Positions 1 through 64,000 of a stretch of 64,000 nucleotides of DNA are shown in pieces; position 1 is the stretch's first letter, and each line of letters begins with the position of its first letter. The stretch covers positions 1 through 64,000 of the forward strand of contig NZ_BOPA01000026.1 in the NCBI RefSeq assembly GCF_016863515.1, written 5' to 3'. The position numbers were made by a program, and so were the translations under genes. This DNA comes from Micromonospora gifhornensis (GTDB lineage Bacteria; Actinomycetota; Actinomycetes; Mycobacteriales; Micromonosporaceae). The notes beneath the pieces were generated by a model. It searched no databases. It saw only the letters and a list, made by a program, of their open reading frames with translations, and had not been told where the DNA came from.

Positions 1-62
1 AAGGTGACGGACGGTGTTTGTCGTCGATGGGTACGGTCGCCGGTGATGAGGCGGTGGGCGCA

Positions 63-737
63 ATGACGGGTGAGGTGACGGACGGCCGGACGACGCGGGC
101 CGACACCGGTCCCGATCGGACGACGATGGTGGTCGGTGGTGGCGTCGCGGCGCTGCTGCTCGCGATCATCGGAGCCGCCGGCGGCTGGGTGCTCGCGGGC
201 GACGACCAGCGGCAGCCGGAGACGCCCGTCCTCGCGGAGGGAAGCCGCAGCCCGCGCGCACCGGCCCCTTCGTCACCGCGTGAGCGGCCCGCGTCCACCT
301 CCGCCCCGACCAGTGCCGCCGCACCGAGTCCGACCGGGCTGACCGTGCCGGATCTCGTCGGCATGGACCTCGAGGAAGCCCGGAACGAGGTGCGAAAGCG
401 CGGGCTGGAATGGAAATTCGTTTTCGGCACCGGCGACAACCAGAGCGTACGGAGCACTGATCCGGTCGCCGGTACGCCGGTGGAGCACGGCAGCACGATC
501 TCGATTACCGTGGCCGGCGCGGCTCCATCGAACGAGATGCCGCAACTGGTCGGGGAAGACTGCCGGAAGGCCGCGGCCGAACTCTTCGACAACGGATTCT
601 CGCCTCGCTATCCGGCCGGGCTGACCGGGAAGGTCACCGACCAGGAACCCGCCGCCGGCACCGTCGGACGATGGGATGACGTCGCGTACATCTTCTGCGC
701 GATTCGGTCGTCGGATGACGAGTTCCTTGGGCAGTGA
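63..737 (+). CDS. membrane-anchored PASTA-domain protein
   Basis: About 224 residues from ATG 63, which follows a GAGGCGG-like ribosome site; in-frame starts at 18 (TTG) and 27 are possible. A cytoplasmic stretch of about 20 residues is followed by one hydrophobic helix (about 22-44), a Pro/Ser/Thr-rich linker and two PASTA-like units. The first (about 92-152) begins VPDLVGMDLEEA; the second (about 157-215) is more divergent. PASTA repeats bind peptidoglycan fragments or beta-lactams in PknB-type kinases and PBPs, but there is no kinase or transpeptidase domain here. It resembles the next gene and is probably an extracytoplasmic wall-sensing or scaffolding protein; the exact role is unknown. 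Confidence 0.75.
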   Translation: MTGEVTDGRTTRADTGPDRTTMVVGGGVAALLLAIIGAAGGWVLAGDDQRQPETPVLAEGSRSPRAPAPSSPRERPASTSAPTSAAAPSPTGLTVPDLVGMDLEEARNEVRKRGLEWKFVFGTGDNQSVRSTDPVAGTPVEHGSTISITVAGAAPSNEMPQLVGEDCRKAAAELFDNGFSPRYPAGLTGKVTDQEPAAGTVGRWDDVAYIFCAIRSSDDEFLGQ

Positions 738-809
738 CAGGCACCCGACACGCTGATCCCGGCCGATGGCGGGCGGAACCGCTAGGTTGACCAGCGTGGG
801 GATGCCGAC

Positions 810-1562
810 ATGAGCGAGCGGGGCGAGGAACAGCCGGACGACCGGACACGTCCGTTGCCTCCGCCCGCCGGCGATCCCGACGACACCGCCGTGCTGGGTG
901 GTACGCCGCCCGAAGGCACCGAGGCGGACGCGACAGTGGTGGTGCCACCGACCCCCAGACCTCAGCTGTGGTCGGGACGGGCGGAGGTGCGGCCACCGGG
1001 TCCGGGTGACGACCGTGAGTTGGCCGCCGGCGAGTGGTACGGCGACGAGCAGGCCGGTCGGCGTTGGTGGCTGCCGATTCTCTGGGGCATCGTCCTGCTG
1101 CTGTTGCTCGGCGCGCTCGGAGTGGGGTTGTGGCTGGCACGCCAGGCGGTGGACGAGGGCGACTCCCCGCCGCCGTCGCCCCAGCCGACCTCGACGGCGC
1201 CGACGAGCGCGTCGGCTTCACCGACCCGTTCGCCCTCGGCGGCACCGACGACAAGTGCCGCGCCGACGGGGTTGCCGATGCCGCCCCTGGTCGGGCTCAC
1301 CGAGGATGCGGCCCGAGCCCGGCTGGAAGCACTCGATCTCGAACCCGAGGTCGTGTACCGCCCGTCGGACCAGCGGGCCGGCACCGTGATCGCCACCGAT
1401 CCGGGCCAGGGTGAGATCGTCCAAAGCGGCGACGTGGTCAGGCTGGTGGTCGCCACCCCCAGCCCGTCGACGACGGCACCGACCACCGCGCCGACGACCA
1501 CCGACCCGACGACGACCGGGCCGACCACCGACCCGACGGTCACGGCGAGCCCCACCGGGTGA
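810..1562 (+). CDS. membrane-anchored PASTA-domain protein with Thr-rich tail
   Basis: A 250-residue protein. The acidic, Pro-rich cytoplasmic N-terminus (1-85) is followed by a strong transmembrane helix (about 86-110, WWLPILWGIVLLLLLG), a Ser/Thr/Pro linker and one PASTA unit (about 155-215, starting PPLVGLTEDAARARLEAL). The tail consists of repeated TTAPTT/TTDPTT-type residues that could be glycosylated or span the wall. The arrangement matches the preceding gene, 72 bp upstream and in the same direction, so the two are likely co-transcribed paralogues. No enzymatic domain is present. A role in sensing muropeptides is inferred from the PASTA family only. Confidence 0.75.
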   Translation: MSERGEEQPDDRTRPLPPPAGDPDDTAVLGGTPPEGTEADATVVVPPTPRPQLWSGRAEVRPPGPGDDRELAAGEWYGDEQAGRRWWLPILWGIVLLLLLGALGVGLWLARQAVDEGDSPPPSPQPTSTAPTSASASPTRSPSAAPTTSAAPTGLPMPPLVGLTEDAARARLEALDLEPEVVYRPSDQRAGTVIATDPGQGEIVQSGDVVRLVVATPSPSTTAPTTAPTTTDPTTTGPTTDPTVTASPTG

Positions 1563-1570
1563 ACGGCTGC

Positions 1571-2065
1571 TCACCACATCCTTCGTCTGGTGCTGACCAG
1601 CCCGAGTCCGGCGAGGGAGATGGCGAGCCCGAACACCCCTGACCAGAACAGCGACCTGCTGAGTGCGTCGGAGTTGTGCCGGTCGCCGGCTCGGTGGGAC
1701 GTACCCGCCCGGTGCGCACTGCTGGCGGACGACTCGGCGTCGTCGGGTATCGCGGCCGAGCCGTCAGGTAGAGCAGCCGAGCCGTCAGGCAGAGCAGCTG
1801 AGCCGTCGGGCGTCAGCGCTGCCGTGCGGTCGTCGTCGAATTCGTCCCAGGCGGGCGGTGAGCCTCCCGATCCGGTCGGCGGCGTGGCTTCCACCACCGT
1901 GATCTCGGGTGCGGGAACCGGCTCGGCCAGCCGGGTGGAGGACAGGGCGGGATCCCGGACCAGCACCATCAGGGTGATGGCGGCACCGAAGAGTGCCAGG
2001 ATTCCGAAGGCGTGGGCGATACGGGACCGATCGGGCCGCCGCGCGGACAGATTGACCATGGCCAT
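1571..2065 (-). CDS. small two-helix membrane protein with PDGSAAL repeats
   Basis: A 164-residue protein of unknown function. One hydrophobic helix lies near the N-terminus (about 14-34, AHAFGILALFGAAITLMVL) and another near the C-terminus (about 138-158) just before a basic RRRMW end. Between them is an acidic low-complexity segment with three tandem 7-residue units of the type PDGSAAL, encoded by 21-bp repeats around 1755-1817. It converges on the PASTA gene with only 8 bp between the stop codons. I do not recognise the family; an envelope protein with a periplasmic loop is the plain reading. Confidence 0.6.
   Translation of the reverse strand: MAMVNLSARRPDRSRIAHAFGILALFGAAITLMVLVRDPALSSTRLAEPVPAPEITVVEATPPTGSGGSPPAWDEFDDDRTAALTPDGSAALPDGSAALPDGSAAIPDDAESSASSAHRAGTSHRAGDRHNSDALSRSLFWSGVFGLAISLAGLGLVSTRRRMW
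1755..1817. repeat. 21-bp tandem repeat, three copies, coding
   Basis: Three imperfect 21-bp units (consensus GCCGAGCCGTCAGGYAGAGCA) encode the PDGSAAL/PDGSAAI segment of the minus-strand membrane protein. The unit length keeps the reading frame, so copy-number change would lengthen or shorten the loop without breaking the gene. Confidence 0.7.
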
Positions 2066-2161
2066 CCCAGGTTCGGGGTCCTGGAGGCGCGGTGGAGACG
2101 TGCCGGGGTGGGCACACCGATTCTATGGCGTCGGTGTGCCCGTCGGCGGCGTTTCGAATGC

Positions 2162-2455
2162 TCAGCCCACCCGTACCGGGGTCCGGGTGACGGGCCGGCG
2201 GGCCGAGCGGACGGTGTGCGGTCGCGGCTGCGGCTGCGGCGCGGCCTGCACCAGGTGCAGCCCGGCCCGCTGGACGAAGATCGATCGACGGTTGACCGCG
2301 TCCCCCGCCGCGTTCAACTCGTAACCTTCGAGCCAGAGCCAGCCGTCATAGGTCGGGCGGTCCAGCACCCGGATCACCCGGAAGTGAATCGGTCTGATGA
2401 ACTGGACACTCGCCGCGCTTGTCACGTTCAGTACGTCACCGGAGCGGGGAAGCAC
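2162..2455 (-). CDS. conserved hypothetical protein, 97 aa
   Basis: The GTG at 2455 is preceded by AGGAG at a spacing of five bases, which favours it over the upstream TTG at 2494. The product is about 97 residues and soluble, with a beta-rich core (VTSAASVQFIRPIHFRVIRV, then YDGWLWLEGYELN) and a basic, Pro-rich C-terminal tail. The core pattern resembles short actinobacterial proteins of unknown function. No signal peptide or membrane helix is seen. It is a lone gene between the repeat-containing membrane protein and a long non-coding stretch. Confidence 0.6.
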   Translation of the reverse strand: MLPRSGDVLNVTSAASVQFIRPIHFRVIRVLDRPTYDGWLWLEGYELNAAGDAVNRRSIFVQRAGLHLVQAAPQPQPRPHTVRSARRPVTRTPVRVG

Positions 2456-3019
2456 ATGGGCTCCTGAAGGGTCGGCCGGCGGGGAGGCCGGCAAGGCTGA
2501 TCGGGGGGAAGTGCGGGCTCCGGCGACGAGGTCGTGTCTCGGGAACCGGGTTCGTGGCGTTGACGGGCTTCTCTGCGCTGGTGGCGTACTCGGCCCGCCG
2601 TGTCTGGGCTGTCAGGAAAGGTGTCTGGGACCACCGCCGCCGTCGCGCGTCGGCGACCGGCCACCGGATTCGCGGGGGCGGTCGACGGTCGACCGGGTCA
2701 TCCGGTCGTCGTCTCCGTCGGCACCGCGGTGATCACAGGGGGAGACTGGATCAGAACGGTGTGTAGCCCGCGTCATACGGACAGAGTGCATCAGCGTCGT
2801 GCTTCATGCAAGTTGCACGTCGACTTTTGCCGATACGTGAGCGGCTCGCGCGAAACGGCGCTTGAACGTGCCGCCACCCGGACGGCACACTGAGGACGGT
2901 TTCGCCCGTCGCGGCCGGCCGAGGACCGGCTCCATCCCTTGCCGCGAAACGCCCGCCGCCTTATGGTCGCGTCCCAGGCGGGCGGCAGACAGCGGCGCGT
3001 CGAGGCGGAAGGTGACACC
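2456..3019. other. 564-bp intergenic region ahead of XRE regulator
   Basis: No convincing gene is present: the open frames here lack coding codon bias and ribosome sites. The only clear element is the short palindrome at 2807-2817 described separately. A promoter for the XRE gene at 3020 must lie here, but no strong -35/-10 pair can be assigned by eye. Confidence 0.5.
2807..2817. promoter_or_regulatory. TGCAAGTTGCA palindrome, candidate XRE operator
   Basis: The perfect interrupted palindrome TGCAA-G-TTGCA lies about 200 bp upstream of the XRE/DUF5753 gene. XRE proteins bind short palindromes and often autoregulate, so this is a reasonable operator candidate. The assignment is inference from position and symmetry only. 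Confidence 0.35.
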
Positions 3020-3901
3020 GTGAGCGAGCGGCGCAGTCCGACCATCCGCCGGCGTCGCCTGGGCGCGGAACTGCGCCGTCAGCGCGAGACGGCCGGGATC
3101 ACCATCGAGGCCGTGGCCGAGCAACTGGAGTGTTCGGCGTCGAAGATCTCCCGGATCGAGACCGGTCACACCACCGCGACACCCCGGGACGTCCGGGACA
3201 TGCTCCGGATCTACGGGGTGGTCGGTGCCGAGAGCGACGAGCTGGTGCAGATCGCTCGGGAGGCGCGGCAGAAAGGTTGGTGGCATCCGTACAGCACGGT
3301 GCTGGTCGGGGCGTACGTGGGTCTGGAGGCTGCGGCCAGTTCGATTCGGGCGTACGAGCAGCAGGTGGTTCCGGGCCTGCTGGAGACCGAGGATTACGCC
3401 GGCGCGATGATTCGTGCGGCCCGCCCTGATTTCACTGCGGAACAGGTGCGACAACGAGTGCGTGTCCGACTCGGTCGCCAATCGTTATTGACCCAGGACG
3501 ATCCGGTCGATCTGTGGGTGGTGCTCGATGAGGCGGTGATGAGCCGTCCGGTGGGCGGGGACACGGTCATGCGTGACCAGCTCAAGCGGTTGGTGGAGGT
3601 AGCCGAACTGCCGAATGTGACGTTGCAGGTCCTGCCGTTCGAGGTCGGGGCACATGCCGGCATGGACGGTACCTTCACGATCCTGAGCTTCCCCGAACCA
3701 GGTGATCCGGATGTCGTGTACGCGGAGAACGCCACGGGTGGGCTCTTCCTGGAGAAGAGCGACGAACTGCAGAAGTACAGCTTCATCTTCGATCACATTC
3801 GAGCAGCGGCCATGCGTCCGGAGGAGTCCGTCGGGTACATCGCAAAATTGGCAGAGGAGCCGCTGTGGAAATGGCGACGCAAGGATTCCCCGTGGACCTG
3901 A
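3020..3901 (+). CDS. XRE-family regulator with DUF5753 domain
   Basis: The GTG at 3020 (frame VSERRSPTIRRRRLG) gives 293 residues and is preceded by a GGAAGG-like site. Residues about 10-65 form a helix-turn-helix of the XRE type (LGAELRRQRETAGITIEAVA, then CSASKISRIETG). The rest is the DUF5753 domain, recognisable by IRAYEQQVVPGLLETEDYA and LPNVTLQVLPFEVGAHAGM. In streptomycetes and relatives such proteins pair with a small DUF397 protein, as here: the next gene overlaps its 3' end by 37 bp. The pair works in developmental or antibiotic regulation in the few studied cases. Its target here is unknown, probably including its own promoter. Confidence 0.9.
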   Translation: MSERRSPTIRRRRLGAELRRQRETAGITIEAVAEQLECSASKISRIETGHTTATPRDVRDMLRIYGVVGAESDELVQIAREARQKGWWHPYSTVLVGAYVGLEAAASSIRAYEQQVVPGLLETEDYAGAMIRAARPDFTAEQVRQRVRVRLGRQSLLTQDDPVDLWVVLDEAVMSRPVGGDTVMRDQLKRLVEVAELPNVTLQVLPFEVGAHAGMDGTFTILSFPEPGDPDVVYAENATGGLFLEKSDELQKYSFIFDHIRAAAMRPEESVGYIAKLAEEPLWKWRRKDSPWT

Positions 3902-4092
3902 CGCAGGCGCACTGGTTCAAGAGCTCGAAGAGCGGGCCGAACTGTGACAACTGCGTTGAGGTGGCGTATGTGACCGGGGCGGTCGGCGTCCGGGATTCGA
4001 AGGACAAGGCCGGACCGGCTCTCGTCTTCACCCCGGGTGACTGGCACGCCTTCGTCGCCGGCACACGGGGTGGCGTCTTCGGACGGGCTTGA
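3865..4092 (+). CDS. DUF397 domain protein
   Basis: A 75-residue protein starting at GTG 3865 inside the end of the XRE gene, in a different frame, with an alternative ATG at 3871. It shows the DUF397 signature: AHWFKSSKSGPNCDNCVEVA, a GVRDSKD segment and the terminal FTPGDWHAFV. DUF397 proteins are encoded next to XRE/DUF5753 regulators and are thought to modulate them, in some cases like an antitoxin or anti-repressor. The translational overlap implies production in fixed ratio with its partner. Confidence 0.9.
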   Translation: MEMATQGFPVDLTQAHWFKSSKSGPNCDNCVEVAYVTGAVGVRDSKDKAGPALVFTPGDWHAFVAGTRGGVFGRA

Positions 4093-4109
4093 TCCCGTAG
4101 CAACGACCT

Positions 4110-4140
4110 GGTCCCCGATCGGCACGTCCGGTCGGGGACC
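4110..4140 (+). terminator. hairpin after the XRE/DUF397 pair
   Basis: A 9-bp perfect stem (GGTCCCCGA / TCGGGGACC) with a 13-base loop, 18 bp after the DUF397 stop codon. There is no U-tract, as is usual for actinobacterial terminators. Confidence 0.6.
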
Positions 4141-4295
4141 ATGTCATGGTGCCGCGACGCTCGGCAGTCCCGCCGCGGCGTCCGGCCCGGTCGGCTGCCG
4201 TCGCCACTTCCCACCCGTCTCGTTGTACCTCTCGGTACGCGCTGGTCGAAATCCCCCCGAGCAGGGCGGGTAACCGAGCGAGGCAGGCGAGACGA

Positions 4296-4700
4296 ATGAC
4301 GAGTATCGGATCGGACAACCTCACCAACAGCCCGGGCAAGCCGGAACGGTTCGGCGGCAAATATCGCGGGGCTCGGCGGGACACCGTCCTGACCGAGGTG
4401 GTGTCGACGGACACCGAACACCCCGGGCGGGACACCGCGGCACCGGGCGAGCCGGCCACGTCGCCGCTCACCCTGCCGTCACTGGACCCGAACCCGCTCA
4501 CCGAACCGTCGTTCCCGGCGACCGGATGGTCGAGCGTGGACGACGGCTCCCTTGCGGATCACCCGCTGCTCCGCGGCCTGCTTATGGAGTTGCCGCCACG
4601 GGGCAGTGTGCCGCCGCCGGGTTGGCTCGACCGCTGGTTCGAGGCGACGCGGGCGATTCTGGAGTTGCTATACGTGCAGGGCACCGGCCGGGCTCGGTGA
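4296..4700 (+). CDS. hypothetical protein, 134 aa
   Basis: Starts at ATG 4296 after a purine-rich GGCAGGCGAGACGA stretch. The first 90 residues are polar and low-complexity. The C-terminal 45 are more ordered, with LADHPLLRGLLMELPPRGS and a WFEATRAILELLYV helix. No signal peptide or membrane segment is visible and the family is not recognised. Its last 33 bp overlap the 3' end of the convergent membrane-protein gene, so one of the two C-termini may be mis-assigned, though both read well. Confidence 0.5.
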   Translation: MTSIGSDNLTNSPGKPERFGGKYRGARRDTVLTEVVSTDTEHPGRDTAAPGEPATSPLTLPSLDPNPLTEPSFPATGWSSVDDGSLADHPLLRGLLMELPPRGSVPPPGWLDRWFEATRAILELLYVQGTGRAR

Positions 4701-5270
4701 GGTCGCGGACCGCTGCGGCATGGCTCGCTCGGCGAGCCGGTTGTGGCGCAGCGCGTGGCGGACCCCGATGGCCCCGACGCCCAGCACTCCGATGGTGACC
4801 GCCGGCCCGGTGATCCCCGGCCCGAAATACCCGGCGGCACCGCTGGCCGTGATCAGCGCGGGCAGCAGGGCCAGGCCGGTCACCTGCAGCGGCAGCCCGA
4901 TCAGTGGGTGGGCGGCGGCGGCCCGTAGCCCGTGTGGTGCCGGCGTCCGGGCGGTGGCGGCCAGTGCGCCCGCTCCGGCCCGGAGCCGACGCACCCGGCG
5001 TACGGTGCAGAGCGCCACCACCAGTGCCGGTAGCGCGGCGAGTGCCAGCCCAGCGGCGGCCCGGTCAGCCAGGGTCGCCCCGGCGGTGGTCAGGCCGGCG
5101 ATCGGCAGTGCCACCGTCAGGCCGAGCCCGACCAGCGTGAGCCCGAGCAGCCAGCCGGCATGTCGACGAAGCTCGCGCGCGTGCGTCATCCGGGGCAACC
5201 CCTCAGCGAGGTAGCCGGCGGCCCACCAGACGACGGCGACCGGGAGCAGGAGGACGAGGTGGTTCTGCAT
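4668..5270 (-). CDS. multi-pass membrane protein, 200 aa
   Basis: From ATG 5270 (MQNHLVLLLPVAVVWWAAGY) the product has about five hydrophobic helices: near residues 3-20, 38-58, 68-88, 115-140 and 145-170. They are separated by short Arg-rich loops (ARELRRHAG, VRRVRRLRAG). A longer frame begins at 5363, but the upstream part is Arg-rich and implausible. It has no recognised catalytic motif. It is an integral membrane protein of unknown function, divergent from the subtilase gene and converging on the previous gene. Confidence 0.6.
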   Translation of the reverse strand: MQNHLVLLLPVAVVWWAAGYLAEGLPRMTHARELRRHAGWLLGLTLVGLGLTVALPIAGLTTAGATLADRAAAGLALAALPALVVALCTVRRVRRLRAGAGALAATARTPAPHGLRAAAAHPLIGLPLQVTGLALLPALITASGAAGYFGPGITGPAVTIGVLGVGAIGVRHALRHNRLAERAMPQRSATSPSPAGALHV

Positions 5271-5488
5271 GCCTGTCAGCCTTGCCCGTTTTCCGGCTCG
5301 CCGAATCCGGGAGCGCCCCCCGTTCGTCCCGTAGCCGCCCCCGTAGGGGAACCATCGTTTCATGTTATGAGGGATCCGACATGTTTATCTGTGTCCATGC
5401 CTCGAACTACCCTCTCCTTGATCGGCAGTCATCGATCAGTGAGCCATGAGCAATGCGACGAGGGCTGCCGACAGAGGGAGGTAGGAAG

Positions 5489-7363
<1,875 letters not shown>

Positions 7364-7377
7364 CACCGGTACGACAT

Positions 7378-7407
7378 CGGGCCCCCGGCCACTCGGCCGG
7401 GGGCCCG
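7378..7407. terminator. bidirectional terminator between convergent genes
   Basis: A 13-bp perfect GC-rich stem (CGGGCCCCCGGCC / GGCCGGGGGCCCG) with an ACTC loop. It lies between the subtilase stop (7363) and the stop of the facing glycosyltransferase gene (7434) and can serve both. Confidence 0.8.
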
Positions 7408-7433
7408 CTCGTCGTCAACTCTCGGGAGGGCGG

Positions 7434-8231
7434 TCAGACCGCGAAACCGGCCGGGCGCTCGGTGGCCGGCGCGGGCGGGCGGGCCTTCCACAGGCCGACC
7501 TTCTGCGCGGCCAACCGGCTCAGGTACGCCGGATTGAGGATCACGTACCGGCGCCACAGCCGCTTCGGCTCCAGCCCGAGCCGCCAGAACCACTCCAGCC
7601 CGGCCCGCTGCATCCACGGTGGCGGCTGACGCAGCAGCCCGGCGTGGTAGTCGAACGCTGCGCCGACGGCCATCAACGGCATGTCCAGCAGCGGGCGCAT
7701 CGCGTACGTGAAGATCTCCTGGCGGGGGCATCCCAGGCCGACCAGGACGAGCCGGGCGCCGCTGGCCTTGATCCGGTCGGCGATCTCCACGTCCTCGCCC
7801 GGCTGCACGGCGCGGAACTTGGACGGCTCCACTCCGGCGATCTTGAGGGCCGGGAACATCTGCTCCAGCGCCGGGATCAGCCGGGCCAGGGTCTGTTCGG
7901 TCGAGCCGTACAGGTAGACCGGTAGGCCCTCGTCGGCACAGCGGGAGAGCACGTGCAGGGTCAGCTGAGGCCCGTAGACCCGGTCGGTCAGCCCCGCACT
8001 GTGCAGCAGGTTCAGTGCCCACCGCACCGGCTGGCCGTCCGGAGTCACCAGGTCGAAGGAGTTCAGCCGGGCGTTGTGCGCCGGGTCCAGCACCCCGGTC
8101 ATCACCCCGTGCACGGCCAGTGCGGTCAACGCCATCGGCCGACGCTCCTGCGCGGCGGCGATGACCTGCTCGGTAGCGGTGGCGTAGTCGGTGGCGTCGA
8201 CCAGGACGCCGAGCACGTTGCGCTTGCTCAC
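7434..8231 (-). CDS. WecG/TagA/CpsF-family glycosyltransferase
   Basis: A 265-residue protein from GTG 8231, whose GTGA overlaps the stop codon of the upstream epimerase gene. The family core is clear: an N-terminal [18 protein letters not shown] block, YGSTEQTL, and [14 protein letters not shown] before a C-terminal GAAFDYHAG and basic helices ([13 protein letters not shown]). These GT26 enzymes transfer N-acetylmannosaminuronate or ManNAc to lipid-linked GlcNAc in common-antigen or teichoic acid synthesis, acting at the cytoplasmic membrane face. Translational coupling to a nucleotide-sugar epimerase supports a role in a cell-surface glycan. The donor sugar cannot be told from sequence. Confidence 0.9.
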
Positions 8232-9319
8232 GACCGGACCTCGCCGTCGCGCGCCGGGACCCACTTGTCCACGTTGGCCTCGTAGATCTCTCGCATGATC
8301 ATGGGTACGTCGTACACCTGTTTCCAGTCCGGGTAGTCGGCCTGGAACGCTTCGTTGGAGCCGATCCACCACTTGTGGTCGCCGATCCGGTTGGCCTCGA
8401 CGTACTCGGTGATCATCTCCTGGCCGGTGATCTGCTCGGCCAGCGCGAACGCCTCCCGGTTGGAGGTGTTGGAGTACCGGCCGCCACCGAGGTTGTAGAC
8501 GGCGGCCGAGCGCGGGTTGCGGAAGAACGCCTCGAACGCGGAGACCACGTCCGAGCTGTGGATGGCGTCCCGGACCTGCTTGCCCTGGTAGCCGAAGATC
8601 TTGTAGGTGCGGTGCTCCATGTTGGCCCGCATCACGTAACCGAGGAAGCCGTGCAGCTCGGTGGCGGAGTGTGCCGGCCCGGTAAGCGTGCCGCCCCGGA
8701 AGCAGGCCGTCTTCATCCCGAAGTAGCGGCCGTACTCCTGCACCATCACGTCCGCAGCGACCTTGGAGGCACCGAAGATCGAGTGCAGGCAGGCGTCGAT
8801 CGGCATGTCCTCGCGGATGCCCTGCTCGTACGGGTGCCCCGGCTCGATCTCCCAGCGGGTCTCCAGCTCGACCAGGGGCAGGCTGTTCGGGCGGTCGCCG
8901 TAGACCTTGTTCGTCGAGCAGTGGATGACCGGCGCCTCGATGCAGTGCTCGCGGACGTTCTGCAGCACGTTCAGGGTGCCCGCGGCGTTCACGTCGAAGT
9001 CGGTGAAGGGATCGCGTACCGCCCAGTCGTGCGAGGGCTGCGCGGCGGTGTGGATCACCACGGCGACGTCCCGGCCGTACCGCTTGAACAGCGCGCCGAG
9101 CGCGCCCCGGTCGCGGATGTCGATGCTGTGGTGCGAGTACGCCTCACCCAGCTCGTCGGTGAGTCGGCGAACGTTCCACGCGGTGGACGCCTCCTCGCCG
9201 AAGAACTCCTGCCGCATGTCGTTGTCGATGCCGACCACATCGAGACCCATGCCGGCGAAGTGGCGGACCGCCTCAGAGCCGATCAACCCGCCCGAGCCGG
9301 TCACGAATGCGACACTCAC
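8228..9319 (-). CDS. NAD-dependent nucleotide-sugar epimerase/dehydratase (CDP-paratose epimerase-like)
   Basis: The GTG at 9319 is preceded by AGGAG and opens 363 residues. The Rossmann fingerprint [10 protein letters not shown] (about 6-15) and [10 protein letters not shown] identify an extended short-chain dehydrogenase. The long insert and ending ([18 protein letters not shown]) resemble CDP-paratose/tyvelose 2-epimerases. The usual YxxxK dyad reads FGASK here, with Phe in place of Tyr. The lysine is kept, so a different acid/base residue or a changed reaction is possible. It is coupled by a 4-bp overlap to the WecG/TagA enzyme, pointing to surface polysaccharide synthesis. Confidence 0.85.
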
Positions 9320-9391
9320 GAGCCACTCCTGGTCCGTTGGAGGCAGAAACCAGCGAAGCATAGCCTGACGCCCGGTACGCCCGAATACGAG

Positions 9392-9421
9392 CGAGGGCCC
9401 CGCGAATTCGCGAGGCCCTCG
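9392..9421 (-). terminator. terminator of tRNA-Leu
   Basis: Inverted repeat CGAGGGCC / GGCCCTCG enclosing a second palindrome CGCGAATTCGCG, immediately after the 3' end of the minus-strand tRNA. Confidence 0.7.
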
Positions 9422-9428
9422 TCACTGG

Positions 9429-9511
9429 TGGGGAAGGGGGGAGTTGAACCCCCACGTCCTTTCGGACACACGGACCTGAACCGTGCGCGTCTGCCATTCC
9501 GCCACTTCCCC
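9429..9511 (-). tRNA. tRNA-Leu (CAG)
   Basis: Read on the minus strand, an 83-base tRNA begins GGGGAAGTGGCGGAATGGCA and ends with the matching acceptor strand CTTCCCC plus discriminator A. The anticodon loop TTCAGGT gives CAG. The long variable arm and GTTCAACTC T-loop are typical of class II tRNA-Leu. CCA is not encoded. It lies directly upstream of, and divergent from, the fhaA cluster. Confidence 0.95.
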
Positions 9512-9765
9512 GTGGCATGACCTCGGACAGCGTAGTCATTGCCGTCTCCGCTGTCGCCAGCGGGGTCTCGGCCATGTTACGTGGCTTCGGTCTTTGCCGC
9601 GAATGGCATTCGCTGCTCACAGCGGTTACCGTTCGTGGCGGACGAAAGAGTAGCACGACAATCCTGAGCCGTCCGAACGAGGCGTGGCCTGCCGGCCGAG
9701 CGGCGTGTGAGCTGCGTGCGCTCTGGACCGATACCATCATGTCCTCGGGACCCGAGGAGGAGCCG

Positions 9766-10527
9766 GTGAGCGTGCTGCAACGCTTCGAGAAGCGTCTGGA
9801 AGGCCTGGTCGAAGGGGCTTTTGCCAAGGTCTTCAAAGGGGTCGTGCACCCTGTGGAGATCCTCAACGCCATGCAGCGGGAGGCCGAGGCGCACAAGGCC
9901 ATCCTGGCTGGCGGGCGCACGTTGGTGCCCAACCGCTACGTGATCGATCTCTCGCCGTACGACCACAGTCGGCTGGCGCCGTACGCCGCCGCGCTGGCCC
10001 AGGAGCTGGCCCAGTCGCAGGCGGAGTTCATCGGCGAGCAGGCGTGGACGGTCTACGGCGACGTGATCGTCGAGATCGAGCGCGGCGAAGGACTGGACAC
10101 CGGCATGTTCCGGGTCACCGCCGAGGTCTACACCGGTGGTGAGGTCGCCCCGGTCTCCGCGCCTGGTTACGACGCCGGCCCGTCCGGCTACCCCGCGTAC
10201 GAGCAGGGTGGCGGCTACGGCCCGCCGCCGGGGCACGGTGGCGGTCGTAACGTGCGACTGGTCTCCGGCGACGGCCGCACCTACCCGCTGCAGATGGGCT
10301 CGACCGTGATCGGTCGCGGCGACCAGGCCAACCTGCGTCTGCCGGACGTCGGCATCTCCCGCCGACACGCCCGGCTGGACTTCGACGGTGGGCAGGTCGT
10401 GCTGACCGATCTCGGCTCCACCAACGGCACCATGGTCAACGGCCAGCGGGTCTCCGCCGTGGCGCTGAACCCCGGTGACATGATCCAGCTCGGCACCACC
10501 ACGCTCACCTTCCGCGTGGACGGCTGA
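9766..10527 (+). CDS. fhaA: FHA-domain protein FhaA
   Basis: The GTG at 9766 follows GAGGAGGAG and gives 253 residues; an ATG at 9739 is possible. The N-terminal DUF3662 domain (about 1-125; VLQRFEKRLEGLVEGAFAKV, HPVEILNAMQREAEAH) is followed by a Gly/Pro/Tyr linker. The C-terminal FHA domain (about 165-250) contains STVIGRGDQANLRLPD, ISRRHARL and DLGSTNGTMVNG, the phosphothreonine-binding residues. In mycobacteria FhaA binds phosphorylated MviN and kinase substrates and tunes peptidoglycan synthesis. First gene of a tightly packed cluster reaching to 19446; its order matches that of M. tuberculosis. Confidence 0.95.
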   Translation: MSVLQRFEKRLEGLVEGAFAKVFKGVVHPVEILNAMQREAEAHKAILAGGRTLVPNRYVIDLSPYDHSRLAPYAAALAQELAQSQAEFIGEQAWTVYGDVIVEIERGEGLDTGMFRVTAEVYTGGEVAPVSAPGYDAGPSGYPAYEQGGGYGPPPGHGGGRNVRLVSGDGRTYPLQMGSTVIGRGDQANLRLPDVGISRRHARLDFDGGQVVLTDLGSTNGTMVNGQRVSAVALNPGDMIQLGTTTLTFRVDG

Positions 10528-10533
10528 TCCGCC

Positions 10534-11022
10534 TTGCCGGAACTCGTCATCACCGTCGCCCGGTTCGGATTCCTCGTCCTCTTGTGGATCTTCGTGTTCA
10601 CGGTGGTCGGCGTCATCCGGCGGGACCTCTTCGCCGGGGCCCGGTCCGGTCGCCTGGTGGCCGCGCCCCGCACGGTGGGTGCGTCGACCGGTCAGGCGTC
10701 GGCAAAGCCGGCGAAGGTGAAGCGAGGGCGGGCGGCCCACCAGTTGGTGGTGACCGCGGGTCAACTGGCCGGCACCAGGATCACGCTGGGTGAAGCTCAG
10801 ATAACCATCGGTCGGGCCGAGGATTCCACTCTCGTCATCACCGACGATTACGCTTCGGCGCGACACGCCCGGCTGGTGCCCCGTGACGGGCAGTGGTTCG
10901 TCGAAGACCTCGGTTCGACTAACGGGACGTACCTCGATCGCGCTAAGGTCACCGGACCGACCCCCGTACCCCTCGGCGTGCCGATCCGGATCGGCCGCAC
11001 CTCTCTCGAATTACGGCCATGA
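10534..11022 (+). CDS. fhaB: FHA-domain membrane protein FhaB (FipA)
   Basis: A 162-residue protein starting at TTG 10534, six bases after fhaA. One N-terminal transmembrane helix (about 4-26, VITVARFGFLVLLWIFVFTV) is followed by a basic linker and a C-terminal FHA domain (about 85-160; AQITIGRAEDSTLVITD, SARHARLV, DLGSTNGTYLD). FhaB/FipA is a substrate and partner of PknA/PknB that links FtsZ and FtsQ under stress in mycobacteria. The phosphothreonine-binding Arg, Ser and Asn positions are present. Its 3' end overlaps pstP by ATGA, so translation is coupled. Confidence 0.95.
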   Translation: MPELVITVARFGFLVLLWIFVFTVVGVIRRDLFAGARSGRLVAAPRTVGASTGQASAKPAKVKRGRAAHQLVVTAGQLAGTRITLGEAQITIGRAEDSTLVITDDYASARHARLVPRDGQWFVEDLGSTNGTYLDRAKVTGPTPVPLGVPIRIGRTSLELRP

Positions 11023-12446
11023 CTCTGACCCTGCGCTATGCGGCCCACAGCGACCGCGGTCTGATCCGAGACGGCAACCAGGATTCCGTCTACGCCGGAC
11101 CGCGGCTACTCGCCGTCGCCGACGGCATGGGCGGTATGGCCGCCGGTGACGTCGCCAGCAACATCGTCATCGGTGCCATGGCGCCGCTCGACGAGGACGT
11201 CCCGGGTGACGCCCTGGTCGACGCGTTGCGTTCCGCCGTGGGCACCGCCAACCAACAGCTCCGCGAGACCGTGGACGCCAACCCTCAGTTGGAGGGGATG
11301 GGCACCACACTCACCGCGACCCTCTTCTCCGGCAGCAAGCTGGGCATGGTCCACATCGGTGACTCGCGCGCCTATCTGCTGCGCGACGGTGACTTCAACC
11401 AGATCACCAAGGACGACACCTACGTCCAGATGCTCGTGGACGAAGGCCGGATCAGCCCGGAGGAGGCGAGCAGCCACCCGCAGCGGTCGCTGCTCACCCG
11501 AGCCCTCGACGGGCGGGACATCGACCCGGAGTACTCGGTCCGCCAGGTGCTGCCCGGCGACCGCTACCTGATCTGCTCGGACGGCCTCTCCGGGGTGGTC
11601 AGTGCGGAGACCATCGCCGAGACCATGCGGGAGTACGCCGACCCGCAGCAGTGCGTGGAGCGACTGGTCCAGCTCGCTCTGCGCGGCGGCGGCCCGGACA
11701 ACATCACCGTGATCATCGCCGACGCCACCGACCGCGACATCGTCGAGGCGGCCCCGATCGTCGGCGGTGCGGCCGCGCGGGACCGGGGCATGGCGACCTC
11801 GGCCGACGTCTCCACCCCGGCGGCCCGGGCCTCGGCGCTCTCCGCTCCCCGGCCGCCCGTGCCCGAGGAGCCGGCCGGCAACGACGACGAGCCGGAGGCC
11901 CGCCGCCGTCCGCTGCGCGCCCTGGCGATGACCACCGCCCTCCTGGTGATCATCGGCGGCGGGGTCTTCGCCGGGTACGACTACACCCAGCGGCAGTACT
12001 ACGTCGGGGCGACCGACGACGGCCAGGTGGCCGTCTTCCGGGGCATCCAGGGCGAGATCGCCGGCATGGATCTCTCCACGGTGCATTCCAAGAGCACCGC
12101 CCAACTGGACGATCTCACCCTCGCCGCCCAGGAGCAGGTCAAGCAGGGCATTCCGGCCAGGAACGAGCCCGACGCGGCACGCCGGCTGGCGGAACTGACG
12201 ATGGACAGCCCGACCAACGTCAACCTCAAGCCACTCTGCCCGCCCACCTCCAGCCCGAGCGTCGACCCCACGACGGAGTCGACCTCGCCGCCGCCGAGCA
12301 CTCCGGCCGGCTCGGCGAGCCCGGTCGGCAGCGGCTCGCCGTCGCCCGACGGCTCGTTGGCCCCGCCGGTGAGCACACCGGACGCCCCGCCCACCGACGC
12401 CTTCACGCCCACGGTCGACCCGGCGGCCTGCCGGTCGCCCGAGTAG
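11019..12446 (+). CDS. pstP: PP2C-type Ser/Thr protein phosphatase PstP
   Basis: A 475-residue protein. The cytoplasmic PPM/PP2C domain (about 1-240) has the metal-binding LLAVADGMGGMAAGDVAS motif, GDSRAYLLRDG and the terminal GGGPDNITVII. A linker, one transmembrane helix (about 305-325, LRALAMTTALLVIIGGGVFAG) and an extracytoplasmic part with a Ser/Pro/Thr tail follow. It removes phosphate from PknA, PknB and their substrates, balancing the kinases in the same operon. It overlaps fhaB by four bases, and rodA follows after 27 bp. This is the usual single PP2C of the cell-division cluster. Confidence 0.95.
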   Translation: MTLTLRYAAHSDRGLIRDGNQDSVYAGPRLLAVADGMGGMAAGDVASNIVIGAMAPLDEDVPGDALVDALRSAVGTANQQLRETVDANPQLEGMGTTLTATLFSGSKLGMVHIGDSRAYLLRDGDFNQITKDDTYVQMLVDEGRISPEEASSHPQRSLLTRALDGRDIDPEYSVRQVLPGDRYLICSDGLSGVVSAETIAETMREYADPQQCVERLVQLALRGGGPDNITVIIADATDRDIVEAAPIVGGAAARDRGMATSADVSTPAARASALSAPRPPVPEEPAGNDDEPEARRRPLRALAMTTALLVIIGGGVFAGYDYTQRQYYVGATDDGQVAVFRGIQGEIAGMDLSTVHSKSTAQLDDLTLAAQEQVKQGIPARNEPDAARRLAELTMDSPTNVNLKPLCPPTSSPSVDPTTESTSPPPSTPAGSASPVGSGSPSPDGSLAPPVSTPDAPPTDAFTPTVDPAACRSPE

Positions 12447-12473
12447 GCGTCGGCTTCCGACCCGAGGACGATC

Positions 12474-13961
12474 GTGACCGCAGCGGCCACCCCGGCATCC
12501 TCGCCCGCGACCGCGGGCGAGCGGCCCGGCGTACGCCTGGCCCGGTCCCGACGCAACGCCGAACTGTCGCTGCTGCTGCTGGCCATGGCGCTGGTCGCCG
12601 CGTACGGGGCGATGGTCGAGGCGAACGTGCTCGACACGGTCACCCCGAACTTCTGGGTGCCGGCCGCGGTGCTCACCGCCGTGTTCCTCGGCATCCACGT
12701 GGCGATCCGGTTCCTGGCCCCGTTCGCCGACCCGGCCCTGCTGCCGGCGGTGGCGCTGCTCAACGGTCTCGGAGTCGGCTTCCTGCGCCGACTCGACCTG
12801 GGCAACGCGGCCCCGGAGGAGCGCGCCGACCTGGCCATCTTCGCCGGTACCGGTGGTCGGCAACTGGCCTGGACCCTGCTGTCCGTGCTGCTCGCGGCCG
12901 GCCTGCTGGCCCTGGTGCGCGACCACCGTTCGATCTCGCGGTACGCGTACACCCTGGGGCTGGCCGGCATCGTGCTGGTCATGCTCCCGGCGGTGCTGCC
13001 GGCCAGCATCTCCGAGATCAACGGCGCGAAGCTCTGGATCCGCATCGGCAGCTTCTCCATCCAGCCCGGCGAGTTCGCCAAGCTGGCCCTGCTGGCCTTC
13101 TTCGCCTACTACCTGGTCCGCAAGCGCGAGGTGCTCTCGCTGGCCAGTCACCGGTTCCTCGGCATCGACTTCCCGCGCGGCCGTGACCTCGGTCCGGTGG
13201 TGGTGGTCTGGGTGATCAGCCTGCTGGTGTTGATCTTCCAGAAGGACCTGGGTACCTCCCTGCTCTACTTCGGCATGTTCGTGGCGACGGTCTACATCGC
13301 CACCGAACGGGTCAGTTGGCTGCTCATCGGTCTGGTCCTGTTCTTCGGCGGCGCCTACCTGGCGTACGTGCTCGGTAAGTCGATCGGTGGACCGTTCCTC
13401 AATTTCTCGGTCCGGGCCGACATCTGGCTGGACCCCTTCGCCAAGCCGTACGACGAGGGCTACCAGTTGGTGCAGGGGCTGCTGGCCCTGGGCACCGGTG
13501 GGTTGTTCGGGGCCGGGCCGGGTGGCGGCCAGCCGACGGAACTGCCCGAGGTGCAGAACGACTTCATCTTCGCCGGGATCGGTGAGGAAATCGGCCTGTT
13601 CGGGCTCTCCGCCCTGTTGGTGATCTACCTGCTGATCGTGGAGCGCGGGCTGCGGGCCGGCCTGGCGGTGCGGGACTCCTTCGGCAAGCTGCTCGCCGGT
13701 GGCCTGGCCTTCACCCTGGCGCTGCAGGTCTTCGTGATCGTCGGCGGGATCAGCAAGCTCATCCCGCTGACCGGTCAGACCACCCCGTTCCTGTCCGCCG
13801 GTGGCTCCTCGCTGATGGCGAACTGGCTGCTCATCGCGGTGCTGCTGCGGGTCTCCGACGCCGGTCGTCGGCCGGTCACCGGCGGCGGCAAGGTGAACCG
13901 TCCGTCCGGGGGCCCACCCGAGCAACTGCACGGTGCCCCCACGGAGGTGATCAAGCCGTGA
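12474..13961 (+). CDS. rodA: SEDS-family peptidoglycan glycosyltransferase RodA
   Basis: A 495-residue polytopic protein from GTG 12474. About 10-12 hydrophobic helices are seen. The family signatures include GAKLWIRIGSFSIQPGEFAK, FQKDLGTSLLYFG and the late block GQTTPFLSAGGSSLMANWLL. SEDS proteins polymerise lipid II into glycan strands at the membrane together with a class B PBP. The following gene encodes that PBP and overlaps by GTGA. The catalytic Asp of the family is plausibly in the large loop near WLDPFAKPYDEGYQL. In this cluster it supports polar or septal growth. Confidence 0.95.
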   Translation: MTAAATPASSPATAGERPGVRLARSRRNAELSLLLLAMALVAAYGAMVEANVLDTVTPNFWVPAAVLTAVFLGIHVAIRFLAPFADPALLPAVALLNGLGVGFLRRLDLGNAAPEERADLAIFAGTGGRQLAWTLLSVLLAAGLLALVRDHRSISRYAYTLGLAGIVLVMLPAVLPASISEINGAKLWIRIGSFSIQPGEFAKLALLAFFAYYLVRKREVLSLASHRFLGIDFPRGRDLGPVVVVWVISLLVLIFQKDLGTSLLYFGMFVATVYIATERVSWLLIGLVLFFGGAYLAYVLGKSIGGPFLNFSVRADIWLDPFAKPYDEGYQLVQGLLALGTGGLFGAGPGGGQPTELPEVQNDFIFAGIGEEIGLFGLSALLVIYLLIVERGLRAGLAVRDSFGKLLAGGLAFTLALQVFVIVGGISKLIPLTGQTTPFLSAGGSSLMANWLLIAVLLRVSDAGRRPVTGGGKVNRPSGGPPEQLHGAPTEVIKP

Positions 13962-15463
13962 ACGCACCCCTGCGCCGGGTCGGTGTCGTCGTCATCGTCC
14001 TGTTCGGTCTGCTCTTCGCCAACCTCAACTGGATCCAGGCGTACAAGGCCGACGAATACCGCACCAGCGACTACAACAGCCGGGTCCAGGTCGCCGAGTA
14101 CGAGCGTCGCCGGGGCAACATCGAGGCCGGCGGAACCGCCCTGGCGGTCAGCAAGGAGACCGACGGCAAGCTGACCTTCCTCCGCACCTACCCCGGCGGG
14201 GCGAAGTACGCCCACGTGCTCGGCTACAAGCCGGTCAACCTCGCCGACACCGGCATCGAGAAGTCCGAGAACGACTTCCTCGCCGGCACCAGCGACAAGC
14301 TCTTCGCCAACCGGATCAAGGACATGTTCACCGGCGACCGCACCGCCGGAGGCAACGTGCTGCTCACCCTCTCCCCGCGCGCCCAGGACGTCGCGTACGA
14401 CCAGTTGCGCAACAACAACCGGGGGGCGAGCAAGGGGGCGGCGATCGCCATCGATCCGCGTACCGGGGCCGTACAGGCCATGGTCTCCATACCCAGCTTC
14501 GACCCGAACCCGCTGGCCAGCCACAACACCAACGAGGCGGTCGCGGCGTACAACAAGCTGGATCAGGATCGGTCCCGCCCGCTGCGCAACCGGGCCCTCG
14601 GCGAGGTGCTGCCGCCCGGCTCCACCTTCAAGATCGTGGTGGCTGCCGCCGCGCTGGAGAACGGCATCGGCAAGGACACCAACATCTCGGCGGGCCCCAG
14701 CTACACCCCGCCCACCTCCGGTCAGTCGATCACCAACGCCGCGCCGTCGATCTGCCCGCAGGCGGAGGTGACCCTGATGAAGGCGGTCACCGACTCCTGC
14801 AACACCGGCTTCGCCAAGCTCGGCGTGCAACTCGGCCCCGATGCGATCAAGAAGAAGGCCCAGGACTTCGGCTTCGAGCAGGAGGACCTGACCGTGGGTC
14901 GGCTCGGCGAAGGCGGTCACGGCGTGGCGGCCAGCCGTACCGGCACCATGGAGAACCCGGACGGCGGCCCCGACCCGGCCGCGCTGGCCCAGTCCTCCAT
15001 CGGGCAGCGTGACGTGCGGATGACCCCGCTGGAGGGGGCCATGATCGCTGCGGCGGTCGCCAACGGCGGCAGCCAGATGCGGCCGTACCTGGTGCGTCAG
15101 CTGCTCGCACCGGACCGCACCACCGTCTACGACACCGCGAACCCGCGCGAGCTGCGCCGGCCGGTCAGCAGCCAGGTCGCCGCCGACCTGCGGGAGATGA
15201 TGGTCAGCGTGGTGCGCAACGGCACCGGCCGCAACGCGCAGATCAACGGCTACACCGTGGGCGGCAAGACCGGTACCGCGCAGTCCGCGCCGGACCGGCC
15301 CGACCACGGCTGGTTCATCGGCTTCGCACTGGACTCCGACGGCAACCCCGTCTCGGCCGTCTGCGTCGTTCTGGAGGAGGCCGGCAGCGGCGGCAGCGCC
15401 GAGGCCGCCCGGATCGCCGGTCAGATCATGCGCGCCGCCATCGCCGACCCCGGGGGGCGCTGA
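13958..15463 (+). CDS. pbpA: class B penicillin-binding protein PbpA (transpeptidase)
   Basis: A 501-residue protein. An N-terminal signal-anchor (about 7-27, VGVVVIVLFGLLFANLNWIQ) is followed by a dimerisation region and a transpeptidase domain. The catalytic motifs are S222-T-F-K225 (PPGSTFKIV), S280-C-N and K437-T-G (GGKTGTAQ). It cross-links peptidoglycan outside the membrane, with RodA as the polymerase partner. The start GTG lies in the rodA stop overlap, so the two are made together. In mycobacteria PbpA is phosphorylated by PknB and needed for septation. It is close in length to mycobacterial PbpA. Confidence 0.95.
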   Translation: MNAPLRRVGVVVIVLFGLLFANLNWIQAYKADEYRTSDYNSRVQVAEYERRRGNIEAGGTALAVSKETDGKLTFLRTYPGGAKYAHVLGYKPVNLADTGIEKSENDFLAGTSDKLFANRIKDMFTGDRTAGGNVLLTLSPRAQDVAYDQLRNNNRGASKGAAIAIDPRTGAVQAMVSIPSFDPNPLASHNTNEAVAAYNKLDQDRSRPLRNRALGEVLPPGSTFKIVVAAAALENGIGKDTNISAGPSYTPPTSGQSITNAAPSICPQAEVTLMKAVTDSCNTGFAKLGVQLGPDAIKKKAQDFGFEQEDLTVGRLGEGGHGVAASRTGTMENPDGGPDPAALAQSSIGQRDVRMTPLEGAMIAAAVANGGSQMRPYLVRQLLAPDRTTVYDTANPRELRRPVSSQVAADLREMMVSVVRNGTGRNAQINGYTVGGKTGTAQSAPDRPDHGWFIGFALDSDGNPVSAVCVVLEEAGSGGSAEAARIAGQIMRAAIADPGGR

Positions 15464-15464
15464 C

Positions 15465-16871
15465 ATGCTCAGTCCGGGAGTGCAGCTCGGTAACCGGTAC
15501 CGCCTCGACGAACGGATCGCCAGCGGTGGCATGGGTGACGTGTGGCGCGGCACCGACCAGGTGCTGGGGCGTACGGTCGCGGTCAAGAGCCTGCTCCCGG
15601 CGTTGCTGGACGAGCCGGGTTTCGCCGAGCGGTTCCGGGGCGAGGCCCGGACCATGGCGACGATCAACCACCCGGGCGTGGTCGACGTCTACGACTTCGG
15701 CAGTGACCAGCAGATCGCCTTCCTGGTGATGGAGTACATCGAGGGTGATCCGCTGTCGGCCACCCTCAGCCGGGTCGGCCGGCTCACCCCGGCGCGGACG
15801 ATGGCGCTCGTCGCGCAGGCCGCCGACGCGCTGCACGCCGCCCACGTCAAGGGCATCGTGCACCGGGACGTGAAGCCCGGCAACCTGCTGGTCCGTCCCA
15901 ACGGCACGCTGGTGCTCACCGACTTCGGCATCGCCCGTTCCGAGCTGGTGGGTCAGCTCACCGCGGCCGGTTCGGTGCTCGGTACCGCGTCGTACATCTC
16001 GCCGGAGCAGGCCACCGGCCAGGTCGCCACCCCCGCCTCCGACGTGTACGCCCTCGGCGTGGTCGCCTACCAGTGCCTCGCCGGGCGTCGGCCGTTCGAG
16101 GGTGACAACCCGCTCGACATCGCCATGCGGCACGTCCGGGAGACGCCGCGTCCGCTGCCGTCGGACATTCCGCCACAGGTCTGTGCGCTGGTCGAGCGGG
16201 CGATGGCCAAGGACCCGAAGGACCGCTGGGCGAGCGCCGCCGTACTGGCCGGGGTCGCCCGGCAACTGAAGACGGCACTGTCCCGGCAGGCGCGCCCCGG
16301 TGGCTCAGCGCCCATCTCGGCGGCTCCGGCCTCACCGGCCCCCGCTGGGCGCAACCCGGCGACACCGCCGCCCGGCCGGGCCCAGGTGCCGCAGCCGCCC
16401 CGCCCGCCCGCGGCACCGCACTCGCCTGCCGCACCCCGGCTGCCGGCCGCGCCACACGCTCCGGCTGCGGGTCACCGGCCGCTGGCCGCACGGCAGCCGG
16501 TGGCGCAGCCGCGTCCGACGACTGTCGCACCGGCGGCGACCGGTTACCCACGCGGTGCAGCCCCGGTTCCCCCGGCGTACGCCCCGCAGCCCAATCAGTC
16601 ACGGCCCGCGCCCAGACGGTCACGGTCCGGCATGTGGTTCCTGGCGATCCTGCTGGGCACGCTGGTCGTGGTCTGCTCGGGCGTGGTTTCCTACAGGCTG
16701 AAGGACAGCATCAACAACGGCATGCCGGTCGAGGTGTCCGTGCACACGGTGACGTCCGGCGTGCTGGGGCCCGCCGGGCGAGACGATCCGGCCCTGACGG
16801 CGTACCGTCGACTGGATCAGCTCCGACCGGGCGACGAGACGACGACGAGCGAAGGACGACGGACGCGATGA
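15465..16871 (+). CDS. pknA: Ser/Thr protein kinase PknA
   Basis: A 468-residue transmembrane kinase starting two bases after pbpA ends (TGACATG). The kinase domain (about 8-270) has the glycine-rich ASGGMGDVW, VAVKSLLP lysine, catalytic HRDVKPGN, TDFGIARS and the SYISPEQATG activation segment. A Pro/Ala-rich linker of about 110 residues precedes one transmembrane helix (about 385-410, GMWFLAILLGTLVVVCSGVV) and a short extracytoplasmic tail without PASTA repeats, as in PknA. It regulates cell shape and division by phosphorylating the division and wall machinery. It overlaps pknB by ATGA. Confidence 0.95.
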   Translation: MLSPGVQLGNRYRLDERIASGGMGDVWRGTDQVLGRTVAVKSLLPALLDEPGFAERFRGEARTMATINHPGVVDVYDFGSDQQIAFLVMEYIEGDPLSATLSRVGRLTPARTMALVAQAADALHAAHVKGIVHRDVKPGNLLVRPNGTLVLTDFGIARSELVGQLTAAGSVLGTASYISPEQATGQVATPASDVYALGVVAYQCLAGRRPFEGDNPLDIAMRHVRETPRPLPSDIPPQVCALVERAMAKDPKDRWASAAVLAGVARQLKTALSRQARPGGSAPISAAPASPAPAGRNPATPPPGRAQVPQPPRPPAAPHSPAAPRLPAAPHAPAAGHRPLAARQPVAQPRPTTVAPAATGYPRGAAPVPPAYAPQPNQSRPAPRRSRSGMWFLAILLGTLVVVCSGVVSYRLKDSINNGMPVEVSVHTVTSGVLGPAGRDDPALTAYRRLDQLRPGDETTTSEGRRTR

Positions 16872-18697
16872 CAGCGCAGGCCCGCCTGCTCGGGGGCAGG
16901 TATCAGGTCGGCGAGCTGCTCGGGTATGGCGGCATGGCCGAGGTGCACCGTGGTCGTGACCTTCGGCTCGGCCGGGACGTCGCGATCAAGATGCTCCGCA
17001 CGGACCTCGCTCGGGACGCCACCTTCCAGATGCGTTTCCGCCGGGAGGCGCAGAACGCCGCCTCGCTGAACCATCCGGCGATCGTCGCGGTCTATGACAC
17101 CGGCGAGGAGCAGGCGCCTACCGGCGAAACCCTTCCGTTCATCGTGATGGAGTTCGTCAACGGGCGCACCCTCAAGGAGGTGCTCGGCGCCGAGGGCCGA
17201 CTGCAACCCCGGCGGGCGCTGGAGATCTGCGCCGACATCTGCGCCGCCCTGGACTTCAGCCACCGGCATGGCATCATCCACCGCGACATCAAGCCCGGCA
17301 ACGTGATGCTCACCCAGACCGGCCAGGTCAAGGTGATGGACTTCGGCATCGCCCGGGCTCTGGCCAGCGGTGCCACCACGATGACGCAGACCAGCGCGGT
17401 CATCGGCACCGCCCAGTATCTTTCGCCCGAGCAGGCCCGCGGCGAGGCCGTCGACGCCCGCTCCGACGTGTACGCCGCCGGCTGTGTGCTCTTCGAGCTG
17501 CTCTGCGGGCATCCGCCGTTCGTCGGCGACAGCCCGGTCAGCGTGGCCTACCAGCACGTCCGGGAGGCCCCGCCGACGCCGAGCGACCTCAACCCGGAGG
17601 TCAACCCGGCGGTCGACGCGATCGTGCTCAAGGCGCTGTCGAAGAACCCGCTCAACCGCTACCAGAGCGCCGGCGAGATGCGCGCGGACCTGCTCCGGGC
17701 GGCGGCCGGTCGGCCGGTGATGGCCACCCCGGTGCTGCGCGAGGACGAGACCGTGCCGATGTCCGCGGCCAGCGGCTCGGGCTACCCGTCGGGCGGGGCG
17801 ACACAGACCCGCCAGATCCCGGCCCGGGTGGGTGACCCGCGTCAGCGGCGCGCCTCGTCCTGGCTGATCGCCATGTTCGCCGCGCTCGGCGTGCTCGCGG
17901 TGATCGCGCTGGTGGCCGCGCTGCTGTTCAACGACAAGACGGTCGAGGACGTGCCGGTGCCCGCGCTGAGCGGGATGACCCAGCAGGAGGCGTTCGCCCG
18001 GCTGGAGGCGGACGGCTTCCAGCCGGTGCGGGGTGACGACGTCTTCACCTCGGACTGCCGTAAGGGTCGGGTGACGAACCAGACCCCGCCCGCCGGGGAG
18101 AAGATCGCCCCGAACAGCACGGTCACCGTGCAGCTCTGCGGCGGCAAGCCCGAGGTGACCATTCCGGGCGGCCTTGAAGGCAGCAAGGTCGACAGCGCCA
18201 CGCTGCGCCTTGAGCAACTCAATCTCCGGGTCAAGACCGTGGACAAGGACAGCCCCGACGCCGCCGGGCTGGTGCTCGAGGTCGACCCGAAGGAAGGCGA
18301 GAAGGTCGCCGAGAACAGCGTGGTCACCCTCACCGTCTCCAAGGGCAACGTGGTCCGGGTACCGAACGTGGAGAACCTCACCGAGGCCGACGCGAAGCGG
18401 GAACTGGAGAACGCCGGCTTCAAGGTGGATGTGGAGATCGGCCCTGAGGTGCCCGCCGACCGGGCCGGTCGGGTCACCGACCAGAACCCGAACGCCGGTA
18501 GCCAGCGGACCAAGGGCACCAAGGTGACGATCGTCGTCTCGGTGCCGGAGCCGGAGGACGACGACCCGCCGACGTCGGCACCGCCGACCGGGGATCCGAC
18601 CACCCCACCGCCGGACGACGATGGTGGCGGCGGTAGTGGCGGTGGCGACGGCGAGCTGTTGCCGATCTTCCCGCCGTTCCGCCTGCCTGGAGAGTGA
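16868..18697 (+). CDS. pknB: PASTA-domain Ser/Thr protein kinase PknB
   Basis: A 609-residue protein from ATG 16868, inside the pknA stop (ATGA). The kinase domain (1-275) has YGGMAEVHRG, catalytic lysine K41 (VAIKM), D140 (HRDIKPGN) and the SPEQARGEAVDARSDVY segment with TxT-like activation-loop threonines. A transmembrane helix (about 330-352) is followed by three PASTA units (about 357-425, 430-495, 497-560) and an acidic, Pro/Gly-rich tail. M. tuberculosis PknB has four PASTA repeats, so this one is shorter outside. It senses lipid II or muropeptides and controls wall synthesis. sanA-like follows by GTGA overlap. Confidence 0.95.
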   Translation: MTAQARLLGGRYQVGELLGYGGMAEVHRGRDLRLGRDVAIKMLRTDLARDATFQMRFRREAQNAASLNHPAIVAVYDTGEEQAPTGETLPFIVMEFVNGRTLKEVLGAEGRLQPRRALEICADICAALDFSHRHGIIHRDIKPGNVMLTQTGQVKVMDFGIARALASGATTMTQTSAVIGTAQYLSPEQARGEAVDARSDVYAAGCVLFELLCGHPPFVGDSPVSVAYQHVREAPPTPSDLNPEVNPAVDAIVLKALSKNPLNRYQSAGEMRADLLRAAAGRPVMATPVLREDETVPMSAASGSGYPSGGATQTRQIPARVGDPRQRRASSWLIAMFAALGVLAVIALVAALLFNDKTVEDVPVPALSGMTQQEAFARLEADGFQPVRGDDVFTSDCRKGRVTNQTPPAGEKIAPNSTVTVQLCGGKPEVTIPGGLEGSKVDSATLRLEQLNLRVKTVDKDSPDAAGLVLEVDPKEGEKVAENSVVTLTVSKGNVVRVPNVENLTEADAKRELENAGFKVDVEIGPEVPADRAGRVTDQNPNAGSQRTKGTKVTIVVSVPEPEDDDPPTSAPPTGDPTTPPPDDDGGGGSGGGDGELLPIFPPFRLPGE

Positions 18698-19446
18698 CCG
18701 CGCCGGGCGAGTCGGGTCAGGGAGCCGGCGATCCTGCGGCGCGGGTGCCGGACGATCCGCCGGTGACCGTGCCGGTGCGTCGGCGGGGTCGCTGGCGACC
18801 GGTGCGCCGGATCGCTGTCCCGGGGCTGTTGCTGCTCCTGCTCACCAGCCTGCCGTGGGTATGGACGACAGTCGCCGCGTACGGCCATGTCCATGCCGTC
18901 GATGAGGCACCGGTCGCGGACGTGGTGATCGTCCTGGGCACGGCGGTGACCGAGGAAGGACGCCAACCGGGCATCCGGTTGGCGGGCCGATTGGAGACCG
19001 CCGCCGAACTGGTGCGCCAGCAGCGGGCCCGAGTGGTCCTCGTCTCCGGCGACGGGCACGGTGCCTCCGGTGACGAGACGGCGGCGATGACGGCTCACCT
19101 CACCGAGCAGCTCGGCGTCGATCCGCAGCGCATCGTCGCCGACCCGTACGGCCTGGACACGTACGACAGTTGTCGCCGCGCGCGGGAGGTGTACGGGGTC
19201 GAGCGGGCCCTGATCGTCACCCAGTCCTACCACCTGTCCCGGGCGGTGACACTCTGCCGGCAGCTGGGCGTGGACGCCGACGGGGTGCCCGCCCGCTGCA
19301 CCAGCTGCGGCACCGGCCTGCTGGTGGAGAAGGCCATACGGGACTACTTCGCCAGCGGCAAGGCCGCCTGGGACGTGATCCGCAACCGGCCCGCCGCAGT
19401 CGACTCGCCGGCACACCCGGGAGTCACCGACGCGCTGACCGACTGA
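18694..19446 (+). CDS. SanA/YdcF-like DUF218 membrane protein
   Basis: A 250-residue protein from GTG 18694, overlapping pknB. One transmembrane helix (about 38-58, LLLLLLTSLPWVWTTVAAYG) precedes a DUF218 domain. That domain shows ADVVIVLGTAV, RLAGRLETAAELV, VVLVSGDGHG, DTYDSCRRAREVYGV and the conserved TQSYHLSRAVTL. SanA of enteric bacteria affects vancomycin sensitivity and envelope integrity; the biochemical role of DUF218 is unsettled but linked to lipid-carrier and envelope metabolism. Its place at the end of the fhaA-pknB operon supports a wall-related function. Last gene of the operon. Confidence 0.85.
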   Translation: MTAPGESGQGAGDPAARVPDDPPVTVPVRRRGRWRPVRRIAVPGLLLLLLTSLPWVWTTVAAYGHVHAVDEAPVADVVIVLGTAVTEEGRQPGIRLAGRLETAAELVRQQRARVVLVSGDGHGASGDETAAMTAHLTEQLGVDPQRIVADPYGLDTYDSCRRAREVYGVERALIVTQSYHLSRAVTLCRQLGVDADGVPARCTSCGTGLLVEKAIRDYFASGKAAWDVIRNRPAAVDSPAHPGVTDALTD

Positions 19447-19460
19447 GCCCGCCCTGCGGC

Positions 19461-20120
19461 TCAGGTGGTGGCGAAGGCGGCCAGGCGGCGGGCGTCCACC
19501 TCGGCGGCCAGTGCCGGGGCGCGATCCAGGGCTTCCGGGTGACCGCAGGTGGCGAGCCAGTTCGCCAACATCAGGTGGCCGCCCTCGGTGAGCACCGACT
19601 CGGGGTGGAACTGGACCCCCTCGATCGGCAGGGTGCGGTGCCGCATCGCCATCACGATGCCGGACTCGGTCCAGCCGGTGACTTCCAGCTCGTCCGGCAG
19701 CGTCTCGCGCAGCACCGCCAGGGAGTGGTAGCGGGTTGCCGTGAACGGATCGGGCAGCCCGGCGAGAACTCCGCTGTTGTCGTGGTGGACCTGCGAGGTC
19801 TTGCCGTGCAGCAACTCCGGTGCCCGGGTGACTGTGGCACCGAACGCCTCGCCGATGGCCTGGTGCCCCAGGCAGACACCGAAGATCGGCAGTTTGCCGG
19901 CGTACTCGCGGATGACGTCCAAGCAGATGCCGGCGCGATCCGGGCTGCCGGGCCCCGGCGAGAGCAGCACACCGGCCTCACCGAGCCGGCCCACCTCGGC
20001 GAGGTCGATCTCGTCGTTGCGCCGTACGTCGCACTCGACGCCGAGCTGGCCGAGGTACTGGACCAGGTTGAAGACGAACGAGTCGTAGTTGTCGATCACC
20101 AGGACGCGCATCGGTCTCAC
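19461..20120 (-). CDS. trpG: glutamine amidotransferase, anthranilate/aminodeoxychorismate synthase component II
   Basis: A 219-residue class I glutamine amidotransferase. It begins VLVIDNYDSFVFNLVQYL and carries the nucleophile cysteine in IFGVCLGHQAIGEAFGA and the His-Glu pair in VQFHPESVLTEGG. It supplies ammonia to chorismate for anthranilate (TrpE) or 4-aminodeoxychorismate (PabB). No component I gene is nearby, so it may serve both, as the PabA/TrpG of this locus does in other actinobacteria. GTG 20120 overlaps the previous stop codon; ATG 20111 is an alternative. It sits in the same conserved place as Rv0013 next to pknB. Confidence 0.9.
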   Translation of the reverse strand: MRPMRVLVIDNYDSFVFNLVQYLGQLGVECDVRRNDEIDLAEVGRLGEAGVLLSPGPGSPDRAGICLDVIREYAGKLPIFGVCLGHQAIGEAFGATVTRAPELLHGKTSQVHHDNSGVLAGLPDPFTATRYHSLAVLRETLPDELEVTGWTESGIVMAMRHRTLPIEGVQFHPESVLTEGGHLMLANWLATCGHPEALDRAPALAAEVDARRLAAFATT

Positions 20121-20419
20121 TCGTCCTCGTCGGGGGGTGGGGAGTTGTTCCGGTCGGTGTCGTACGGCAGATCGTGTTCGTCGCCCGCTGGGGCCTCGTC
20201 GGCCGGATCGGTGCCGGGCTCCACGTCACCGGGGGCGCCCGGCACCTCGGAGTCCTGCTGGGTGACCTGGACGTCCTCACCGGTGAAGGGCAGCAGCGGT
20301 CCGGCCCAGGGGAAGACCACGTACCAGAGCAGCGCGACCACCGTGGTGGCGAGCAGCAGGCTGCCGATCAGCTTGCCGGGCAGCCCGAACGGCAGCTTGC
20401 GCCAGATCCACCCGTACAT
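20117..20419 (-). CDS. small single-pass membrane protein with acidic tail
   Basis: A 100-residue protein. A short basic start ([16 protein letters not shown]) leads into one transmembrane helix (about 17-40, LIGSLLLATTVVALLWYVVF) and an acidic, Pro-rich outside tail ending in PPPDEDE. Its start overlaps the stop of the class E sortase gene (TGATG) and its stop overlaps trpG (GTGA). The three are therefore translated as a unit. No LPXTG-like sorting motif is seen. The tight linkage suggests a partner of the sortase, but this is inference. Confidence 0.75.
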   Translation of the reverse strand: MYGWIWRKLPFGLPGKLIGSLLLATTVVALLWYVVFPWAGPLLPFTGEDVQVTQQDSEVPGAPGDVEPGTDPADEAPAGDEHDLPYDTDRNNSPPPDEDE

Positions 20420-22239
20420 CAGGTCCCCAGCTCAGCCGGTCGTCCCTGGTCCTTCGACTGGGTACGCGTCAACTCCGCATGAATGATCAACCGCTCGTAG
20501 TTGTCGAACTTCGGGTTGCAGGTGGTCAGGGTGAGCATCCGCTTCGTCGGCTTGTCCCCCGGACGTCCGGGAACCGGGGCCACCACCTCGACCTGGTGCG
20601 GCTTGACGATCAGATTCTCGGTCACCTGGTAGACGTACCACTGGTCGCGGTCCTGGACGATGATCGGATCGCCCTTGCGAAGCTCGTCGAGACGCCAGAA
20701 GGTGGCCCGGTTGCGGTGCCCGGCGACGGAGAAGTTGCCCACCTGACCCGGCATGGCGCTCTCCGGGTAGTGGCCCGGGGCGTACCGGATGTCCTTCTGG
20801 GTCACGCCCTCGACCACGATCCATTCCTTGTCGAACTTCGGAATGAAGAGACCGGCGATGGGCTTGCCCTGCACCGGCGGCTTGGGTGAGGCGGAGGCGG
20901 AGGGAGTGGCCGAGGGGGCCACAGTCGGGTCGCCCTCGGGCCCCCAGGCCTGCGCCAACTGCTGGCTCAGTTCGTCCTGGTGAGCGTCGACGATCGCCGA
21001 CTTGCCCCAGATCTCGTAGCCCGCGAAGAGCAGCACCACCAGGCCGAAGGTGATCAGCAGCTCACCGCCGAAACGCAGACCGGTGCGTACGCGGGACCAG
21101 AAGGACGGGCGGGTCAGCTCCGAGTAGACGCTCTTGTAGCCCTCGCCCGTCTGCTCCGCCCGCAACTGCACCACCCGGTCGCCCCGGCGTGGCCTGGGCG
21201 GCTCGGCCGGCTGGTCGCCAGCCGGCTCGTCGACCTTGGGCGCTCGGGGTACCGCACCCATCAGGGCGGTGGAATCCATCGCGGGCGGCGTGCCCGGCCG
21301 GACGCCGGCAACCGCCGGAATCAGGGCGGTGGCCGCCTCGTCGGCCCGCCCGTCGCCGCCCGGCCCGGTCTGCTGGTGCGGCCCGCTGCGGGCCGGCTGA
21401 GGGCCGGACGCTCCGAAACCAGCCGGTTGGCCGGACGCTGCGAAACCAGCCGGTTGGCCGGACGCTGCGAAACCAGGCTGAGGGCCGGACGCTGCGAAGC
21501 CAGCCGGCGGGCCGGCCTGTGGCGCAGGGGCGGTCGAGTTCTGGCCAGGACGGCTCGGCTCCACCGGCCGGCCGCCGCCCGCAGCCGGGGGCGGTGCCGC
21601 GGCGGCGTCCCCGATCCTGGGCATCAGCGCGGTCGGACCATCGCCCGACCAACCACTCGAAGCTTGTCCGCTCGGCATCCCCTGCCCCGAGGTGGCACCC
21701 ACCGGGGGCGCACCGGAACCATGCGACGCCGTTGGCCCGTGCGACCGCACCGGCCCATGCGATGGCACCGGCCCTTGCGGTGCAGTGGGCCCTTGCGGTG
21801 CCGTCGGCCCCTGCGACCCGATGGGCCCCTGCGGTGCGGTGGGCGCTTGTCGCCCGTCGGGCCGGTACGGCGTGGTGGGCCACTGCTGCGCGCTCGGCGG
21901 CTGCGGTGCGGCCTGAGGGGACGGGCCGCTCTGGGGTCGCTGCGGCGTGAACGCGGCGCTCGCGGGCGGCTGGGGGGTGTCGGTCGGCCGACTCGGCTCG
22001 AACGCTCCGCGCCAGGGTGTCGGCCCGACGGGGATGTCCGGCTGGCCCGACGGCAGCGGTACGCCGGTGTTCTGCAGCGGGCCGTCGTTGCGCGCCGGGG
22101 CGGACGGACGCGGCGGCACCGGCTCGGGCCAGGCGTTGGCCGAACGGGTGGGGGTCGGTTCGGCTCGGTCGACGCGAGGCAGGAAGGCGGTCGCCTCGTC
22201 GGCCTGGTCGCGGTGGCGACCGTCGGGACGCTCACTCAT
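20419..22239 (-). CDS. srtE: class E sortase with long disordered N-terminus
   Basis: A 606-residue protein, about twice the usual sortase length. The first 370 residues are Pro/Gly/Ser-rich, with repeated GPTAPQ-type and [13 protein letters not shown] units and a few acidic blocks. A transmembrane helix (about 390-410, [19 protein letters not shown]) precedes a sortase domain with His508 (VAGHRNR), Cys574 (TLTTC) and Arg583. Class E sortases of high-GC Gram-positives cleave LAXTG motifs and attach proteins to the wall. No substrate with such a motif was seen in this window. Co-translated with the small membrane protein downstream. Confidence 0.9.
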
Positions 22240-22292
22240 GACAGTGCTTCGACCCCGGCACCGTGCTGATGACTAGATCACGCATGACGGCC

Positions 22293-23090
22293 TCACTCTG
22301 GCACCGTTGCCGAGCGCAGGGTGGTGGAATCCTCGAATGCGGGCACGGTGACCGTGGAAGCATGCTCGGAGTAACCGAGTTGGTAGTTCTCCACCGCGTT
22401 CCTGAACCACCGGACTCCCTCGGAAGCGGCGAGGGCCGCTCGAAGCGCGCCGGGATCGCCAATTGCCACGATCTTGAAAGGTGGGGAGTACACCCGGCCG
22501 TGCAGCAGCAGGGTGTTACCCACGCAGCGTACCGCGCTGGTCGCCAGAACGCGGACATTCATGATTGACATGGCCTCGGCACCGCCGGCCCAGAGCGCGT
22601 TCACCACGGCCTGCACGTCGCCCTGGTGCACGACGAGATCGTCGTTGCTGGCCCCTTCGGGGAGCTTGCCGAGCTGCGGCGCGTCGTTGAGCTCGACCGT
22701 CAGCCCGGGACCGGTGAGGGCGGTGAAGCCGGCGACCGCGATGTTCTCCGCGGCCCGCTCCTGCTGCTCCTTGATCGGCGTGTCCGAGTCCGCGAGGTCG
22801 GTCGTACGGCTCTCGACCTCCCGGCGCAGCGTCGCCGCTCGCTCCTCGTTCGCGGCCACCCGCTCCCGGCGGTCCTCGATCAGTTCGGTGAGCTGAGGGC
22901 GGCGGTCTTCACGCAGGGCGGTGCCGCCGGCGGTGGTGGCCGTGGTCGTGAAGAGCAGGCCAGCGGCGGCGGCGATCAGCGGTACGCCGATCGACCAGCC
23001 AGGGCGTCGCCGCCGCCCGCGCCGCAGCAGGCCGGCGACGAGTCGCCGCAGGACCTTCTGCCACGAGGCTGCGCCGGACGTGTACTCCAC
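22293..23090 (-). CDS. DUF881 family membrane protein
   Basis: A 265-residue protein with an N-terminal basic stretch and a transmembrane helix (about 33-55, IGVPLIAAAAGLLFTTTATT). A coiled-coil region (about 70-120, ELIEDRRERVAANEERAATL) and the DUF881 domain follow. The latter shows FTALTGPGLTVELND, VHQGDVQAVVNALWAGGAEA and YSPPFKIVAIGD. DUF881 proteins occur beside crgA and trpG in many actinobacteria (Rv0012 type) and are thought to act at the division site; no enzymatic activity is known. It is 53 bp upstream of the sortase gene in the same direction and divergent from crgA. Confidence 0.85.
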   Translation of the reverse strand: MEYTSGAASWQKVLRRLVAGLLRRGRRRRPGWSIGVPLIAAAAGLLFTTTATTAGGTALREDRRPQLTELIEDRRERVAANEERAATLRREVESRTTDLADSDTPIKEQQERAAENIAVAGFTALTGPGLTVELNDAPQLGKLPEGASNDDLVVHQGDVQAVVNALWAGGAEAMSIMNVRVLATSAVRCVGNTLLLHGRVYSPPFKIVAIGDPGALRAALAASEGVRWFRNAVENYQLGYSEHASTVTVPAFEDSTTLRSATVPE

Positions 23091-23313
23091 GACCCGTTTC
23101 CCCCTGTCTGCGGCCCCGACGACCGCATCCGTACGGTCCGGTGGCCCTCGTCCGTGGTCCGTTTCCCAGGTTGCCGGGCAACGGGCTGGCCCCCATTCGT
23201 GGATTGAGCGGGGCTTCCGGACTACGCTAGCTCTCGAACATTATTGGCCATGGACCGTCGCCCTCGCGCCCGGTTGCAGGCCGGACGAGGTCGTAACCCC
23301 TCTGGAGAGCGTC

Positions 23314-23577
23314 GTGCCCAAGTCTCAGGTCCGCAAGAAGAAGGTGTACACCCCGCCCACGGACGTCCGCCCGGCGGCGACAGCGGCGACGCGCAAGCCC
23401 AGCCCGATGTGGCTGCCGGTCACCGCGGTGTCGCTGATCGTGTTCGGCATCGGCTGGCTGGTGGTCTACTACCTCTCCGAGCAGGAGTACCCGGTCATGG
23501 AGCTGGGGTACTGGAACCTGGCGGTGGGTTTCGGCGCGATGGTCGGCTCGCTGATCCTGCTGTCGCGCTGGCGCTGA
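23314..23577 (+). CDS. crgA: cell division protein CrgA
   Basis: An 87-residue protein from GTG 23314 (VPKSQVRKKKVYTPP), preceded by a GGAGAG site. A basic cytoplasmic N-terminus is followed by two transmembrane helices (about 33-53, MWLPVTAVSLIVFGIGWLVV, and 64-84, LAVGFGAMVGSLILL). CrgA is a small actinobacterial integral membrane protein that coordinates growth and septation by interacting with FtsZ, FtsQ, FtsI and the SEDS machinery. It closes the conserved division block of this window and stands divergent from the DUF881 gene. Followed by a hairpin. Confidence 0.95.
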   Translation: MPKSQVRKKKVYTPPTDVRPAATAATRKPSPMWLPVTAVSLIVFGIGWLVVYYLSEQEYPVMELGYWNLAVGFGAMVGSLILLSRWR

Positions 23578-23583
23578 TCCACA

Positions 23584-23606
23584 GCTCACCCGGCAGCGCC
23601 GGGTGA
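23584..23606 (+). terminator. crgA terminator hairpin
   Basis: A 9-bp perfect stem CTCACCCGG / CCGGGTGAG with a 5-base loop, seven bases after the crgA stop codon. Confidence 0.65.
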
Positions 23607-23692
23607 GTCGTCGAGGGCCCCGTCGCGCGGATGCTGTGGCTGCCTCCTAGGGTGGGCGCAGGGCGGCGCGGCCCAGGTGCGAGAAGACTCAC

Positions 23693-23708
23693 GTTACTGC
23701 TGGGTAAC
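23693..23708. promoter_or_regulatory. GTTACTG-CTG-GGTAAC palindrome, operator candidate
   Basis: A 16-bp sequence with 5-bp inverted arms GTTAC / GTAAC around a six-base centre, 144 bp upstream of the EtfD-like gene. It matches the palindrome upstream of the FadE5-like gene at 40940-40955 at 13 of 16 bases. This size and symmetry suit a TetR-family repressor, though the regulator is not in the window. Confidence 0.55.
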
Positions 23709-23851
23709 CTTGCGCGTAGGCTGCACTGCATGACCGAGCGGGAAGGTCATCGACCGGTCCGGTTCGAGGTGCGCGGCGGCTGAGGTCGCGTACGCACCTC
23801 TGACCCGGTCGCCGAGCCGCTCGCCAGGCAGCAGACCGGGAGGCCAACTCG

Positions 23852-26050
23852 ATGGGCAGCGTCCAGATCGTCACCACGATCCTCGCGGCCGCCATCACCG
23901 CCGTTGCGGTGTGGCTTGCGGTGCGCGCGGTCATGCAGATGACGGCCGTGATCCGGCTGGGTCAGCCCGACCCGTCCCGGTTCGACGACAAGGCCAGCCG
24001 CACCAGAACGATGCTCGCGGAGACCGCCGGGCACACCCGGATGCTGCGCTGGAGCGTGGTCGGCGCGGCGCACTGGTTCGTGATGGTCGGCTTCATCGTG
24101 CTGTCGCTGCTGGTGCTCGAAGCGTACTTCGAGGTGGTGTCCCCGACCGGCGGGCTGCCGCTGATCGGCGGCTGGGCGCTCTACGGCCTGGTCACCGAGT
24201 GGATCGGCATCCTGGGCATCGTCGGCATCGTGGTGCTGATCGCGATCCGGCTCGCCAACCGGCCCACGAAGGCCGGTCGCCGCTCGCGGTTCACCGGGTC
24301 GACGATGTGGCAGGGCTACTTCGTCGAGGCGGTCGTCCTCGCCGTACTGATCATGGGTTTCCTGATCCGGGGCTTCAAGGTCGCCACCGATCACTTCGAG
24401 TACCCGACCTGGGCCACCCCGCTCAGCCACGCGGTCGGGTCGGCGCTGCCGGACTGGGAGTCCGGGGTCAGCGTCGCCGCCCTCATCAAGATCGCCATCT
24501 CGATGACCTGGCTCATCGTGATCTCGCTGAACGTGACGATGGGTGTGGCCTGGCACCGCTTCCTGGCCTTCCCCAACATCTTCTTCAAGCGCAAGCCGGG
24601 GGCGGCCGGCTCCGGCCTCGGCCCGCTGCGGCCGATGATGAGCGACGGCAAGCCGCTGGACTTCGAGGAGGCCGACCCCGAGAAGGACCAGTTCGGGGTG
24701 GCTCAGGTCGAGCAGTTCACCTGGAAGGGCCTGCTGGACTTCAGCACCTGCACGGAGTGCGGTCGGTGCCAGTCACAGTGCCCGGCCTGGAACACCGGCA
24801 AGCCGCTGTCGCCGAAGCTGCTCGTGCTCAGCCTGCGGGATCACGCGTACGCCAAGGCGCCCTACCTGCTGGCCGGCGGCGGCAAGGACCTCACCGGCGA
24901 GGAGAAGGCCACCGCCGCGCAGCTCGCCCACGTCGACGTGCTGGCGCTCGCCGAGGCGGAGAAGCCGCTGATCGGCGACGCCGAGGCCGGCGGCGTGATC
25001 GACCCGGACGTGCTCTGGTCGTGCACCACCTGCGGTGCCTGTGTCGAGCAGTGCCCGGTGGACATCGAGCATGTCGACCACATCGTCGACATGCGGCGTT
25101 ACCAGGTGCTCATCGAGTCGAGCTTCCCCTCCGAGGCCGGCGTGATGCTGCGCAACCTGGAGAACAAGGGCAACCCCTGGGGTGCGCCGCAGAACACCCG
25201 GGAGGACTGGACCAAGGGCCTCGACTTCGAGGTGCCGCGGGTCGGCGAGGTCGACGACTTCGAGTACCTGTTCTGGGTGGGTTGCGCCGGTGCGTTCGAG
25301 GACCGGGCCAAGAAGACCACCCGCGCGGTGGCCACGCTGCTGAACGAGGCGGGCGTCTCCTTCGCCATCCTCGGTGAGGGCGAGACCTGCTCGGGTGACC
25401 CGGCCCGCCGCATCGGCAACGAGTTCGTCTTCCAGATGCTCGCCCAGCAGAACGTGGAGACCCTCAACGAGGCGTTCTCCGGCCGCGAGAAGGCCAAGCG
25501 GAAGATCGTCGCCACCTGTCCGCACTGCTTCAACACCCTGGGCAACGAGTACGGCCAGCTCGGCGGCGAGTTCGAGGTGGTGCACCACACCCAGTTGCTG
25601 GCGCATCTGGTCGCCACCGGCAAGCTCACCCCGGTACAGCCGGTCGACGGCGGTGTCACGTACCACGACCCGTGCTACCTCGGGCGGCACAACCGGGTCT
25701 TCACGCCGCCGCGTGAGGTGCTGGGCAGTGCGTTGGGGGCCGGCGAGATCACCGAGATGCCGCGCAACAGCGAGCGCTCCTTCTGCTGCGGCGCCGGTGG
25801 CGCGCGGATGTGGATGGAGGAGCGGATCGGCAAGCGGATCAATGTGGACCGGGTCGAGGAGGCCATGTCCACCGGGGCCAAGACCATCGCCGTCGGCTGT
25901 CCGTTCTGCTCGACGATGCTCACCGACGGAGTGAACGGCAAGGGCGCCGGCGAGCAGGTCGAGGTCGTCGATGTGGCGAGCGTCCTACTGCGGTCGGTCC
26001 GGCCCGAGCAGGCCCGGGGCGCCGAGGAGGGCGAGCCGGTCGGCAGCTGA
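23852..26050 (+). CDS. EtfD/FadF-like membrane Fe-S oxidoreductase
   Basis: A 732-residue protein. Five transmembrane helices (near 6-30, 67-93, 108-132, 150-172 and 206-236) form a nitrate-reductase-gamma-like haem or quinone module. A double 4Fe-4S domain follows, with CTECGRCQSQCP from C300 and CTTCGACVEQCP from C391. Two CCG (heterodisulfide-reductase D) modules complete it, with CPHCFNTL, HDPCYLGRHNR and CCGAGGARMW (C645-C646). Mycobacterial EtfD (Rv0338c) with this architecture reoxidises electron-transfer flavoprotein and feeds electrons from acyl-CoA dehydrogenases to the respiratory chain. The same job is likely here, given the operator shared with an acyl-CoA dehydrogenase gene. A generic oxidoreductase name would also fit. 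Confidence 0.85.
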   Translation: MGSVQIVTTILAAAITAVAVWLAVRAVMQMTAVIRLGQPDPSRFDDKASRTRTMLAETAGHTRMLRWSVVGAAHWFVMVGFIVLSLLVLEAYFEVVSPTGGLPLIGGWALYGLVTEWIGILGIVGIVVLIAIRLANRPTKAGRRSRFTGSTMWQGYFVEAVVLAVLIMGFLIRGFKVATDHFEYPTWATPLSHAVGSALPDWESGVSVAALIKIAISMTWLIVISLNVTMGVAWHRFLAFPNIFFKRKPGAAGSGLGPLRPMMSDGKPLDFEEADPEKDQFGVAQVEQFTWKGLLDFSTCTECGRCQSQCPAWNTGKPLSPKLLVLSLRDHAYAKAPYLLAGGGKDLTGEEKATAAQLAHVDVLALAEAEKPLIGDAEAGGVIDPDVLWSCTTCGACVEQCPVDIEHVDHIVDMRRYQVLIESSFPSEAGVMLRNLENKGNPWGAPQNTREDWTKGLDFEVPRVGEVDDFEYLFWVGCAGAFEDRAKKTTRAVATLLNEAGVSFAILGEGETCSGDPARRIGNEFVFQMLAQQNVETLNEAFSGREKAKRKIVATCPHCFNTLGNEYGQLGGEFEVVHHTQLLAHLVATGKLTPVQPVDGGVTYHDPCYLGRHNRVFTPPREVLGSALGAGEITEMPRNSERSFCCGAGGARMWMEERIGKRINVDRVEEAMSTGAKTIAVGCPFCSTMLTDGVNGKGAGEQVEVVDVASVLLRSVRPEQARGAEEGEPVGS

Positions 26051-26066
26051 GCAAGGCTTGAACACC

Positions 26067-26107
26067 TACGGGGTACGGCGGGCTCGCGTGGTCCGTCGTA
26101 CCCCGTA
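26067..26107 (+). terminator. strong terminator of the Fe-S oxidoreductase gene
   Basis: An 11-bp perfect stem (TACGGGGTACG / CGTACCCCGTA), extended by imperfect pairs around a GC-rich loop, beginning 17 bp after the stop codon and followed by TTCATATTTA. Confidence 0.8.
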
Positions 26108-26310
26108 TTCATATTTACTGGTGTGACTATAACGAAATGATCGACACCCTTTGTGCGCAGCCGGTTGCGCAAACGTGAATCGGTCGTTGGTCGCCTTGAT
26201 TCCGACCGTCGCCTTCCCTAATGTTGGGCACCGACCGCTGTAGGTCGTCTGTTCCGCCCCTCTACCGCCCGCGGGACACCCGGCGGTCGGTTGCAAAGGA
26301 GTCGCTGCCG

Positions 26311-27318
26311 GTGGCAACCATGCCCCTCCATCGTCACGTGCCCGGACGGTCGAGCCGTCCAGGTGGCCTGCGGAGAGCCGCTCACCGTCTGCTCGTCCTG
26401 GTGGCCGCCGCCGCAGTCGGCGCTGGCCTGCTCTCCGCCCCCGCGCACGCCGAGCCCTCGGTGGAGGAGATCGAGCGCCAGATCGACAAGCAGTGGCAGC
26501 AGCTTGAGCCCACCATCGAGCAGTACAACAAGGTGCGGTCGCAGCTGAAGGTCAACCGGAAGAAGTCGGCCGACCTGCAGAAGAAGATCCAGCCGCTGGC
26601 CCTGGAGGCCGAGCTGGCCATGAACCGGGTGGCGGACCTGGCCTCGCGGTACTACGTGAACGGGCCGTCCCAGGAAATCGGCGCGATGCTGCTGAACGCG
26701 AAGCCGGACCTGCTGGGCGAGCAGATGACCATGCTGGAGCGGCTGGCGGCGTACGAGCGCCAGCAGCTCGAGAGCGTGATGAAGGTCCGCAAGAAGTACG
26801 ACACCCAGAAGGCCAAGCTCGACGCGCTGATCGCCGACCAGGAGGCGAAGGAAAAGCAGCTGGCGGCGAAGAAGAAGCAGATCGACGCCAAGATCAAGCA
26901 ACTTGAGCGGTCGCTGCCGGTGACCACGGTGAAGACCACCAACTGCCCGACCATCAACGGGGTGGTCAGCGCGGCGGCCCGGACCGCCATCAAGGTCGCC
27001 TGTGCCCAGGTCGGCAAGCCGTACGTCTGGGGTGCCACCGGCCCGAACTCGTTCGACTGCTCCGGCCTGACCCAGTACGCGTACAAGGCCGCCGGCATCT
27101 ACCTGACGCACTTCACCGGCGCGCAGTGGAACGAGGGCAAGGCGATTTCCAGGTCTGAGGCCCGCCCCGGCGATCTGGTCTTCTTCCGCAGTGACCTGAG
27201 TCACGTCGGCCTCTATCTGGGCAACAATTTGATGGTGCACGCACCCAGAGCAGGTAAACCGGTGAACGTCTCACCGATCACCACGATGCCGGTCGCCGGC
27301 TTCCGTCGACCCGGCTGA
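26311..27318 (+). CDS. secreted NlpC/P60 peptidoglycan hydrolase
   Basis: The GTG at 26311 follows AAAGGAG and gives 335 residues; ATG 26320 is possible. A signal peptide (about 1-48, ending SAPAHA) is followed by a long coiled coil (about 50-205; VEEIERQIDKQWQQL to QIDAKIKQLERS). The C-terminal NlpC/P60 domain has the cysteine in NSFDCSGLTQYAY, the histidine in LSHVGLYLGNN and a following VHAPRAG. Such RipA/CwlO-type enzymes cut D-iGlu-mDAP bonds in the wall, and the coiled coil keeps activity in check or binds FtsEX-like partners. The next gene is a paralogue. No riboswitch precedes this copy. Confidence 0.9.
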   Translation: MATMPLHRHVPGRSSRPGGLRRAAHRLLVLVAAAAVGAGLLSAPAHAEPSVEEIERQIDKQWQQLEPTIEQYNKVRSQLKVNRKKSADLQKKIQPLALEAELAMNRVADLASRYYVNGPSQEIGAMLLNAKPDLLGEQMTMLERLAAYERQQLESVMKVRKKYDTQKAKLDALIADQEAKEKQLAAKKKQIDAKIKQLERSLPVTTVKTTNCPTINGVVSAAARTAIKVACAQVGKPYVWGATGPNSFDCSGLTQYAYKAAGIYLTHFTGAQWNEGKAISRSEARPGDLVFFRSDLSHVGLYLGNNLMVHAPRAGKPVNVSPITTMPVAGFRRPG

Positions 27319-27340
27319 GCGAGCACACAGGAACATCACC

Positions 27341-27370
27341 AGGGCCCTCGGTCAAGCGACCGAGGGCCCT
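27341..27370 (+). terminator. terminator after first NlpC/P60 gene
   Basis: A 13-bp perfect stem AGGGCCCTCGGTC / GACCGAGGGCCCT with loop AAGC, 22 bp after the stop. It separates this gene from the riboswitch-led paralogue. Confidence 0.85.
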
Positions 27371-27492
27371 GTCCGTTGTCGGATTTGTGCACCGTGAGTG
27401 ATGGCGTGGATGTGTTGCGTATCGACGGGGATCGTCCCTACGCTGGGCAATCGTCGGCCCGATGGCAGTTCCGTCCACCAGGGGCGGTGACG

Positions 27493-27613
27493 GTCCGACA
27501 CCGCCGAGTCGCTTGCGCGAGCCGGGGACCCAGGTTCCCGGGGTGAATCCGCGATCATCGCGGTAGGGCGCTCCCTTCCCGCCCGAACCCGTCAGCTAAC
27601 CCGGTAGGCGGTA
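27493..27613 (+). promoter_or_regulatory. c-di-AMP riboswitch (ydaO/yuaA class)
   Basis: The region carries the conserved ydaO-class elements in order: AGCCGGGGACCCAGG, CCGGGGTGAATCCG, GGTAGGGCGCTCCC, and the diagnostic CCGAACCCGTCAGCTAACC followed by GGTAGGCGG. The last element closes the outer stem with CACCGCC near the 5' end. The ribosome site (GAAGGAG) lies only a few bases beyond, so translation control or terminator-free transcription control is possible. In actinobacteria this riboswitch precedes NlpC/P60 and Rpf wall hydrolase genes and turns them down when c-di-AMP is high. Confidence 0.9.
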
Positions 27614-27637
27614 CGGGAAGAAGGAGTACGGAGCCCG

Positions 27638-28678
27638 GTGGCACACCATGCCCCGCGGCCACTGTCAGCACGGCCGGCACCGTCCGGCCCGACGACGGCT
27701 GCGCCGCGATCCCGCTGGTACCGCTGCACCACCGCACTCGCCGCTCTGTCCGCGACCGCCGTCATGCTGACCGGCGGCGCGACGGCGGCCCACGCCGAGC
27801 CGACGGTCGACGCCATCGAGCGCCAGATCGACGCGGACTGGAACCGGCTCGAACCACTCATCGAACGCCACAACGCCACCCGGCAGGATCTCGCCGGCAA
27901 ACGCCGGGAGGCCGACGCCCTGGCCGCTCGGATCGCACCGCTTGAGCAGCAGGTCGACGCGGCGATGACCCGGGTCGGCGCGCTGGCGGCGCGGGCGTAC
28001 AAGGGCGGCACGGTCGGTGCCGTCAACGTCCTGCTGGGCAGCAGGTCGCCGGGCGAGGTCGTGGAGCAGATCGGCCTGCTCGACCGCTACGCCCACTTCC
28101 AGCAACAGGACGTACGCGAGGCCAGCGAACTGCGCGACGAACTCACCACCGCCAAGGCCGGGCTGGAACGCACCATCGACCAGTTGACCCGTACGGAGGC
28201 CGAGCTCGGGCAGAAGCGACGCCAGATCGACGCCGAGATCGACCGGTTGCAGCGGCTCCGGCTGCGGGCGTACGGCAACGGAGGCGGTGGCCCGCTGCGC
28301 CCGGCGCCCTGCCCGGCCGGCTATCCGGGCGGGCCGGCGGGGGTGGCGGTGAAGTTCGCCTGCGCCCAGATCGGCAAGCCGTACGTGTGGGGAGCCGAGG
28401 GACCGAACGCGTACGACTGCTCGGGTCTGATGCTTGCCGCCTGGGCGCGGGCCGGGGTGGCGCTACCGCACAACGCGGCCCGGCAGCGTCAGGTCACCGC
28501 GTCGGTCAGCCGCAGCGCGCTACGCCCGGGTGACCTGGTCTTCTACTACCGGGATCTGCACCACGTCGGCATGTACGTGGGCGACGGCTGGGTGGTGCAC
28601 GCCTCCCGCGCCGGTCAGCCGGTGAAGATGAAACGGATGGACACCAGCCCCATCCACAGCTTCGGCCGACCCGGCTGA
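27638..28678 (+). CDS. secreted NlpC/P60 peptidoglycan hydrolase under c-di-AMP riboswitch
   Basis: A 346-residue protein from GTG 27638, with GAAGGAG about 12 bases upstream. A signal region (about 1-53, ending GATAAHA) leads to a coiled coil (about 54-215; VDAIERQIDADWNRLEPLIE, AELGQKRRQIDAEIDRL). The NlpC/P60 domain has Cys in NAYDCSGLMLAAW, His in LHHVGMYVGDG and VHASRAG. It is a paralogue of the preceding gene with the same plan, shorter loops and a Pro/Gly-rich linker. It hydrolyses wall peptides outside the cell. The riboswitch ties its expression to c-di-AMP, a signal of turgor and potassium homeostasis. Confidence 0.9.
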   Translation: MAHHAPRPLSARPAPSGPTTAAPRSRWYRCTTALAALSATAVMLTGGATAAHAEPTVDAIERQIDADWNRLEPLIERHNATRQDLAGKRREADALAARIAPLEQQVDAAMTRVGALAARAYKGGTVGAVNVLLGSRSPGEVVEQIGLLDRYAHFQQQDVREASELRDELTTAKAGLERTIDQLTRTEAELGQKRRQIDAEIDRLQRLRLRAYGNGGGGPLRPAPCPAGYPGGPAGVAVKFACAQIGKPYVWGAEGPNAYDCSGLMLAAWARAGVALPHNAARQRQVTASVSRSALRPGDLVFYYRDLHHVGMYVGDGWVVHASRAGQPVKMKRMDTSPIHSFGRPG

Positions 28679-28736
28679 GGGGTGGTCCCGGCGTTGGCGT
28701 GGTCCTGCCGGAGGCGTGGGTCTGGTGTTGGTGTGG

Positions 28737-29315
28737 TCAGCGGGTTGGCCAGGTGCGCCAGTTCTGCCAGGCCCGGCTCGGCGTCGGCCCGCGCTGACCC
28801 TGGTAGCGGGAGCCGTAGACAGCCGAGCCGTACGGGTGCTCGGCGGGCGAGGAGAGCCGGAAGATGCAGAGCTGACCGATCTTCATGCCGGGCCAGAGGG
28901 TGATCGGCAGGTTCGCCACGTTGGACAACTCCAGCGTGACGTGCCCGGAGAAGCCGGGGTCGATGAAGCCGGCGGTGGAGTGGGTGAGCAGGCCGAGGCG
29001 CCCCAGGCTGGACTTGCCTTCGAGTCGGCCGGCCAACTGGTCGCCGAGGGAGATGACCTCCAGGGTGGAGGCGAGCACGAACTCGCCCGGGTGCAGCACG
29101 AAGGGCTCGCCGTCGGGCACCTCGACCGGCGAGGTCAGGTCGTCCTGCCGGGTCGCCGGGTCGATGTGGGTGTAGAGGTGGTTGTTGAAGACCCGGAACA
29201 GCTTGTCCAGGCGTACGTCGATGCTGGACGGCTGCACCAGCGTGGGCTCGAAGGGCTCCAGCGCGAGCGTGCCCGCCTTGATCTCGGAGACCAGGTCGCG
29301 GTCGGAGAGCAGCAT
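28737..29315 (-). CDS. dcd: dCTP deaminase
   Basis: A 192-residue protein from ATG 29315 ([12 protein letters not shown]), the normal length of Dcd. Diagnostic blocks are [40 protein letters not shown] and [20 protein letters not shown] with the catalytic glutamate, plus [16 protein letters not shown]. It converts dCTP to dUTP, or directly to dUMP in the bifunctional actinobacterial and archaeal type, and supplies dTMP synthesis. The trimeric fold is shared with dUTPase. A much longer open frame extends upstream to 29939, but that part is a shadow of the divergent gene. Confidence 0.95.
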
Positions 29316-29390
29316 CGCCACACCATACCGATATGGCTGACCTGCGTGTCGCGCTACCTGTCTAGAACGTATGTTCGATAAGATGTCGAC

Positions 29391-29936
29391 ATGGCTTCCT
29401 GGTCCGAATTCGCCGCTGACGAGCCTCGACTCGCCGACGAGATCCGCCTTCTCATGCAGCAGTACGGCCCGGGCTTCGGCTACCTGGCCACGGTCCGCGC
29501 CGACGGCGGGCCCCGGGTGCACCCGGTCTCCCCGGTGATCACCGACGACGGTCTCTACTGCTTCGTGGTCGACTCGCCGAAGCGGCGCGACCTGGAACGC
29601 GACGGCCGCTACGCTCTGCACTCCTTCCCGCCGGAGGAGAGCGACGACGAGGCCTACGTCGCCGGTCGGGCCTGGCCGGTCACCGACGACGCCACCGTGG
29701 CGCGCCTGGCGCTTGCCGCCCGAGCAGCGCCCCAGGTCGACTGGCGACTGTTCGAGTTCACGATCGAGGTCGCGATGCTCAGCCGCCGCGGCCACGCCAA
29801 CTCCGACGTGCCGGGCGAGCACGGCGGGACGCCGGCCGTCCAGGTCTGGCTCGATCCGACAGCCACCGCCCCGCAGGCGCAGCGGCCCGCGTCGTTGGCG
29901 GCCCACTCCGCCCGCCGCGCCCGCTGCGCCGCCTGA
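29391..29936 (+). CDS. pyridoxamine 5'-phosphate oxidase-fold protein
   Basis: A 181-residue split-barrel flavin/F420-binding protein. The N-terminal helix is followed by [20 protein letters not shown], then [20 protein letters not shown] and [11 protein letters not shown], typical of the PNPOx-like family. Members bind FMN, F420 or haem and act as oxidoreductases or detoxifying enzymes. The C-terminal 30 residues are Ala/Arg-rich and probably disordered. It is divergent from dcd and ends at a convergent hairpin. Substrate and cofactor are not determined by the sequence. Confidence 0.8.
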
Positions 29937-29942
29937 CACCAG

Positions 29943-29977
29943 CCGGTGCCGGCCCCGTCGAACGGGACCGGCACCGG
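29943..29977. terminator. bidirectional terminator hairpin
   Basis: A 15-bp stem with one G-T type mismatch (CCGGTGCCGGCCCCG / CGGGACCGGCACCGG) and loop TCGAA, between the convergent PNPOx-fold and metalloprotease genes. Confidence 0.75.
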
Positions 29978-30003
29978 AGACGGTACGCGCCGAAGGGCTC
30001 GCG

Positions 30004-31020
30004 TCAGGCGGCCCGGTAGGTGTTCCAGGCGCTGATCATGCGGCTGGCCTGGCCCGGAGTGAACTGGTACATGCAGGAGTCGTACGAGTAGTCCATGAAG
30101 TTGGTGATCGGGTCGAGGCCCGGGGCGGAGCAGGTGTCCCGACCGGTCGGGCAGCCGCTCGCCGGAGAAGCCTCAGCCGGGGTGTCCGAGACCTGGTCAC
30201 CCGAGCCGGAGCAGCCGCCCTGGAAGGTGTGGTACAGGTTCAGCCAGTGACCGACCTCGTGGGTGCCGGTGTCGCCCTGGTTGTAGTTGGTGGCGGTGCC
30301 GCCGGGCAGCGACTCGCTCAGCACCACGACGCCGTCCATGCTGTTCAGCGTGCGCTGCGGGAAGGTCGCCCAGCCGAGCAGGTTGTTGCTCAGTGCTCCC
30401 AGGTAGATGTTCAGCGTGTTCTTGCCGCCGACCCGCAGTTGGGTTTTCATCTGCCGCTCGGCGGTGGTGCCCTGCCGGATCGGGTACCACGACGTGTTGG
30501 TGACCCGGTTGATGCTCTGCAACTGGAAGGCGAAGGCGGTCGCCGCCCCACCGGTCGCGCCGCTGAACGCCTGGTTGAGCACGTTGATCTGCGATTGGAT
30601 CATCGAGTCGGGGATGTTTCCGCCGGCGCGGGTGGTGTCCTTCCGGATCACGTGCACCACGACCGGGATGGTGACCGACGCGGCGGCGGCCTGGGTGCCG
30701 AGGGAACGCTGACCGACCCGCTTGGCCCGCTCCTGGAGCAGGTCGGCGAACTCGGCCTCCCGCTGGAGGACCTGGCTCTTGGTCAGCTCGTTCGGGTCGT
30801 GCACGAGGACGCCGCCACCGCGGACCCGGGCCGCGCTGCCGGTGGGTTCCGCGCACTCCTCGTCGGCGTGCGCATGCCCGTGCCCGGCGGCCAGCGCCGG
30901 GCTGGCGGAGATGGTGGCGGCCGGCAGCGCGCCCACCGTTACCAGGCCGAGCGCCATGACCAGTGACGTCGATGCGATGCCGGCGAGGCGCCGGTTCAGC
31001 AGGACGGGACGGAGTCCCAT
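30004..31020 (-). CDS. secreted M43-family zinc metalloprotease
   Basis: A 338-residue secreted protein with a signal peptide (about 1-45, [19 protein letters not shown] to ALAAGHG) and a propeptide-like helical region. The catalytic domain carries the metzincin motif [11 protein letters not shown] (zinc His, His, His with Glu) and the Met-turn [13 protein letters not shown]. Cysteines at [20 protein letters not shown] and DSCMYQF fit the disulfides of pappalysin-like (M43B) enzymes. Expected to be an extracellular endopeptidase. The His-rich stretch HGHAHADEE just after the signal peptide may bind metal. It is alone, just upstream of tRNA-Gly on the other strand. Confidence 0.9.
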
Positions 31021-31233
31021 AAGCCCACCTCTTTCTGTCGACGCGACCGGGGGGTTGTGTCGCGCCGTGCGGAAAACGTGGGGCAGACGTTACAACCCAT
31101 CGATAGATTTGAGAATGGGCATATGTTGCTGGGGTGAAACTTCTTGCCGGCCCATGGGGCGGCCCGCCGGTCGGATGGCGAGCGGGGTGCCTGGGTGCAC
31201 GGGGGCAGTGACTCAGGTACAGTGGTCCCGCTT

Positions 31234-31307
31234 GCGGGTGTAGTTCAATGGCAGAACATCAGCTTCCCAAGCTGACAGTGCGGGTTCGATTCCCGTCACC
31301 CGCTCCA
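31234..31307 (+). tRNA. tRNA-Gly (CCC)
   Basis: A complete cloverleaf. The acceptor GCGGGTG pairs with CACCCGC (31297-31303), with a T discriminator and encoded CCA at 31305-31307. The D-arm is GTTCAATGGCAGAAC. The anticodon stem TCAGC/GCTGA encloses the loop TTCCCAA, giving anticodon CCC. The T-arm has GGTTCGATTCC. Its 3' half and downstream hairpin are repeated at 32609-32696, which marks it as a probable integration target. Confidence 0.95.
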
Positions 31308-31350
31308 CGCGAAAGGCCCTGATCAGGACGCGAGTCCCGGTCAGGGCCTT
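31264..31350 (+). repeat. attachment-site-like direct repeat, tRNA copy
   Basis: The 3' half of tRNA-Gly (from the anticodon loop TTCCCAAGCTG) plus the following terminator recur at 32609-32696. By hand count there are about 10 mismatches and one gap over 88 positions. Only one mismatch falls in the first 39. This is the expected form of attL/attR left by site-specific integration into a tRNA 3' end. Confidence 0.7.
31312..31350 (+). terminator. terminator of tRNA-Gly
   Basis: Inverted repeat AAGGCCCTGA / TCAGGGCCTT (with extra pairing inside) right after the tRNA, followed by CAATGTTT. Confidence 0.75.
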
Positions 31351-31379
31351 CAATGTTTCAAGGTCAACGATCATGTGAC

Positions 31380-31401
31380 GTGTCATTGGCGTGCCATTAG
31401 C
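31380..31401. repeat. 11-bp tandem repeat, possible integrase arm sites
   Basis: GTGTCATTGGC and GTGCCATTAGC stand head to tail 30 bp beyond the tRNA terminator. A third similar copy, GTGCCATTGGGC, is at 32516-32527 near the other end of the putative element. Short tandem direct repeats beside a tRNA attachment core resemble arm-type sites of tyrosine recombinases. The reading is inferential. Confidence 0.35.
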
Positions 31402-31414
31402 TCACGTTGGGCGC

Positions 31415-31560
31415 TCAGGCCCGCTCGAAGCCCTGGAACACGCCGGAAGCGTCGACGGAGTCTGCGAAGTCGGCGAAGTCCATGTTCGCGATGGAGAGGT
31501 TGGCCGAGACCTCGGCGTACCAGCGGGGTGGTACCCGGAAGGTGCGGCCCGGCTCGTCGC
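31415..31560 (-). pseudogene. 3' remnant of an unknown gene
   Basis: The last ~48 codons before the stop at 31415 read like a real protein C-terminus (RVPPRWYAEVSANLSIANMD, then FADFADSVDASGVFQGFERA). Upstream the same frame turns into Ser/Arg-rich shadow sequence of the neighbouring gene at 31590. No start codon with a ribosome site was found. It may be the tail of a gene cut off by deletion after integration, or a very short gene. I do not recognise the family. Confidence 0.3.
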
Positions 31561-31589
31561 ACAGAGAGGCTGGACGGTCTACGCCTGCT

Positions 31590-32285
31590 TCAGATCGGGG
31601 TCGTGACGAGGAGGGCTCTGTGATGGCGCCAAAGCCACTGTAGGTACTGCTGCACTTCCTCCGGCGTGGCGACCCATCCGTTGTCCATGTAGTTGAGGAT
31701 GCGTTTGATCTCGCCGGGTACGAGGTCGTAGGCCGTCGCTCCGGTTTCCGGGACGGGCGTATCAGGGGGAACGGCCACGGGTAGCGGGACCATCGGGAGG
31801 CGAAGTCCGCTCCTGGTGAATGCTCTGAGGACCGTGAGGTAGGCGCGGGCCAAGTGGTAGGGCGAGACGGCGAGCGCGAGGCTGGTGATACCGCGGGCGT
31901 GGACCTGGTCGACGATCCACGCAGCCTGCAAGCCGGTGTTGGGGGCTGGCTCGGCTTGGATGTATACCCCGTTGATGCGACGAAGGCCGAGGCTCCGTAG
32001 GTAGTCGAGCGTGATCTCGACGTAGGTCTCTTCATCCGGGTTCCCGTTCGCTACTAGAAGGTGGCGGAGCGTTGGGTTCGTCTCCCAGTTGCGGATCGCA
32101 TGAGTGAGACGCCATTCTTCGCCCTGGCCGGTGGCTACCACGAGCGCGTCCACGTGGTCGGCCGCTGATTGGGGCAAGGTCAGGATCACTGTGAGGACTT
32201 TCATGACCTCCAGGAACTGATCGGCTGTGAACCCGGCTAGATCCTCTTCCGCCACAACCCGAGGCGTTGCCTTGTTGGGATTCAC
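31590..32285 (-). CDS. DUF218/YdcF-like protein in tRNA-Gly element
   Basis: A 231-residue soluble protein from GTG 32285. The core follows the DUF218 plan: DHVDALVVATGQGEEWRLTH (after the usual D-x-hydrophobic-hydrophobic-hydrophobic strand), HLLVANGNPDEETYVEITLD, then AEPAPNTGLQAAWIVDQV and LALAVSPYHLARAYLTVLRA. The last block matches the conserved TS-x-YHxxRA motif. It lacks the N-terminal membrane helix of SanA-like members and has an extra C-terminal helical region (VPGEIKRILNYMDNGWVATP). The family call is by pattern only. It is the only full gene between the two tRNA-Gly repeats, so it may be cargo of the integrated element. Confidence 0.55.
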   Translation of the reverse strand: MNPNKATPRVVAEEDLAGFTADQFLEVMKVLTVILTLPQSAADHVDALVVATGQGEEWRLTHAIRNWETNPTLRHLLVANGNPDEETYVEITLDYLRSLGLRRINGVYIQAEPAPNTGLQAAWIVDQVHARGITSLALAVSPYHLARAYLTVLRAFTRSGLRLPMVPLPVAVPPDTPVPETGATAYDLVPGEIKRILNYMDNGWVATPEEVQQYLQWLWRHHRALLVTTPI

Positions 32286-32801
32286 CGAGCCGCCCCGGCC
32301 GGGCCGTCGTGAAGGCCGATGCGCAAGACCAGGGACACCAGGTCGTCGGGTTGAGGTAGGGAGACCATGCATGCGATCTTTTCAGCCCTCATTGACTCCG
32401 TGGGCCCGCTGCTGCTGCGCGCCCTCGCCACCCCCACCCCCGAACTACCCGCACCACTTCGCAGACTGGCGGTGCCGTCACCACCCATCGCCGGCCGTCG
32501 AGGGAGCAACCCGGCGTGCCATTGGGCGAGGAGAGTAGGGGCCAATCGAGGCCACGGCAGACTGCCGAGACCTCGCTGTCAAGCCGGTGGCCTGCCGGAG
32601 ATCGGCAATTCCCAAGCTGGCAGTGCGGGTTCGATTCCCGTCACCCGATCCACGGTCAAAGGCCCTGGTCAGGACGACAGTCCCAGCCAGGGCTTTCGAT
32701 ATTGCTGCGGCAAGCAGTGGCCAGTGGGCGAGCCTGCCCGGCCGAGGAGACCCCACACCGCAAGGGCGCGTGAGCCGCCACCAGTCAGGCACAATTCGGC
32801 C
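32286..32801. other. non-coding stretch holding the second att-like repeat
   Basis: No convincing gene is present over 516 bp. It holds the promoter region of the minus-strand DUF218-like gene, the arm-like sequence at 32516-32527 and the truncated tRNA-Gly copy at 32609-32696. Confidence 0.5.
32609..32696 (+). repeat. attachment-site-like direct repeat, truncated tRNA-Gly copy
   Basis: Starts within the anticodon loop sequence (TTCCCAAGCTGG) and runs through T-arm, acceptor strand (TCACCCGATCCA) and a decayed terminator hairpin. The 5' half of the tRNA is absent, so this cannot be a functional tRNA. The change in the acceptor strand (CACCCGA for CACCCGC) would break pairing. Confidence 0.7.
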
Positions 32802-33296
32802 GTGACCATCACGATCACCAACTACCGGGACCTGTTCGCCAACATCCGCAAACGCCCCAGGATGTGGCTCATCCGAGAAGACTTCGCCAGCGTCGTGGCA
32901 TTCGTCGAAGGGTGCAACCAGGCGACCGCACGGACCTTGCTGACTGGTTTCCAGCCATGGCTGGTGGCTCAAGCCGGCTGCCTCAACAACCACGCCTGGT
33001 GGAGCATCGTCGCTCACCTGACCGAACCCATCGGTCCCAAGAACGTCCGCGACATGGATCCGGACCTGGACGCCCGCACCGTCGAGAGCCTGTTCGACCT
33101 CCTCGACGAGTTCCTGGAGCTACGCGACGAGCATGACGGCATGAACCGCATCTTCGCTGCGCACGAGCAGTGGTACCGCCTCCGCGAACAGAACGGGTGC
33201 AGCGCCACCGACGCACCCACCTGCCCCACCGTCCGATGGCCCCGAGCCGCCAGCCGGATCAAGCCCAACACCCCCACCCTTGACAACAACCATTGA
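32802..33296 (+). CDS. hypothetical protein, 164 aa
   Basis: Starts at GTG 32802. A soluble, mostly helical protein: TNYRDLFANIRKRPRMWLIR near the start, FASVVAFVEGCNQATARTLL, a Trp-rich middle (FQPWLVAQAGCLNNHAWWSI) and an acidic helix (RTVESLFDLLDEFLELRDEH). The last 35 residues are Pro/Thr-rich and disordered. It resembles actinobacterial proteins of unknown function that sit near mobile elements and toxin-antitoxin genes. No catalytic motif is obvious. It lies 105 bp beyond the second tRNA-like repeat. Confidence 0.6.
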   Translation: MTITITNYRDLFANIRKRPRMWLIREDFASVVAFVEGCNQATARTLLTGFQPWLVAQAGCLNNHAWWSIVAHLTEPIGPKNVRDMDPDLDARTVESLFDLLDEFLELRDEHDGMNRIFAAHEQWYRLREQNGCSATDAPTCPTVRWPRAASRIKPNTPTLDNNH

Positions 33297-33355
33297 GGCT
33301 CGACCGGTAGGGCGCTCCGCCTCGTCGACCAGCGATGGAACACGAGCCAGCCGAG

Positions 33356-33371
33356 GTACAATTTCCTGTAC
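33356..33371. promoter_or_regulatory. GTACA-N6-TGTAC operator of yefM-yoeB
   Basis: Inverted repeat GTACA-ATTTCC-TGTAC, ending 16 bp before the antitoxin ATG and overlapping where a promoter should lie. In E. coli, YefM binds palindromes with a TGTACA core, so this is a good autoregulatory operator. Confidence 0.65.
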
Positions 33372-33386
33372 TTATCGGAGGTGGTC

Positions 33387-33662
33387 ATGCGGACCGTGAA
33401 CTTCACCCAACTGCGCCAGAACCTGGCCGCCGAGCTCGACAGCGTCATCAACGACGCCGAGGAAGTGGTGGTGACCCGGTCGGGTCACGAACCGGTGGTC
33501 ATCGTCCCGCTTGCGGAGTACGAGGCGATGAAGGAGACCGAGTACCTCCTTCGCAACCCGGCCAACGCCGCAGCCCTGCGCCGCTCGATCGCCGAGCTCG
33601 AGCAGGGTGAGGCGGCCGAGCGGGACCTGATCGACCCGGCCACCGTGCGGGACGTCGCGTGA
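33387..33662 (+). CDS. yefM: YefM/Phd-family antitoxin
   Basis: A 91-residue protein from ATG 33387, with GGAGG five bases upstream. The N-terminal DNA-binding Phd/YefM fold is clear (MRTVNFTQLRQNLAAELDSV, EEVVVTRSGHEPVVIVPLAE, YEAMKETEYLLRNPANAAAL). The C-terminal acidic, disordered segment (EQGEAAERDLIDPATVRDV) would wrap around the toxin. It represses its own operon, with the toxin as co-repressor. Its stop overlaps the toxin start (GTGA), giving coupled expression. A second-line reading as another Phd-type antitoxin changes nothing functionally. Confidence 0.92.
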   Translation: MRTVNFTQLRQNLAAELDSVINDAEEVVVTRSGHEPVVIVPLAEYEAMKETEYLLRNPANAAALRRSIAELEQGEAAERDLIDPATVRDVA

Positions 33663-33916
33663 GGCTGGTCTTCACCGCGACAGCCTGGAGCCAGTACCTC
33701 AGTCACACCGACCGTAAACTGGTCAAACGCATCAACGACCTCATCACGGACATCATGCGCAACGGATACGAGGGCATCGGCAAGCCGGAACCCCTGCGGG
33801 GAGAGCTGTCCGGCTTCTGGTCCCGCCGAATCGACCGCGAACACCGGCTGGTCTACCGGATCACCAAGGACGACGTTGAGATCATCGCCTGCCGGTACCA
33901 CTACGGCGACCGATAG
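33659..33916 (+). CDS. yoeB: YoeB-family mRNA interferase toxin
   Basis: An 85-residue protein from GTG 33659. It has the RelE/YoeB fold with FTATAWSQYLSHTDRKLVKR, the GIGKPEPLRGELSGFWSRRI block and the end DREHRLVYRI then IIACRYHYGD. The Glu, Arg, His and Tyr residues used for ribosome-dependent mRNA cleavage are in place: E in GKPEPL, R and H in REHRL, H-Y at the end. It cuts mRNA at the ribosomal A site under stress when the antitoxin is degraded. The module lies in the accessory stretch after tRNA-Gly and probably stabilises it. Confidence 0.93.
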   Translation: MRLVFTATAWSQYLSHTDRKLVKRINDLITDIMRNGYEGIGKPEPLRGELSGFWSRRIDREHRLVYRITKDDVEIIACRYHYGDR

Positions 33917-34059
33917 CGGATCACTCCAGAGCCGCGATCGGACCACAGCACCGTCCACGGTCGGCTGTGAGGGGTTATGGGGTGGCCTGCCTGTCGGTAG
34001 CGTGGTGATTGCGGTCGATGGGTCGGTGGTCTTCGCCGCGCTACGCGAGGAGGTTCCGG

Positions 34060-35271
34060 GTGGATTCCTTGCCGGAGTTGACGTTCGGGCAGCGGTTGAA
34101 GGTCTACCGGGAGCGGTCCGGGAAGACTCGTGCGGTGCTCGGTGGGTTGGTGGGGCGTAGCGCCGAGTGGGTCAAGGCGGTGGAGACGGATCGGATTCTG
34201 CCGCCGCGCATTCACATGCTGGATCGGATCGCGCGTGCCCTGAAGATCGACGTGTCGGTGTTGGCCGTGGAGCTGGGTGATCGGTCGGCGGCTGTCAACG
34301 GGCCGGAGCATCCGGCGCTGGCGTCGGTTCGGGATGCCGTGAACCGCATCCCGCTTTCCGGTGACACCCCGGCGGAGTCGTTGGCCGGTCTGAGGGAGCG
34401 GCTTGCGGTGGCGTGGCGGGCGAGGCATCAGGCGTCGGATCACCGTACGGTGCTGGGCGGGTTGTTGCCGGGGTTGCTGCGCGACGGGCAGCGGGCCGTG
34501 TTGGCGTACGAGGGTGACCAGCGGCGGCAGGCACAGGCCCTGTTGGCGGAGATGCTCGGGCTGGCACAGATGTTCATCGCGTACCAGCCCGCTGCCGAGT
34601 TGCTATGGCGGGTGGCGGATCGGGCGATGGTGGCGGCGCAGGAGTCCGGTGATCCGGAGGCGCTCGCGTGTGCGGGGTGGTTCCTGTGTCAGGTGCATCG
34701 GGACGCCGGGGATTGGGACACCGCAATGGCGGTGACGCTGGATGTGCTGTCGGCGCTGGAGCCGCGGGCAGCCGACGGGAGCACGAATCTGCTGGCCTTG
34801 TGGGGTGCGCTGAACTTCGAAGCCGCGTACACCGTTGCTCGTGCCGGTGAGGAAGGGCGAGCCTGGCGGTACTGGGACCGTGCGGACCAGGTGGCACAGC
34901 GCCTGCCGAAGGGCTTCTACCAGCCGCAGACGTCGTTCTCCCAGGTCATCATGGGTGCTCATGCGGTGACCGTGGCGGTGGAACTGCAGAAATCCGGCGA
35001 GGCGGTGCGGCAGGCCCGTCGACATGACGCGGCGGCGATCCCGTCGCGGCCGCGACGGGCACGCCATCTCATCGAGGTCGCGCGGGCGCACTACGGCAAG
35101 GACGACAAGGAAGCGACCGTGGCGACGCTGCGGAAGGCGTACGAGTCGGCCCCGGAGACGATCCGCTTCAACGGGTACGCCCGCCAGATCACCTTGGACC
35201 TGCTCGACGGGCCGCGTTCCATCCGAGACGATGCCCGTGACCTCGCGGTCAAGGTCGGGCTCGTGCCGTGA
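34060..35271 (+). CDS. XRE-family regulator with helical repeat C-terminus
   Basis: The GTG at 34060 has GCGAGGAGG about seven bases upstream, giving 403 residues. The N-terminal HTH (about 6-62; TFGQRLKVYRERSGKTRAVL, GRSAEWVKAVETDRILPP) is followed by alpha-helical TPR-like repeats: AYQPAAELLWRVADRAMVAA, ACAGWFLCQVHRDAGDWDTA and a final ARAHYGKDDKEATVATLRKA. This plan is common in actinobacterial XRE regulators that sense a small molecule or peptide. The palindrome just after its stop (35277-35293) and the small genes beyond are likely targets. Confidence 0.85.
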   Translation: MDSLPELTFGQRLKVYRERSGKTRAVLGGLVGRSAEWVKAVETDRILPPRIHMLDRIARALKIDVSVLAVELGDRSAAVNGPEHPALASVRDAVNRIPLSGDTPAESLAGLRERLAVAWRARHQASDHRTVLGGLLPGLLRDGQRAVLAYEGDQRRQAQALLAEMLGLAQMFIAYQPAAELLWRVADRAMVAAQESGDPEALACAGWFLCQVHRDAGDWDTAMAVTLDVLSALEPRAADGSTNLLALWGALNFEAAYTVARAGEEGRAWRYWDRADQVAQRLPKGFYQPQTSFSQVIMGAHAVTVAVELQKSGEAVRQARRHDAAAIPSRPRRARHLIEVARAHYGKDDKEATVATLRKAYESAPETIRFNGYARQITLDLLDGPRSIRDDARDLAVKVGLVP

Positions 35272-35276
35272 TCCAG

Positions 35277-35293
35277 GGGTAGGAACCTTACCC
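35277..35293. promoter_or_regulatory. GGGTA-N7-TACCC palindrome, candidate XRE operator
   Basis: Inverted repeat GGGTA-GGAACCT-TACCC, six bases after the XRE stop and about 135 bp before the small genes. CTTACC and TAGCTT, about 20 bp apart, could be the -35 and -10 of that operon, with the palindrome over the -35. Inferred. Confidence 0.4.
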
Positions 35294-35427
35294 ATTCCGC
35301 CTCGCCACCGGCCGTAGCTTTCCGGTCACGGGATGCGGCGGGCGGTGCGATCAACGCCTGGCCGCCGCGTCCCCCGCAATCAGAGGGTGGCGGCAACAGT
35401 GCCCTCGTGATCGGCGAGGGAGGTTAC

Positions 35428-35613
35428 GTGCGGCGCGTCTCGTACGACGAGTATCTCTCCGCTACCGCGTTGACGTTCGCGCGGCGGCATCGGCCGGTGT
35501 GGTGTTGGCAGCGCTGGCGGCGTGTCTGCCGATGCGGTGCCGACCTGCCCTGTCGTGCCCGGCATCGGATCCCGATCAACCGTGGCCACTGGCCGCAGGA
35601 GAGTGAGCAGTGA
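35428..35613 (+). CDS. small basic protein, 61 aa
   Basis: Starts at GTG 35428 after GCGAGGGAGG. The product is rich in Arg, Trp and Cys (VRRVSYDEYLSATALTFARR, then CWQRWRRVCRCGADLPCRA). Three closely spaced cysteines (CRCGADLPC) could bind zinc. The type is common just downstream of XRE regulators in Micromonospora-like genomes, but no function is known. The next gene overlaps its stop codon (GTGA), so it is translated together with a second Cys/Trp-rich small protein. Confidence 0.6.
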   Translation: MRRVSYDEYLSATALTFARRHRPVWCWQRWRRVCRCGADLPCRARHRIPINRGHWPQESEQ

Positions 35614-35789
35614 CCGGCGGGCCGGAGCGCATGATTCTCGCCGTACACGTCCGAGGGCTCGACGGTATGTGTGCGGGTTGCCGGGTGTGGTGGGCGCGGC
35701 TGGTGCCGTACCCGTGCTGGCAGGTGGAATGGGCGACGAGCCGGCAGGCCCGCGCGAGCGTGGCCCGGTTCCTGGGGGGCGTGCGGTGA
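35610..35789 (+). CDS. small Cys/Trp protein, 59 aa
   Basis: Starts at GTG 35610 overlapping the previous stop (GTGA) and ends with TGA at 35787-35789. Translation gives VTGGPERMILAVHVRGLDGM, then CAGCRVWWARLVPYPCWQVE, then WATSRQARASVARFLGGVR. The CAGC pair and a third cysteine echo the neighbouring protein, so the two may form one metal-binding unit or be small accessory factors of the XRE regulator. Coupling and a well-formed C-terminus support a real gene; the function is unknown. Confidence 0.55.
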   Translation: MTGGPERMILAVHVRGLDGMCAGCRVWWARLVPYPCWQVEWATSRQARASVARFLGGVR

Positions 35790-35994
35790 GCACGCACGGT
35801 CCGGTGTTGCTGATCTGGAGCTGTGGTGGCTGCGACCTGCCTTGGCCGCCGGCTGGGGCGCTGCATCGACGCTTCATCGGCTGGGCCAGGCAACCATCAG
35901 AAGGACGGTAACCGGACCAGAACACATCGGGGCGAGACGAGCGCCGTCGACCACGGAACTTCGTAGGTGGCCGACTGTCGATACGCTGCTGGCC

Positions 35995-36105
35995 GTGGGA
36001 GCGATCAAGCCGTGGCAACTGTTCATTCTCAGCCTGTGCTGTCTGGTGCCGCTCGCCGCGGCGGCCGTCGCTGGCCTCTGGATGGCGCGACGGAACCGCA
36101 AGTAG
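35995..36105 (+). CDS. single-helix small membrane protein, 36 aa
   Basis: GTG 35995 opens VGAIKPWQLFILSLCCLVPL and continues through AAAAVAGLWMARRNRK to TAG at 36105: one transmembrane helix with a basic cytoplasmic end. TACGCT, about a dozen bases upstream of the GTG, could be a -10 of a leaderless transcript. A longer in-frame start is possible, but the upstream sequence looks non-coding. Small hydrophobic proteins of this type are widespread in actinobacteria without known role. Low certainty because of size. Confidence 0.4.
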   Translation: MGAIKPWQLFILSLCCLVPLAAAAVAGLWMARRNRK

Positions 36106-36169
36106 GGACCGAGGTCTCCGACGCGATGGTGCCGCGCCCGATGACCGGGATCGCCGTACCCTGGTGATC

Positions 36170-37048
36170 ATGCGGATTGGCATCGTGATTCTGCCCGACC
36201 AGCGCTGGTCGGTGGCCCGGCACCGCTGGCAGCAGGTCGACGAGTGGGGGTTCGACCACGCCTGGACGTACGACCACCTGGGCTGGCGGGATCTGGTGGA
36301 CGGGCCCTGGTTCGACTCGATGGCCACGCTGACCGCCGCCGCGACGGTGACCTCCCGGATCCGGCTCGGGACGCTTGTCGCCTCGCCCAACTTCCGGCAT
36401 CCGGCGGCGTTCGCCCGGCAGGTGACGGCGCTCGACGACGTCTCCGACGGTCGGGTGCTGCTCGGGCTCGGCGCGGGTGGCATCGGCTTCGACTCGGCGG
36501 TGCTCGGTGGCGAGACGCTGCCGCCGCGGCAGCGGGTGGACCGGTTCGCCGAGTTCACCGAGCTGCTCGACGCGATCCTGCGCGAGGACGGTACGACGTG
36601 GCGCGGCGACTGGTTCGCGGCTGTCGACGCGCGCAACAACCCCGGGTGTGTGCAGCAGCCACGGGTGCCGTTCGTGGTCGCTGCGAACGGGCCGCGTTCG
36701 ATGCGGCTCGCCGCCCGGTACGGCCAGGGCTGGGTGACCATCGGCGTCGGTGGCGACGACCTCGACACCTGGTGGGCGGGGGTGGCCGAGACGGTGGCCA
36801 GGTTCGACTCGGTGTTGGCGGCACAGGGACGTGACCCGGACGCGCTGGACCGCTATCTCTCGTTGGACGCGGCTCCGGTCTTCTCGTTGAGCAGTGCCCA
36901 GTTCTTCGCCGACCAGGTCGGGCGGGCGGCCGAGTTGGGCTTCACCGACGTGATCACGCACTGGCCCCGGGAGAGCAGCTGGTACGCCGGTGACGAGGCG
37001 GTCCTGGCCGACGTCGCCACCCGCCTCCTGCCGCAGCTGAGAGGCTGA
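36170..37048 (+). CDS. LLM-class flavin/F420-dependent oxidoreductase
   Basis: A 292-residue TIM-barrel protein from ATG 36170 (MRIGIVILPDQRW). Features include WGFDHAWTYDHLGWRDLVDG, MATLTAAATVTSRIRLGTLV, SPNFRHPAAFARQVTALDDV with GRVLLGLGAGG, and FVVAANGPRSMRLAARYGQG. These are the luciferase-like monooxygenase family blocks that bind F420 or FMN. The substrate is unknown; many actinobacterial members reduce or oxygenate small carbonyl compounds. The gene is alone and converges on the ASCH-domain gene, with 11 bp between. Confidence 0.88.
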   Translation: MRIGIVILPDQRWSVARHRWQQVDEWGFDHAWTYDHLGWRDLVDGPWFDSMATLTAAATVTSRIRLGTLVASPNFRHPAAFARQVTALDDVSDGRVLLGLGAGGIGFDSAVLGGETLPPRQRVDRFAEFTELLDAILREDGTTWRGDWFAAVDARNNPGCVQQPRVPFVVAANGPRSMRLAARYGQGWVTIGVGGDDLDTWWAGVAETVARFDSVLAAQGRDPDALDRYLSLDAAPVFSLSSAQFFADQVGRAAELGFTDVITHWPRESSWYAGDEAVLADVATRLLPQLRG

Positions 37049-37059
37049 GGACGCCGGGG

Positions 37060-37491
37060 TCAGGTGCTCAGGTCGCCGGTGGCGATGCCGCCTTCGCCGG
37101 CGCTGACCAGGCGGAAACGGAGGCAGACGATCTGGGTGTCGTCGGTGACCGGGGTGCCGATACGGGCCCAGTAGGCGGCGTGGCCGGCCCGCCACTCCTC
37201 GATCGAACGGTCGCCCTCACCCTCGGCGCGGGCGAAGTCCCACGGCACCTCGGCGAAGCGGTACATCTGCACATCGGTCACCTCGACGACGCCCACCAGC
37301 GCGTCGTGGTCGTCGACGAGGGCCAGCCGCTCACCTACGTGTTCCAGTTCCTCGCCGTCCTCGGCGTACTCGTCGAGCAGGCCGGCGGTTGCGGTCTTCA
37401 CCCCGTTGAGCACCAGCGTGTTGAGGTGGGTTCGCAGCTCGCCGGGGGTACCGAGAGCGAGGGCGCGCAGGTCGCCGATCCGTGGCCACAT
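37060..37491 (-). CDS. ASCH-domain protein
   Basis: A 143-residue protein from ATG 37491 (MWPRIGDLRALALGTPGELR). The core VLNGVKTATAGLLDEYAEDG, GERLALVDDHDALVGVVEVT and the later DFARAEGEGDRSIEEWRAGH fit ASCH-fold proteins related to the PUA domain. Some of these hydrolyse N4-acetylcytidine or bind RNA. The conserved K and DE positions of YqfB-like enzymes appear present (GVKTAT), so a nucleoside amidohydrolase is possible but not shown. A longer frame to 37626 is unlikely because of its Arg/Ala-rich start. Confidence 0.75.
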   Translation of the reverse strand: MWPRIGDLRALALGTPGELRTHLNTLVLNGVKTATAGLLDEYAEDGEELEHVGERLALVDDHDALVGVVEVTDVQMYRFAEVPWDFARAEGEGDRSIEEWRAGHAAYWARIGTPVTDDTQIVCLRFRLVSAGEGGIATGDLST

Positions 37492-37600
37492 CCTGCCGAG
37501 GGTACCGGCCGACCAGCCGGTGGGCGCCCGGTGACGCTTCGGCCATGCCGCTGCGGCTTTTCTGGCGGTACGGTCGATGCCCGACAAGAAGGAGATGTCC

Positions 37601-38122
37601 ATGGCGGACCGACGTGCGGTGCTCATTCCGGGGCGTGGCTACGACACCCGGTACCCACTGTTCCTCTATCTGGGTGAGGCGCTGCGGCGGGCCGGTTTCG
37701 GGCTGCACGGAATCTCCTGGCAGGTGCCGGAGGACTTCGACGTGGACACCATCGGCAGGTGGGTGTGCGACCAGGTCGCTCCGTCCCTGAATGAACGCAC
37801 GGACCTGCTGGTCGGCAAGTCGCTCGGCACGCTGGCCGCGCCGCTGGCCGCCGCGCGCGGGTTGCCCGCCGTCTGGCTCACCCCGCTGCTGCACCGGGCG
37901 GAGCTGGTCGACGCGCTGCGCCGGGCCACCGCCCCGTTCATCCTGGTCGGGGGTACGGCCGACTCGTCCTGGGACAGCGCGACCGCCCGGCGGCTGACCC
38001 CGCACGTGCTGGAGATCCCGGCCGCCGATCACGCGTTGATGGTGCCGGGGCCGCTGGCCCACTCGGCCGAGGCGCTCGGCCGGGTCTGCACCGTGGTCGA
38101 GGGCTTCGTCCGCGTCCGCTGA
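37601..38122 (+). CDS. small alpha/beta-hydrolase-like protein
   Basis: A 173-residue protein from ATG 37601, six bases after AAGGAG; an in-frame ATG at 37577 exists. The fold is suggested by RAVLIPGRGYDTRYPLFLYL, the nucleophile elbow LVGKSLGTLAA with serine, an acid in LVGGTADSSWD and a histidine in IPAADHALMVPG. It is about two-thirds of the usual size and lacks a lid, like RBBP9/YdeN-type hydrolases. Substrate unknown. It converges on the phosphoribosyltransferase gene with a repeat-rich spacer between them. Confidence 0.75.
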   Translation: MADRRAVLIPGRGYDTRYPLFLYLGEALRRAGFGLHGISWQVPEDFDVDTIGRWVCDQVAPSLNERTDLLVGKSLGTLAAPLAAARGLPAVWLTPLLHRAELVDALRRATAPFILVGGTADSSWDSATARRLTPHVLEIPAADHALMVPGPLAHSAEALGRVCTVVEGFVRVR

Positions 38123-38127
38123 GCTGA

Positions 38128-38213
38128 GCTGCGTGCGCGGCGCGGCTGCGTGCGCGGTGCGGGTGTGGGCGCGGTGCGGCTGCGTGCGCGGCGCTGGTGT
38201 GGGCGCGGTGCGG
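38128..38213. repeat. GC-rich tandem repeat, ~17-bp units
   Basis: About five imperfect units alternate between GCTGCGTGCGCGGYGCG and GGTGTGGGCGCGGTGCG, directly between the hydrolase stop codon and the dispersed repeat. Alternating purine-pyrimidine GCGTGCGC tracts could adopt Z-DNA. The array looks prone to slippage. Confidence 0.65.
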
Positions 38214-38271
38214 GTGTTAACAAGGGGCCCTTGCTCTACCTGAGGCGTTAATAAGGTGCCCTTCCTTTCAC
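38214..38271. repeat. dispersed 57-58 bp repeat, copy A
   Basis: Begins GTGTTAACAAGGGGCCC and ends AGGTGCCCTTCCTTTCAC. Internally it holds two related halves, GTTAACAAGGGGCCCTT and GTTAATAAGGTGCCCTT. The reverse complement of 47370-47426 matches it closely. The right end enters the stop codon (TGA, read on the minus strand) of the facing phosphoribosyltransferase gene. Confidence 0.8.
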
Positions 38272-38810
38272 GTGGGCAGGGTGGTGAGGGCGTGGATGCG
38301 GAGGGTGGTCGCTACGGACGGGGGGCAGTCGACGACCACGGCGGAGGTGCCCACCGGTTCCGCGCCGAGGCTGGCGCAGATGTCGTAGAGGGCCTGGACC
38401 TGGGCGGCGGTGGCGACCCAGTCGTCCACCACCAGCACCCGGTCGCCGGCGTTCAGGTGTCGGCTCTGCACCGCCAGGTCGACGCGCCGACCACGGAAGT
38501 CGGACGGGCTCTGCGCCCAGGTCAGTGGCCCGGCGGGCAGCCGTCCGTCGCCCGGCTTGTGGGCCGGCACGAAGCCGACGCCGAGCGCGGTGGCGGCCAG
38601 CGGGCCGAGTAGGAACCCGGTGACCGCCGGTGCCACGACCACTGTGGGTCGGGCCGCCCGGAACGGTGCGACAAGTGCCGGGCCCAACTCGGCGAGGACG
38701 GTCGGGTCCCGCCACCAGCCGGAGATGTCGCTGACCAGGTGGCTCGCGTCCGGGCCCGGGTCGACCCAACGGAACAACTCGACGAGACGCTTGCTGAGCT
38801 CGGCGGACAT
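38268..38810 (-). CDS. phosphoribosyltransferase-family protein
   Basis: A 180-residue protein from ATG 38810 (MSAELSKRLVELFRWVDPGP), preceded by AGGAAG. The family core is PTVVVAPAVTGFLLGPLAAT and the PRPP-binding loop RVLVVDDWVATAAQVQALYD, in which the two acidic residues and the T-A follow the usual VDD-x-xxTGxT pattern, with changes. It resembles adenine phosphoribosyltransferase-like proteins of actinobacteria. It may salvage a purine base or act as a PRPP-sensing protein; the weak loop makes the substrate uncertain. Confidence 0.75.
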   Translation of the reverse strand: MSAELSKRLVELFRWVDPGPDASHLVSDISGWWRDPTVLAELGPALVAPFRAARPTVVVAPAVTGFLLGPLAATALGVGFVPAHKPGDGRLPAGPLTWAQSPSDFRGRRVDLAVQSRHLNAGDRVLVVDDWVATAAQVQALYDICASLGAEPVGTSAVVVDCPPSVATTLRIHALTTLPT

Positions 38811-38990
38811 CTTCCTATGGTGCGCCGGGACGTCGGCGGGCAGCGGGCCGCCCGGCCGATCGCAGGTCGGATGATCGGCTTCAGGTATCGCCGCAATTCC
38901 GGCCATACCACCATGATCACGTTGACTTCGGAAGTGCTTCTCTCGCTATGGTCCGACCCGATTTGATCTGTTGAGGAAAGGACCGGGCCG

Positions 38991-39626
38991 GTGACTGGTA
39001 GGCACACCCGTACCCGCAGGATCAGTTCGCCGGCCGGTATCGCGGCCAGCGCGGTGGTGGCCGTCGCGCTCGCCGTCGGTGGCACCGTCGGCGCCGTACA
39101 GTTGACCGCCGGGTTGGAGCCGGTCCGGCCGGCGGCGATCGACTTCTCGCCCAGCTCCGCCACGCCTGAGCTGGCCAGCGGCTCGCCGAGCGCCAGCGGC
39201 TCGCCGAGCGCTACCGCGAGCCCGACGCCGACCCGTACCGCGCAGGCGCCGTCGCGCAGCAAGCCGCGTACGCCCAGCGCCAAGCCGACGCCGAGCACGA
39301 AGCCGACGCCCACCGCGAAGAAGACGACGGCGCGACCGGTGGTGGAGACCGGCTCCTGCGGCGCGTCGTTCTACTGGCAGGGTCAGATGACCGCCAACGG
39401 CGAGACGTTCAACCCGGAGGACATGACGGCCGCGCACAAGACGCTGCCGTTCAACTCCAAGGTCCGGGTGACCAATCCGGCCAACGGCAAGTCGATCACC
39501 GTCCGGATCAACGACCGGGGGCCGTTCATCGACGGCCGTTGCCTGGACCTGTCCCGGGCCGCGTTCGCCGAGATCGCCTCGCTCGACCTGGGCCACATCG
39601 AGGTCCGGTACGAGGTGCTCGGCTGA
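38991..39626 (+). CDS. secreted RlpA-like double-psi beta-barrel protein
   Basis: A 211-residue protein from GTG 38991, with GAAAGGA upstream. A signal/anchor segment (about 12-38, SPAGIAASAVVAVALAVGGT) and a Ser/Pro/Lys-rich linker with KPTPSTKPTPTAKK repeats precede a C-terminal DPBB domain (about 118-211). That domain shows SCGASFYWQGQMTANGETFN, MTAAHKTLPFNSKVRVTN and RINDRGPFIDGRCLDLSRAA. RlpA-type domains cleave or bind denuded glycan strands. The catalytic Asp of RlpA (NDRGPF) is kept. Likely a secreted wall-remodelling protein, divergent from the phosphoribosyltransferase gene. Confidence 0.88.
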   Translation: MTGRHTRTRRISSPAGIAASAVVAVALAVGGTVGAVQLTAGLEPVRPAAIDFSPSSATPELASGSPSASGSPSATASPTPTRTAQAPSRSKPRTPSAKPTPSTKPTPTAKKTTARPVVETGSCGASFYWQGQMTANGETFNPEDMTAAHKTLPFNSKVRVTNPANGKSITVRINDRGPFIDGRCLDLSRAAFAEIASLDLGHIEVRYEVLG

Positions 39627-39726
39627 GCCGGTGCCGGCCGGCGATCGGCTCTGGCCCACGATCCTGGTGGTCAGAGTCCGCTCGTACGACGGGTCAGGTT
39701 CGTGCTTTCGTTCACATCCATCAGGC

Positions 39727-40854
39727 ATGCTGTCGGACGTACGCACGCGACTCCTCCAGCCGGGCCGTAGCCCGCTGAGCCCCGGATCCCGCGCCGGCCT
39801 CGGCGCGGCCCTCGTTCTGCTCGCAACCGTCTCGGCGGTGGAGCTGGCCGACGGTCCCGCCGCGAACTACATCGCGTTGATGGTGGCCGCCCCCTTCCTG
39901 GCCGCCGCGTTGGCGTCCTGGCGGGTGGTGCTCGGTGTGGGGGCGGCGGCCTCCCTGCTCGGGGCCGGCTTCGCGCTGGCCGAGCGGATGCTGTCGTTGT
40001 CCACCGCGGTCGCCGTGGCGGGCATCGTGCTGGGCGCCGGCATCGCTGCGGCGGTGGCGTCGGTACGGGAGCGGCAGGCCAAGCAGATCGCCGAGTTGTC
40101 CAAGCTGGCGGCGGTCGCCCAGCAGGCGGTGCTGCGCCCGCTCGGCCCTCGGGTGGGCGCCCTGTCGGTGGCCGGGCGGTACATCTCCTCCACCGCGCGG
40201 GCGGAGATCGGTGGCGACCTGTACGAGGCGATCGAGACTCCGTACGGCGTACGCATGATCATCGGAGACGTACGCGGCAAGGGGCTGGAGGCGGTCCGGC
40301 TGGCCAGCATCGTGCTCGGCTCGTACCGGCACGTGGCCTACGAGCGGGCCGACCTGCGGGCCGTGGTGGCGGACCTGGACCGCGCGGTGGCCCGCAACGT
40401 CGGCGACGAGGACTTCGTCACCGCGGCGCTTGTCGAGGAGCGTGGCGGCACGCTGACCATCGTGAACTGCGGGCATCCGGCTCCGTTGCTGCTGCGCGGT
40501 GGTGCGGTGATCCCGCTGGAGCCGCCCGCTCCCGCGCCGCCGCTGGGTTTCATGCCGGTGGTCCGTCCCCGGGTGGAGCGGTTGGAGCCGGGCGATCGCC
40601 TGCTGCTGTTCACCGACGGTCTCGGCGAGGCACGTCGGGACGGCGAGTTCTTCCCGACTGCGGACCGGGCCTGGCGGTTGCTCGGGCACGGCACGGTCGC
40701 CGACGGCCTGGCGTCGCTGGAGACCGCGCTGAAGGAGTGGGTGCACGGGCGGCTCGACGACGACATCGCCCTGGTGTTGATGGAGTACACGGGCACCGCG
40801 AGCGGTGTGACAGCGGTGGTGCCGAGCTGGGAGGTCGGCGCGACCGAGGGCTGA
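39727..40854 (+). CDS. membrane PP2C/SpoIIE-type phosphatase
   Basis: A 375-residue protein from ATG 39727. Four N-terminal transmembrane helices (about 20-40, 44-62, 64-82, 90-112) end in a short coiled coil (VRERQAKQIAELSKLAAVAQ). The SpoIIE/RsbU-type PP2C domain follows, with GRYISSTARAEIGGDLYEAI, VRMIIGDVRGKGLEAVRLAS, VNCGHPAPLLL and LLFTDGLGEARRDG, the metal-binding aspartates. Such enzymes dephosphorylate anti-anti-sigma factors and so release sigma factors. The input signal would come through the membrane part. No sigma or anti-sigma gene is next to it. Confidence 0.88.
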   Translation: MLSDVRTRLLQPGRSPLSPGSRAGLGAALVLLATVSAVELADGPAANYIALMVAAPFLAAALASWRVVLGVGAAASLLGAGFALAERMLSLSTAVAVAGIVLGAGIAAAVASVRERQAKQIAELSKLAAVAQQAVLRPLGPRVGALSVAGRYISSTARAEIGGDLYEAIETPYGVRMIIGDVRGKGLEAVRLASIVLGSYRHVAYERADLRAVVADLDRAVARNVGDEDFVTAALVEERGGTLTIVNCGHPAPLLLRGGAVIPLEPPAPAPPLGFMPVVRPRVERLEPGDRLLLFTDGLGEARRDGEFFPTADRAWRLLGHGTVADGLASLETALKEWVHGRLDDDIALVLMEYTGTASGVTAVVPSWEVGATEG

Positions 40855-40939
40855 GGCGCCGGCCATGTTCGATCGTGTGTAATTGCCGTCACTTCGGCGA
40901 GCGACTTGTCGCTGTCTACCCGTGAGTAATACAGTCGGG

Positions 40940-40955
40940 GTTACTGATCGGTAAC
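40940..40955. promoter_or_regulatory. GTTACTG-ATC-GGTAAC palindrome, operator candidate
   Basis: A 16-bp inverted repeat 27 bp upstream of the FadE5-like start codon, where a repressor would block the promoter. It is nearly identical to 23693-23708 upstream of the EtfD-like gene. Confidence 0.6.
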
Positions 40956-40981
40956 ACCTGTCCGGAAGCGGGGCCAGCGGC

Positions 40982-42838
40982 ATGACCCACTACAAGAGCA
41001 ACCTTCGGGACCTCGAGTTCAACCTGTTCGAGGTGTTCGGGGCGGACCGGGCGTTCGGCCAGGAGCCGTACACCGACCTCGACGTCGACACGGCGCGGAC
41101 CTTCCTCGCCGAGATGGACCGCCTGGCACGCGAGGACCTGGCCGCCAGCTACACCGACAGCGACCGCAACCCACCGGTCTTCGACCCGGCCACGCACACC
41201 GCGCCGCTGCCGGAGTCGTTCAAGAAGTCGTACCAGGCGTTCATGGACTCCGAGTTCTGGCGGCTGGACCTCCCCGCGGAGCTGGACGGCAGCAACGCAC
41301 CCCGGATGCTGTGGTGGGCCCTCGCCGAGCTGGTGCTCGGCTCGAACGCCCCGATCTGGATGTACGCCTCCGGCCCGTCCTTCGCGCACGTGCTGCGCGT
41401 CGAGGGCACCGAGCGGCAGAAGAAGTGGGCCAAGCTCTTCGTCGACAAGCAGTGGGGCTCGACGATGGTGCTCACCGAGCCGGACGCCGGCTCGGACGTG
41501 GGCGCCGGCCGGGCCCGCGCCATCCCGCAGCCGGACGGCTCGTGGCACATCGAGGGCGTGAAGCGCTTCATCACCTCCGGTGAGCACGACCTCAGCGACA
41601 ACATCGTCCACTACGTGCTGGCCCGCCCGGTCGGCGTGGAGGGCGTGGGCGGCCCGGGCACCAAGGGTCTGTCGCTGTTCGTCGTGCCGAAGTACCACTT
41701 CGATGAGGAGACCGGCGAGCTGGGCGAGCGCAACGGCGTCTACGCCACCAACGTCGAGCACAAGATGGGCCTGAAGGTCTCCAACACCTGCGAGCTGACC
41801 TTCGGCGAGCACGGCGTGCCCGCCAAGGGTTGGCTGATGGGCGACAAGCACGACGGCATCCGGCAGATGTTCATGATCATCGAGTACGCCCGGATGCTCG
41901 TCGGCACCAAGGCGATCGCCACCCTCTCCACCGGCTACCTGAACGCCCTGGAGTACGCCAAGAACCGGGTGCAGGGCGCCGACCTGCTCCAGTCGACCGA
42001 CAAGACCGCCCCCCGGGTGACCATCACCCACCACCCCGACGTACGGCGCTCGCTGCTGCTGCAGAAGTCGTACGCCGAGGGGCTGCGGGCCCTGGTCTGC
42101 TACACCGCCTCCTGGCAGGACAAGGTCGCCATCGCCGAGGCGGCCGGTGACGAGAAGGCCACCAAGCTGGCCAAGCGGGTCAACGACCTGCTGCTGCCGC
42201 TGGTCAAGGGCGTCGGCTCGGAGCGGGCGTACGAGCTGCTCGGGCACGAGTCCCTGCAGACCTTCGGTGGCTCCGGCTTCCTCCAGGACTACCCCCTGGA
42301 GCAGTACGTCCGGGACGCCAAGATCGACACCCTGTACGAGGGCACCACGGCGATCCAGAGCCTCGACCTGATCTTCCGGAAGATCGTCCGGGACAACGGC
42401 AAGGCCCTGATGGCGGTGGCCGCCGAGATCCAGGAGTTCATCACCAGCGAGGGCGGCAACGGCCAGCTCAAGCAGGAGCGCCAGGCGCTCGGCAAGGCGC
42501 TGGCCGAGATCCAGACCATCCTCGGCGTGCTGACCGGCTGGCTGGGCGAGGCACAGGGCGGCGACACCCGCGCGCTCTACAAGGTCGGGCTCGCCAGCCG
42601 GCGGTTCCTGCTGGCGATCGGTGACCTGGTGGTCGGCTGGCTGCTGCAGAAGCAGGCGGACGTGGCGCTGAAGGCGCTGGCCGGTGAGGTCTCGGCGGCG
42701 GACAAGGCGTTCTACACCGGCAAGGTGGCTGCTGCCCGGTTCTTCTCCCGCGAGGTGCTGCCGCGCATCGGCGCCGACCGGCGCATCATCGAGGGCACCG
42801 ACCTGGAGATCATGGACCTCCCGGAGGAGATCTTCTGA
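40982..42838 (+). CDS. acyl-CoA dehydrogenase, FadE5-like
   Basis: A 618-residue protein. The start [20 protein letters not shown], then [20 protein letters not shown], is characteristic of mycobacterial FadE5 (Rv0244c type). The FAD-binding and substrate blocks are [54 protein letters not shown] and the late [15 protein letters not shown], which carries the catalytic glutamate. A C-terminal helical extension distinguishes it from short ACADs. It catalyses alpha,beta-dehydrogenation of broad-chain acyl-CoA, passing electrons to ETF. A palindromic operator precedes it; the ETF-reoxidising partner is the gene at 23852. Confidence 0.93.
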
Positions 42839-42996
42839 TTTGCCGATAGCGGCTCCGGACGGCCGGTGGGCGTACTGCCCGCCGGCCGTCGGCGTGTTCG
42901 CCCAGCGCGGCGCGGGTAACCCCGGCTCGGACGGGTAACCGTCGCGGGCCAGTCAACGTACGCCCAGAAGCAACCGCACGGGGGAGTGCCGCGCAC

Positions 42997-43266
42997 ATGG
43001 GCATTGGTAGTGGGATCTTCCTGATCGCCATCGGTGCGATCCTGACCTTCGCCATCCGGGCAAACGTCTGGTGGGTCGACCTACGCGCGGTCGGTTGGGT
43101 TTTCATCCTGGCCGGCCTGGGCGTCCTGCTCACCACGCTCTGGTTCTGGCAGGATCGCCGAAAGCGGGCGAGGACGCTGATCGTGGAGGAGAACCGGCTG
43201 TCTCATCCGACCGCGATGATGCCGCCACCTCCCGATCCGCCGCCGCCCACCGCACCACCGAGCTGA
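42997..43266 (+). CDS. DUF6458-type small membrane protein
   Basis: An 89-residue protein. Two helices (about 2-20, GIGSGIFLIAIGAILTFAI, and 31-52, VGWVFILAGLGVLLTTLWFW) flank a WWVDLRA loop. A basic QDRRKRARTL segment and a Pro-rich tail follow. It is clearly paralogous to the gene at 43990. The DUF6458 family occurs widely in actinobacteria, often in pairs, with no known function. A terminator hairpin follows. Confidence 0.8.
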   Translation: MGIGSGIFLIAIGAILTFAIRANVWWVDLRAVGWVFILAGLGVLLTTLWFWQDRRKRARTLIVEENRLSHPTAMMPPPPDPPPPTAPPS

Positions 43267-43275
43267 GGCACCACA

Positions 43276-43317
43276 CGCGCTGAGTCAGCAGGGCCACCGG
43301 CCCGCTGGCTCGGCGCG
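43276..43317. terminator. terminator hairpin with T-run
   Basis: A long imperfect stem (CGCGCTGAGTCAGCAGGGCC / GGCCCGCTGGCTCGGCGCG) followed by TCCGTTTT, after the DUF6458 gene and facing the SixA-like gene. Confidence 0.75.
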
Positions 43318-43334
43318 TCCGTTTTCAGCCTCTT

Positions 43335-43874
43335 TCAGCCTCGGGCGGTGTGCCGGGCGCTGATCGCGGCCGTACCGCGAGCCAGGTCCGCCCACGGCAG
43401 CGTGCTCCGGTGCACCACCAGGTCGCTGGTGCGCAGCCCGTCCGGGTCGGCCCGCGGTGGGTCGAGGAACTCCGACAGCAGCGAGATGCCCGGGTTGTGG
43501 GCGATCAGCAGGACCGTGCCGACCGTCGGCTCGACCCGTCGTACCAGGGTCAGCAGATCGTCCGGATGTGCCTCGTACGCATCCGGCTCGTAACGGACTT
43601 CCGGCACCGGACCGGCCGGGCCACCCTCCGGGGGTGACCCGGTCATGCCCATCTCCACGCCGTGCCAGGTCTGTCGGGTCCGCAGCGCCGCCGAGCAGAG
43701 CACCACCTCGGGCAGCAGCCCGTACCGGGCCAGCCAGGCACCGGCTGCGGCGGCGTCGGCTCGCCCCCGCGCCGACAGCGGGCGCTCGACGTCGAGACCG
43801 TCCGCCGTGGGTGGTTCCGCCCTGGCATGCCGCAGCAGCACGAGCGTCCGTTCCTGCACCGCGCCGTCCCTCAT
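43335..43874 (-). CDS. SixA-like histidine phosphatase
   Basis: A 179-residue protein from ATG 43874 (MRDGAVQERTLVLLRHARAE). The RHA catalytic motif (RHG in most family members), the substrate-pocket RPLSARGRADAAAAGAWL, LCSAALRTRQTW and the second histidine in VLLIAHNPGISLLSE match the SixA branch of the histidine phosphatase superfamily. SixA removes phosphate from phosphohistidine of phosphotransfer proteins; in actinobacteria the target is not established. It sits between the two DUF6458 genes on the opposite strand. Confidence 0.85.
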   Translation of the reverse strand: MRDGAVQERTLVLLRHARAEPPTADGLDVERPLSARGRADAAAAGAWLARYGLLPEVVLCSAALRTRQTWHGVEMGMTGSPPEGGPAGPVPEVRYEPDAYEAHPDDLLTLVRRVEPTVGTVLLIAHNPGISLLSEFLDPPRADPDGLRTSDLVVHRSTLPWADLARGTAAISARHTARG

Positions 43875-43989
43875 GTCACCAGCTTGCCCGATTGGCGATC
43901 TCCGTGGCGGGGTAAGTCCAGGCATGCCGCAACCTCATCGATGGCCGCGGCGAAGTGGAATGCAGCTTCGATAGCCGAGGAGACGAGAG

Positions 43990-44274
43990 ATGGGCATCGG
44001 TGGCAGTATCTTCCTGATCGCGCTCGGCGCGATCTTCGCGTTCGCCGTGGAGGCGGATCTCGGCTGGCTCAACCTGAGCGTCGTCGGCTGGGTGCTGATG
44101 CTCACCGGGGTTGCCGGCCTGCTCGTGACGCTCTACTTCTGGAACTCGCGCCGACGGACCGTGGTCACCCCGGTCCGTCAGGAGCGGGTCGTCGCCGACC
44201 GGGCCGTACCGGTCCAGGACGACCGGGTGGTGCAGGAGTACCGCGAGGTGCGCCGGCCCGGCCCCACTGTCTGA
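43990..44274 (+). CDS. DUF6458-type small membrane protein (second copy)
   Basis: A 94-residue protein with two helices (about 3-21, IGGSIFLIALGAIFAFAV, and 31-52, VGWVLMLTGVAGLLVTLYFW) around a LGWLNLS loop. A highly charged tail follows with repeated V-x-Q-x-R units (PVRQERVVADRAV, VQDDRVVQEYREV). It matches the 42997 gene over the membrane part, but the tails differ. Preceded by GAGGAGACGAGAG as ribosome site. Function unknown. Confidence 0.8.
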   Translation: MGIGGSIFLIALGAIFAFAVEADLGWLNLSVVGWVLMLTGVAGLLVTLYFWNSRRRTVVTPVRQERVVADRAVPVQDDRVVQEYREVRRPGPTV

Positions 44275-44290
44275 TCCGCGTCCGCAACCC

Positions 44291-44322
44291 GGGGGGTCGG
44301 TGGGTTCGCCCGCCGACCCCCC
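44291..44322. terminator. bidirectional terminator hairpin
   Basis: Stem GGGGGGTCGG(T)GG / C(C)GCCGACCCCCC with a short GTTCGCC-like loop, between the convergent DUF6458 and HlyIII genes. Confidence 0.75.
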
Positions 44323-44328
44323 GTGCGG

Positions 44329-45006
44329 TCAGGCGAAGAGGGCGAAGTAGATGGCGATGTGGTGACAAATCGCCGCGACCAGGGTGCAGGCGTGGAAGAA
44401 CTCGTGATGCCCGAACACGGTGGGCCACGGGTTCGGCCGGCGTAGCGCGTAGAAGACCGCGCCGACGGTGTAGATCGCGCCACCGACGCTGAGCAGCACC
44501 AACGCGGTGACGCCGCCCTGGTGCAGGATGTCCGGCAGGATCGCCACCGCCACCCAGCCGAGCGCCAGGTAGAGCGGTGCGGAGACCCACCGCGAGACGT
44601 GCGGCCAGATCATCTTGAGGGCCACGCCGGCCAGCGCGCCGCCCCAGACCACCGCCAGCATGGTCACGGTGGCGCGGTTGTCGAGCAGCAGCAGACAGAA
44701 CGGCGTGTACGTACCGGCGATGAACAGGAAGATCATCGAGTGGTCCATCCGCCGCATCACCTGGAAGCCGCGGGCGGACCAGACGCGACGGTGGTAGAGC
44801 GCGCTGGTGCCGAAGAGGCCGCAGACGGTGAAGCTGTAGACCGCGCAACTGATCAGGGGTGTCCAGCCGGGCCGGGCGGCGGCGATCGAACAGAGCACAA
44901 TGCCACAGACCACGGCGACGAAGAACGCGTACGTGTGCAGCCAGCCGCGCATCCGGGGTTTCCCGATGTCGACCGGCTTGAGCCGGGACGGTGCTGAGGT
45001 CGTCAC
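44329..45006 (-). CDS. hemolysin III (HlyIII/PAQR) family membrane protein
   Basis: A 225-residue protein with seven helices. The family residues are visible: MRGWLHTYAFFVAVVCGIVL near the start, LFGTSALYHRRVW with the first metal-site histidine, RRMDHSMIFLFIAGTYTPFC, and the end FGHHEFFHACTLVAAICHHI that supplies further histidines. PAQR proteins are zinc-containing membrane proteins, possibly ceramidase-like hydrolases. Bacterial members were named for hemolysin III, but their in vivo role is membrane homeostasis. It is divergent from the pxp operon. Confidence 0.9.
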   Translation of the reverse strand: MTTSAPSRLKPVDIGKPRMRGWLHTYAFFVAVVCGIVLCSIAAARPGWTPLISCAVYSFTVCGLFGTSALYHRRVWSARGFQVMRRMDHSMIFLFIAGTYTPFCLLLLDNRATVTMLAVVWGGALAGVALKMIWPHVSRWVSAPLYLALGWVAVAILPDILHQGGVTALVLLSVGGAIYTVGAVFYALRRPNPWPTVFGHHEFFHACTLVAAICHHIAIYFALFA

Positions 45007-45029
45007 ATCACCAGGTTACGGCAGCGTAG

Positions 45030-45045
45030 GTTACTTTCGGGTAGT
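45030..45045. promoter_or_regulatory. degenerate copy of the GTTACTGnnnGGTAAC motif
   Basis: GTTACTTTCGGGTAGT matches 10 of the 13 fixed positions of the shared palindrome and sits in the divergent hlyIII-pxpB promoter region. The second arm is damaged, so binding is doubtful. Confidence 0.2.
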
Positions 45046-45112
45046 GCAACGGGTCACGCTTGCGGACGGCCGGATGACGCGTCCGGGTGCCCCGGTCCGG
45101 AAGGATAGTGGC

Positions 45113-45784
45113 ATGCGGATCAGACGCGTCGGCGGGCACGCCCTGCTCCTCGACTTCGCCGCACCCACCGACTCTGAGCCCGACAGCCCCGACGCGCTCA
45201 CCCCGGCCGAGCCGGTGGACCCCGCCCTGGTGGAGGGGTGGCGGGCCGAGCTGTGGCGTCGTCGGGAGCGCGCCGAACTGGTGGCCACCGAGATCGTTCC
45301 GGCAGCGGCCACCGTGCTGCTCGACGGCGTACCGGACCCGGCGGCCACCGCCGCCGCCATCAGGACGTGGACCCCGATGCCGCCGCTCACCACGTCGGCC
45401 GCCGCCGAACCGGTCGAGGTGCCGGTGACGTACGACGGGGAGGATCTGCCCCGGGTGGCGGCACACTGGCACACGGACGTGCCGTCCGTGGTGCGCCGCA
45501 TCGCGCAGACCGAATTCCGGGTGGCCTTCTGCGGCTTCGCACCCGGCTTCGGCTACCTGACCGGGCTCCCCGCCGAACTGGCGGTGCCCCGGCTGCCCTC
45601 GCCGCGACCCCGGGTGCCGGCCGGTTCGGTGGCGCTTGCCGGCCCGTACGCCGGGATCTACCCCACCGCCTCGCCCGGCGGTTGGCTGCTGGTGGGGCGT
45701 ACCACGCTGGCCCTGTTCGACGTGCGCGCCGACCCGCCGGCCCGGCTCACCCCCGGCACCCCGGTGCGCCTGCTGCCGACATGA
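45113..45784 (+). CDS. pxpB: 5-oxoprolinase subunit PxpB
   Basis: A 223-residue protein from ATG 45113 (MRIRRVGGHALLLDF). It contains the allophanate-hydrolase-subunit-1/KipI signatures: VPVTYDGEDLPRVAAHWHTD, FRVAFCGFAPGFGYLTGLP, LPSPRPRVPAGSVALAGPYA and YPTASPGGWLLVGRT. With PxpC and PxpA it converts 5-oxoproline (pyroglutamate) to glutamate at the cost of ATP. The three genes overlap in the order B-C-A, so the complex is made stoichiometrically. An older name is KipI, but the operon context favours 5-oxoprolinase. Confidence 0.93.
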   Translation: MRIRRVGGHALLLDFAAPTDSEPDSPDALTPAEPVDPALVEGWRAELWRRRERAELVATEIVPAAATVLLDGVPDPAATAAAIRTWTPMPPLTTSAAAEPVEVPVTYDGEDLPRVAAHWHTDVPSVVRRIAQTEFRVAFCGFAPGFGYLTGLPAELAVPRLPSPRPRVPAGSVALAGPYAGIYPTASPGGWLLVGRTTLALFDVRADPPARLTPGTPVRLLPT

Positions 45785-46635
45785 GCGAGATCGAGGTGCT
45801 GACCGCCGGGGCGTTGACCACCGTGCAGGATCTGGGCCGCCCCGGCTGGGCGCACCTCGGGGTCCCCCGCTCGGGCGCGCTCGACCCGGACGCGTTACGG
45901 CTGGCCAACCGGCTGGTCGGCAACCCGGAACCGACTGCCGGCCTGGAGATCACCATGACCGGCTGCGAACTTCGCCTCACCCGGGCCGGCACAGTTGCCG
46001 TGGTGGGGGCCGAGGTCGACGTGCGGGTTGGCGACCGGCCCGGCGACCCCGGTCGCCCATTGGCCGTACCGGCGGGGGCGGTGTTGCGGATCGGCCCCGC
46101 CCGACGGGGTCTGCGCTGCTGGCTGGCGGTGGCCGGCGGCATCGCCGTGGAGCCGGTGCTGGGCAGCCGGGCCACCGACACCCTCGCCGGACTCGGACCG
46201 GCGCCACTGCGCGACGGCGACCGGCTGCCGGTGGGCGTCCCGGTCGGCCCACCCGCCCCGGTCGACGTCACCGTGCCGACGGCGTACCCGCAGGAACTGC
46301 ACCTGACCGCCCGGCTCGGGCCGCGACACGACTGGTTCGACGCCGTGGCGCTGGACCGGCTGTACGGCACGGCGTACACGGTGAGTCCGTTGAGCAACCG
46401 GGTCGGCGCGCGACTGACCGGCGCACCGCTGCCCCGCGCGGTGCCCGGGGAACTGCCCAGCGAGGGTGTCGTCCTCGGCGCGGTCCAGGTGCCGGCGGAC
46501 GGCCAGCCGTTGATCTTCCTCGCCGACCATCCCACCACCGGCGGATATCCCGTCATCGCCGTGGTGGACGACGTGACCCCGCTCGCCCAGGCCAGACCAG
46601 GCACTACCGTCAGGTTCCATGGACCTCAACGCTGA
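45781..46635 (+). CDS. pxpC: 5-oxoprolinase subunit PxpC
   Basis: A 284-residue protein starting in the ATGA overlap with pxpB. Signatures of the biotin-dependent-carboxyltransferase-like subunit 2 family: LTTVQDLGRPGWAHLGVPRS, GALDPDALRLANRLVGNPEP, LRCWLAVAGGIAVEPVLGSR, and GVVLGAVQVPADGQPLIFLA followed by DHPTTGGYPVIAVV. It forms the phosphorylated-intermediate site together with PxpB. It is slightly shorter than the E. coli protein. Its 3' end overlaps pxpA by 17 bp. Confidence 0.93.
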   Translation: MSEIEVLTAGALTTVQDLGRPGWAHLGVPRSGALDPDALRLANRLVGNPEPTAGLEITMTGCELRLTRAGTVAVVGAEVDVRVGDRPGDPGRPLAVPAGAVLRIGPARRGLRCWLAVAGGIAVEPVLGSRATDTLAGLGPAPLRDGDRLPVGVPVGPPAPVDVTVPTAYPQELHLTARLGPRHDWFDAVALDRLYGTAYTVSPLSNRVGARLTGAPLPRAVPGELPSEGVVLGAVQVPADGQPLIFLADHPTTGGYPVIAVVDDVTPLAQARPGTTVRFHGPQR

Positions 46636-47368
46636 TCTCGGTGAAGGCTTCGGTGTCTGGCAACTCGGCGACGACGAGGCACTGCTGGACCTGGTCACCT
46701 CGGCCAACGTGGCCTGCGGCTTCCACGCCGGCGACCCGGTGACGATGCGCCGGGTCTGCGCCGCCGCAGCCGAACGCCGGGTCGCCGTCGGCGCCCAGGT
46801 CGGCTACCGCGACCTGGCCGGCTTCGGCCGTCGACACATCGCGTACGAGTTCGCGGAGCTGCGTGACGAGGTCCTGTACCAGCTCGGTGCGCTCGACGCC
46901 TTCTGTCGCGCGTACCGCACCCGGGTCCGCTACCTGAAGCCGCACGGCGCGCTCTACCACGCGGCGGCCCGTGACGAGACCCAGGCGGCGGCGGTGGTCG
47001 CCGCCGTCAACGACTACGACCCGGAACTGCCCCTGCTCTGCCTGCCCGGTTCGGTGCTGGCCCAACTCGCCCAGGGCGCGGGACTGAGGGTGGTCGCCGA
47101 GGGCTTCGCCGACCGCAACTACCTGCCCAACGGCCAACTGGTGCCGCGTACCTCGCCCGACGCGCTGGTCACCGATCCGCACGAGGTGGCCCGCCGGGCC
47201 GTACGGATGGCCACCGAGCAGACGGTGGTGGCCATCGACGGCAGCGTTTTCCCGTGCGTCGTCGACTCGATCTGCCTGCACGGCGACAGCCCCGGCGCGG
47301 TGGCCGCCGCGGAACTCGTCCGCGCCGCCCTCATCGACGCCGGCGCCACCCCCACCCCCTTCACCTGA
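46619..47368 (+). CDS. pxpA: 5-oxoprolinase subunit PxpA
   Basis: A 249-residue LamB/YcsF-family protein. It begins MDLNADLGEGFGVWQLGDDE and has VTSANVACGFHAGDPVTMRR, GAQVGYRDLAGFGRRHI, VRYLKPHGALYHAAARDE and SICLHGDSPGAVAAAELVR, the metal- and substrate-binding blocks. PxpA opens the lactam ring in the ATP-dependent cleavage of 5-oxoproline. It overlaps pxpC. The stop codon is followed within two bases by copy B of the dispersed repeat. Confidence 0.95.
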   Translation: MDLNADLGEGFGVWQLGDDEALLDLVTSANVACGFHAGDPVTMRRVCAAAAERRVAVGAQVGYRDLAGFGRRHIAYEFAELRDEVLYQLGALDAFCRAYRTRVRYLKPHGALYHAAARDETQAAAVVAAVNDYDPELPLLCLPGSVLAQLAQGAGLRVVAEGFADRNYLPNGQLVPRTSPDALVTDPHEVARRAVRMATEQTVVAIDGSVFPCVVDSICLHGDSPGAVAAAELVRAALIDAGATPTPFT

Positions 47369-47369
47369 G

Positions 47370-47426
47370 GTGAAAGGAAGGGCACCTTGTTAACGCCTGC
47401 GGTAGAGGAGGGCCCCCTCTTAACAC
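47370..47426. repeat. dispersed 57-58 bp repeat, copy B
   Basis: Begins GTGAAAGGAAGGGCACC right after the pxpA stop and ends CCCCCTCTTAACAC. It is the inverted-orientation match of 38214-38271. Like copy A it sits between convergent genes (pxpA and the thioredoxin-NHL gene). Confidence 0.8.
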
Positions 47427-47445
47427 AATCCGCCCGATGCCCGCG

Positions 47446-49281
47446 TCAGCCGGCGTCGAGGCCGCGTAGCACCAGCGGGAGACGGGTCGCGCTGCCGGTG
47501 GCGACGCGTACCGGGATGCCCCAGTCCTGTCGGGTCAGGTGGCACGCCGCGTGCTCGACGTCGGCGTCGCAGGTGGCCGCCTGGGCGGTCACCTGGAGCA
47601 CGCCCTCGGTCACCGAGTCGGAGAGCACCAGTCGGCGGGACAGTTCGGTGCTGGTGCCGGCCCCCTCGACCAGCAACTCCGGCGGGGACGCGGACACCAT
47701 CACCCGGGTGGACGGGCCGTACGTCTCGTCGAGCTTCTGCCCCGGCGCCGGAGTGAAGATCACGTCCAGCGTCACCTCACCGGCCGCCAGGTCGGTCGGC
47801 TTGCGTTCGGTCCGGTGGCGCTGGCCGTCGACGGTGCTCGCGCCGACGGCGGAGAGCGCGCCCGGAGCCAACCGGGTGATCCGGTGCCCGGCGGACTCCA
47901 CCACCAGCACCGCACCGTCCGGGGTGAGCGCCAGGTCGCTCGGCTCGGCCAGGTCGGTGGCCACTGTCGACACCTCGCCCGTCGCCGGGTCGTAGCGCCG
48001 CACCGCCCCGTTGTAGGTGTCCGCGATCAGCACCGAACCGTCGGGCAGCGCGCAGACGCCGAGCGGGTGCTGGAGCAGCGCCTGCGCCGCCGGCCCGTCC
48101 ACGTGACCGAAGTCGAACAGACCCTGGCCCACCGATGTACCCATGACGTCGTCCTCGACGTACCGGATGGCACTGCTCTCGCTGTCGGCGACCCAGAGTC
48201 GGCGGCCGTCGGCGGAGACGGCGAGCCCGGACGGCTGCGCCAGCCAGGCCTCCGCCAGCGGCCCATCGCGCAGCGCCTCCACGGTCGTGCCGGCGTACAT
48301 GCCGGCGGTCCGCTTGATCGGATCGAACCACCACAGCTGGTGGATGCCGGCCATGGCGATGACGACCTTGTCGTCGTACCAGGCGAGGTCCCAGGGTGAG
48401 GAGAGGTCGACCGAGAGCGCGTCGTGGGCGTGGTCGTCGACCGTGGAGCGCCACTGCCGCCCGGTGCCGGCCACGGTGACCACCTCACCGCTGCTCAGGC
48501 GTACGCCGCGCAGCAGGTGGTTGACCGTGTCGGCGACCACCAGGTCGTAGCCGGCCACCTCGGCCACGTGCGGCGGGAGCCGGCAGAGCCCCTGTGGCTC
48601 GGAGAAGGTCGCGGTGTCGGCCGTACCGTCGACCCGGCCTCGGCTGCCGGTGCCGATGGCGCGCAGCAGCGTCTCCCCGTCGGCGGCCAACTCGACCACC
48701 CGGTGCCGGGCGGAGTCCGACACCAGCAGGGTGCCGTCCGGCCCGACCACCAGCTTGCCGGGGAAACGCAGGGTCGTCTGCGGCTCCGCCGGTGGGACGT
48801 ACGGGCCGTCGCCCCGGTGCAGCGTGCCCTTGGCCTCGTGGGTGGCGACCAGGTCGTCGATCAACCGGGCCAACCCTTCGGCGTGACCCTCGCCGGCCAT
48901 CGTGGCCACCACGTAGCCCTCGGGGTCGATCACCGCGAGGGTCGGCCAGGCGCGGGCAGCGTACTGCTGCCACATGTCCATTTCAGGATCATCGAGTACG
49001 GGGTGGTGCACGCCGTACCGCTCGACGGCGTCGGCAAGCGCGACCGGGTCCTTCTCGTGCTCGAACTTCGGCGAGTGCACCCCGATCACGACGAGGACGT
49101 CCGCGTACTTCTCCTCGAGCGGGCGCAGTTCGTCAAGCACGTGCAGGCAGTTGATGCAGCAGAACGTCCAGAAGTCGGCGATCACGATCTTGCCGCGGAG
49201 GTCGGCGAGCGTCAGCTCACGCCCACCGGTGTTCAGCCAACCCCGACCCCGCAGCTCCGGCGCCCGTACGCGTGCACTCAT
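47446..49281 (-). CDS. thioredoxin-like/NHL-repeat protein (NHLRC2 type)
   Basis: A 611-residue protein from ATG 49281 (MSARVRAPELRGRGWLNTGG). The N-terminal thioredoxin-like domain (about 10-150) has ADFWTFCCINCLHVLDELRP, a CxxC active site preceded by an extra cysteine, and VIGVHSPKFEHEKDP. A six-bladed NHL beta-propeller (about 170-500) has repeats such as VSDSARHRVVELAADGE, VADTVNHLLRGV, VADSESSAIRYVEDD and IADTYNGAVRRYDPATG. A C-terminal beta domain follows. NHLRC2-like proteins are conserved from bacteria to humans with unclear biochemistry. No signal peptide is seen, so it should be cytosolic. Confidence 0.88.
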   Translation of the reverse strand: MSARVRAPELRGRGWLNTGGRELTLADLRGKIVIADFWTFCCINCLHVLDELRPLEEKYADVLVVIGVHSPKFEHEKDPVALADAVERYGVHHPVLDDPEMDMWQQYAARAWPTLAVIDPEGYVVATMAGEGHAEGLARLIDDLVATHEAKGTLHRGDGPYVPPAEPQTTLRFPGKLVVGPDGTLLVSDSARHRVVELAADGETLLRAIGTGSRGRVDGTADTATFSEPQGLCRLPPHVAEVAGYDLVVADTVNHLLRGVRLSSGEVVTVAGTGRQWRSTVDDHAHDALSVDLSSPWDLAWYDDKVVIAMAGIHQLWWFDPIKRTAGMYAGTTVEALRDGPLAEAWLAQPSGLAVSADGRRLWVADSESSAIRYVEDDVMGTSVGQGLFDFGHVDGPAAQALLQHPLGVCALPDGSVLIADTYNGAVRRYDPATGEVSTVATDLAEPSDLALTPDGAVLVVESAGHRITRLAPGALSAVGASTVDGQRHRTERKPTDLAAGEVTLDVIFTPAPGQKLDETYGPSTRVMVSASPPELLVEGAGTSTELSRRLVLSDSVTEGVLQVTAQAATCDADVEHAACHLTRQDWGIPVRVATGSATRLPLVLRGLDAG

Positions 49282-49348
49282 ACCCCCATCGTGCCGTACG
49301 GCCGGCCGGGACCGACCCGCTGGGCGCGATCTCCGGGTGAACCGCACA

Positions 49349-49403
49349 GTTGCACCGGAGTTGCGGTATCCAAGCCGCCGGGATACCGCAACTCCGGCGC
49401 AAC
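49349..49403. terminator. very long perfect hairpin
   Basis: A 17-bp perfect stem (49355-49371 with 49381-49397; CCGGAGTTGCGGTATCC), extended by GTTGC/GCAAC across one mismatch to 23 pairs, with loop AAGCCGCCG. It lies eight bases beyond the stop codon of the minus-strand repeat-rich gene and can terminate it. Confidence 0.8.
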
Positions 49404-49410
49404 GGAGTGA

Positions 49411-51966
49411 TCAGCCGGTGGAGTTCTTCAGGCAGAGCACCGGGTTGGCCACGTCGCCGCGCAACTCTACGTACGGCAGGGCCGGGTCGGGGCACTTGTC
49501 CTTCGACTCGACCTTCGACACCACGCTGAACGACTCCGGCTCCCCGCACACCGCCTCGACGGCGGAGTCGCCCGAGCGCTTGACGCAGGAGCCGACCGCC
49601 GGGTCGAAGGCGTTGTCGTCCGAGCCGCCGAACTTGCCGAGCAGCAGCAGCAGGCCGAGCGGGATGGCGAGGATGAGCACCGCGGCGACAAGTACCGCGG
49701 CGAGCACCCGGCCGTTGCGTACCTTCGGTGGCGGTGCGTCGGCGGCCGGCTCGGCGACCGGCTTGAACGCGTCGAAGCGGCCCTGCTCCGGCTCGCCTGC
49801 CGGCGTGCCCGGACTCCACGGCGCGTTCGGCTGGGGCCCCGGCGGGAAGGCCGACGTGTGGTCTGGGCCCGACTCCGGACGGGCGGGCGAACCGTAGGTG
49901 ACGCCGGGGCGGTCGGCCGCGCCGCCGAACGGGTCACGGGCCGCGCCGCCGAACGGGTCACCGGCCGGGCCGCCGAAGGGATCCCCGGCCGGGCCGCCGA
50001 AGGGATCCCCGGCCGCGCCGCCGAAGCGGTCGGCCGGTCGGTCCGGCTCGGGGTGCGGCTTGACGCCGTTGACCGGCCGATCAGTGGCCGGCGCGTCGGC
50101 GAAGGCGGGCAGTCCCGGCGGGAAAGCCGGGGACGCGGGAGCGGCCGCGCCGGTGAAGGCGGCCGGTCCGGCCTGCTCGTGATCGGCGAAGCGTGGTTCG
50201 GGGCCCTGGCCGAACCGGGGTGGCTGGGGCTGCTCCTCGCGCTCCTGGACCGGCTCCTCCGGCTCCGGGCGGGCCGGTCGGCCGTACACCCGAGGTGCCG
50301 GCGCGCCGGTCGGAAGGGCCGTGTGGTCGGCCGGCGGGGTGACCCGGCTGGCCGTCGGCACCGACGCGCTCGCCGAGACGCCGCCGGCCGCCGCCGTCGG
50401 AGTGGCCCGGCCGACCGACTCGGGCGAGGTACGGGGGGCGGGGATCGCCGCCTCAGCCGACGGCTGCGGCTCGTCCGGCCGCGACTCGGGCTGCCCCCAA
50501 CTGCCGGCCGGCTGGTCGACACCGGGGCGCTGACTCGGCACGGACTGGTCGCCGGGGTACTGACCCGGGGCGGGGTAGTCGGTGGGGGGTGCCGCGGCCA
50601 GGCTGGCACCGGGGACCCGCTGCTCCTGTGGCGGCAGCGGAACCATGTTGGCCGGCGAGATGCCGGGCGCCGGCGCGGGCTGGTACACCGGGCTCTCCTC
50701 GGCACGCCCGGTGTCGGATCGGGACGGCCCTGCCTCGGGTGCCCCGCCACCACCCCAGGCCTCGCCGGGTGCCCACGGCTCGACCTCGGTCAGCGGCGCG
50801 CGGTCACCGGCGTTGCGGGACGGCAGCGGCGATGCCGATCCGCTGGCGGCCTCGGTGGGCGTCCAGGCCGGGGCCTGGTCCTGAGCCCACCCGCCCGTTT
50901 CCGGCTGGCGTCCCTGGCCGCCGGCCCAACCGGGTTGTTCCTGCTCGCCAGGCCAGGCACCGGCACGGGCCGGGTCGCCGGGGGCGGAATGCTGCTGCGG
51001 CGCGGGGTCGGCCGGTGGCACCTGGGCGGTGGCCCGGGCGGCCGGCTCGGCGCGCGTCGCGGCCTGATCGGTCTGCGCCCAGTCCGGCTGCGCGGAGGGA
51101 CCGCCCTGCGCCCACTCCGGTTGGGCGGCCGGGTTGGTCTGCGCCCAGTCCGGCTGCGCCGGCGGGTTGGCCTGCGCCCAGTCGGGCTGCGCCGGCGAGT
51201 TGCCTTGCGCCCAGTCGGGCTGCGCCGGCGAGTTGCCCTGCGCCCAATCCGGCTGCGCGGGCGAGTTGCCCTGCGCCCAGTCCGGCTGTGCGGGCGAGTT
51301 GCCCTGCGCCCAGTCCGGCTGCGCAGGCGGGCTGCTCTGCGTCCAGTTGGGCTGTGCGGGGGCGTTGCCCTGCGCCCAGTCCGGCTGCGCCGACTCGGGT
51401 GCGCCTGCGGCCCAGCCGGGCGGTTGCTCCGCGGGGCGGGGGGTGGCGTTCCACTCCGGCTGCTGGTTGCCCTGCCAACTGGCGGGCGGGGAACCTGACT
51501 GGCTGCTGGCGGACTGGTCCGACGAGGTCTGGTGGGGTGTCCACTCAGCTGGCTGGGTGCTCTCTGATGTGGTGGCACCACCCCAGGCCGGATTGCTCTG
51601 CCCAGCGCTGGCCCAGGCCGGCTGGTCCGACGTGGACGCTGCCGGCCAGTTGGCGGCGGGCTGCTCGCCCGGTGGGGTCCAGGACGGCTGGCCGCCGGCA
51701 GCCGGCGTCCAGGTGCCGGAGTTCGGCGCCTGCGCCTGCCGGTTGGCCTGCTGGCTGCCCCAGCCGGCACCCGGCTGACTCGCCCAGGCGGGAGCGGCCT
51801 GGTCGGGGCGGGCCGGCGGTGGGGGTGCCCAGCCGAGGTCCGGGGCGGGTGCGCCGTAGCCGTTGTCCTGCTGAACCGGGCGGTCGCCGTACGGCGCCGA
51901 TCCGCCGCCGCCCGGCGGCACCTCGTCCGGCTCGTGGCCGGGGTGGTGCGGGCCCTCGGACGTCAT
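49411..51966 (-). CDS. large repeat-rich membrane protein with C-terminal Cys domain
   Basis: An 851-residue protein from ATG 51966 (MTSEGPHHPGHEPDEVPPGG). About 750 residues are Pro/Ala/Gly/Gln/Trp-rich and disordered. They include nine 11-residue units of the type WAQGNSPAQPD (about residues 195-295) and five units of the type DPFGGPAG. A single transmembrane helix (about 750-772, VLAAVLVAAVLILAIPLGLL) leads to a small outside domain with four cysteines (GSCVKRS, AVCGEPE, KDKCPDP, PVLCLKN) and a beta-rich core. The design, a long intracellular tail and short exported Cys domain, resembles LppU/septum-associated proteins of actinobacteria. Function unknown. Confidence 0.75.
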   Translation of the reverse strand: MTSEGPHHPGHEPDEVPPGGGGSAPYGDRPVQQDNGYGAPAPDLGWAPPPPARPDQAAPAWASQPGAGWGSQQANRQAQAPNSGTWTPAAGGQPSWTPPGEQPAANWPAASTSDQPAWASAGQSNPAWGGATTSESTQPAEWTPHQTSSDQSASSQSGSPPASWQGNQQPEWNATPRPAEQPPGWAAGAPESAQPDWAQGNAPAQPNWTQSSPPAQPDWAQGNSPAQPDWAQGNSPAQPDWAQGNSPAQPDWAQGNSPAQPDWAQANPPAQPDWAQTNPAAQPEWAQGGPSAQPDWAQTDQAATRAEPAARATAQVPPADPAPQQHSAPGDPARAGAWPGEQEQPGWAGGQGRQPETGGWAQDQAPAWTPTEAASGSASPLPSRNAGDRAPLTEVEPWAPGEAWGGGGAPEAGPSRSDTGRAEESPVYQPAPAPGISPANMVPLPPQEQRVPGASLAAAPPTDYPAPGQYPGDQSVPSQRPGVDQPAGSWGQPESRPDEPQPSAEAAIPAPRTSPESVGRATPTAAAGGVSASASVPTASRVTPPADHTALPTGAPAPRVYGRPARPEPEEPVQEREEQPQPPRFGQGPEPRFADHEQAGPAAFTGAAAPASPAFPPGLPAFADAPATDRPVNGVKPHPEPDRPADRFGGAAGDPFGGPAGDPFGGPAGDPFGGAARDPFGGAADRPGVTYGSPARPESGPDHTSAFPPGPQPNAPWSPGTPAGEPEQGRFDAFKPVAEPAADAPPPKVRNGRVLAAVLVAAVLILAIPLGLLLLLGKFGGSDDNAFDPAVGSCVKRSGDSAVEAVCGEPESFSVVSKVESKDKCPDPALPYVELRGDVANPVLCLKNSTG
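49921..50036. repeat. 24-bp tandem repeat coding DPFGGPAG
   Basis: Five in-frame units (DPFGGAAG/DPFGGPAG/DPFGGAAR) in the disordered part of the minus-strand protein. Neighbouring units are almost identical, a sign of recent expansion. Confidence 0.75.
51079..51390. repeat. 33-bp tandem repeat coding WAQGNSPAQPD
   Basis: About nine 33-bp units in the minus-strand gene. The central four encode identical 11-residue peptides, and the flanking ones diverge (WTQSSPPAQPD, WAQANPPAQPD, WAQTNPAAQPE). The frame-preserving length and central homogeneity indicate expansion by slippage or unequal exchange. Confidence 0.85.
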
Positions 51967-52308
51967 GCGTGCGCCTCCTCCATCACATGTCGGCCGCCGT
52001 CGCCGATTGTCTCGGCCGGGCAGCCGGCGGTGCCGGCGTGCCGGCCGTGCCGGCTCCCCCCGCACCGTATCCGGTGGTCACCGGGGCGCATCCGGGGAGC
52101 GCCAGTCATCACTGTCCGTTGCCGGGTGGTGTCGATTCGCATCTATCGCATCGACCTTCCCGAGCCGGGGATGACGACCGTGCCCCACCGTACCGGGCGC
52201 TGGGGCGAGGCGGTATCCCGGTGTCAGGGCATGGGCGCAATGACAACGACCCGCCCGGTGGTCCGGGCGGGTCGTCGTCGGGGAGGAGGTGAATAAATGT
52301 CGTGGGCG
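51967..52308. other. intergenic region with terminator, promoter of repeat-rich gene
   Basis: A 342-bp stretch without a convincing gene. It should hold the promoter of the repeat-rich membrane protein gene. The hairpin at 52246-52275 ends the small gene beyond it. Confidence 0.5.
52246..52275 (-). terminator. terminator of the 45-aa gene
   Basis: A 13-bp perfect stem ACGACCCGCCCGG / CCGGGCGGGTCGT with loop TGGT, 34 bp beyond the stop of the minus-strand small gene. Confidence 0.75.
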
Positions 52309-52446
52309 TCAGTGCATGTGACGCTGGGCGATGACGAGGATCTCGTCGCGTACGGCCGGCGAGCTGGCGGAGCGCAGGGCCCGCTCGATGGCCCGGGCGC
52401 GGCGGTTGGCGTCGCGGCGGCTACGGATTCGCTCGATCATGCTCAT
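52309..52446 (-). CDS. small conserved basic protein, 45 aa
   Basis: From ATG 52446, with AGGAGA upstream, the minus strand reads MSMIERIRSRRDANRRARAI, then ERALRSASSPAVRDEILVIA, then QRHMH and TGA. It is a basic amphipathic helix followed by a short acidic helix. Similar tiny proteins (ERIxxRRxxxRRxRAIERAL ... RDEIxxIAQR) are widespread in streptomycetes and relatives. No function is known. It has its own terminator and a palindrome upstream at 52552-52566, so it is a separately controlled gene. Confidence 0.75.
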   Translation of the reverse strand: MSMIERIRSRRDANRRARAIERALRSASSPAVRDEILVIAQRHMH

Positions 52447-52551
52447 GGTGTTCTCTCCTGCTGGCTATTCGGTTGTCGGCCCGTTGATGTCTCTATTGAA
52501 CAGCAAAACCCCGCCAACATCCATCGATTATTAGGTGAGCTGCGCCACGAG

Positions 52552-52566
52552 CCTACGAATCGTAGG
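52552..52566. promoter_or_regulatory. CCTACGA-A-TCGTAGG palindrome
   Basis: A perfect 7-1-7 palindrome 106 bp upstream of the 45-aa gene and past the end of the dehydrogenase operon. A candidate repressor site for the small gene; the binder is unknown. Confidence 0.45.
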
Positions 52567-52607
52567 TATCGGATGCGATGTGGACCGGCATTCTTCGCCC
52601 AACGGCA

Positions 52608-52649
52608 ACGGCCGGTGTGCCGGGCGTTCACCCGTGGCACACCGGCCGT
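52608..52649 (-). terminator. terminator of the 2-oxoacid dehydrogenase operon
   Basis: A 14-bp perfect stem ACGGCCGGTGTGCC / GGCACACCGGCCGT with a 14-base loop, 13 bp after the E2 stop codon. Confidence 0.8.
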
Positions 52650-52661
52650 CGTCGCAGTGCG

Positions 52662-54116
52662 TCAGGTCCAGGCGAGCAGTGCCGCCTCGGGGTCGGTGAG
52701 GAAGTCACCGATGTCGCGCAGGAACTTCGAACCCAGCTCACCGTCGATGATCCGGTGGTCGAAGGAGAGCGCGAGCGTCGTCACCATGCGTGGCTTGACC
52801 TTGCCCTTGTGCACCCAGGGCTGCTCCCGCACCGCCCCGAAGGCCAGGATCGCCGACTCCCCCGGCGGCAGGATCGGGGTCCCGGTGTCCACCCCGAACA
52901 CACCGACGTTGGTGATGGTCAGCGTGCCGCCCGACATGGCAGCCGGCGAGGTTTTGCCGGCCTTGGCGGTCTGCACCAGGTCCGTCATCGCGTCCGCCAA
53001 CTCGCGCAGGGTCAGCCGGCCGGCATCCTTGATGTTCGGCACGATCAGGCCGCGCTCGGTGGCCGCCGCGATGCCCAGGTTGACGTACTCCTTGACGACG
53101 ATCTCGTCGCCGGCCCAGGTCGAGTTGACCATCGGGTGTCGCTTGACCGCCAGCAGCACCGCCTTCGCCACCAGCAGCAGCGGCGAGACCCGTACGTCGC
53201 GCCACTCCCGCCGGCCACGCAGCCGGTCCAGCGCCTTCATCGCCCGGGTCATGTCGATGGTGAGGAACTCGGTGACGTGCGGCGCGGTGAACGCCGAGCG
53301 GGACATGTTCTCGGCGGTGAGCTTGCGTACCCCCTTGACCGGGATGCGCTGCTCACGGTCGGCGCCGAAGCTCGCGGCGGAGGTGGCCGCCGCGCCGACC
53401 GTCAGCGGCTCGGCCGACGACGCCGCCACTGCCTGCTGGACGTCCTCCCGGGTGATCGAGCCGAGCGGGCCCGAGCCGGTCAGCGTACGCAGATCGACGC
53501 CGAGATCCTTGGCGAGCTTGCGTACCGGCGGCTTGGCCAGCACCGGGCCGCCGTGGTGACCGTTGCCGTTCACCGTCGGCGCGGCCTGCACCGGCACCGG
53601 AGCCGCGACGACCGGAGCCGTGACAACCGGGGCCGGCGCGGCGGGGGTGGCCGGGGCGGTGGCCTGGGCCGCGCCCTTGCGGGGACGGCGCTTCGCGGCG
53701 GTGGTGCGCGGGCCGTAGCCGACCAGCACGGCCGTACGACCGCCCGGTGCGGGACCACCGATCAGGCCCGGCTCGACCGCGCCCTCCGCCGGGGCGATGT
53801 CGACAGCGGCCAGCGAGGCCGCCGAGGGCGTGGGCAGTTCCTCGGCCGAGGACTCGATCGGCCCGGCGCCCGGGTCGGTGTCGATCGCGATGATCGGCGT
53901 ACCGACCTCGACCGTGGTGCCCTCCGGGTGGAAGATCGCCTGCACCTGACCGGCCCACTTCGCGGGGATCTCCACCGCCGCCTTGGCGGTCTCCACCTCG
54001 ACGATCGGCTGGTTCAGCTCGATGGTGTCGCCCACCTTGACCAGCCAGGCGAGGATCTCGCCCTCGGTCAGGCCCTCACCCAGGTCGGGAAGGTTGAACT
54101 CCTTGATCCGGGACAT
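52662..54116 (-). CDS. bkdC: 2-oxoacid dehydrogenase E2 (dihydrolipoamide acyltransferase)
   Basis: A 484-residue protein from ATG 54116 (MSRIKEFNLPDLGEGLTEGE); a GTG at 54125 overlaps the E1-beta stop. One lipoyl domain (about 3-78) has the modified lysine in VEVETAKAAVEIPAK. An Ala/Pro linker, a peripheral-subunit-binding domain (about 180-215, VRKLAKDLGVDLRTLTGSGP) and the acyltransferase domain with the HxxxDG motif in LSFDHRIIDGELGSKF follow. It forms the core of a branched-chain 2-oxoacid or pyruvate dehydrogenase complex. The order E1 alpha-E1 beta-E2 matches bkdABC. No E3 gene is present here. Confidence 0.92.
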   Translation of the reverse strand: MSRIKEFNLPDLGEGLTEGEILAWLVKVGDTIELNQPIVEVETAKAAVEIPAKWAGQVQAIFHPEGTTVEVGTPIIAIDTDPGAGPIESSAEELPTPSAASLAAVDIAPAEGAVEPGLIGGPAPGGRTAVLVGYGPRTTAAKRRPRKGAAQATAPATPAAPAPVVTAPVVAAPVPVQAAPTVNGNGHHGGPVLAKPPVRKLAKDLGVDLRTLTGSGPLGSITREDVQQAVAASSAEPLTVGAAATSAASFGADREQRIPVKGVRKLTAENMSRSAFTAPHVTEFLTIDMTRAMKALDRLRGRREWRDVRVSPLLLVAKAVLLAVKRHPMVNSTWAGDEIVVKEYVNLGIAAATERGLIVPNIKDAGRLTLRELADAMTDLVQTAKAGKTSPAAMSGGTLTITNVGVFGVDTGTPILPPGESAILAFGAVREQPWVHKGKVKPRMVTTLALSFDHRIIDGELGSKFLRDIGDFLTDPEAALLAWT

Positions 54117-54121
54117 GCCGC

Positions 54122-55111
54122 TCACCAGCCGAAGGTGCGGTCGACGGCGTCGAGCACCCGGTCGAGATCGGGCAGGTACTCCTCCTCCACCCGGGCGGCC
54201 GGGTAGGGGGTGTCGAAGCCGGTCACCCGCAGCACCGGCGACTCCAGCGAGTAGAAGCACTCCTCGGTGATCCGGGCGGCGATCTCCGCGCCCAGGCCCA
54301 CGTTGGACGGTGCCTCGTGCACCACCACCGCGCGGCCGGTGCGCCGCACCGACTCGTACACCGCGCCCAGGTCCAGCGGGGAGAGCGTGCGCAGGTCGAT
54401 GACCTCCAGGTCGCGGCCGTCCTCGGCCGCGGCGGTCGCCGCGTCCAGGCAGGTGCGCACCATCGGGCCGTACGCCAGCACTGTGGCGTCCGTGCCGGGC
54501 CGCACCACCCGGGCCGAGTGCAGCGGGTACGCCTCGGCGAGCGGGGCGTCCAGGTCGACCTGGCCCTTCTCCCAGTAGCGCCGCTTCGGCTCCAGGAAGA
54601 CGATCGGGTCGTCCGAGGCGATCGCCTGCTGGATCATCACGTACGCGTCCTGCGGGTTGGCGCAGGAGACGACCTTGAGCCCGGCGGTGTGGGCGAAGTA
54701 CGCCTCGGGCGACTCCGAGTGGTGCTCGACCGCGCCGATGCCACCGCCGAAGGGAATCCGGATGACCATCGGGATGCTCAGCTTGCCGCCCGAGCGGTAG
54801 TGCATCTTCGCCACCTGCGACACGATCTGGTCGTACGCGGGGTAGACGAAGCCGTCGAACTGGATCTCGCAGACCGGCCGGTAGCCCCGGATGGCCAGGC
54901 CGACCGCGGTGCCGATGATGCCCGACTCGGCGAGCGGCGTGTCGATCACCCGCTGGTCGCCGAAGTCCTTCTGCAACCCGTCGGTGATCCGGAAGACGCC
55001 GCCGAGCTTGCCGACGTCCTCGCCCATGATGACGACCTTGGGGTCGTTCTCCAGGGCCTTGCGCAGGCCGATGTTGAGGGCCTTGCCGAGGGTGAGCGTC
55101 TCCGTGGCCAT
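54122..55111 (-). CDS. bkdB: 2-oxoacid dehydrogenase E1 beta subunit
   Basis: A 329-residue protein from ATG 55111, overlapping the E1-alpha stop (TGATG). Signatures: LTLGKALNIGLRKALENDPK, GVFRITDGLQKDFGDQRVID, TPLAESGIIGTAVGLAIRGY, EIQFDGFVYPAYDQIVSQVA and the C-terminal half with VVVHEAPSNVGLGAEIAARI. With E1 alpha it forms the ThDP-dependent decarboxylase that acylates the lipoyl arm of E2. Branched-chain substrates are suggested by the operon type and support synthesis of branched fatty acids typical of actinobacteria. Confidence 0.93.
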   Translation of the reverse strand: MATETLTLGKALNIGLRKALENDPKVVIMGEDVGKLGGVFRITDGLQKDFGDQRVIDTPLAESGIIGTAVGLAIRGYRPVCEIQFDGFVYPAYDQIVSQVAKMHYRSGGKLSIPMVIRIPFGGGIGAVEHHSESPEAYFAHTAGLKVVSCANPQDAYVMIQQAIASDDPIVFLEPKRRYWEKGQVDLDAPLAEAYPLHSARVVRPGTDATVLAYGPMVRTCLDAATAAAEDGRDLEVIDLRTLSPLDLGAVYESVRRTGRAVVVHEAPSNVGLGAEIAARITEECFYSLESPVLRVTGFDTPYPAARVEEEYLPDLDRVLDAVDRTFGW

Positions 55112-56286
55112 CAGTGCGCGCTCCCCTCGAACGAGTCGAAGTACCTGTTGAACTGTGTGCGCTGCTCGTCGAGCAGCGGCGACCCGTTGGGGTAGACGTG
55201 GTCGAACATGGTGACCGGCTCCGGGTTCGGCATGGCCAGCACCCGCTCGCGCAGGTCGATCGCCTCCCGGCGGGCCTGCTCGTCGACCTCGGCGAAGAAG
55301 TCGCTGTCGGCGATCTTCTCCCGCTCCAGGAAGGCCTTCATCCGGGCGATCGGGTCCTTGGCCTGCCAGGCCTCGACCTCGCTGGCGATGCGGTAGCGGG
55401 TCGGGTCGTCGGAGGTGGTGTGCGCCCCCATCCGGTAGGTGTACGCCTCGATCAGGCTCGGGCCCTGCCCGTTGCGGGCGTTGTCCAGGGCGTGCCGGGC
55501 CACCGCGTACGTGGCCAGCACGTCGTTGCCGTCCACCCGGACGCCGGGGAAGCCGAAGCCGGCGGCTCGTCGGTACAGCGGAACCCGTGTCTGCCGCTCC
55601 AAGGGCTCGGAGATGGCGTACTGGTTGTTCTGGCAGAAGAACACCAGCGGGGCGTTGAAGACGCTGGCCCAGACGAACGCCTCGTTCACGTCGCCCTGGC
55701 TGGTGGCGCCGTCGCCGAAGTAGGCGATGACCGCCTCGCCGTCCTCGCCGCCGGTCTTGCCGTCCATCGCGACGCCCATGGCGTACCCGGTCGCGTGCAG
55801 GGTCTGCGCCCCGATCACGATCGTGTACATGTTGAACTTGAACTCGTTCGGGTCCCAGCCGCCCTGGTCGACGCCGCGGAACAGGCCCAGGGGCATGATC
55901 GGATCGATGCCACGGCAGTAGAGGACACCGTGCTCCCGGTAGGTCGGGAAGGCCATGTCCTGAGCGCGTAGCGCCCGCCCGGAACCGACCTGCGCGGCCT
56001 CCTGGCCCAGCAGGCTGGCCCACAGACCCAGTTCGCCCTGCCGTTGCAGGGCGGTGGCCTCGGCGTCCAACTTCCGCACGAGTACCAGGTCACGGTAGAG
56101 GCCGCGGTACTCCTCGTCGGTGAAGTCGACACGGTACTCGACGCCGTCCGGGCCGGTGACGCTGTCGATGCGCTCACCCGACGGGGTGAGCAGTTGCACC
56201 AGTTCCGGGTCGCCGCTCGCGGCCTTCCTGGATCGGGGTGCGGCTCGCCGGCCGCGGGTGCTGGCCCCGGGGTCGCCCTTTGCCAT
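55111..56286 (-). CDS. bkdA: 2-oxoacid dehydrogenase E1 alpha subunit
   Basis: A 391-residue protein from ATG 56286, preceded by GGGAGAGACGG. The basic 30-residue N-terminus is followed by YRGLYRDLVLVRKLDAEATA, the ThDP-binding motif IAYFGDGATSQGDVNEAFVW with VFFCQNNQYAIS, and VDGNDVLATYAVARHALDNA with MGAHTTSDDPTRYR, the phosphorylation-loop region of the family. First gene of the E1 alpha-E1 beta-E2 operon. A palindrome (CCGAAC-CCG-GTTCGG, 56436-56450) about 150 bp upstream may bind its regulator. Confidence 0.93.
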   Translation of the reverse strand: MAKGDPGASTRGRRAAPRSRKAASGDPELVQLLTPSGERIDSVTGPDGVEYRVDFTDEEYRGLYRDLVLVRKLDAEATALQRQGELGLWASLLGQEAAQVGSGRALRAQDMAFPTYREHGVLYCRGIDPIMPLGLFRGVDQGGWDPNEFKFNMYTIVIGAQTLHATGYAMGVAMDGKTGGEDGEAVIAYFGDGATSQGDVNEAFVWASVFNAPLVFFCQNNQYAISEPLERQTRVPLYRRAAGFGFPGVRVDGNDVLATYAVARHALDNARNGQGPSLIEAYTYRMGAHTTSDDPTRYRIASEVEAWQAKDPIARMKAFLEREKIADSDFFAEVDEQARREAIDLRERVLAMPNPEPVTMFDHVYPNGSPLLDEQRTQFNRYFDSFEGSAH

Positions 56287-56604
56287 CCGTCTCTCCCTGT
56301 CGTGTCTGCGTCGGCACCGGGGGGTCACCCGGCCGCGCGACTCGTGAGCCCGCCCCGGCTGGTGCCGGGAGCGGTTCCTGGCGACCGCGCCTAGCCCCGG
56401 TGGGGGTTGCCGCGCGGCCTGAGCCGGATTCATGGCCGAACCCGGTTCGGGAGCGCCAGCGCCCAGTCGCGCCTACCGCGTGGGTGCACGGAGGTCACGG
56501 CTGCGCTGCCGTCGTGGCTCCATATTCGCATCACAGGTGAGCCGTCCCACACCCTGCCTGCCCCGCATCCCAGGCCGGTCCGGTTCGTTACCTGAAATGC
56601 CAAG
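56287..56604. other. divergent promoter region of the bkd operon
   Basis: A 318-bp stretch without a gene, between the bkdA start and the Pro-rich protein gene. It contains the palindrome at 56436-56450. No riboswitch or RNA gene was recognised. Confidence 0.5.
56436..56450. promoter_or_regulatory. CCGAAC-CCG-GTTCGG palindrome
   Basis: A perfect 6-3-6 inverted repeat upstream of the bkd operon. Lrp/AsnC-type and TetR-type regulators control bkd operons in relatives; which one would bind here is unknown. Confidence 0.4.
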
Positions 56605-57675
56605 GTGTCGGCTCCAATGACGCCCGGACGTTCCGGTGGTGATTTGTCGCCATTCGGCCATATGAGTGTTTCGACACGCGGTGGGGGGTTGGCTGGCCCG
56701 GAGTCGTTGACCGACGCTGTTTCCGGCTGGACCCCGATCCCACTCGGCGGTCCGCCGGGGCAGCTCATGACGGTCCAGGCCCCGGGCGACGACGAGGAGT
56801 GCGTGGTGTCGGAACCAGATGAGGGCGCCGGGAGTTTCGGCCGGCACCGGGCACCCGGCAGCTACCGCCGGGTGGTGGGCGCCCACCGCGCCGTACGCAC
56901 CGCTGGTCCGTCCCGCGGTTACCTGCTGACCGTGGCGCTGCTCGCCGGCACGGCCTCGATGCCGGTTCTCGCCGCGATCAGCACCGGCTCGGCGACGGTG
57001 GGCAGCACCGCCCTGCCGGACAGCGGTGTGCCGTTCATCCCGACGCCGTCCATTGGGCCGGTGGTCATCCCGCCGCCGCCCACCGGTGCCCCCGCAGCCA
57101 CCTCGACGGCGGTGCCGTCGACCGCTCCGGCCGCCCCGCCGGTCGACCCCGCCCGGCCTGACCCGGGGCCGACGCTTGTGGACCTGAGGCCCGAGCGGCG
57201 CCCGGAGCTACCGGACAACGAACCCCGACCTCGGCCGCCCAGCCCGGTGCCCGCGCCGCTCCCGCGCCCGACCCCGACGCCCCACCCCACGCCGACCCGG
57301 CCGGTGCCGGGAGTTCCTTCCGCGCCGACGGCCACACCGACCTCGCCACCACCGGTCCCGAGTGACCCGCCCGTGCCGAGCGATCCCGCCAGCCCGTCCG
57401 CCTCGCCGGACCCGGACGGTGCCGGGCCGAGCACATCGGCGGAACCGCCGGACCCGACCGACCCGTCGGCGAGCACCGACCCACCCGCCACCGACCCTCC
57501 TGCCACCGATCCGCCCGCCGCGACGGAGCCGTCCACGTCGGCGAACCCCCACCTGCCCCGGGACCCCGCCACGCCGGACGGGCCCAGCGCCTCGGCGGGT
57601 CCGAGCAGGTCGGGCGAGCCGGCCTGCCCCACTCCGGATCACTCGGGAAGCACCGGGTCACCGACGGTACGGTGA
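56605..57675 (+). CDS. membrane protein with long Pro/Ser/Thr-rich exported tail
   Basis: About 356 residues from GTG 56605; ATG 56617 or 56767 are alternatives. The N-terminal 105 residues are polar. A hydrophobic segment (about 107-128, YLLTVALLAGTASMPVLAAI) acts as signal peptide or anchor. The remaining 230 residues are extremely Pro/Thr/Ser/Ala-rich with PPATDPPATD-like runs, a wall-spanning or glycosylated stalk, ending in a short Cys-containing RSGEPACPTPDHSG. No folded domain is seen. Function unknown. It runs in the same direction as the PAP2 gene 42 bp downstream. Confidence 0.55.
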   Translation: MSAPMTPGRSGGDLSPFGHMSVSTRGGGLAGPESLTDAVSGWTPIPLGGPPGQLMTVQAPGDDEECVVSEPDEGAGSFGRHRAPGSYRRVVGAHRAVRTAGPSRGYLLTVALLAGTASMPVLAAISTGSATVGSTALPDSGVPFIPTPSIGPVVIPPPPTGAPAATSTAVPSTAPAAPPVDPARPDPGPTLVDLRPERRPELPDNEPRPRPPSPVPAPLPRPTPTPHPTPTRPVPGVPSAPTATPTSPPPVPSDPPVPSDPASPSASPDPDGAGPSTSAEPPDPTDPSASTDPPATDPPATDPPAATEPSTSANPHLPRDPATPDGPSASAGPSRSGEPACPTPDHSGSTGSPTVR

Positions 57676-57717
57676 GGAGGCCGTCGACGGACCGGAGCGG
57701 GGCGGGGGGATCTGATC

Positions 57718-58347
57718 TTGATCGACCGTGACCTGGTCGCTGACGACGTCGCTGCGGCCCGGCCCGGCCCAGGGCTGCGAGTGGCCCGGATCGTCACCGA
57801 GTTGACCGCGCCCGCCGTCCTGGTCTCGCTGCTCACCGTCGTGATCGGCTGGCACAGCGCCCAGGGCAGGCTGAGCGGTGTGGGCTGGGGGTTGGTCGCG
57901 GTCTTCTTCGCCAGCCTGCTCCCGATGGCGTACATCGTCGGCGGGGTGCGCCGTGGCCGCCTCACCGATCATCACGTCCGGGTACGCGAACAGCGGCGCA
58001 ATCCGCTGCTGTTCGGGCTCGGTTCGGTGGCGGCCGGGCTGGCCCTGCTCGCGGTGCTCGGCGCGCCGCGACCCGTGCTGGCCCTGGTCGCCGCCGGACT
58101 GGTGGGCCTGGTGGTCGCGGTGACGGTCAGCCAGTGGTGGAAGATGTCGATCCACTCCGCGGTCGCGGTCGGCACGCTGGCGGTACTGCTCGTCACCTTC
58201 GGCGTCTGGGTGCTCGTGGCCACCCCGCTGCTCGGGCTGGTCGGCTGGTCACGGGTGCGACTCGGCGATCACACCCCCGCCCAGGTGCTCGCCGGTGGCG
58301 TGCTCGGTGGTCTGGTCGCGGCCGTGGTCTTCACCGTGCTGCGCTGA
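57718..58347 (+). CDS. PAP2-family membrane phosphatase
   Basis: A 209-residue protein, apparently from TTG 57718 after a GGGGGGAT site. Six helices are predicted. The reduced PAP2 signature appears as HVRVREQRRNPL (for KxxxxxxRP), KMSIHSAVAVGTLAV (for PSGH) and GWSRVRLGDHTPAQVLAGGV (for SRxxxxxHxxxD), so the catalytic His and Arg are kept although the first motifs deviate. PAP2 enzymes dephosphorylate phosphatidate, undecaprenyl diphosphate or similar lipids. It converges closely on the following gene. Confidence 0.8.
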   Translation: MIDRDLVADDVAAARPGPGLRVARIVTELTAPAVLVSLLTVVIGWHSAQGRLSGVGWGLVAVFFASLLPMAYIVGGVRRGRLTDHHVRVREQRRNPLLFGLGSVAAGLALLAVLGAPRPVLALVAAGLVGLVVAVTVSQWWKMSIHSAVAVGTLAVLLVTFGVWVLVATPLLGLVGWSRVRLGDHTPAQVLAGGVLGGLVAAVVFTVLR

Positions 58348-58369
58348 CCCGGGTCGATCCGACTGCGGG

Positions 58370-59590
58370 TCAGCCGTCGTCGGAGAGGCGGTGCCGGTTG
58401 GCGTCGATCCAGGCGTCGAGCGCGGCCGGATCGTCCGGGTCGACCCCGTCGGCCATCAACTGCGCCACCGCCGCGGTCGCCGGGCTGCGCCGCTCGCCGG
58501 TGGCGTAGAGCCGGACGAACTCGGGCACCATCTCGGCGATCGCGGTGTCCGTACCGGCGGCAGCCGTTTCCGGCAACCCACGCCTGCGGGCGGCGTACGC
58601 GGCCCAGGCCCGCAGCACCCGGGGCAGCATCGCCGCGTCGTCCATGTCGAGTACGGCCCGACGGTGCACCCAGTCGAGCAGGAAGAACCCGGCCACCGTC
58701 GGGCTCCAGCGCAGCGGGTCGGCGTCGGCGAAGGTGGCCGCGTGGTCGAGCAGCAGGCCCAGGCAGAAGTGCAGCGAGGCCAACTCGGCACCGTCGACGT
58801 CGTCGAAGCCCGCCCGACTCGCCTCCGGCGAGGCGAGGAAACGCCGGATCTCGTCGGCCCGTACGGTCGCCGGCAGCGGATCGTCGGACGGCACCGGCAC
58901 CGCACCCTGCCAGGCCGGCAGGATCGCCAACCGGGCCCCGACCAGCGCCCGATCCGTGGCCAGTGACGTCGTCCCCGGCAACTGCCCCAGGTGGTCGGTG
59001 ACCGCCAGATGCCGGCTCACCTCGCCACGCATCCGGCTCGGATCCTCCTCCCGGAACCAGGTCAGCTCGTCCTCGGCGCACAACTGCCGGACCTGGGCCA
59101 GGATTCGGCTCGCCGGTCCGCCGACGAAGACGTCCTTGGCGATGCCGATGTTGTGGTCCACCAACGCGATAAGCGCATGTTCCGGCCCGCCGACGGTGTC
59201 GTCGTAGGCGAAGGTCGCCAGGTAGGAGGTCTGGTCGCCGTAGACGTCGCCGTACGCCCAGGTGCCGGTGAGGTGCACCCGGCCGAGGTGACCCGACCAG
59301 GCTGGTGCGGCAGCGCCGGGACGGACCCGGTCCGCGCCCTTCGCGTCCGGCACGAGGGCGGCGAAGACGGCGCGTACGGTGGTGGCGGCGAGAGCCCGAC
59401 GTCGCGAGGTCGCCGCGAGAAAACCGGCCACGAACTCGCGTACGGCCGTCTCCCGGTCCGTCTCCGCGACCTCGTACACGCTGCCCAGCAGGGCCGCGCC
59501 GAGCATCTCCGCATCGAGGGCGGTGTCGAGCTTGGTCACGTCGCGGGCGGCGTGCAGCACCGCTTCGTACGGGGTCTGTGGCGTGGCCAT
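58370..59590 (-). CDS. conserved actinobacterial hypothetical protein, 406 aa
   Basis: Starts at ATG 59590 (MATPQTPYEAVLHAARDVTK). A soluble, mostly helical protein with a central mixed part: HLGRVHLTGTWAYGDVYGDQ, SYLATFAYDDTVGGPEHALI and ALVDHNIGIAKDVFVGGPAS. A helical C-terminus includes FDDVDGAELASLHFCLGLLL and DWVHRRAVLDMDDAAMLPRV. The D-H-N-I-G-x-A-K and acidic positions are striking but I cannot assign a family. No membrane segment or signal is present. It is upstream of nothing in its direction and ends 22 bp from the PAP2 stop. Confidence 0.7.
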   Translation of the reverse strand: MATPQTPYEAVLHAARDVTKLDTALDAEMLGAALLGSVYEVAETDRETAVREFVAGFLAATSRRRALAATTVRAVFAALVPDAKGADRVRPGAAAPAWSGHLGRVHLTGTWAYGDVYGDQTSYLATFAYDDTVGGPEHALIALVDHNIGIAKDVFVGGPASRILAQVRQLCAEDELTWFREEDPSRMRGEVSRHLAVTDHLGQLPGTTSLATDRALVGARLAILPAWQGAVPVPSDDPLPATVRADEIRRFLASPEASRAGFDDVDGAELASLHFCLGLLLDHAATFADADPLRWSPTVAGFFLLDWVHRRAVLDMDDAAMLPRVLRAWAAYAARRRGLPETAAAGTDTAIAEMVPEFVRLYATGERRSPATAAVAQLMADGVDPDDPAALDAWIDANRHRLSDDG

Positions 59591-59647
59591 GACCCGACAC
59601 TACGCCGCTCGGGGCCCGATGACCGGTGAGCAGACGTCCGGCGTTGC

Positions 59648-61333
59648 TCAGCGATGCCGGGCGACCTCGAGGACGGTCCGCGCGTCGGCGTGCGCGGCGA
59701 TCACCGCCCGAACCGGCGTGAGCACGTACTCCTCACCGACCTTGGTCACCGCGCCGGTCAACCGGGCCTCGGCGCGCTGTCGGGCCCGCCGGGCGGTCCA
59801 CCGTGCCACCGGCCGGGTCAGGGCCGCCATCAGCAGCCCGGCGAGGAGCCCACCGAGCAGCAGCAGGGTCGGCACGGGCACCTCACCGACCATCGGATGA
59901 CGCAGCTCCGGCAACCCCAGGGCCCGCAGCGCGTAGCCGAGGGCGAGCCAGCCGAGCCCGGCCACGGCGGCCAGGGTCACCAGCCACTGCAACCCGCCGA
60001 CCAGTCGCCACCAGAGGCGGGGCCGGTTCATCCCCAGGTCGGTGTCGGCGATCGCGCGGTCCAGCGCGTCCGGCAGGTCGCCGAGCCGGGACCGGGCCGC
60101 CGCGGTGACCGCGTTCGGCCAGGCGCTCGGCAAGCCGGCGCCGGCCCGCTCGGCCACCGTGCGGACCGCGAGCCCGAGCGCGGACCGGTCGGCGACGCTG
60201 GGCTCGGGCACGGATGTCGCGGCGACCAGGCTCTCCGCCGGGTCGCGCGGATCGCCCGACCGGTCGGGAAGGTGCAACCGGCGCAGCGGATCGGGACGCA
60301 GCCGCCGCCAGAGGCGTACCAGCGGCCAACCGGTCGTGGCGGCGGCCCGGTGTCGGTACGCCTGCTCGACCGCCTCCGCCACCGTCGGTACGCCCGCCAC
60401 GGCGACAAGTGCCCGATCCAGCGTGGCCACCGCCGGGTCGCCAGCGGTCAACGCCGGGCCTGGCGCGCCGACCATCTCGTCCAGCGCGGCGACCACCGCG
60501 TCCACGTCACCGGAGAGTCGACGCAGCGCGGCCTGCCGTTCGGCGACGCAGCGCTCCAGCGCTCCGCGCAGCCCCTCGGTCCCGCCCGGGTCGGTGATCG
60601 TGGTGGGCAGCAGCGGTACCCCGTCGAGCCCGTCGGAGTCGAGCAGTCGGCGCAGATCGGCCACCACCCGGTCGACGTCGGCCGGGGGCAGTCGATCGAC
60701 CTGGTTGAGCACGACCACTGTGACGTCGCGGTGCCTGTGGAACTCGCGCAGGTAGCTGCCGTGCACCACCCGGTCGGCGTACTTCTGCGGGTCGACCACC
60801 CAGACCACCAGGTCCACCAGGCCGAGCAGCCGGTCCACCTCCAGCCGGTGCGAGTGCTGCACCGAGTCGAAGTCCGGCAGGTCGAGCAGGATCAGCCCGT
60901 GCAGTGTGGACTCGTCGTCGCCGTCGAGCAGGCTCTCCCGGACGAACCGGTGCCGGGGCAGTACGCCGAGCCAGTCCAGCAGTCGGGTGCCGCCGTCGAG
61001 CGGCCCCCACACGCAGGCGTGCGTCACGCCGGTGGTGGGTCGGCGCACCCCGACCGGAGAGAGATCCATCCGGGCCATCGCGTTGAACAGGCTCGACTTG
61101 CCGCTGCCGGTCGCGCCGGCGAGCGCCACGACGGTGTGGTCGCGGGAGAGCGACAGCCGGGTGCCGGCCCGCTCGACAAGCGTGCGTGCCGGCACCAACG
61201 GAGTGTCCGGCAGTTTGCCGTCGACGATGCCGAGGAACCGGCGGATCGCCTCCAGCCGGGCGACCAACTGGTCGGCGTCGACCCGGCCGTCGGCCCGTAA
61301 CGCCTCACGCAGGCGTCCGCCCATCCCCATCAC
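59648..61333 (-). CDS. membrane dynamin-like GTPase (DynB type)
   Basis: A 561-residue protein from GTG 61333, whose GTGA overlaps the stop of the partner GTPase. The G domain (about 45-250) has the P-loop GATGSGKSSLFNAMARM, a switch threonine in RRPTTGVTHACVWG, G3 LLDLPDFDSVQHSH and G4 VLNQVDRLPPADVD. Two transmembrane helices (about 440-462, WLVTLAAVAGLGWLALGYAL, and 480-500) near the C-terminus give membrane anchoring. In Streptomyces a GTPase pair of this size, DynA/DynB, stabilises the sporulation septum by remodelling the membrane; the same role is possible here. Confidence 0.75.
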   Translation of the reverse strand: MMGMGGRLREALRADGRVDADQLVARLEAIRRFLGIVDGKLPDTPLVPARTLVERAGTRLSLSRDHTVVALAGATGSGKSSLFNAMARMDLSPVGVRRPTTGVTHACVWGPLDGGTRLLDWLGVLPRHRFVRESLLDGDDESTLHGLILLDLPDFDSVQHSHRLEVDRLLGLVDLVVWVVDPQKYADRVVHGSYLREFHRHRDVTVVVLNQVDRLPPADVDRVVADLRRLLDSDGLDGVPLLPTTITDPGGTEGLRGALERCVAERQAALRRLSGDVDAVVAALDEMVGAPGPALTAGDPAVATLDRALVAVAGVPTVAEAVEQAYRHRAAATTGWPLVRLWRRLRPDPLRRLHLPDRSGDPRDPAESLVAATSVPEPSVADRSALGLAVRTVAERAGAGLPSAWPNAVTAAARSRLGDLPDALDRAIADTDLGMNRPRLWWRLVGGLQWLVTLAAVAGLGWLALGYALRALGLPELRHPMVGEVPVPTLLLLGGLLAGLLMAALTRPVARWTARRARQRAEARLTGAVTKVGEEYVLTPVRAVIAAHADARTVLEVARHR

Positions 61334-63150
61334 AGCCGCTCCCGGGCGCTTGTCGCGTCGGCGAATCCGCTGGCCAGTCGGGCCGCCTCCACCCGCTCGG
61401 CGGCCTGGCGCAACGCGGTGGCGGCCTGGTCCGCCGGCCGGGCCTGCTCGGTCCGGGTGAGGAAGCGGGCGGCCTCGGCGTCCAGCAGGACGCGCACCCG
61501 TTCCAGCAGGTCCGCCCGGGCCTTGTCGGCGAGCGTCCGCACGGCCTGGTCACCGAAGATCGCTTGCAGCACCGCCTGTCCGGCGAGGGTGGTGCCCGCG
61601 CCGGTGGCGACCTCCAGCCCGGTCGGGATGAACGCGGTCGAGGTGAACACGGCGATCATGACAACCAGCCCGGTGGCGTTCACCGCGTACGCCGCCGTAC
61701 GGGCCACGAACCGCCGGTCACCACCCTCGGTACGGACCAGCTCCAGCACACCCCGCTGCCAGTCCCGGACCAGCCGCTCGGCGCGCTCGGGCAGGTCGTC
61801 GCCGTGGTGGGCGAGGTCCGGCACGAGCAGCGCGGCCCCGGCCGGATGAGCCTTCCAGCCGGTGTACGCCTGCTCGGCCGCCTCGGCGGCCACCGCCCGC
61901 AGCAAAGTGACAAGCTGAGACTCGATCGCCTCGCGCAGCTCGGTGGCGGGGGCGGCCGGACGTCGGCTGAACGCGGCCACGAGCCGGTCCCGTAGCCTGC
62001 CGATCCGCGCCTCCAGAGTGCGGAAGAAGTCGCTGGTGCCGACGAACTCCTGCCAGCGGGCAAGCACCTCGCCGCGGAGCAGCCGACCGTCGCGCAGCCC
62101 CTGCTCGACCGTCCGGTTCGCGGCCCGGTACGCGGCGCGTACCCGATCGTCAAGCGCGTCGGCGGCGGCCACCTGCTCGTCTGCGGCGGCGGCCAGGCTC
62201 TCGACGGCCGGTTGCAGCGCGACGAGCGCGCCACCCAGGGTCTGCCGGACCACCGCCGAGCGGGCGTCGGCGTCGGCGGCGAGTCGGGCGAACCAGTCGG
62301 CCAGCGGCGCGGTGACCCGGGCGGGCAGCAGGCCCTGCCCGTCGACCCAGGTCTCCGGCAGCACGAACAGCGGCGCCGAGCCCAGGTCCTGTTCGGCGAG
62401 CATCTCGGCGAGGTGGCCGGCGACCTCGTCGGTGGCCTCGGCCGGCACCCGGTCGAGCACCATGGCGATCACCGCGCCTCGGGCCCGCGCGCCGCGCAGC
62501 AGTTCCCAGGGGACGGCGTCGGCGTAGCGGGCGGCGGTGGTCACGAAGAGCCACAGGTCGGCGGCGGCGAGCAGTTGACCGGCCAACGCCCGGTTGGCGT
62601 CGACCACCGAGTCGATGTCGGGGGCGTCCAGGAACGCCAGGCCGGGGGCGAGCGCGGGGGCGGTGACCAGGTGCAGGGTGCGCGGGTCGTCGCTGGGCTG
62701 GTTGGTACGGGTGAGGCCGGGCAGCAGCTCGCCCCGGCGGAACCAGGACGAGTCGGCCGGGTTGCACACCAGTACGGGTGAGCGGGTGGTGGGGCGCAGC
62801 ACTCCGGCGGCGCTGACCCGCGCCTGTACCAGGCTGTTGACCAGGGTCGATTTGCCGGCGCCGGTGGATCCGCCGACCACCACGAGCAGCGGCGCGTCGA
62901 GCCGGGTGAGCCGGGGCAGCAGGTAGTCGTCGAGTTGGTCGGCCAGCGCGGCGCCGATCCGCTCGGCGGGCTCGGCCGAGGGCAGCACCAGCGGGAACCT
63001 GGCGGCCCCGATCGCGGCACGCAGGCCGGACAGGGCGTCGGGCAGGCGGTCGTCGGCGTCCGGCCGGTCCTCCCCGGCGTCGGTACGGCCGGTGCGGGCT
63101 GCGACGGCGGGCGCGCCGGAGAGTGAGGCGGGATCGCCGTTCGTCGTCAC
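61330..63150 (-). CDS. dynamin-like GTPase (DynA type)
   Basis: About 606 residues from GTG 63150 (VTTNGDPASLSGAPAVAART); longer starts to 63186 are possible. The P-loop GGSTGAGKSTLVNSLVQ (about 92-108), RPTTRSPVLVCNP, G3 FLDAPDIDSVVDAN and G4 MVLDRVPAEATD, where the last base-specific motif is atypical, mark a dynamin-superfamily G domain. Long helices follow, with a hydrophobic hairpin (about 500-545, AVNATGLVVMIAVFTSTAFI) that may insert into the membrane. It is translationally coupled to the second GTPase by GTGA. The pair would form hetero-oligomers, as bacterial dynamin pairs do. Confidence 0.75.
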   Translation of the reverse strand: MTTNGDPASLSGAPAVAARTGRTDAGEDRPDADDRLPDALSGLRAAIGAARFPLVLPSAEPAERIGAALADQLDDYLLPRLTRLDAPLLVVVGGSTGAGKSTLVNSLVQARVSAAGVLRPTTRSPVLVCNPADSSWFRRGELLPGLTRTNQPSDDPRTLHLVTAPALAPGLAFLDAPDIDSVVDANRALAGQLLAAADLWLFVTTAARYADAVPWELLRGARARGAVIAMVLDRVPAEATDEVAGHLAEMLAEQDLGSAPLFVLPETWVDGQGLLPARVTAPLADWFARLAADADARSAVVRQTLGGALVALQPAVESLAAAADEQVAAADALDDRVRAAYRAANRTVEQGLRDGRLLRGEVLARWQEFVGTSDFFRTLEARIGRLRDRLVAAFSRRPAAPATELREAIESQLVTLLRAVAAEAAEQAYTGWKAHPAGAALLVPDLAHHGDDLPERAERLVRDWQRGVLELVRTEGGDRRFVARTAAYAVNATGLVVMIAVFTSTAFIPTGLEVATGAGTTLAGQAVLQAIFGDQAVRTLADKARADLLERVRVLLDAEAARFLTRTEQARPADQAATALRQAAERVEAARLASGFADATSARERL

Positions 63151-63233
63151 CGCTAAAGCGTGCCCGACCGACACAAGGTAAGACAACCGGTCAGTAGCGA
63201 GGGGTGAGTTGCGCCGAGTCGACTCAACCTTGA

Positions 63234-64000
<767 letters not shown>

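What the first reader, a model, noticed from the sequence alone, without database searches (positions are those of the whole stretch)
23693..23708. Shared 16-bp palindrome links EtfD-like gene and FadE5-like gene, 17 kb apart
GTTACTG-CTG-GGTAAC lies upstream of the membrane Fe-S oxidoreductase (23852), and GTTACTG-ATC-GGTAAC lies 27 bp upstream of the FadE5-like acyl-CoA dehydrogenase (40982). They agree at 13 of 16 positions and both have 5-bp inverted arms. The first protein has the domain order of EtfD, which reoxidises ETF, the electron acceptor of acyl-CoA dehydrogenases. A shared operator between an electron-producing dehydrogenase and its terminal electron outlet suggests an actinobacterial fatty-acid-oxidation regulon. 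The repressor is not in the window.
Basis: partly seen in the sequence, partly recalled or inferred. Interest (0 to 1): 0.72.

Follow-up and report, generated by a model that had tools for sequence, protein, structure and literature searches.

The report
Operator of actinobacterial fatty-acid-burning regulon
A short DNA palindrome in front of two genes marks a genetic switch, found in many Actinobacteria, that ties fatty-acid-burning enzymes to the protein that carries off their electrons; its likely controller is a relative of FasR, a protein known so far for switching on fatty-acid synthesis.

Summary
The palindrome is real at both places (14 of 16 positions shared, not 13) and far above chance. 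It is a conserved operator, GTTACY-N4-RGTAAC. Within 1 mismatch it lies in 53 of 55 fadE5 and 37 of 42 etfD promoters read in the family, 17 of 30 etfB promoters (28 within 2) and 72 of 80 named actinobacterial fadA promoters; 0 of 276 other upstream regions carry it. In one distant genome all 6 places of the 14-bp core are fadE5 (two), etfD, etfB, fadA and a TetR gene. That TetR is FasR/Rv3208-like; its counterpart here lies on contig C10. Of 31 other fadE5-bearing phylum genomes, the 21 with a strong FasR match have a site and the 10 without lack it, but the 10 are only three families. The TetR nearest the window has a variant operator and is dispensable. Operators overlap predicted core promoters, so I infer repression relieved by long-chain acyl-CoA, FasR's published ligand. 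Regulator identity, binding and ligand response are inferred. No paper found in ten searches links Rv3208-type FasR to these genes; its founding paper is not held.

The parts
23693..23708 (+). operator GTTACTGCTGGGTAAC before etfD
   Evidence: Exact arms; same site within 1 mismatch in 37 of 42 family etfD promoters read
23717..23722 (+). predicted -10 element TAGGCT of etfD; the operator would cover the -35 region
   Evidence: TANNNT at +23 to +25 from the operator start in 30 of 37 etfD promoters; no start site mapped
23852..26050 (+). EtfD-type membrane Fe-S oxidoreductase, 732 aa
   Evidence: PDB 9ojn, E 6.9e-225; two-[4Fe-4S] and CCG domains
40906..40911 (+). predicted -35 element TTGTCG of fadE5
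   Evidence: TTGNNN at -34/-33 from the operator start in 29 of 53 fadE5 promoters
40915..40930 (+). second, weaker operator copy TCTACCCGTGAGTAAT, 25 bp upstream of the main one
   Evidence: Read; a TTAC-N6-GTAA copy within 1 mismatch lies 23-26 bp upstream in 36 of 53 family promoters
40930..40935 (+). predicted -10 element TACAGT of fadE5
   Evidence: TANNNT at -10/-9 in 33 of 53 promoters, 29 of 53 when ties between two sites go to the upstream one
40940..40955 (+). operator GTTACTGATCGGTAAC before fadE5, over the predicted start of transcription
   Evidence: Exact arms; within 1 mismatch in 53 of 55 family fadE5 promoters read
40982..42838 (+). FadE5-type acyl-CoA dehydrogenase, 618 aa
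   Evidence: PDB 6kse (named FadE5), E 6.7e-249; Acyl-CoA_dh_C tail

Best explanation
The two palindromes are operators of one regulon that covers core beta-oxidation and its electron path: FadE5, ETF (EtfBA), EtfD and FadAB. The most likely regulator is the genome's FasR-type TetR protein (contig C10, 361239-361826, minus strand, followed by a DUF3107 gene). Shown by computation: the operator, its conservation, its target genes, and its co-occurrence with FasR. Inferred: a FasR dimer sits on the operator over the core promoter and represses when long-chain acyl-CoA is low; long-chain acyl-CoA fills its tunnel, it leaves the DNA, and dehydrogenase, ETF and membrane outlet are switched on together. 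In mycobacteria the same protein activates fas-acpS (published), so one sensor could switch synthesis and degradation in opposite directions.
For: Conservation with controls: fadE5 53 of 55 and etfD 37 of 42, etfB 17 of 30 within 1 and 28 of 30 within 2, fadA 72 of 80; 0 of 276 other upstream regions. Exact 16-mer in 26 family genomes: 67 places against 1 control. Distant genome G161: 6 of 6 core places before fadE5 (two), etfD, etfB, fadA and fasR. FasR: 17 of 17 family genomes tested have it; 21 of 21 phylum genomes with fadE5 and a FasR match of at least 169 bits have a fadE5 site, 0 of 10 without. Helix residues AGVSKPVLYQHF identical in 13 of 13 FasR-type proteins aligned, with Tyr77 of the published DNA-binding helix inside it. 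fasR itself carries a site in 4 of 5 deep-lineage genomes. Half-sites GTTACC/AGTAAC bound the published FasR DNA in four mycobacterial-type fas promoters. Operators overlap predicted -10, -35 or start regions. FasR-DNA binding is disrupted by acyl-CoA of C16 or longer (PMC7382501, passage). The S. coelicolor SCO6027 (fadAB) promoter was detectable only with oleate in liquid culture (PMC5539140, passages).
Against: No binding data. NCBIfam FasR score 264.6 is below its cut-off of 330. The fasR promoter shows no site in 16 of 17 family loci read. The published FasR DNA has 19 bp between the arms instead of 6, and its inner copies are degenerate. FasR is published as an activator. etfB sites are weaker (0 of 30 exact); fadE5 of G013 and G014 has the site only at 2 mismatches. 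G068 has FasR (230 bits) without fadE5 at the threshold. The 10 genomes lacking both are three families, eight of them one family. On solid medium the SCO6027 promoter was also expressed constitutively with glucose, and I did not see S. coelicolor's own promoter.
Confidence: 0.7

Rival explanations
1. The regulator is the TetR (TetR1) beside the SCP2/acyl-CoA dehydrogenase/acyl-CoA ligase operon on the same contig, 45 kb beyond the window end.
For: A GTTAC-N6-GTAAC site lies between TetR1 and the SCP2 gene in this genome and within 1 mismatch in 24 of 30 family loci. TetR1 is itself FasR-like (91 bits).
Against: All 24 of those sites end in GCGTAAC, a different form from the fadE5/etfD one. 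TetR1 is found in only 40 of 61 family genomes, yet 16 of 17 TetR1-less genomes whose fadE5 promoter was read keep the site within 1 mismatch. G161 has one FasR-like gene, not TetR1, and all five targets.
Confidence: 0.1
2. Another, unidentified regulator (TetR or other) binds the operator, and FasR merely co-occurs with it.
For: No binding data; only FasR-like candidates were examined; fasR is not visibly self-regulated in the family.
Against: Sites before fasR itself in 4 of 5 deep-lineage genomes; loss of site and FasR together in three families; shared half-sites with the published FasR DNA.
Confidence: 0.18
3. FasR binds the operator but activates these genes, as it does fas-acpS.
For: FasR is described as an activator of fas-acpS (PMC7382501, passage); the etfD operator lies over the predicted -35.
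Against: Operators cover the predicted start (fadE5) or -10 (etfB, fadA), positions that block polymerase; acyl-CoA, which removes FasR from DNA, would then switch off the genes that burn it.
Confidence: 0.08
4. The two palindromes are a chance resemblance.
For: Short motif; at 1 mismatch the genome-wide set also includes many unrelated genes and the control has 14 places.
Against: Conservation counts and controls.
Confidence: 0.01

Closest known systems
FasR (Rv3208) and its control of fas-acpS in mycobacteria
   Same: Nearest described regulator (PDB 6o6p, E 1.5e-56; 89 of 195 aligned residues identical); half-sites GTTACC/AGTAAC; published ligand is long-chain acyl-CoA.
   Different: Described target is fatty-acid synthesis, as activator, on a longer site; here the targets are degradation genes and the operator lies over the promoter. 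Below the NCBIfam cut-off.
E. coli FadR (dual regulator, recalled; abstract line, PMC3460868)
   Same: Would work like it: one acyl-CoA sensor that represses degradation genes and, in mycobacteria, activates synthesis genes.
   Different: FadR is a GntR-type protein (recalled); this one is TetR-type (PF00440). Not a member.
TetR-type fatty-acid-degradation repressors such as FadR of Bacillus and PsrA of Pseudomonas (recalled; also in search listings)
   Same: TetR protein, palindromic operator, fatty-acid genes.
   Different: Only 52.2 bits to the Bacillus FadR model against 264.6 to FasR; regulon here includes the ETF outlet EtfD.
FadE5-ETF-EtfD electron path of mycobacteria (PMC13083937)
   Same: The enzymes shown there to pass electrons from acyl-CoA to the menaquinone pool are among those that share the operator.
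   Different: That paper's text has no hit for TetR, FasR, promoter or operon; its four hits for 'regulat' were shown only in the reference list.

Membership tests
FasR-type regulator (protein on contig C10) | NCBIfam NF053731 curated cut-off, 330 bits | tested here: not met
   264.6 bits; best FasR-model match in this genome; only five mycobacterial-type genomes passed the cut-off. I therefore call it FasR-type, not FasR.
FasR-type regulator (protein on contig C10) | Nearest solved relative is FasR | tested here: met
   6o6p and 6o6n E 1.5e-56 and 2.8e-55; next 3f1b 2.3e-18; codes belong to the FasR paper
FasR-type regulator (protein on contig C10) | DNA-binding helix conserved | tested here: met
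   AGVSKPVLYQHF identical in 13 of 13 aligned
FasR-type regulator (protein on contig C10) | Tunnel and signal residues L98, L106, F123, V163 | tested here: inconclusive
   I, M, Y, I here: all conservative changes
FasR-type regulator (protein on contig C10) | Acyl-CoA-sensitive binding to its operator | not testable with these tools
   Needs protein and DNA
EtfD | Full-length match to mycobacterial EtfD; Fe-S and CCG domains | tested here: met
   9ojn residues 7-756, E 6.9e-225; Fer4-type and CCG domains; the entry is cited in the EtfD paper
EtfD | N-terminal membrane part | not tested
   No membrane prediction was run
FadE5 | Full-length similarity to mycobacterial FadE5 with the Acyl-CoA_dh_C tail | tested here: met
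E. coli-type FadR | GntR-type protein | tested here: not met
   TetR_N domain, Pfam PF00440
Operator-defined regulon | Site conserved before the same genes in relatives, with controls | tested here: met

The most novel reading that the evidence does not exclude
FasR is the ancestral fatty-acid-degradation repressor of Actinobacteria, the phylum's counterpart of E. coli FadR: it controls fadE5, etfD, etfBA and fadAB through a conserved 16-bp operator, and only later, in mycobacteria, was it also recruited as activator of FAS I, so that one long-chain acyl-CoA sensor turns synthesis off and burning on.
Probability: 0.5. Interest if true: 0.85.

Novelty: new variant of a known kind. Interest (0 to 1): 0.7.

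Why it matters
Beta-oxidation in Actinobacteria has many redundant enzymes, and in the papers I could search I found no described master regulator for it. A conserved operator over ETF, EtfD, FadE5 and FadAB names a testable regulator, predicts co-induction of electron source and electron outlet, and would recast FasR, described in the papers I saw only as an activator of lipid synthesis, as a two-way switch. It bears on oil storage in Streptomyces and relatives and on lipid use by mycobacteria.

Tried and rejected
TetR1 (beside the SCP2 operon) as regulator: rejected for its different operator form and patchy presence. FasR-like paralogue beside a desaturase (C5:98148): not needed, since G011, G013 and G014 and G161 and G178 have a single FasR-like match at E at most 1e-20; family f14 has FasR-like matches of at most 113.4 bits and no site. 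AT-richness of intergenic DNA: rejected by 0 of 276 other upstream regions. Literal operator letters in papers: 0 papers. The original FasR paper (PMC3752660) is not held, so its three inverted repeats were not seen; I used the crystal oligonucleotide printed in PMC7382501. Papers: passages of PMC7382501 (and its section 10), PMC4482099, PMC7652896, PMC5541348, PMC5539140, PMC13083937, PMC7324645; all others only in search listings. In S. coelicolor papers 'FasR' means SCO2386, a MabR-type protein (PMC5541348 passage), not this family; two listed papers hold that name together with fadAB. Corrections: one search read four etfB loci on the wrong strand (16 and 25 of 30), corrected (17 and 28). 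An earlier count said 65 places; the rows sum to 67. Structure prediction and fold search were not run.

Full report
OBSERVATION. They share 14 of 16 positions. In the whole 6.8-Mb genome GTTAC-N6-GTAAC within 1 mismatch has 51 places against 14 for the mirrored pattern; 40 of the 50 listed places are intergenic by my gene caller.

WHAT ELSE CARRIES IT IN THIS GENOME. Besides fadE5 and etfD: GCTACTGACAGGTAAC about 120 bp before etfBA, GTTACTGACGGGTAGC about 37 bp before fadAB (a thiolase, then a 689-aa FadB-like protein), and GTTACTCAGGCGTAAC between a TetR gene (TetR1) and an SCP2 / acyl-CoA dehydrogenase / acyl-CoA ligase operon. Further single sites (before an SDR dehydrogenase, a BASS-like transporter, secreted esterase-like proteins, aceE) were not tested for conservation; some names here are my reading of the sequence.

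CONSERVATION IN THE FAMILY. fadE5 was found in 56 of 61 genomes. I read 55 promoters, best copy per genome; in the 56th (G027) the match begins at residue 22 at a contig edge. The site (Y at position 6, R at position 11, 300 bp upstream) is exact in 32, within 1 mismatch in 53 and within 2 in 55; the mirrored control gives 0, 0 and 1; shuffles average 0.04 of 55 at 1 mismatch. For etfD, found in 60 of 61 genomes, I read 42: 25 exact, 37 within 1, 38 within 2; two of the misses (L107, L116) have matches that do not begin at the start codon, so their windows may be misplaced. For etfB, found in 58 of 61, I read 30: 0 exact, 17 within 1, 28 within 2. For fadA, 80 named genomes (Salinispora, Micromonospora, Actinoplanes, Nocardioides, Streptomyces, Frankia, Lentzea and others): 14 exact, 72 within 1, 78 within 2. 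Among 276 other upstream regions in the loci around fadE5, etfD, TetR1, fasR, fadA and etfB, none has a site within 1 mismatch. In 26 family genomes the exact 16-mer has 67 places against 1 for the control (25 of 26 genomes have at least one; G035 has none), and in G034, G060, G036 and G031 its only two places are etfD and fadE5. Other recurring neighbours are a DUF4442 protein and an enoyl-CoA hydratase.

CONSERVATION IN THE PHYLUM AND THE REGULATOR. In a 148-genome phylum sample, 32 genomes including this one have fadE5 at E at most 1e-150. In 13 genomes the 14-bp core TTACY-N4-RGTAA has 89 places against 6 for the control; the listing was cut, and in the mycobacterial genomes many places are before other genes. 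In the distant genome G161 all 6 places lie before fadE5 (two), etfD, etfB, fadA(B) and a TetR gene; identities to this genome's proteins are 52, 44, 50, 63 and 42%. Its relative G170 shows fadE5 (two), etfB, fadA and the TetR gene among 7 places; two are unexplained (L260, L275). That TetR is FasR-like. Its counterpart in this genome (C10:361239-361826, minus strand) scores 264.6 bits to the NCBIfam FasR model, whose cut-off is 330, and matches the FasR PDB chains best. It is followed by a DUF3107 gene. All 17 family genomes tested have it.

CO-OCCURRENCE. Of 31 other fadE5-bearing genomes, 21 have a FasR match of at least 169 bits; all 21 have a site (TTAC-N6-GTAA within 1 mismatch, 300 bp) before a fadE5 copy: 20 at the copy read first, G125 only at its second copy. 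The other 10 have at most 113.4 bits or no match, and none has such a site (8, 2). Eight of these 10 are one family, so this is three families, not ten independent cases. G161 and G178 have a single FasR-like match. TetR1 fails the same test: 16 of 17 TetR1-less family genomes whose fadE5 promoter was read keep the site within 1 mismatch.

LINK TO THE PUBLISHED FasR SITE. The crystallised FasR DNA (PMC7382501, methods passage) was located in 4 of 5 mycobacterial-type genomes at up to 3 mismatches; the control had 1 place, in G094. All four lie before a fatty-acid-synthase gene (PF22690). There it reads, for example, GTTACCCGTGCGTAGAACTCGCCAGTAAC: outer half-sites GTTACC and AGTAAC as here, but 19 bp between the arms instead of 6, with degenerate inner copies. 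The paper reports neighbouring dimers juxtaposed on the DNA (section 10). This supports the link but does not prove it. G094 has exact core sites before fadE5, etfD (two) and etfB; G144 and G185 before fadE5 and etfB.

MECHANISM. Aligned on the operator, predicted promoter elements fall at fixed places. fadE5: TTGNNN at -34/-33 in 29 of 53 and TANNNT at -10/-9 in 33 of 53 (29 of 53 if ties go to the upstream site), so the operator covers the predicted start. etfD: TANNNT at +23 to +25 in 30 of 37, operator over -35. etfB: TANNNT at +12 in 17 of 17, fadA in 64-65 of 72, operator over -10; there the palindrome itself supplies two of the three fixed letters. fadE5 has a second, weaker site 23-26 bp upstream in 36 of 53. 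All are blocking positions, so repression is the likelier mode. FasR-DNA binding is disrupted by acyl-CoA of C16 or longer (PMC7382501, passage). The S. coelicolor SCO6027-SCO6026 (fadAB) promoter was detectable only with oleate in liquid culture, though on solid medium it was constitutive when glucose was present (PMC5539140, passages); I saw sites in other Streptomyces, not in S. coelicolor itself. Release by acyl-CoA is inferred for this organism.

KNOWN OR NEW. FadE5, ETF and EtfD form a reconstituted electron path (PMC13083937, passages). In ten paper searches I found no paper joining Rv3208-type FasR with these genes: 0 papers hold Rv3208 with Rv0244c, and none of nine listed holds Rv3208. 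The library lacks most subscription papers, including the original FasR paper. A study of mycobacterial TetR regulators gives a motif for the Rv3208 region as a logo that the text does not show (PMC4482099, passages). Gene numbers such as Rv0244c for fadE5 are recalled.

Noticed in passing
G000 C26:109115-109130 (L005:1501-1516), L122-L151: TetR1, a FasR-like TetR divergent from an SCP2 gene, has its own operator form STTACTSnnGCGTAAC in 24 of 30 loci read.
   Followed up: partly
L276:1918, L288:1685, L274:7514, L251:2057; G000 in L052 near 16107: A C/G-flanked form (CTTACTCCAGAGTAAG and the like; CCTACTGGTGAGTAAG in G000) lies between divergent FabG4-like and FadA2-like genes (names by eye) in mycobacterial-type and Streptomyces-type genomes; possibly another FasR-like paralogue's operator.
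   Followed up: no
G000 C5:99896-99911 (L016:1501): GCTACGTCACCGTAAC lies 120 bp before a desaturase-like gene near a FasR-like TetR (115.5 bits, C5:98148); perhaps a desaturase regulator.
   Followed up: no
L006, L013, L183, L189, L191, L194: GTTACC-N4-GGTAAC (or one letter off) recurs before secreted SGNH/NocE-like proteins (names by eye); it may be a separate regulator or a lipase branch of this regulon.
   Followed up: no
G000 C2:137094-137109 (L010:1501): GATACTCATCAGTAAC lies between aceE-like (Transketolase_N domain) and YjbQ-like genes, 128 bp from each; would tie pyruvate dehydrogenase to the regulon if conserved.
   Followed up: no
L159, L173, L176, L187; L177, L182; L170: Exact sites in relatives before a DUF4442 (thioesterase-like) gene, an enoyl-CoA hydratase and a gene that looks like crotonyl-CoA reductase.
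   Followed up: partly
G000 genome, one search list: GTTACGSCGTAAC (3-bp gap) occurs exactly 4 times in this genome (C6, C21, C28, C30), perhaps another regulator's site.
   Followed up: no
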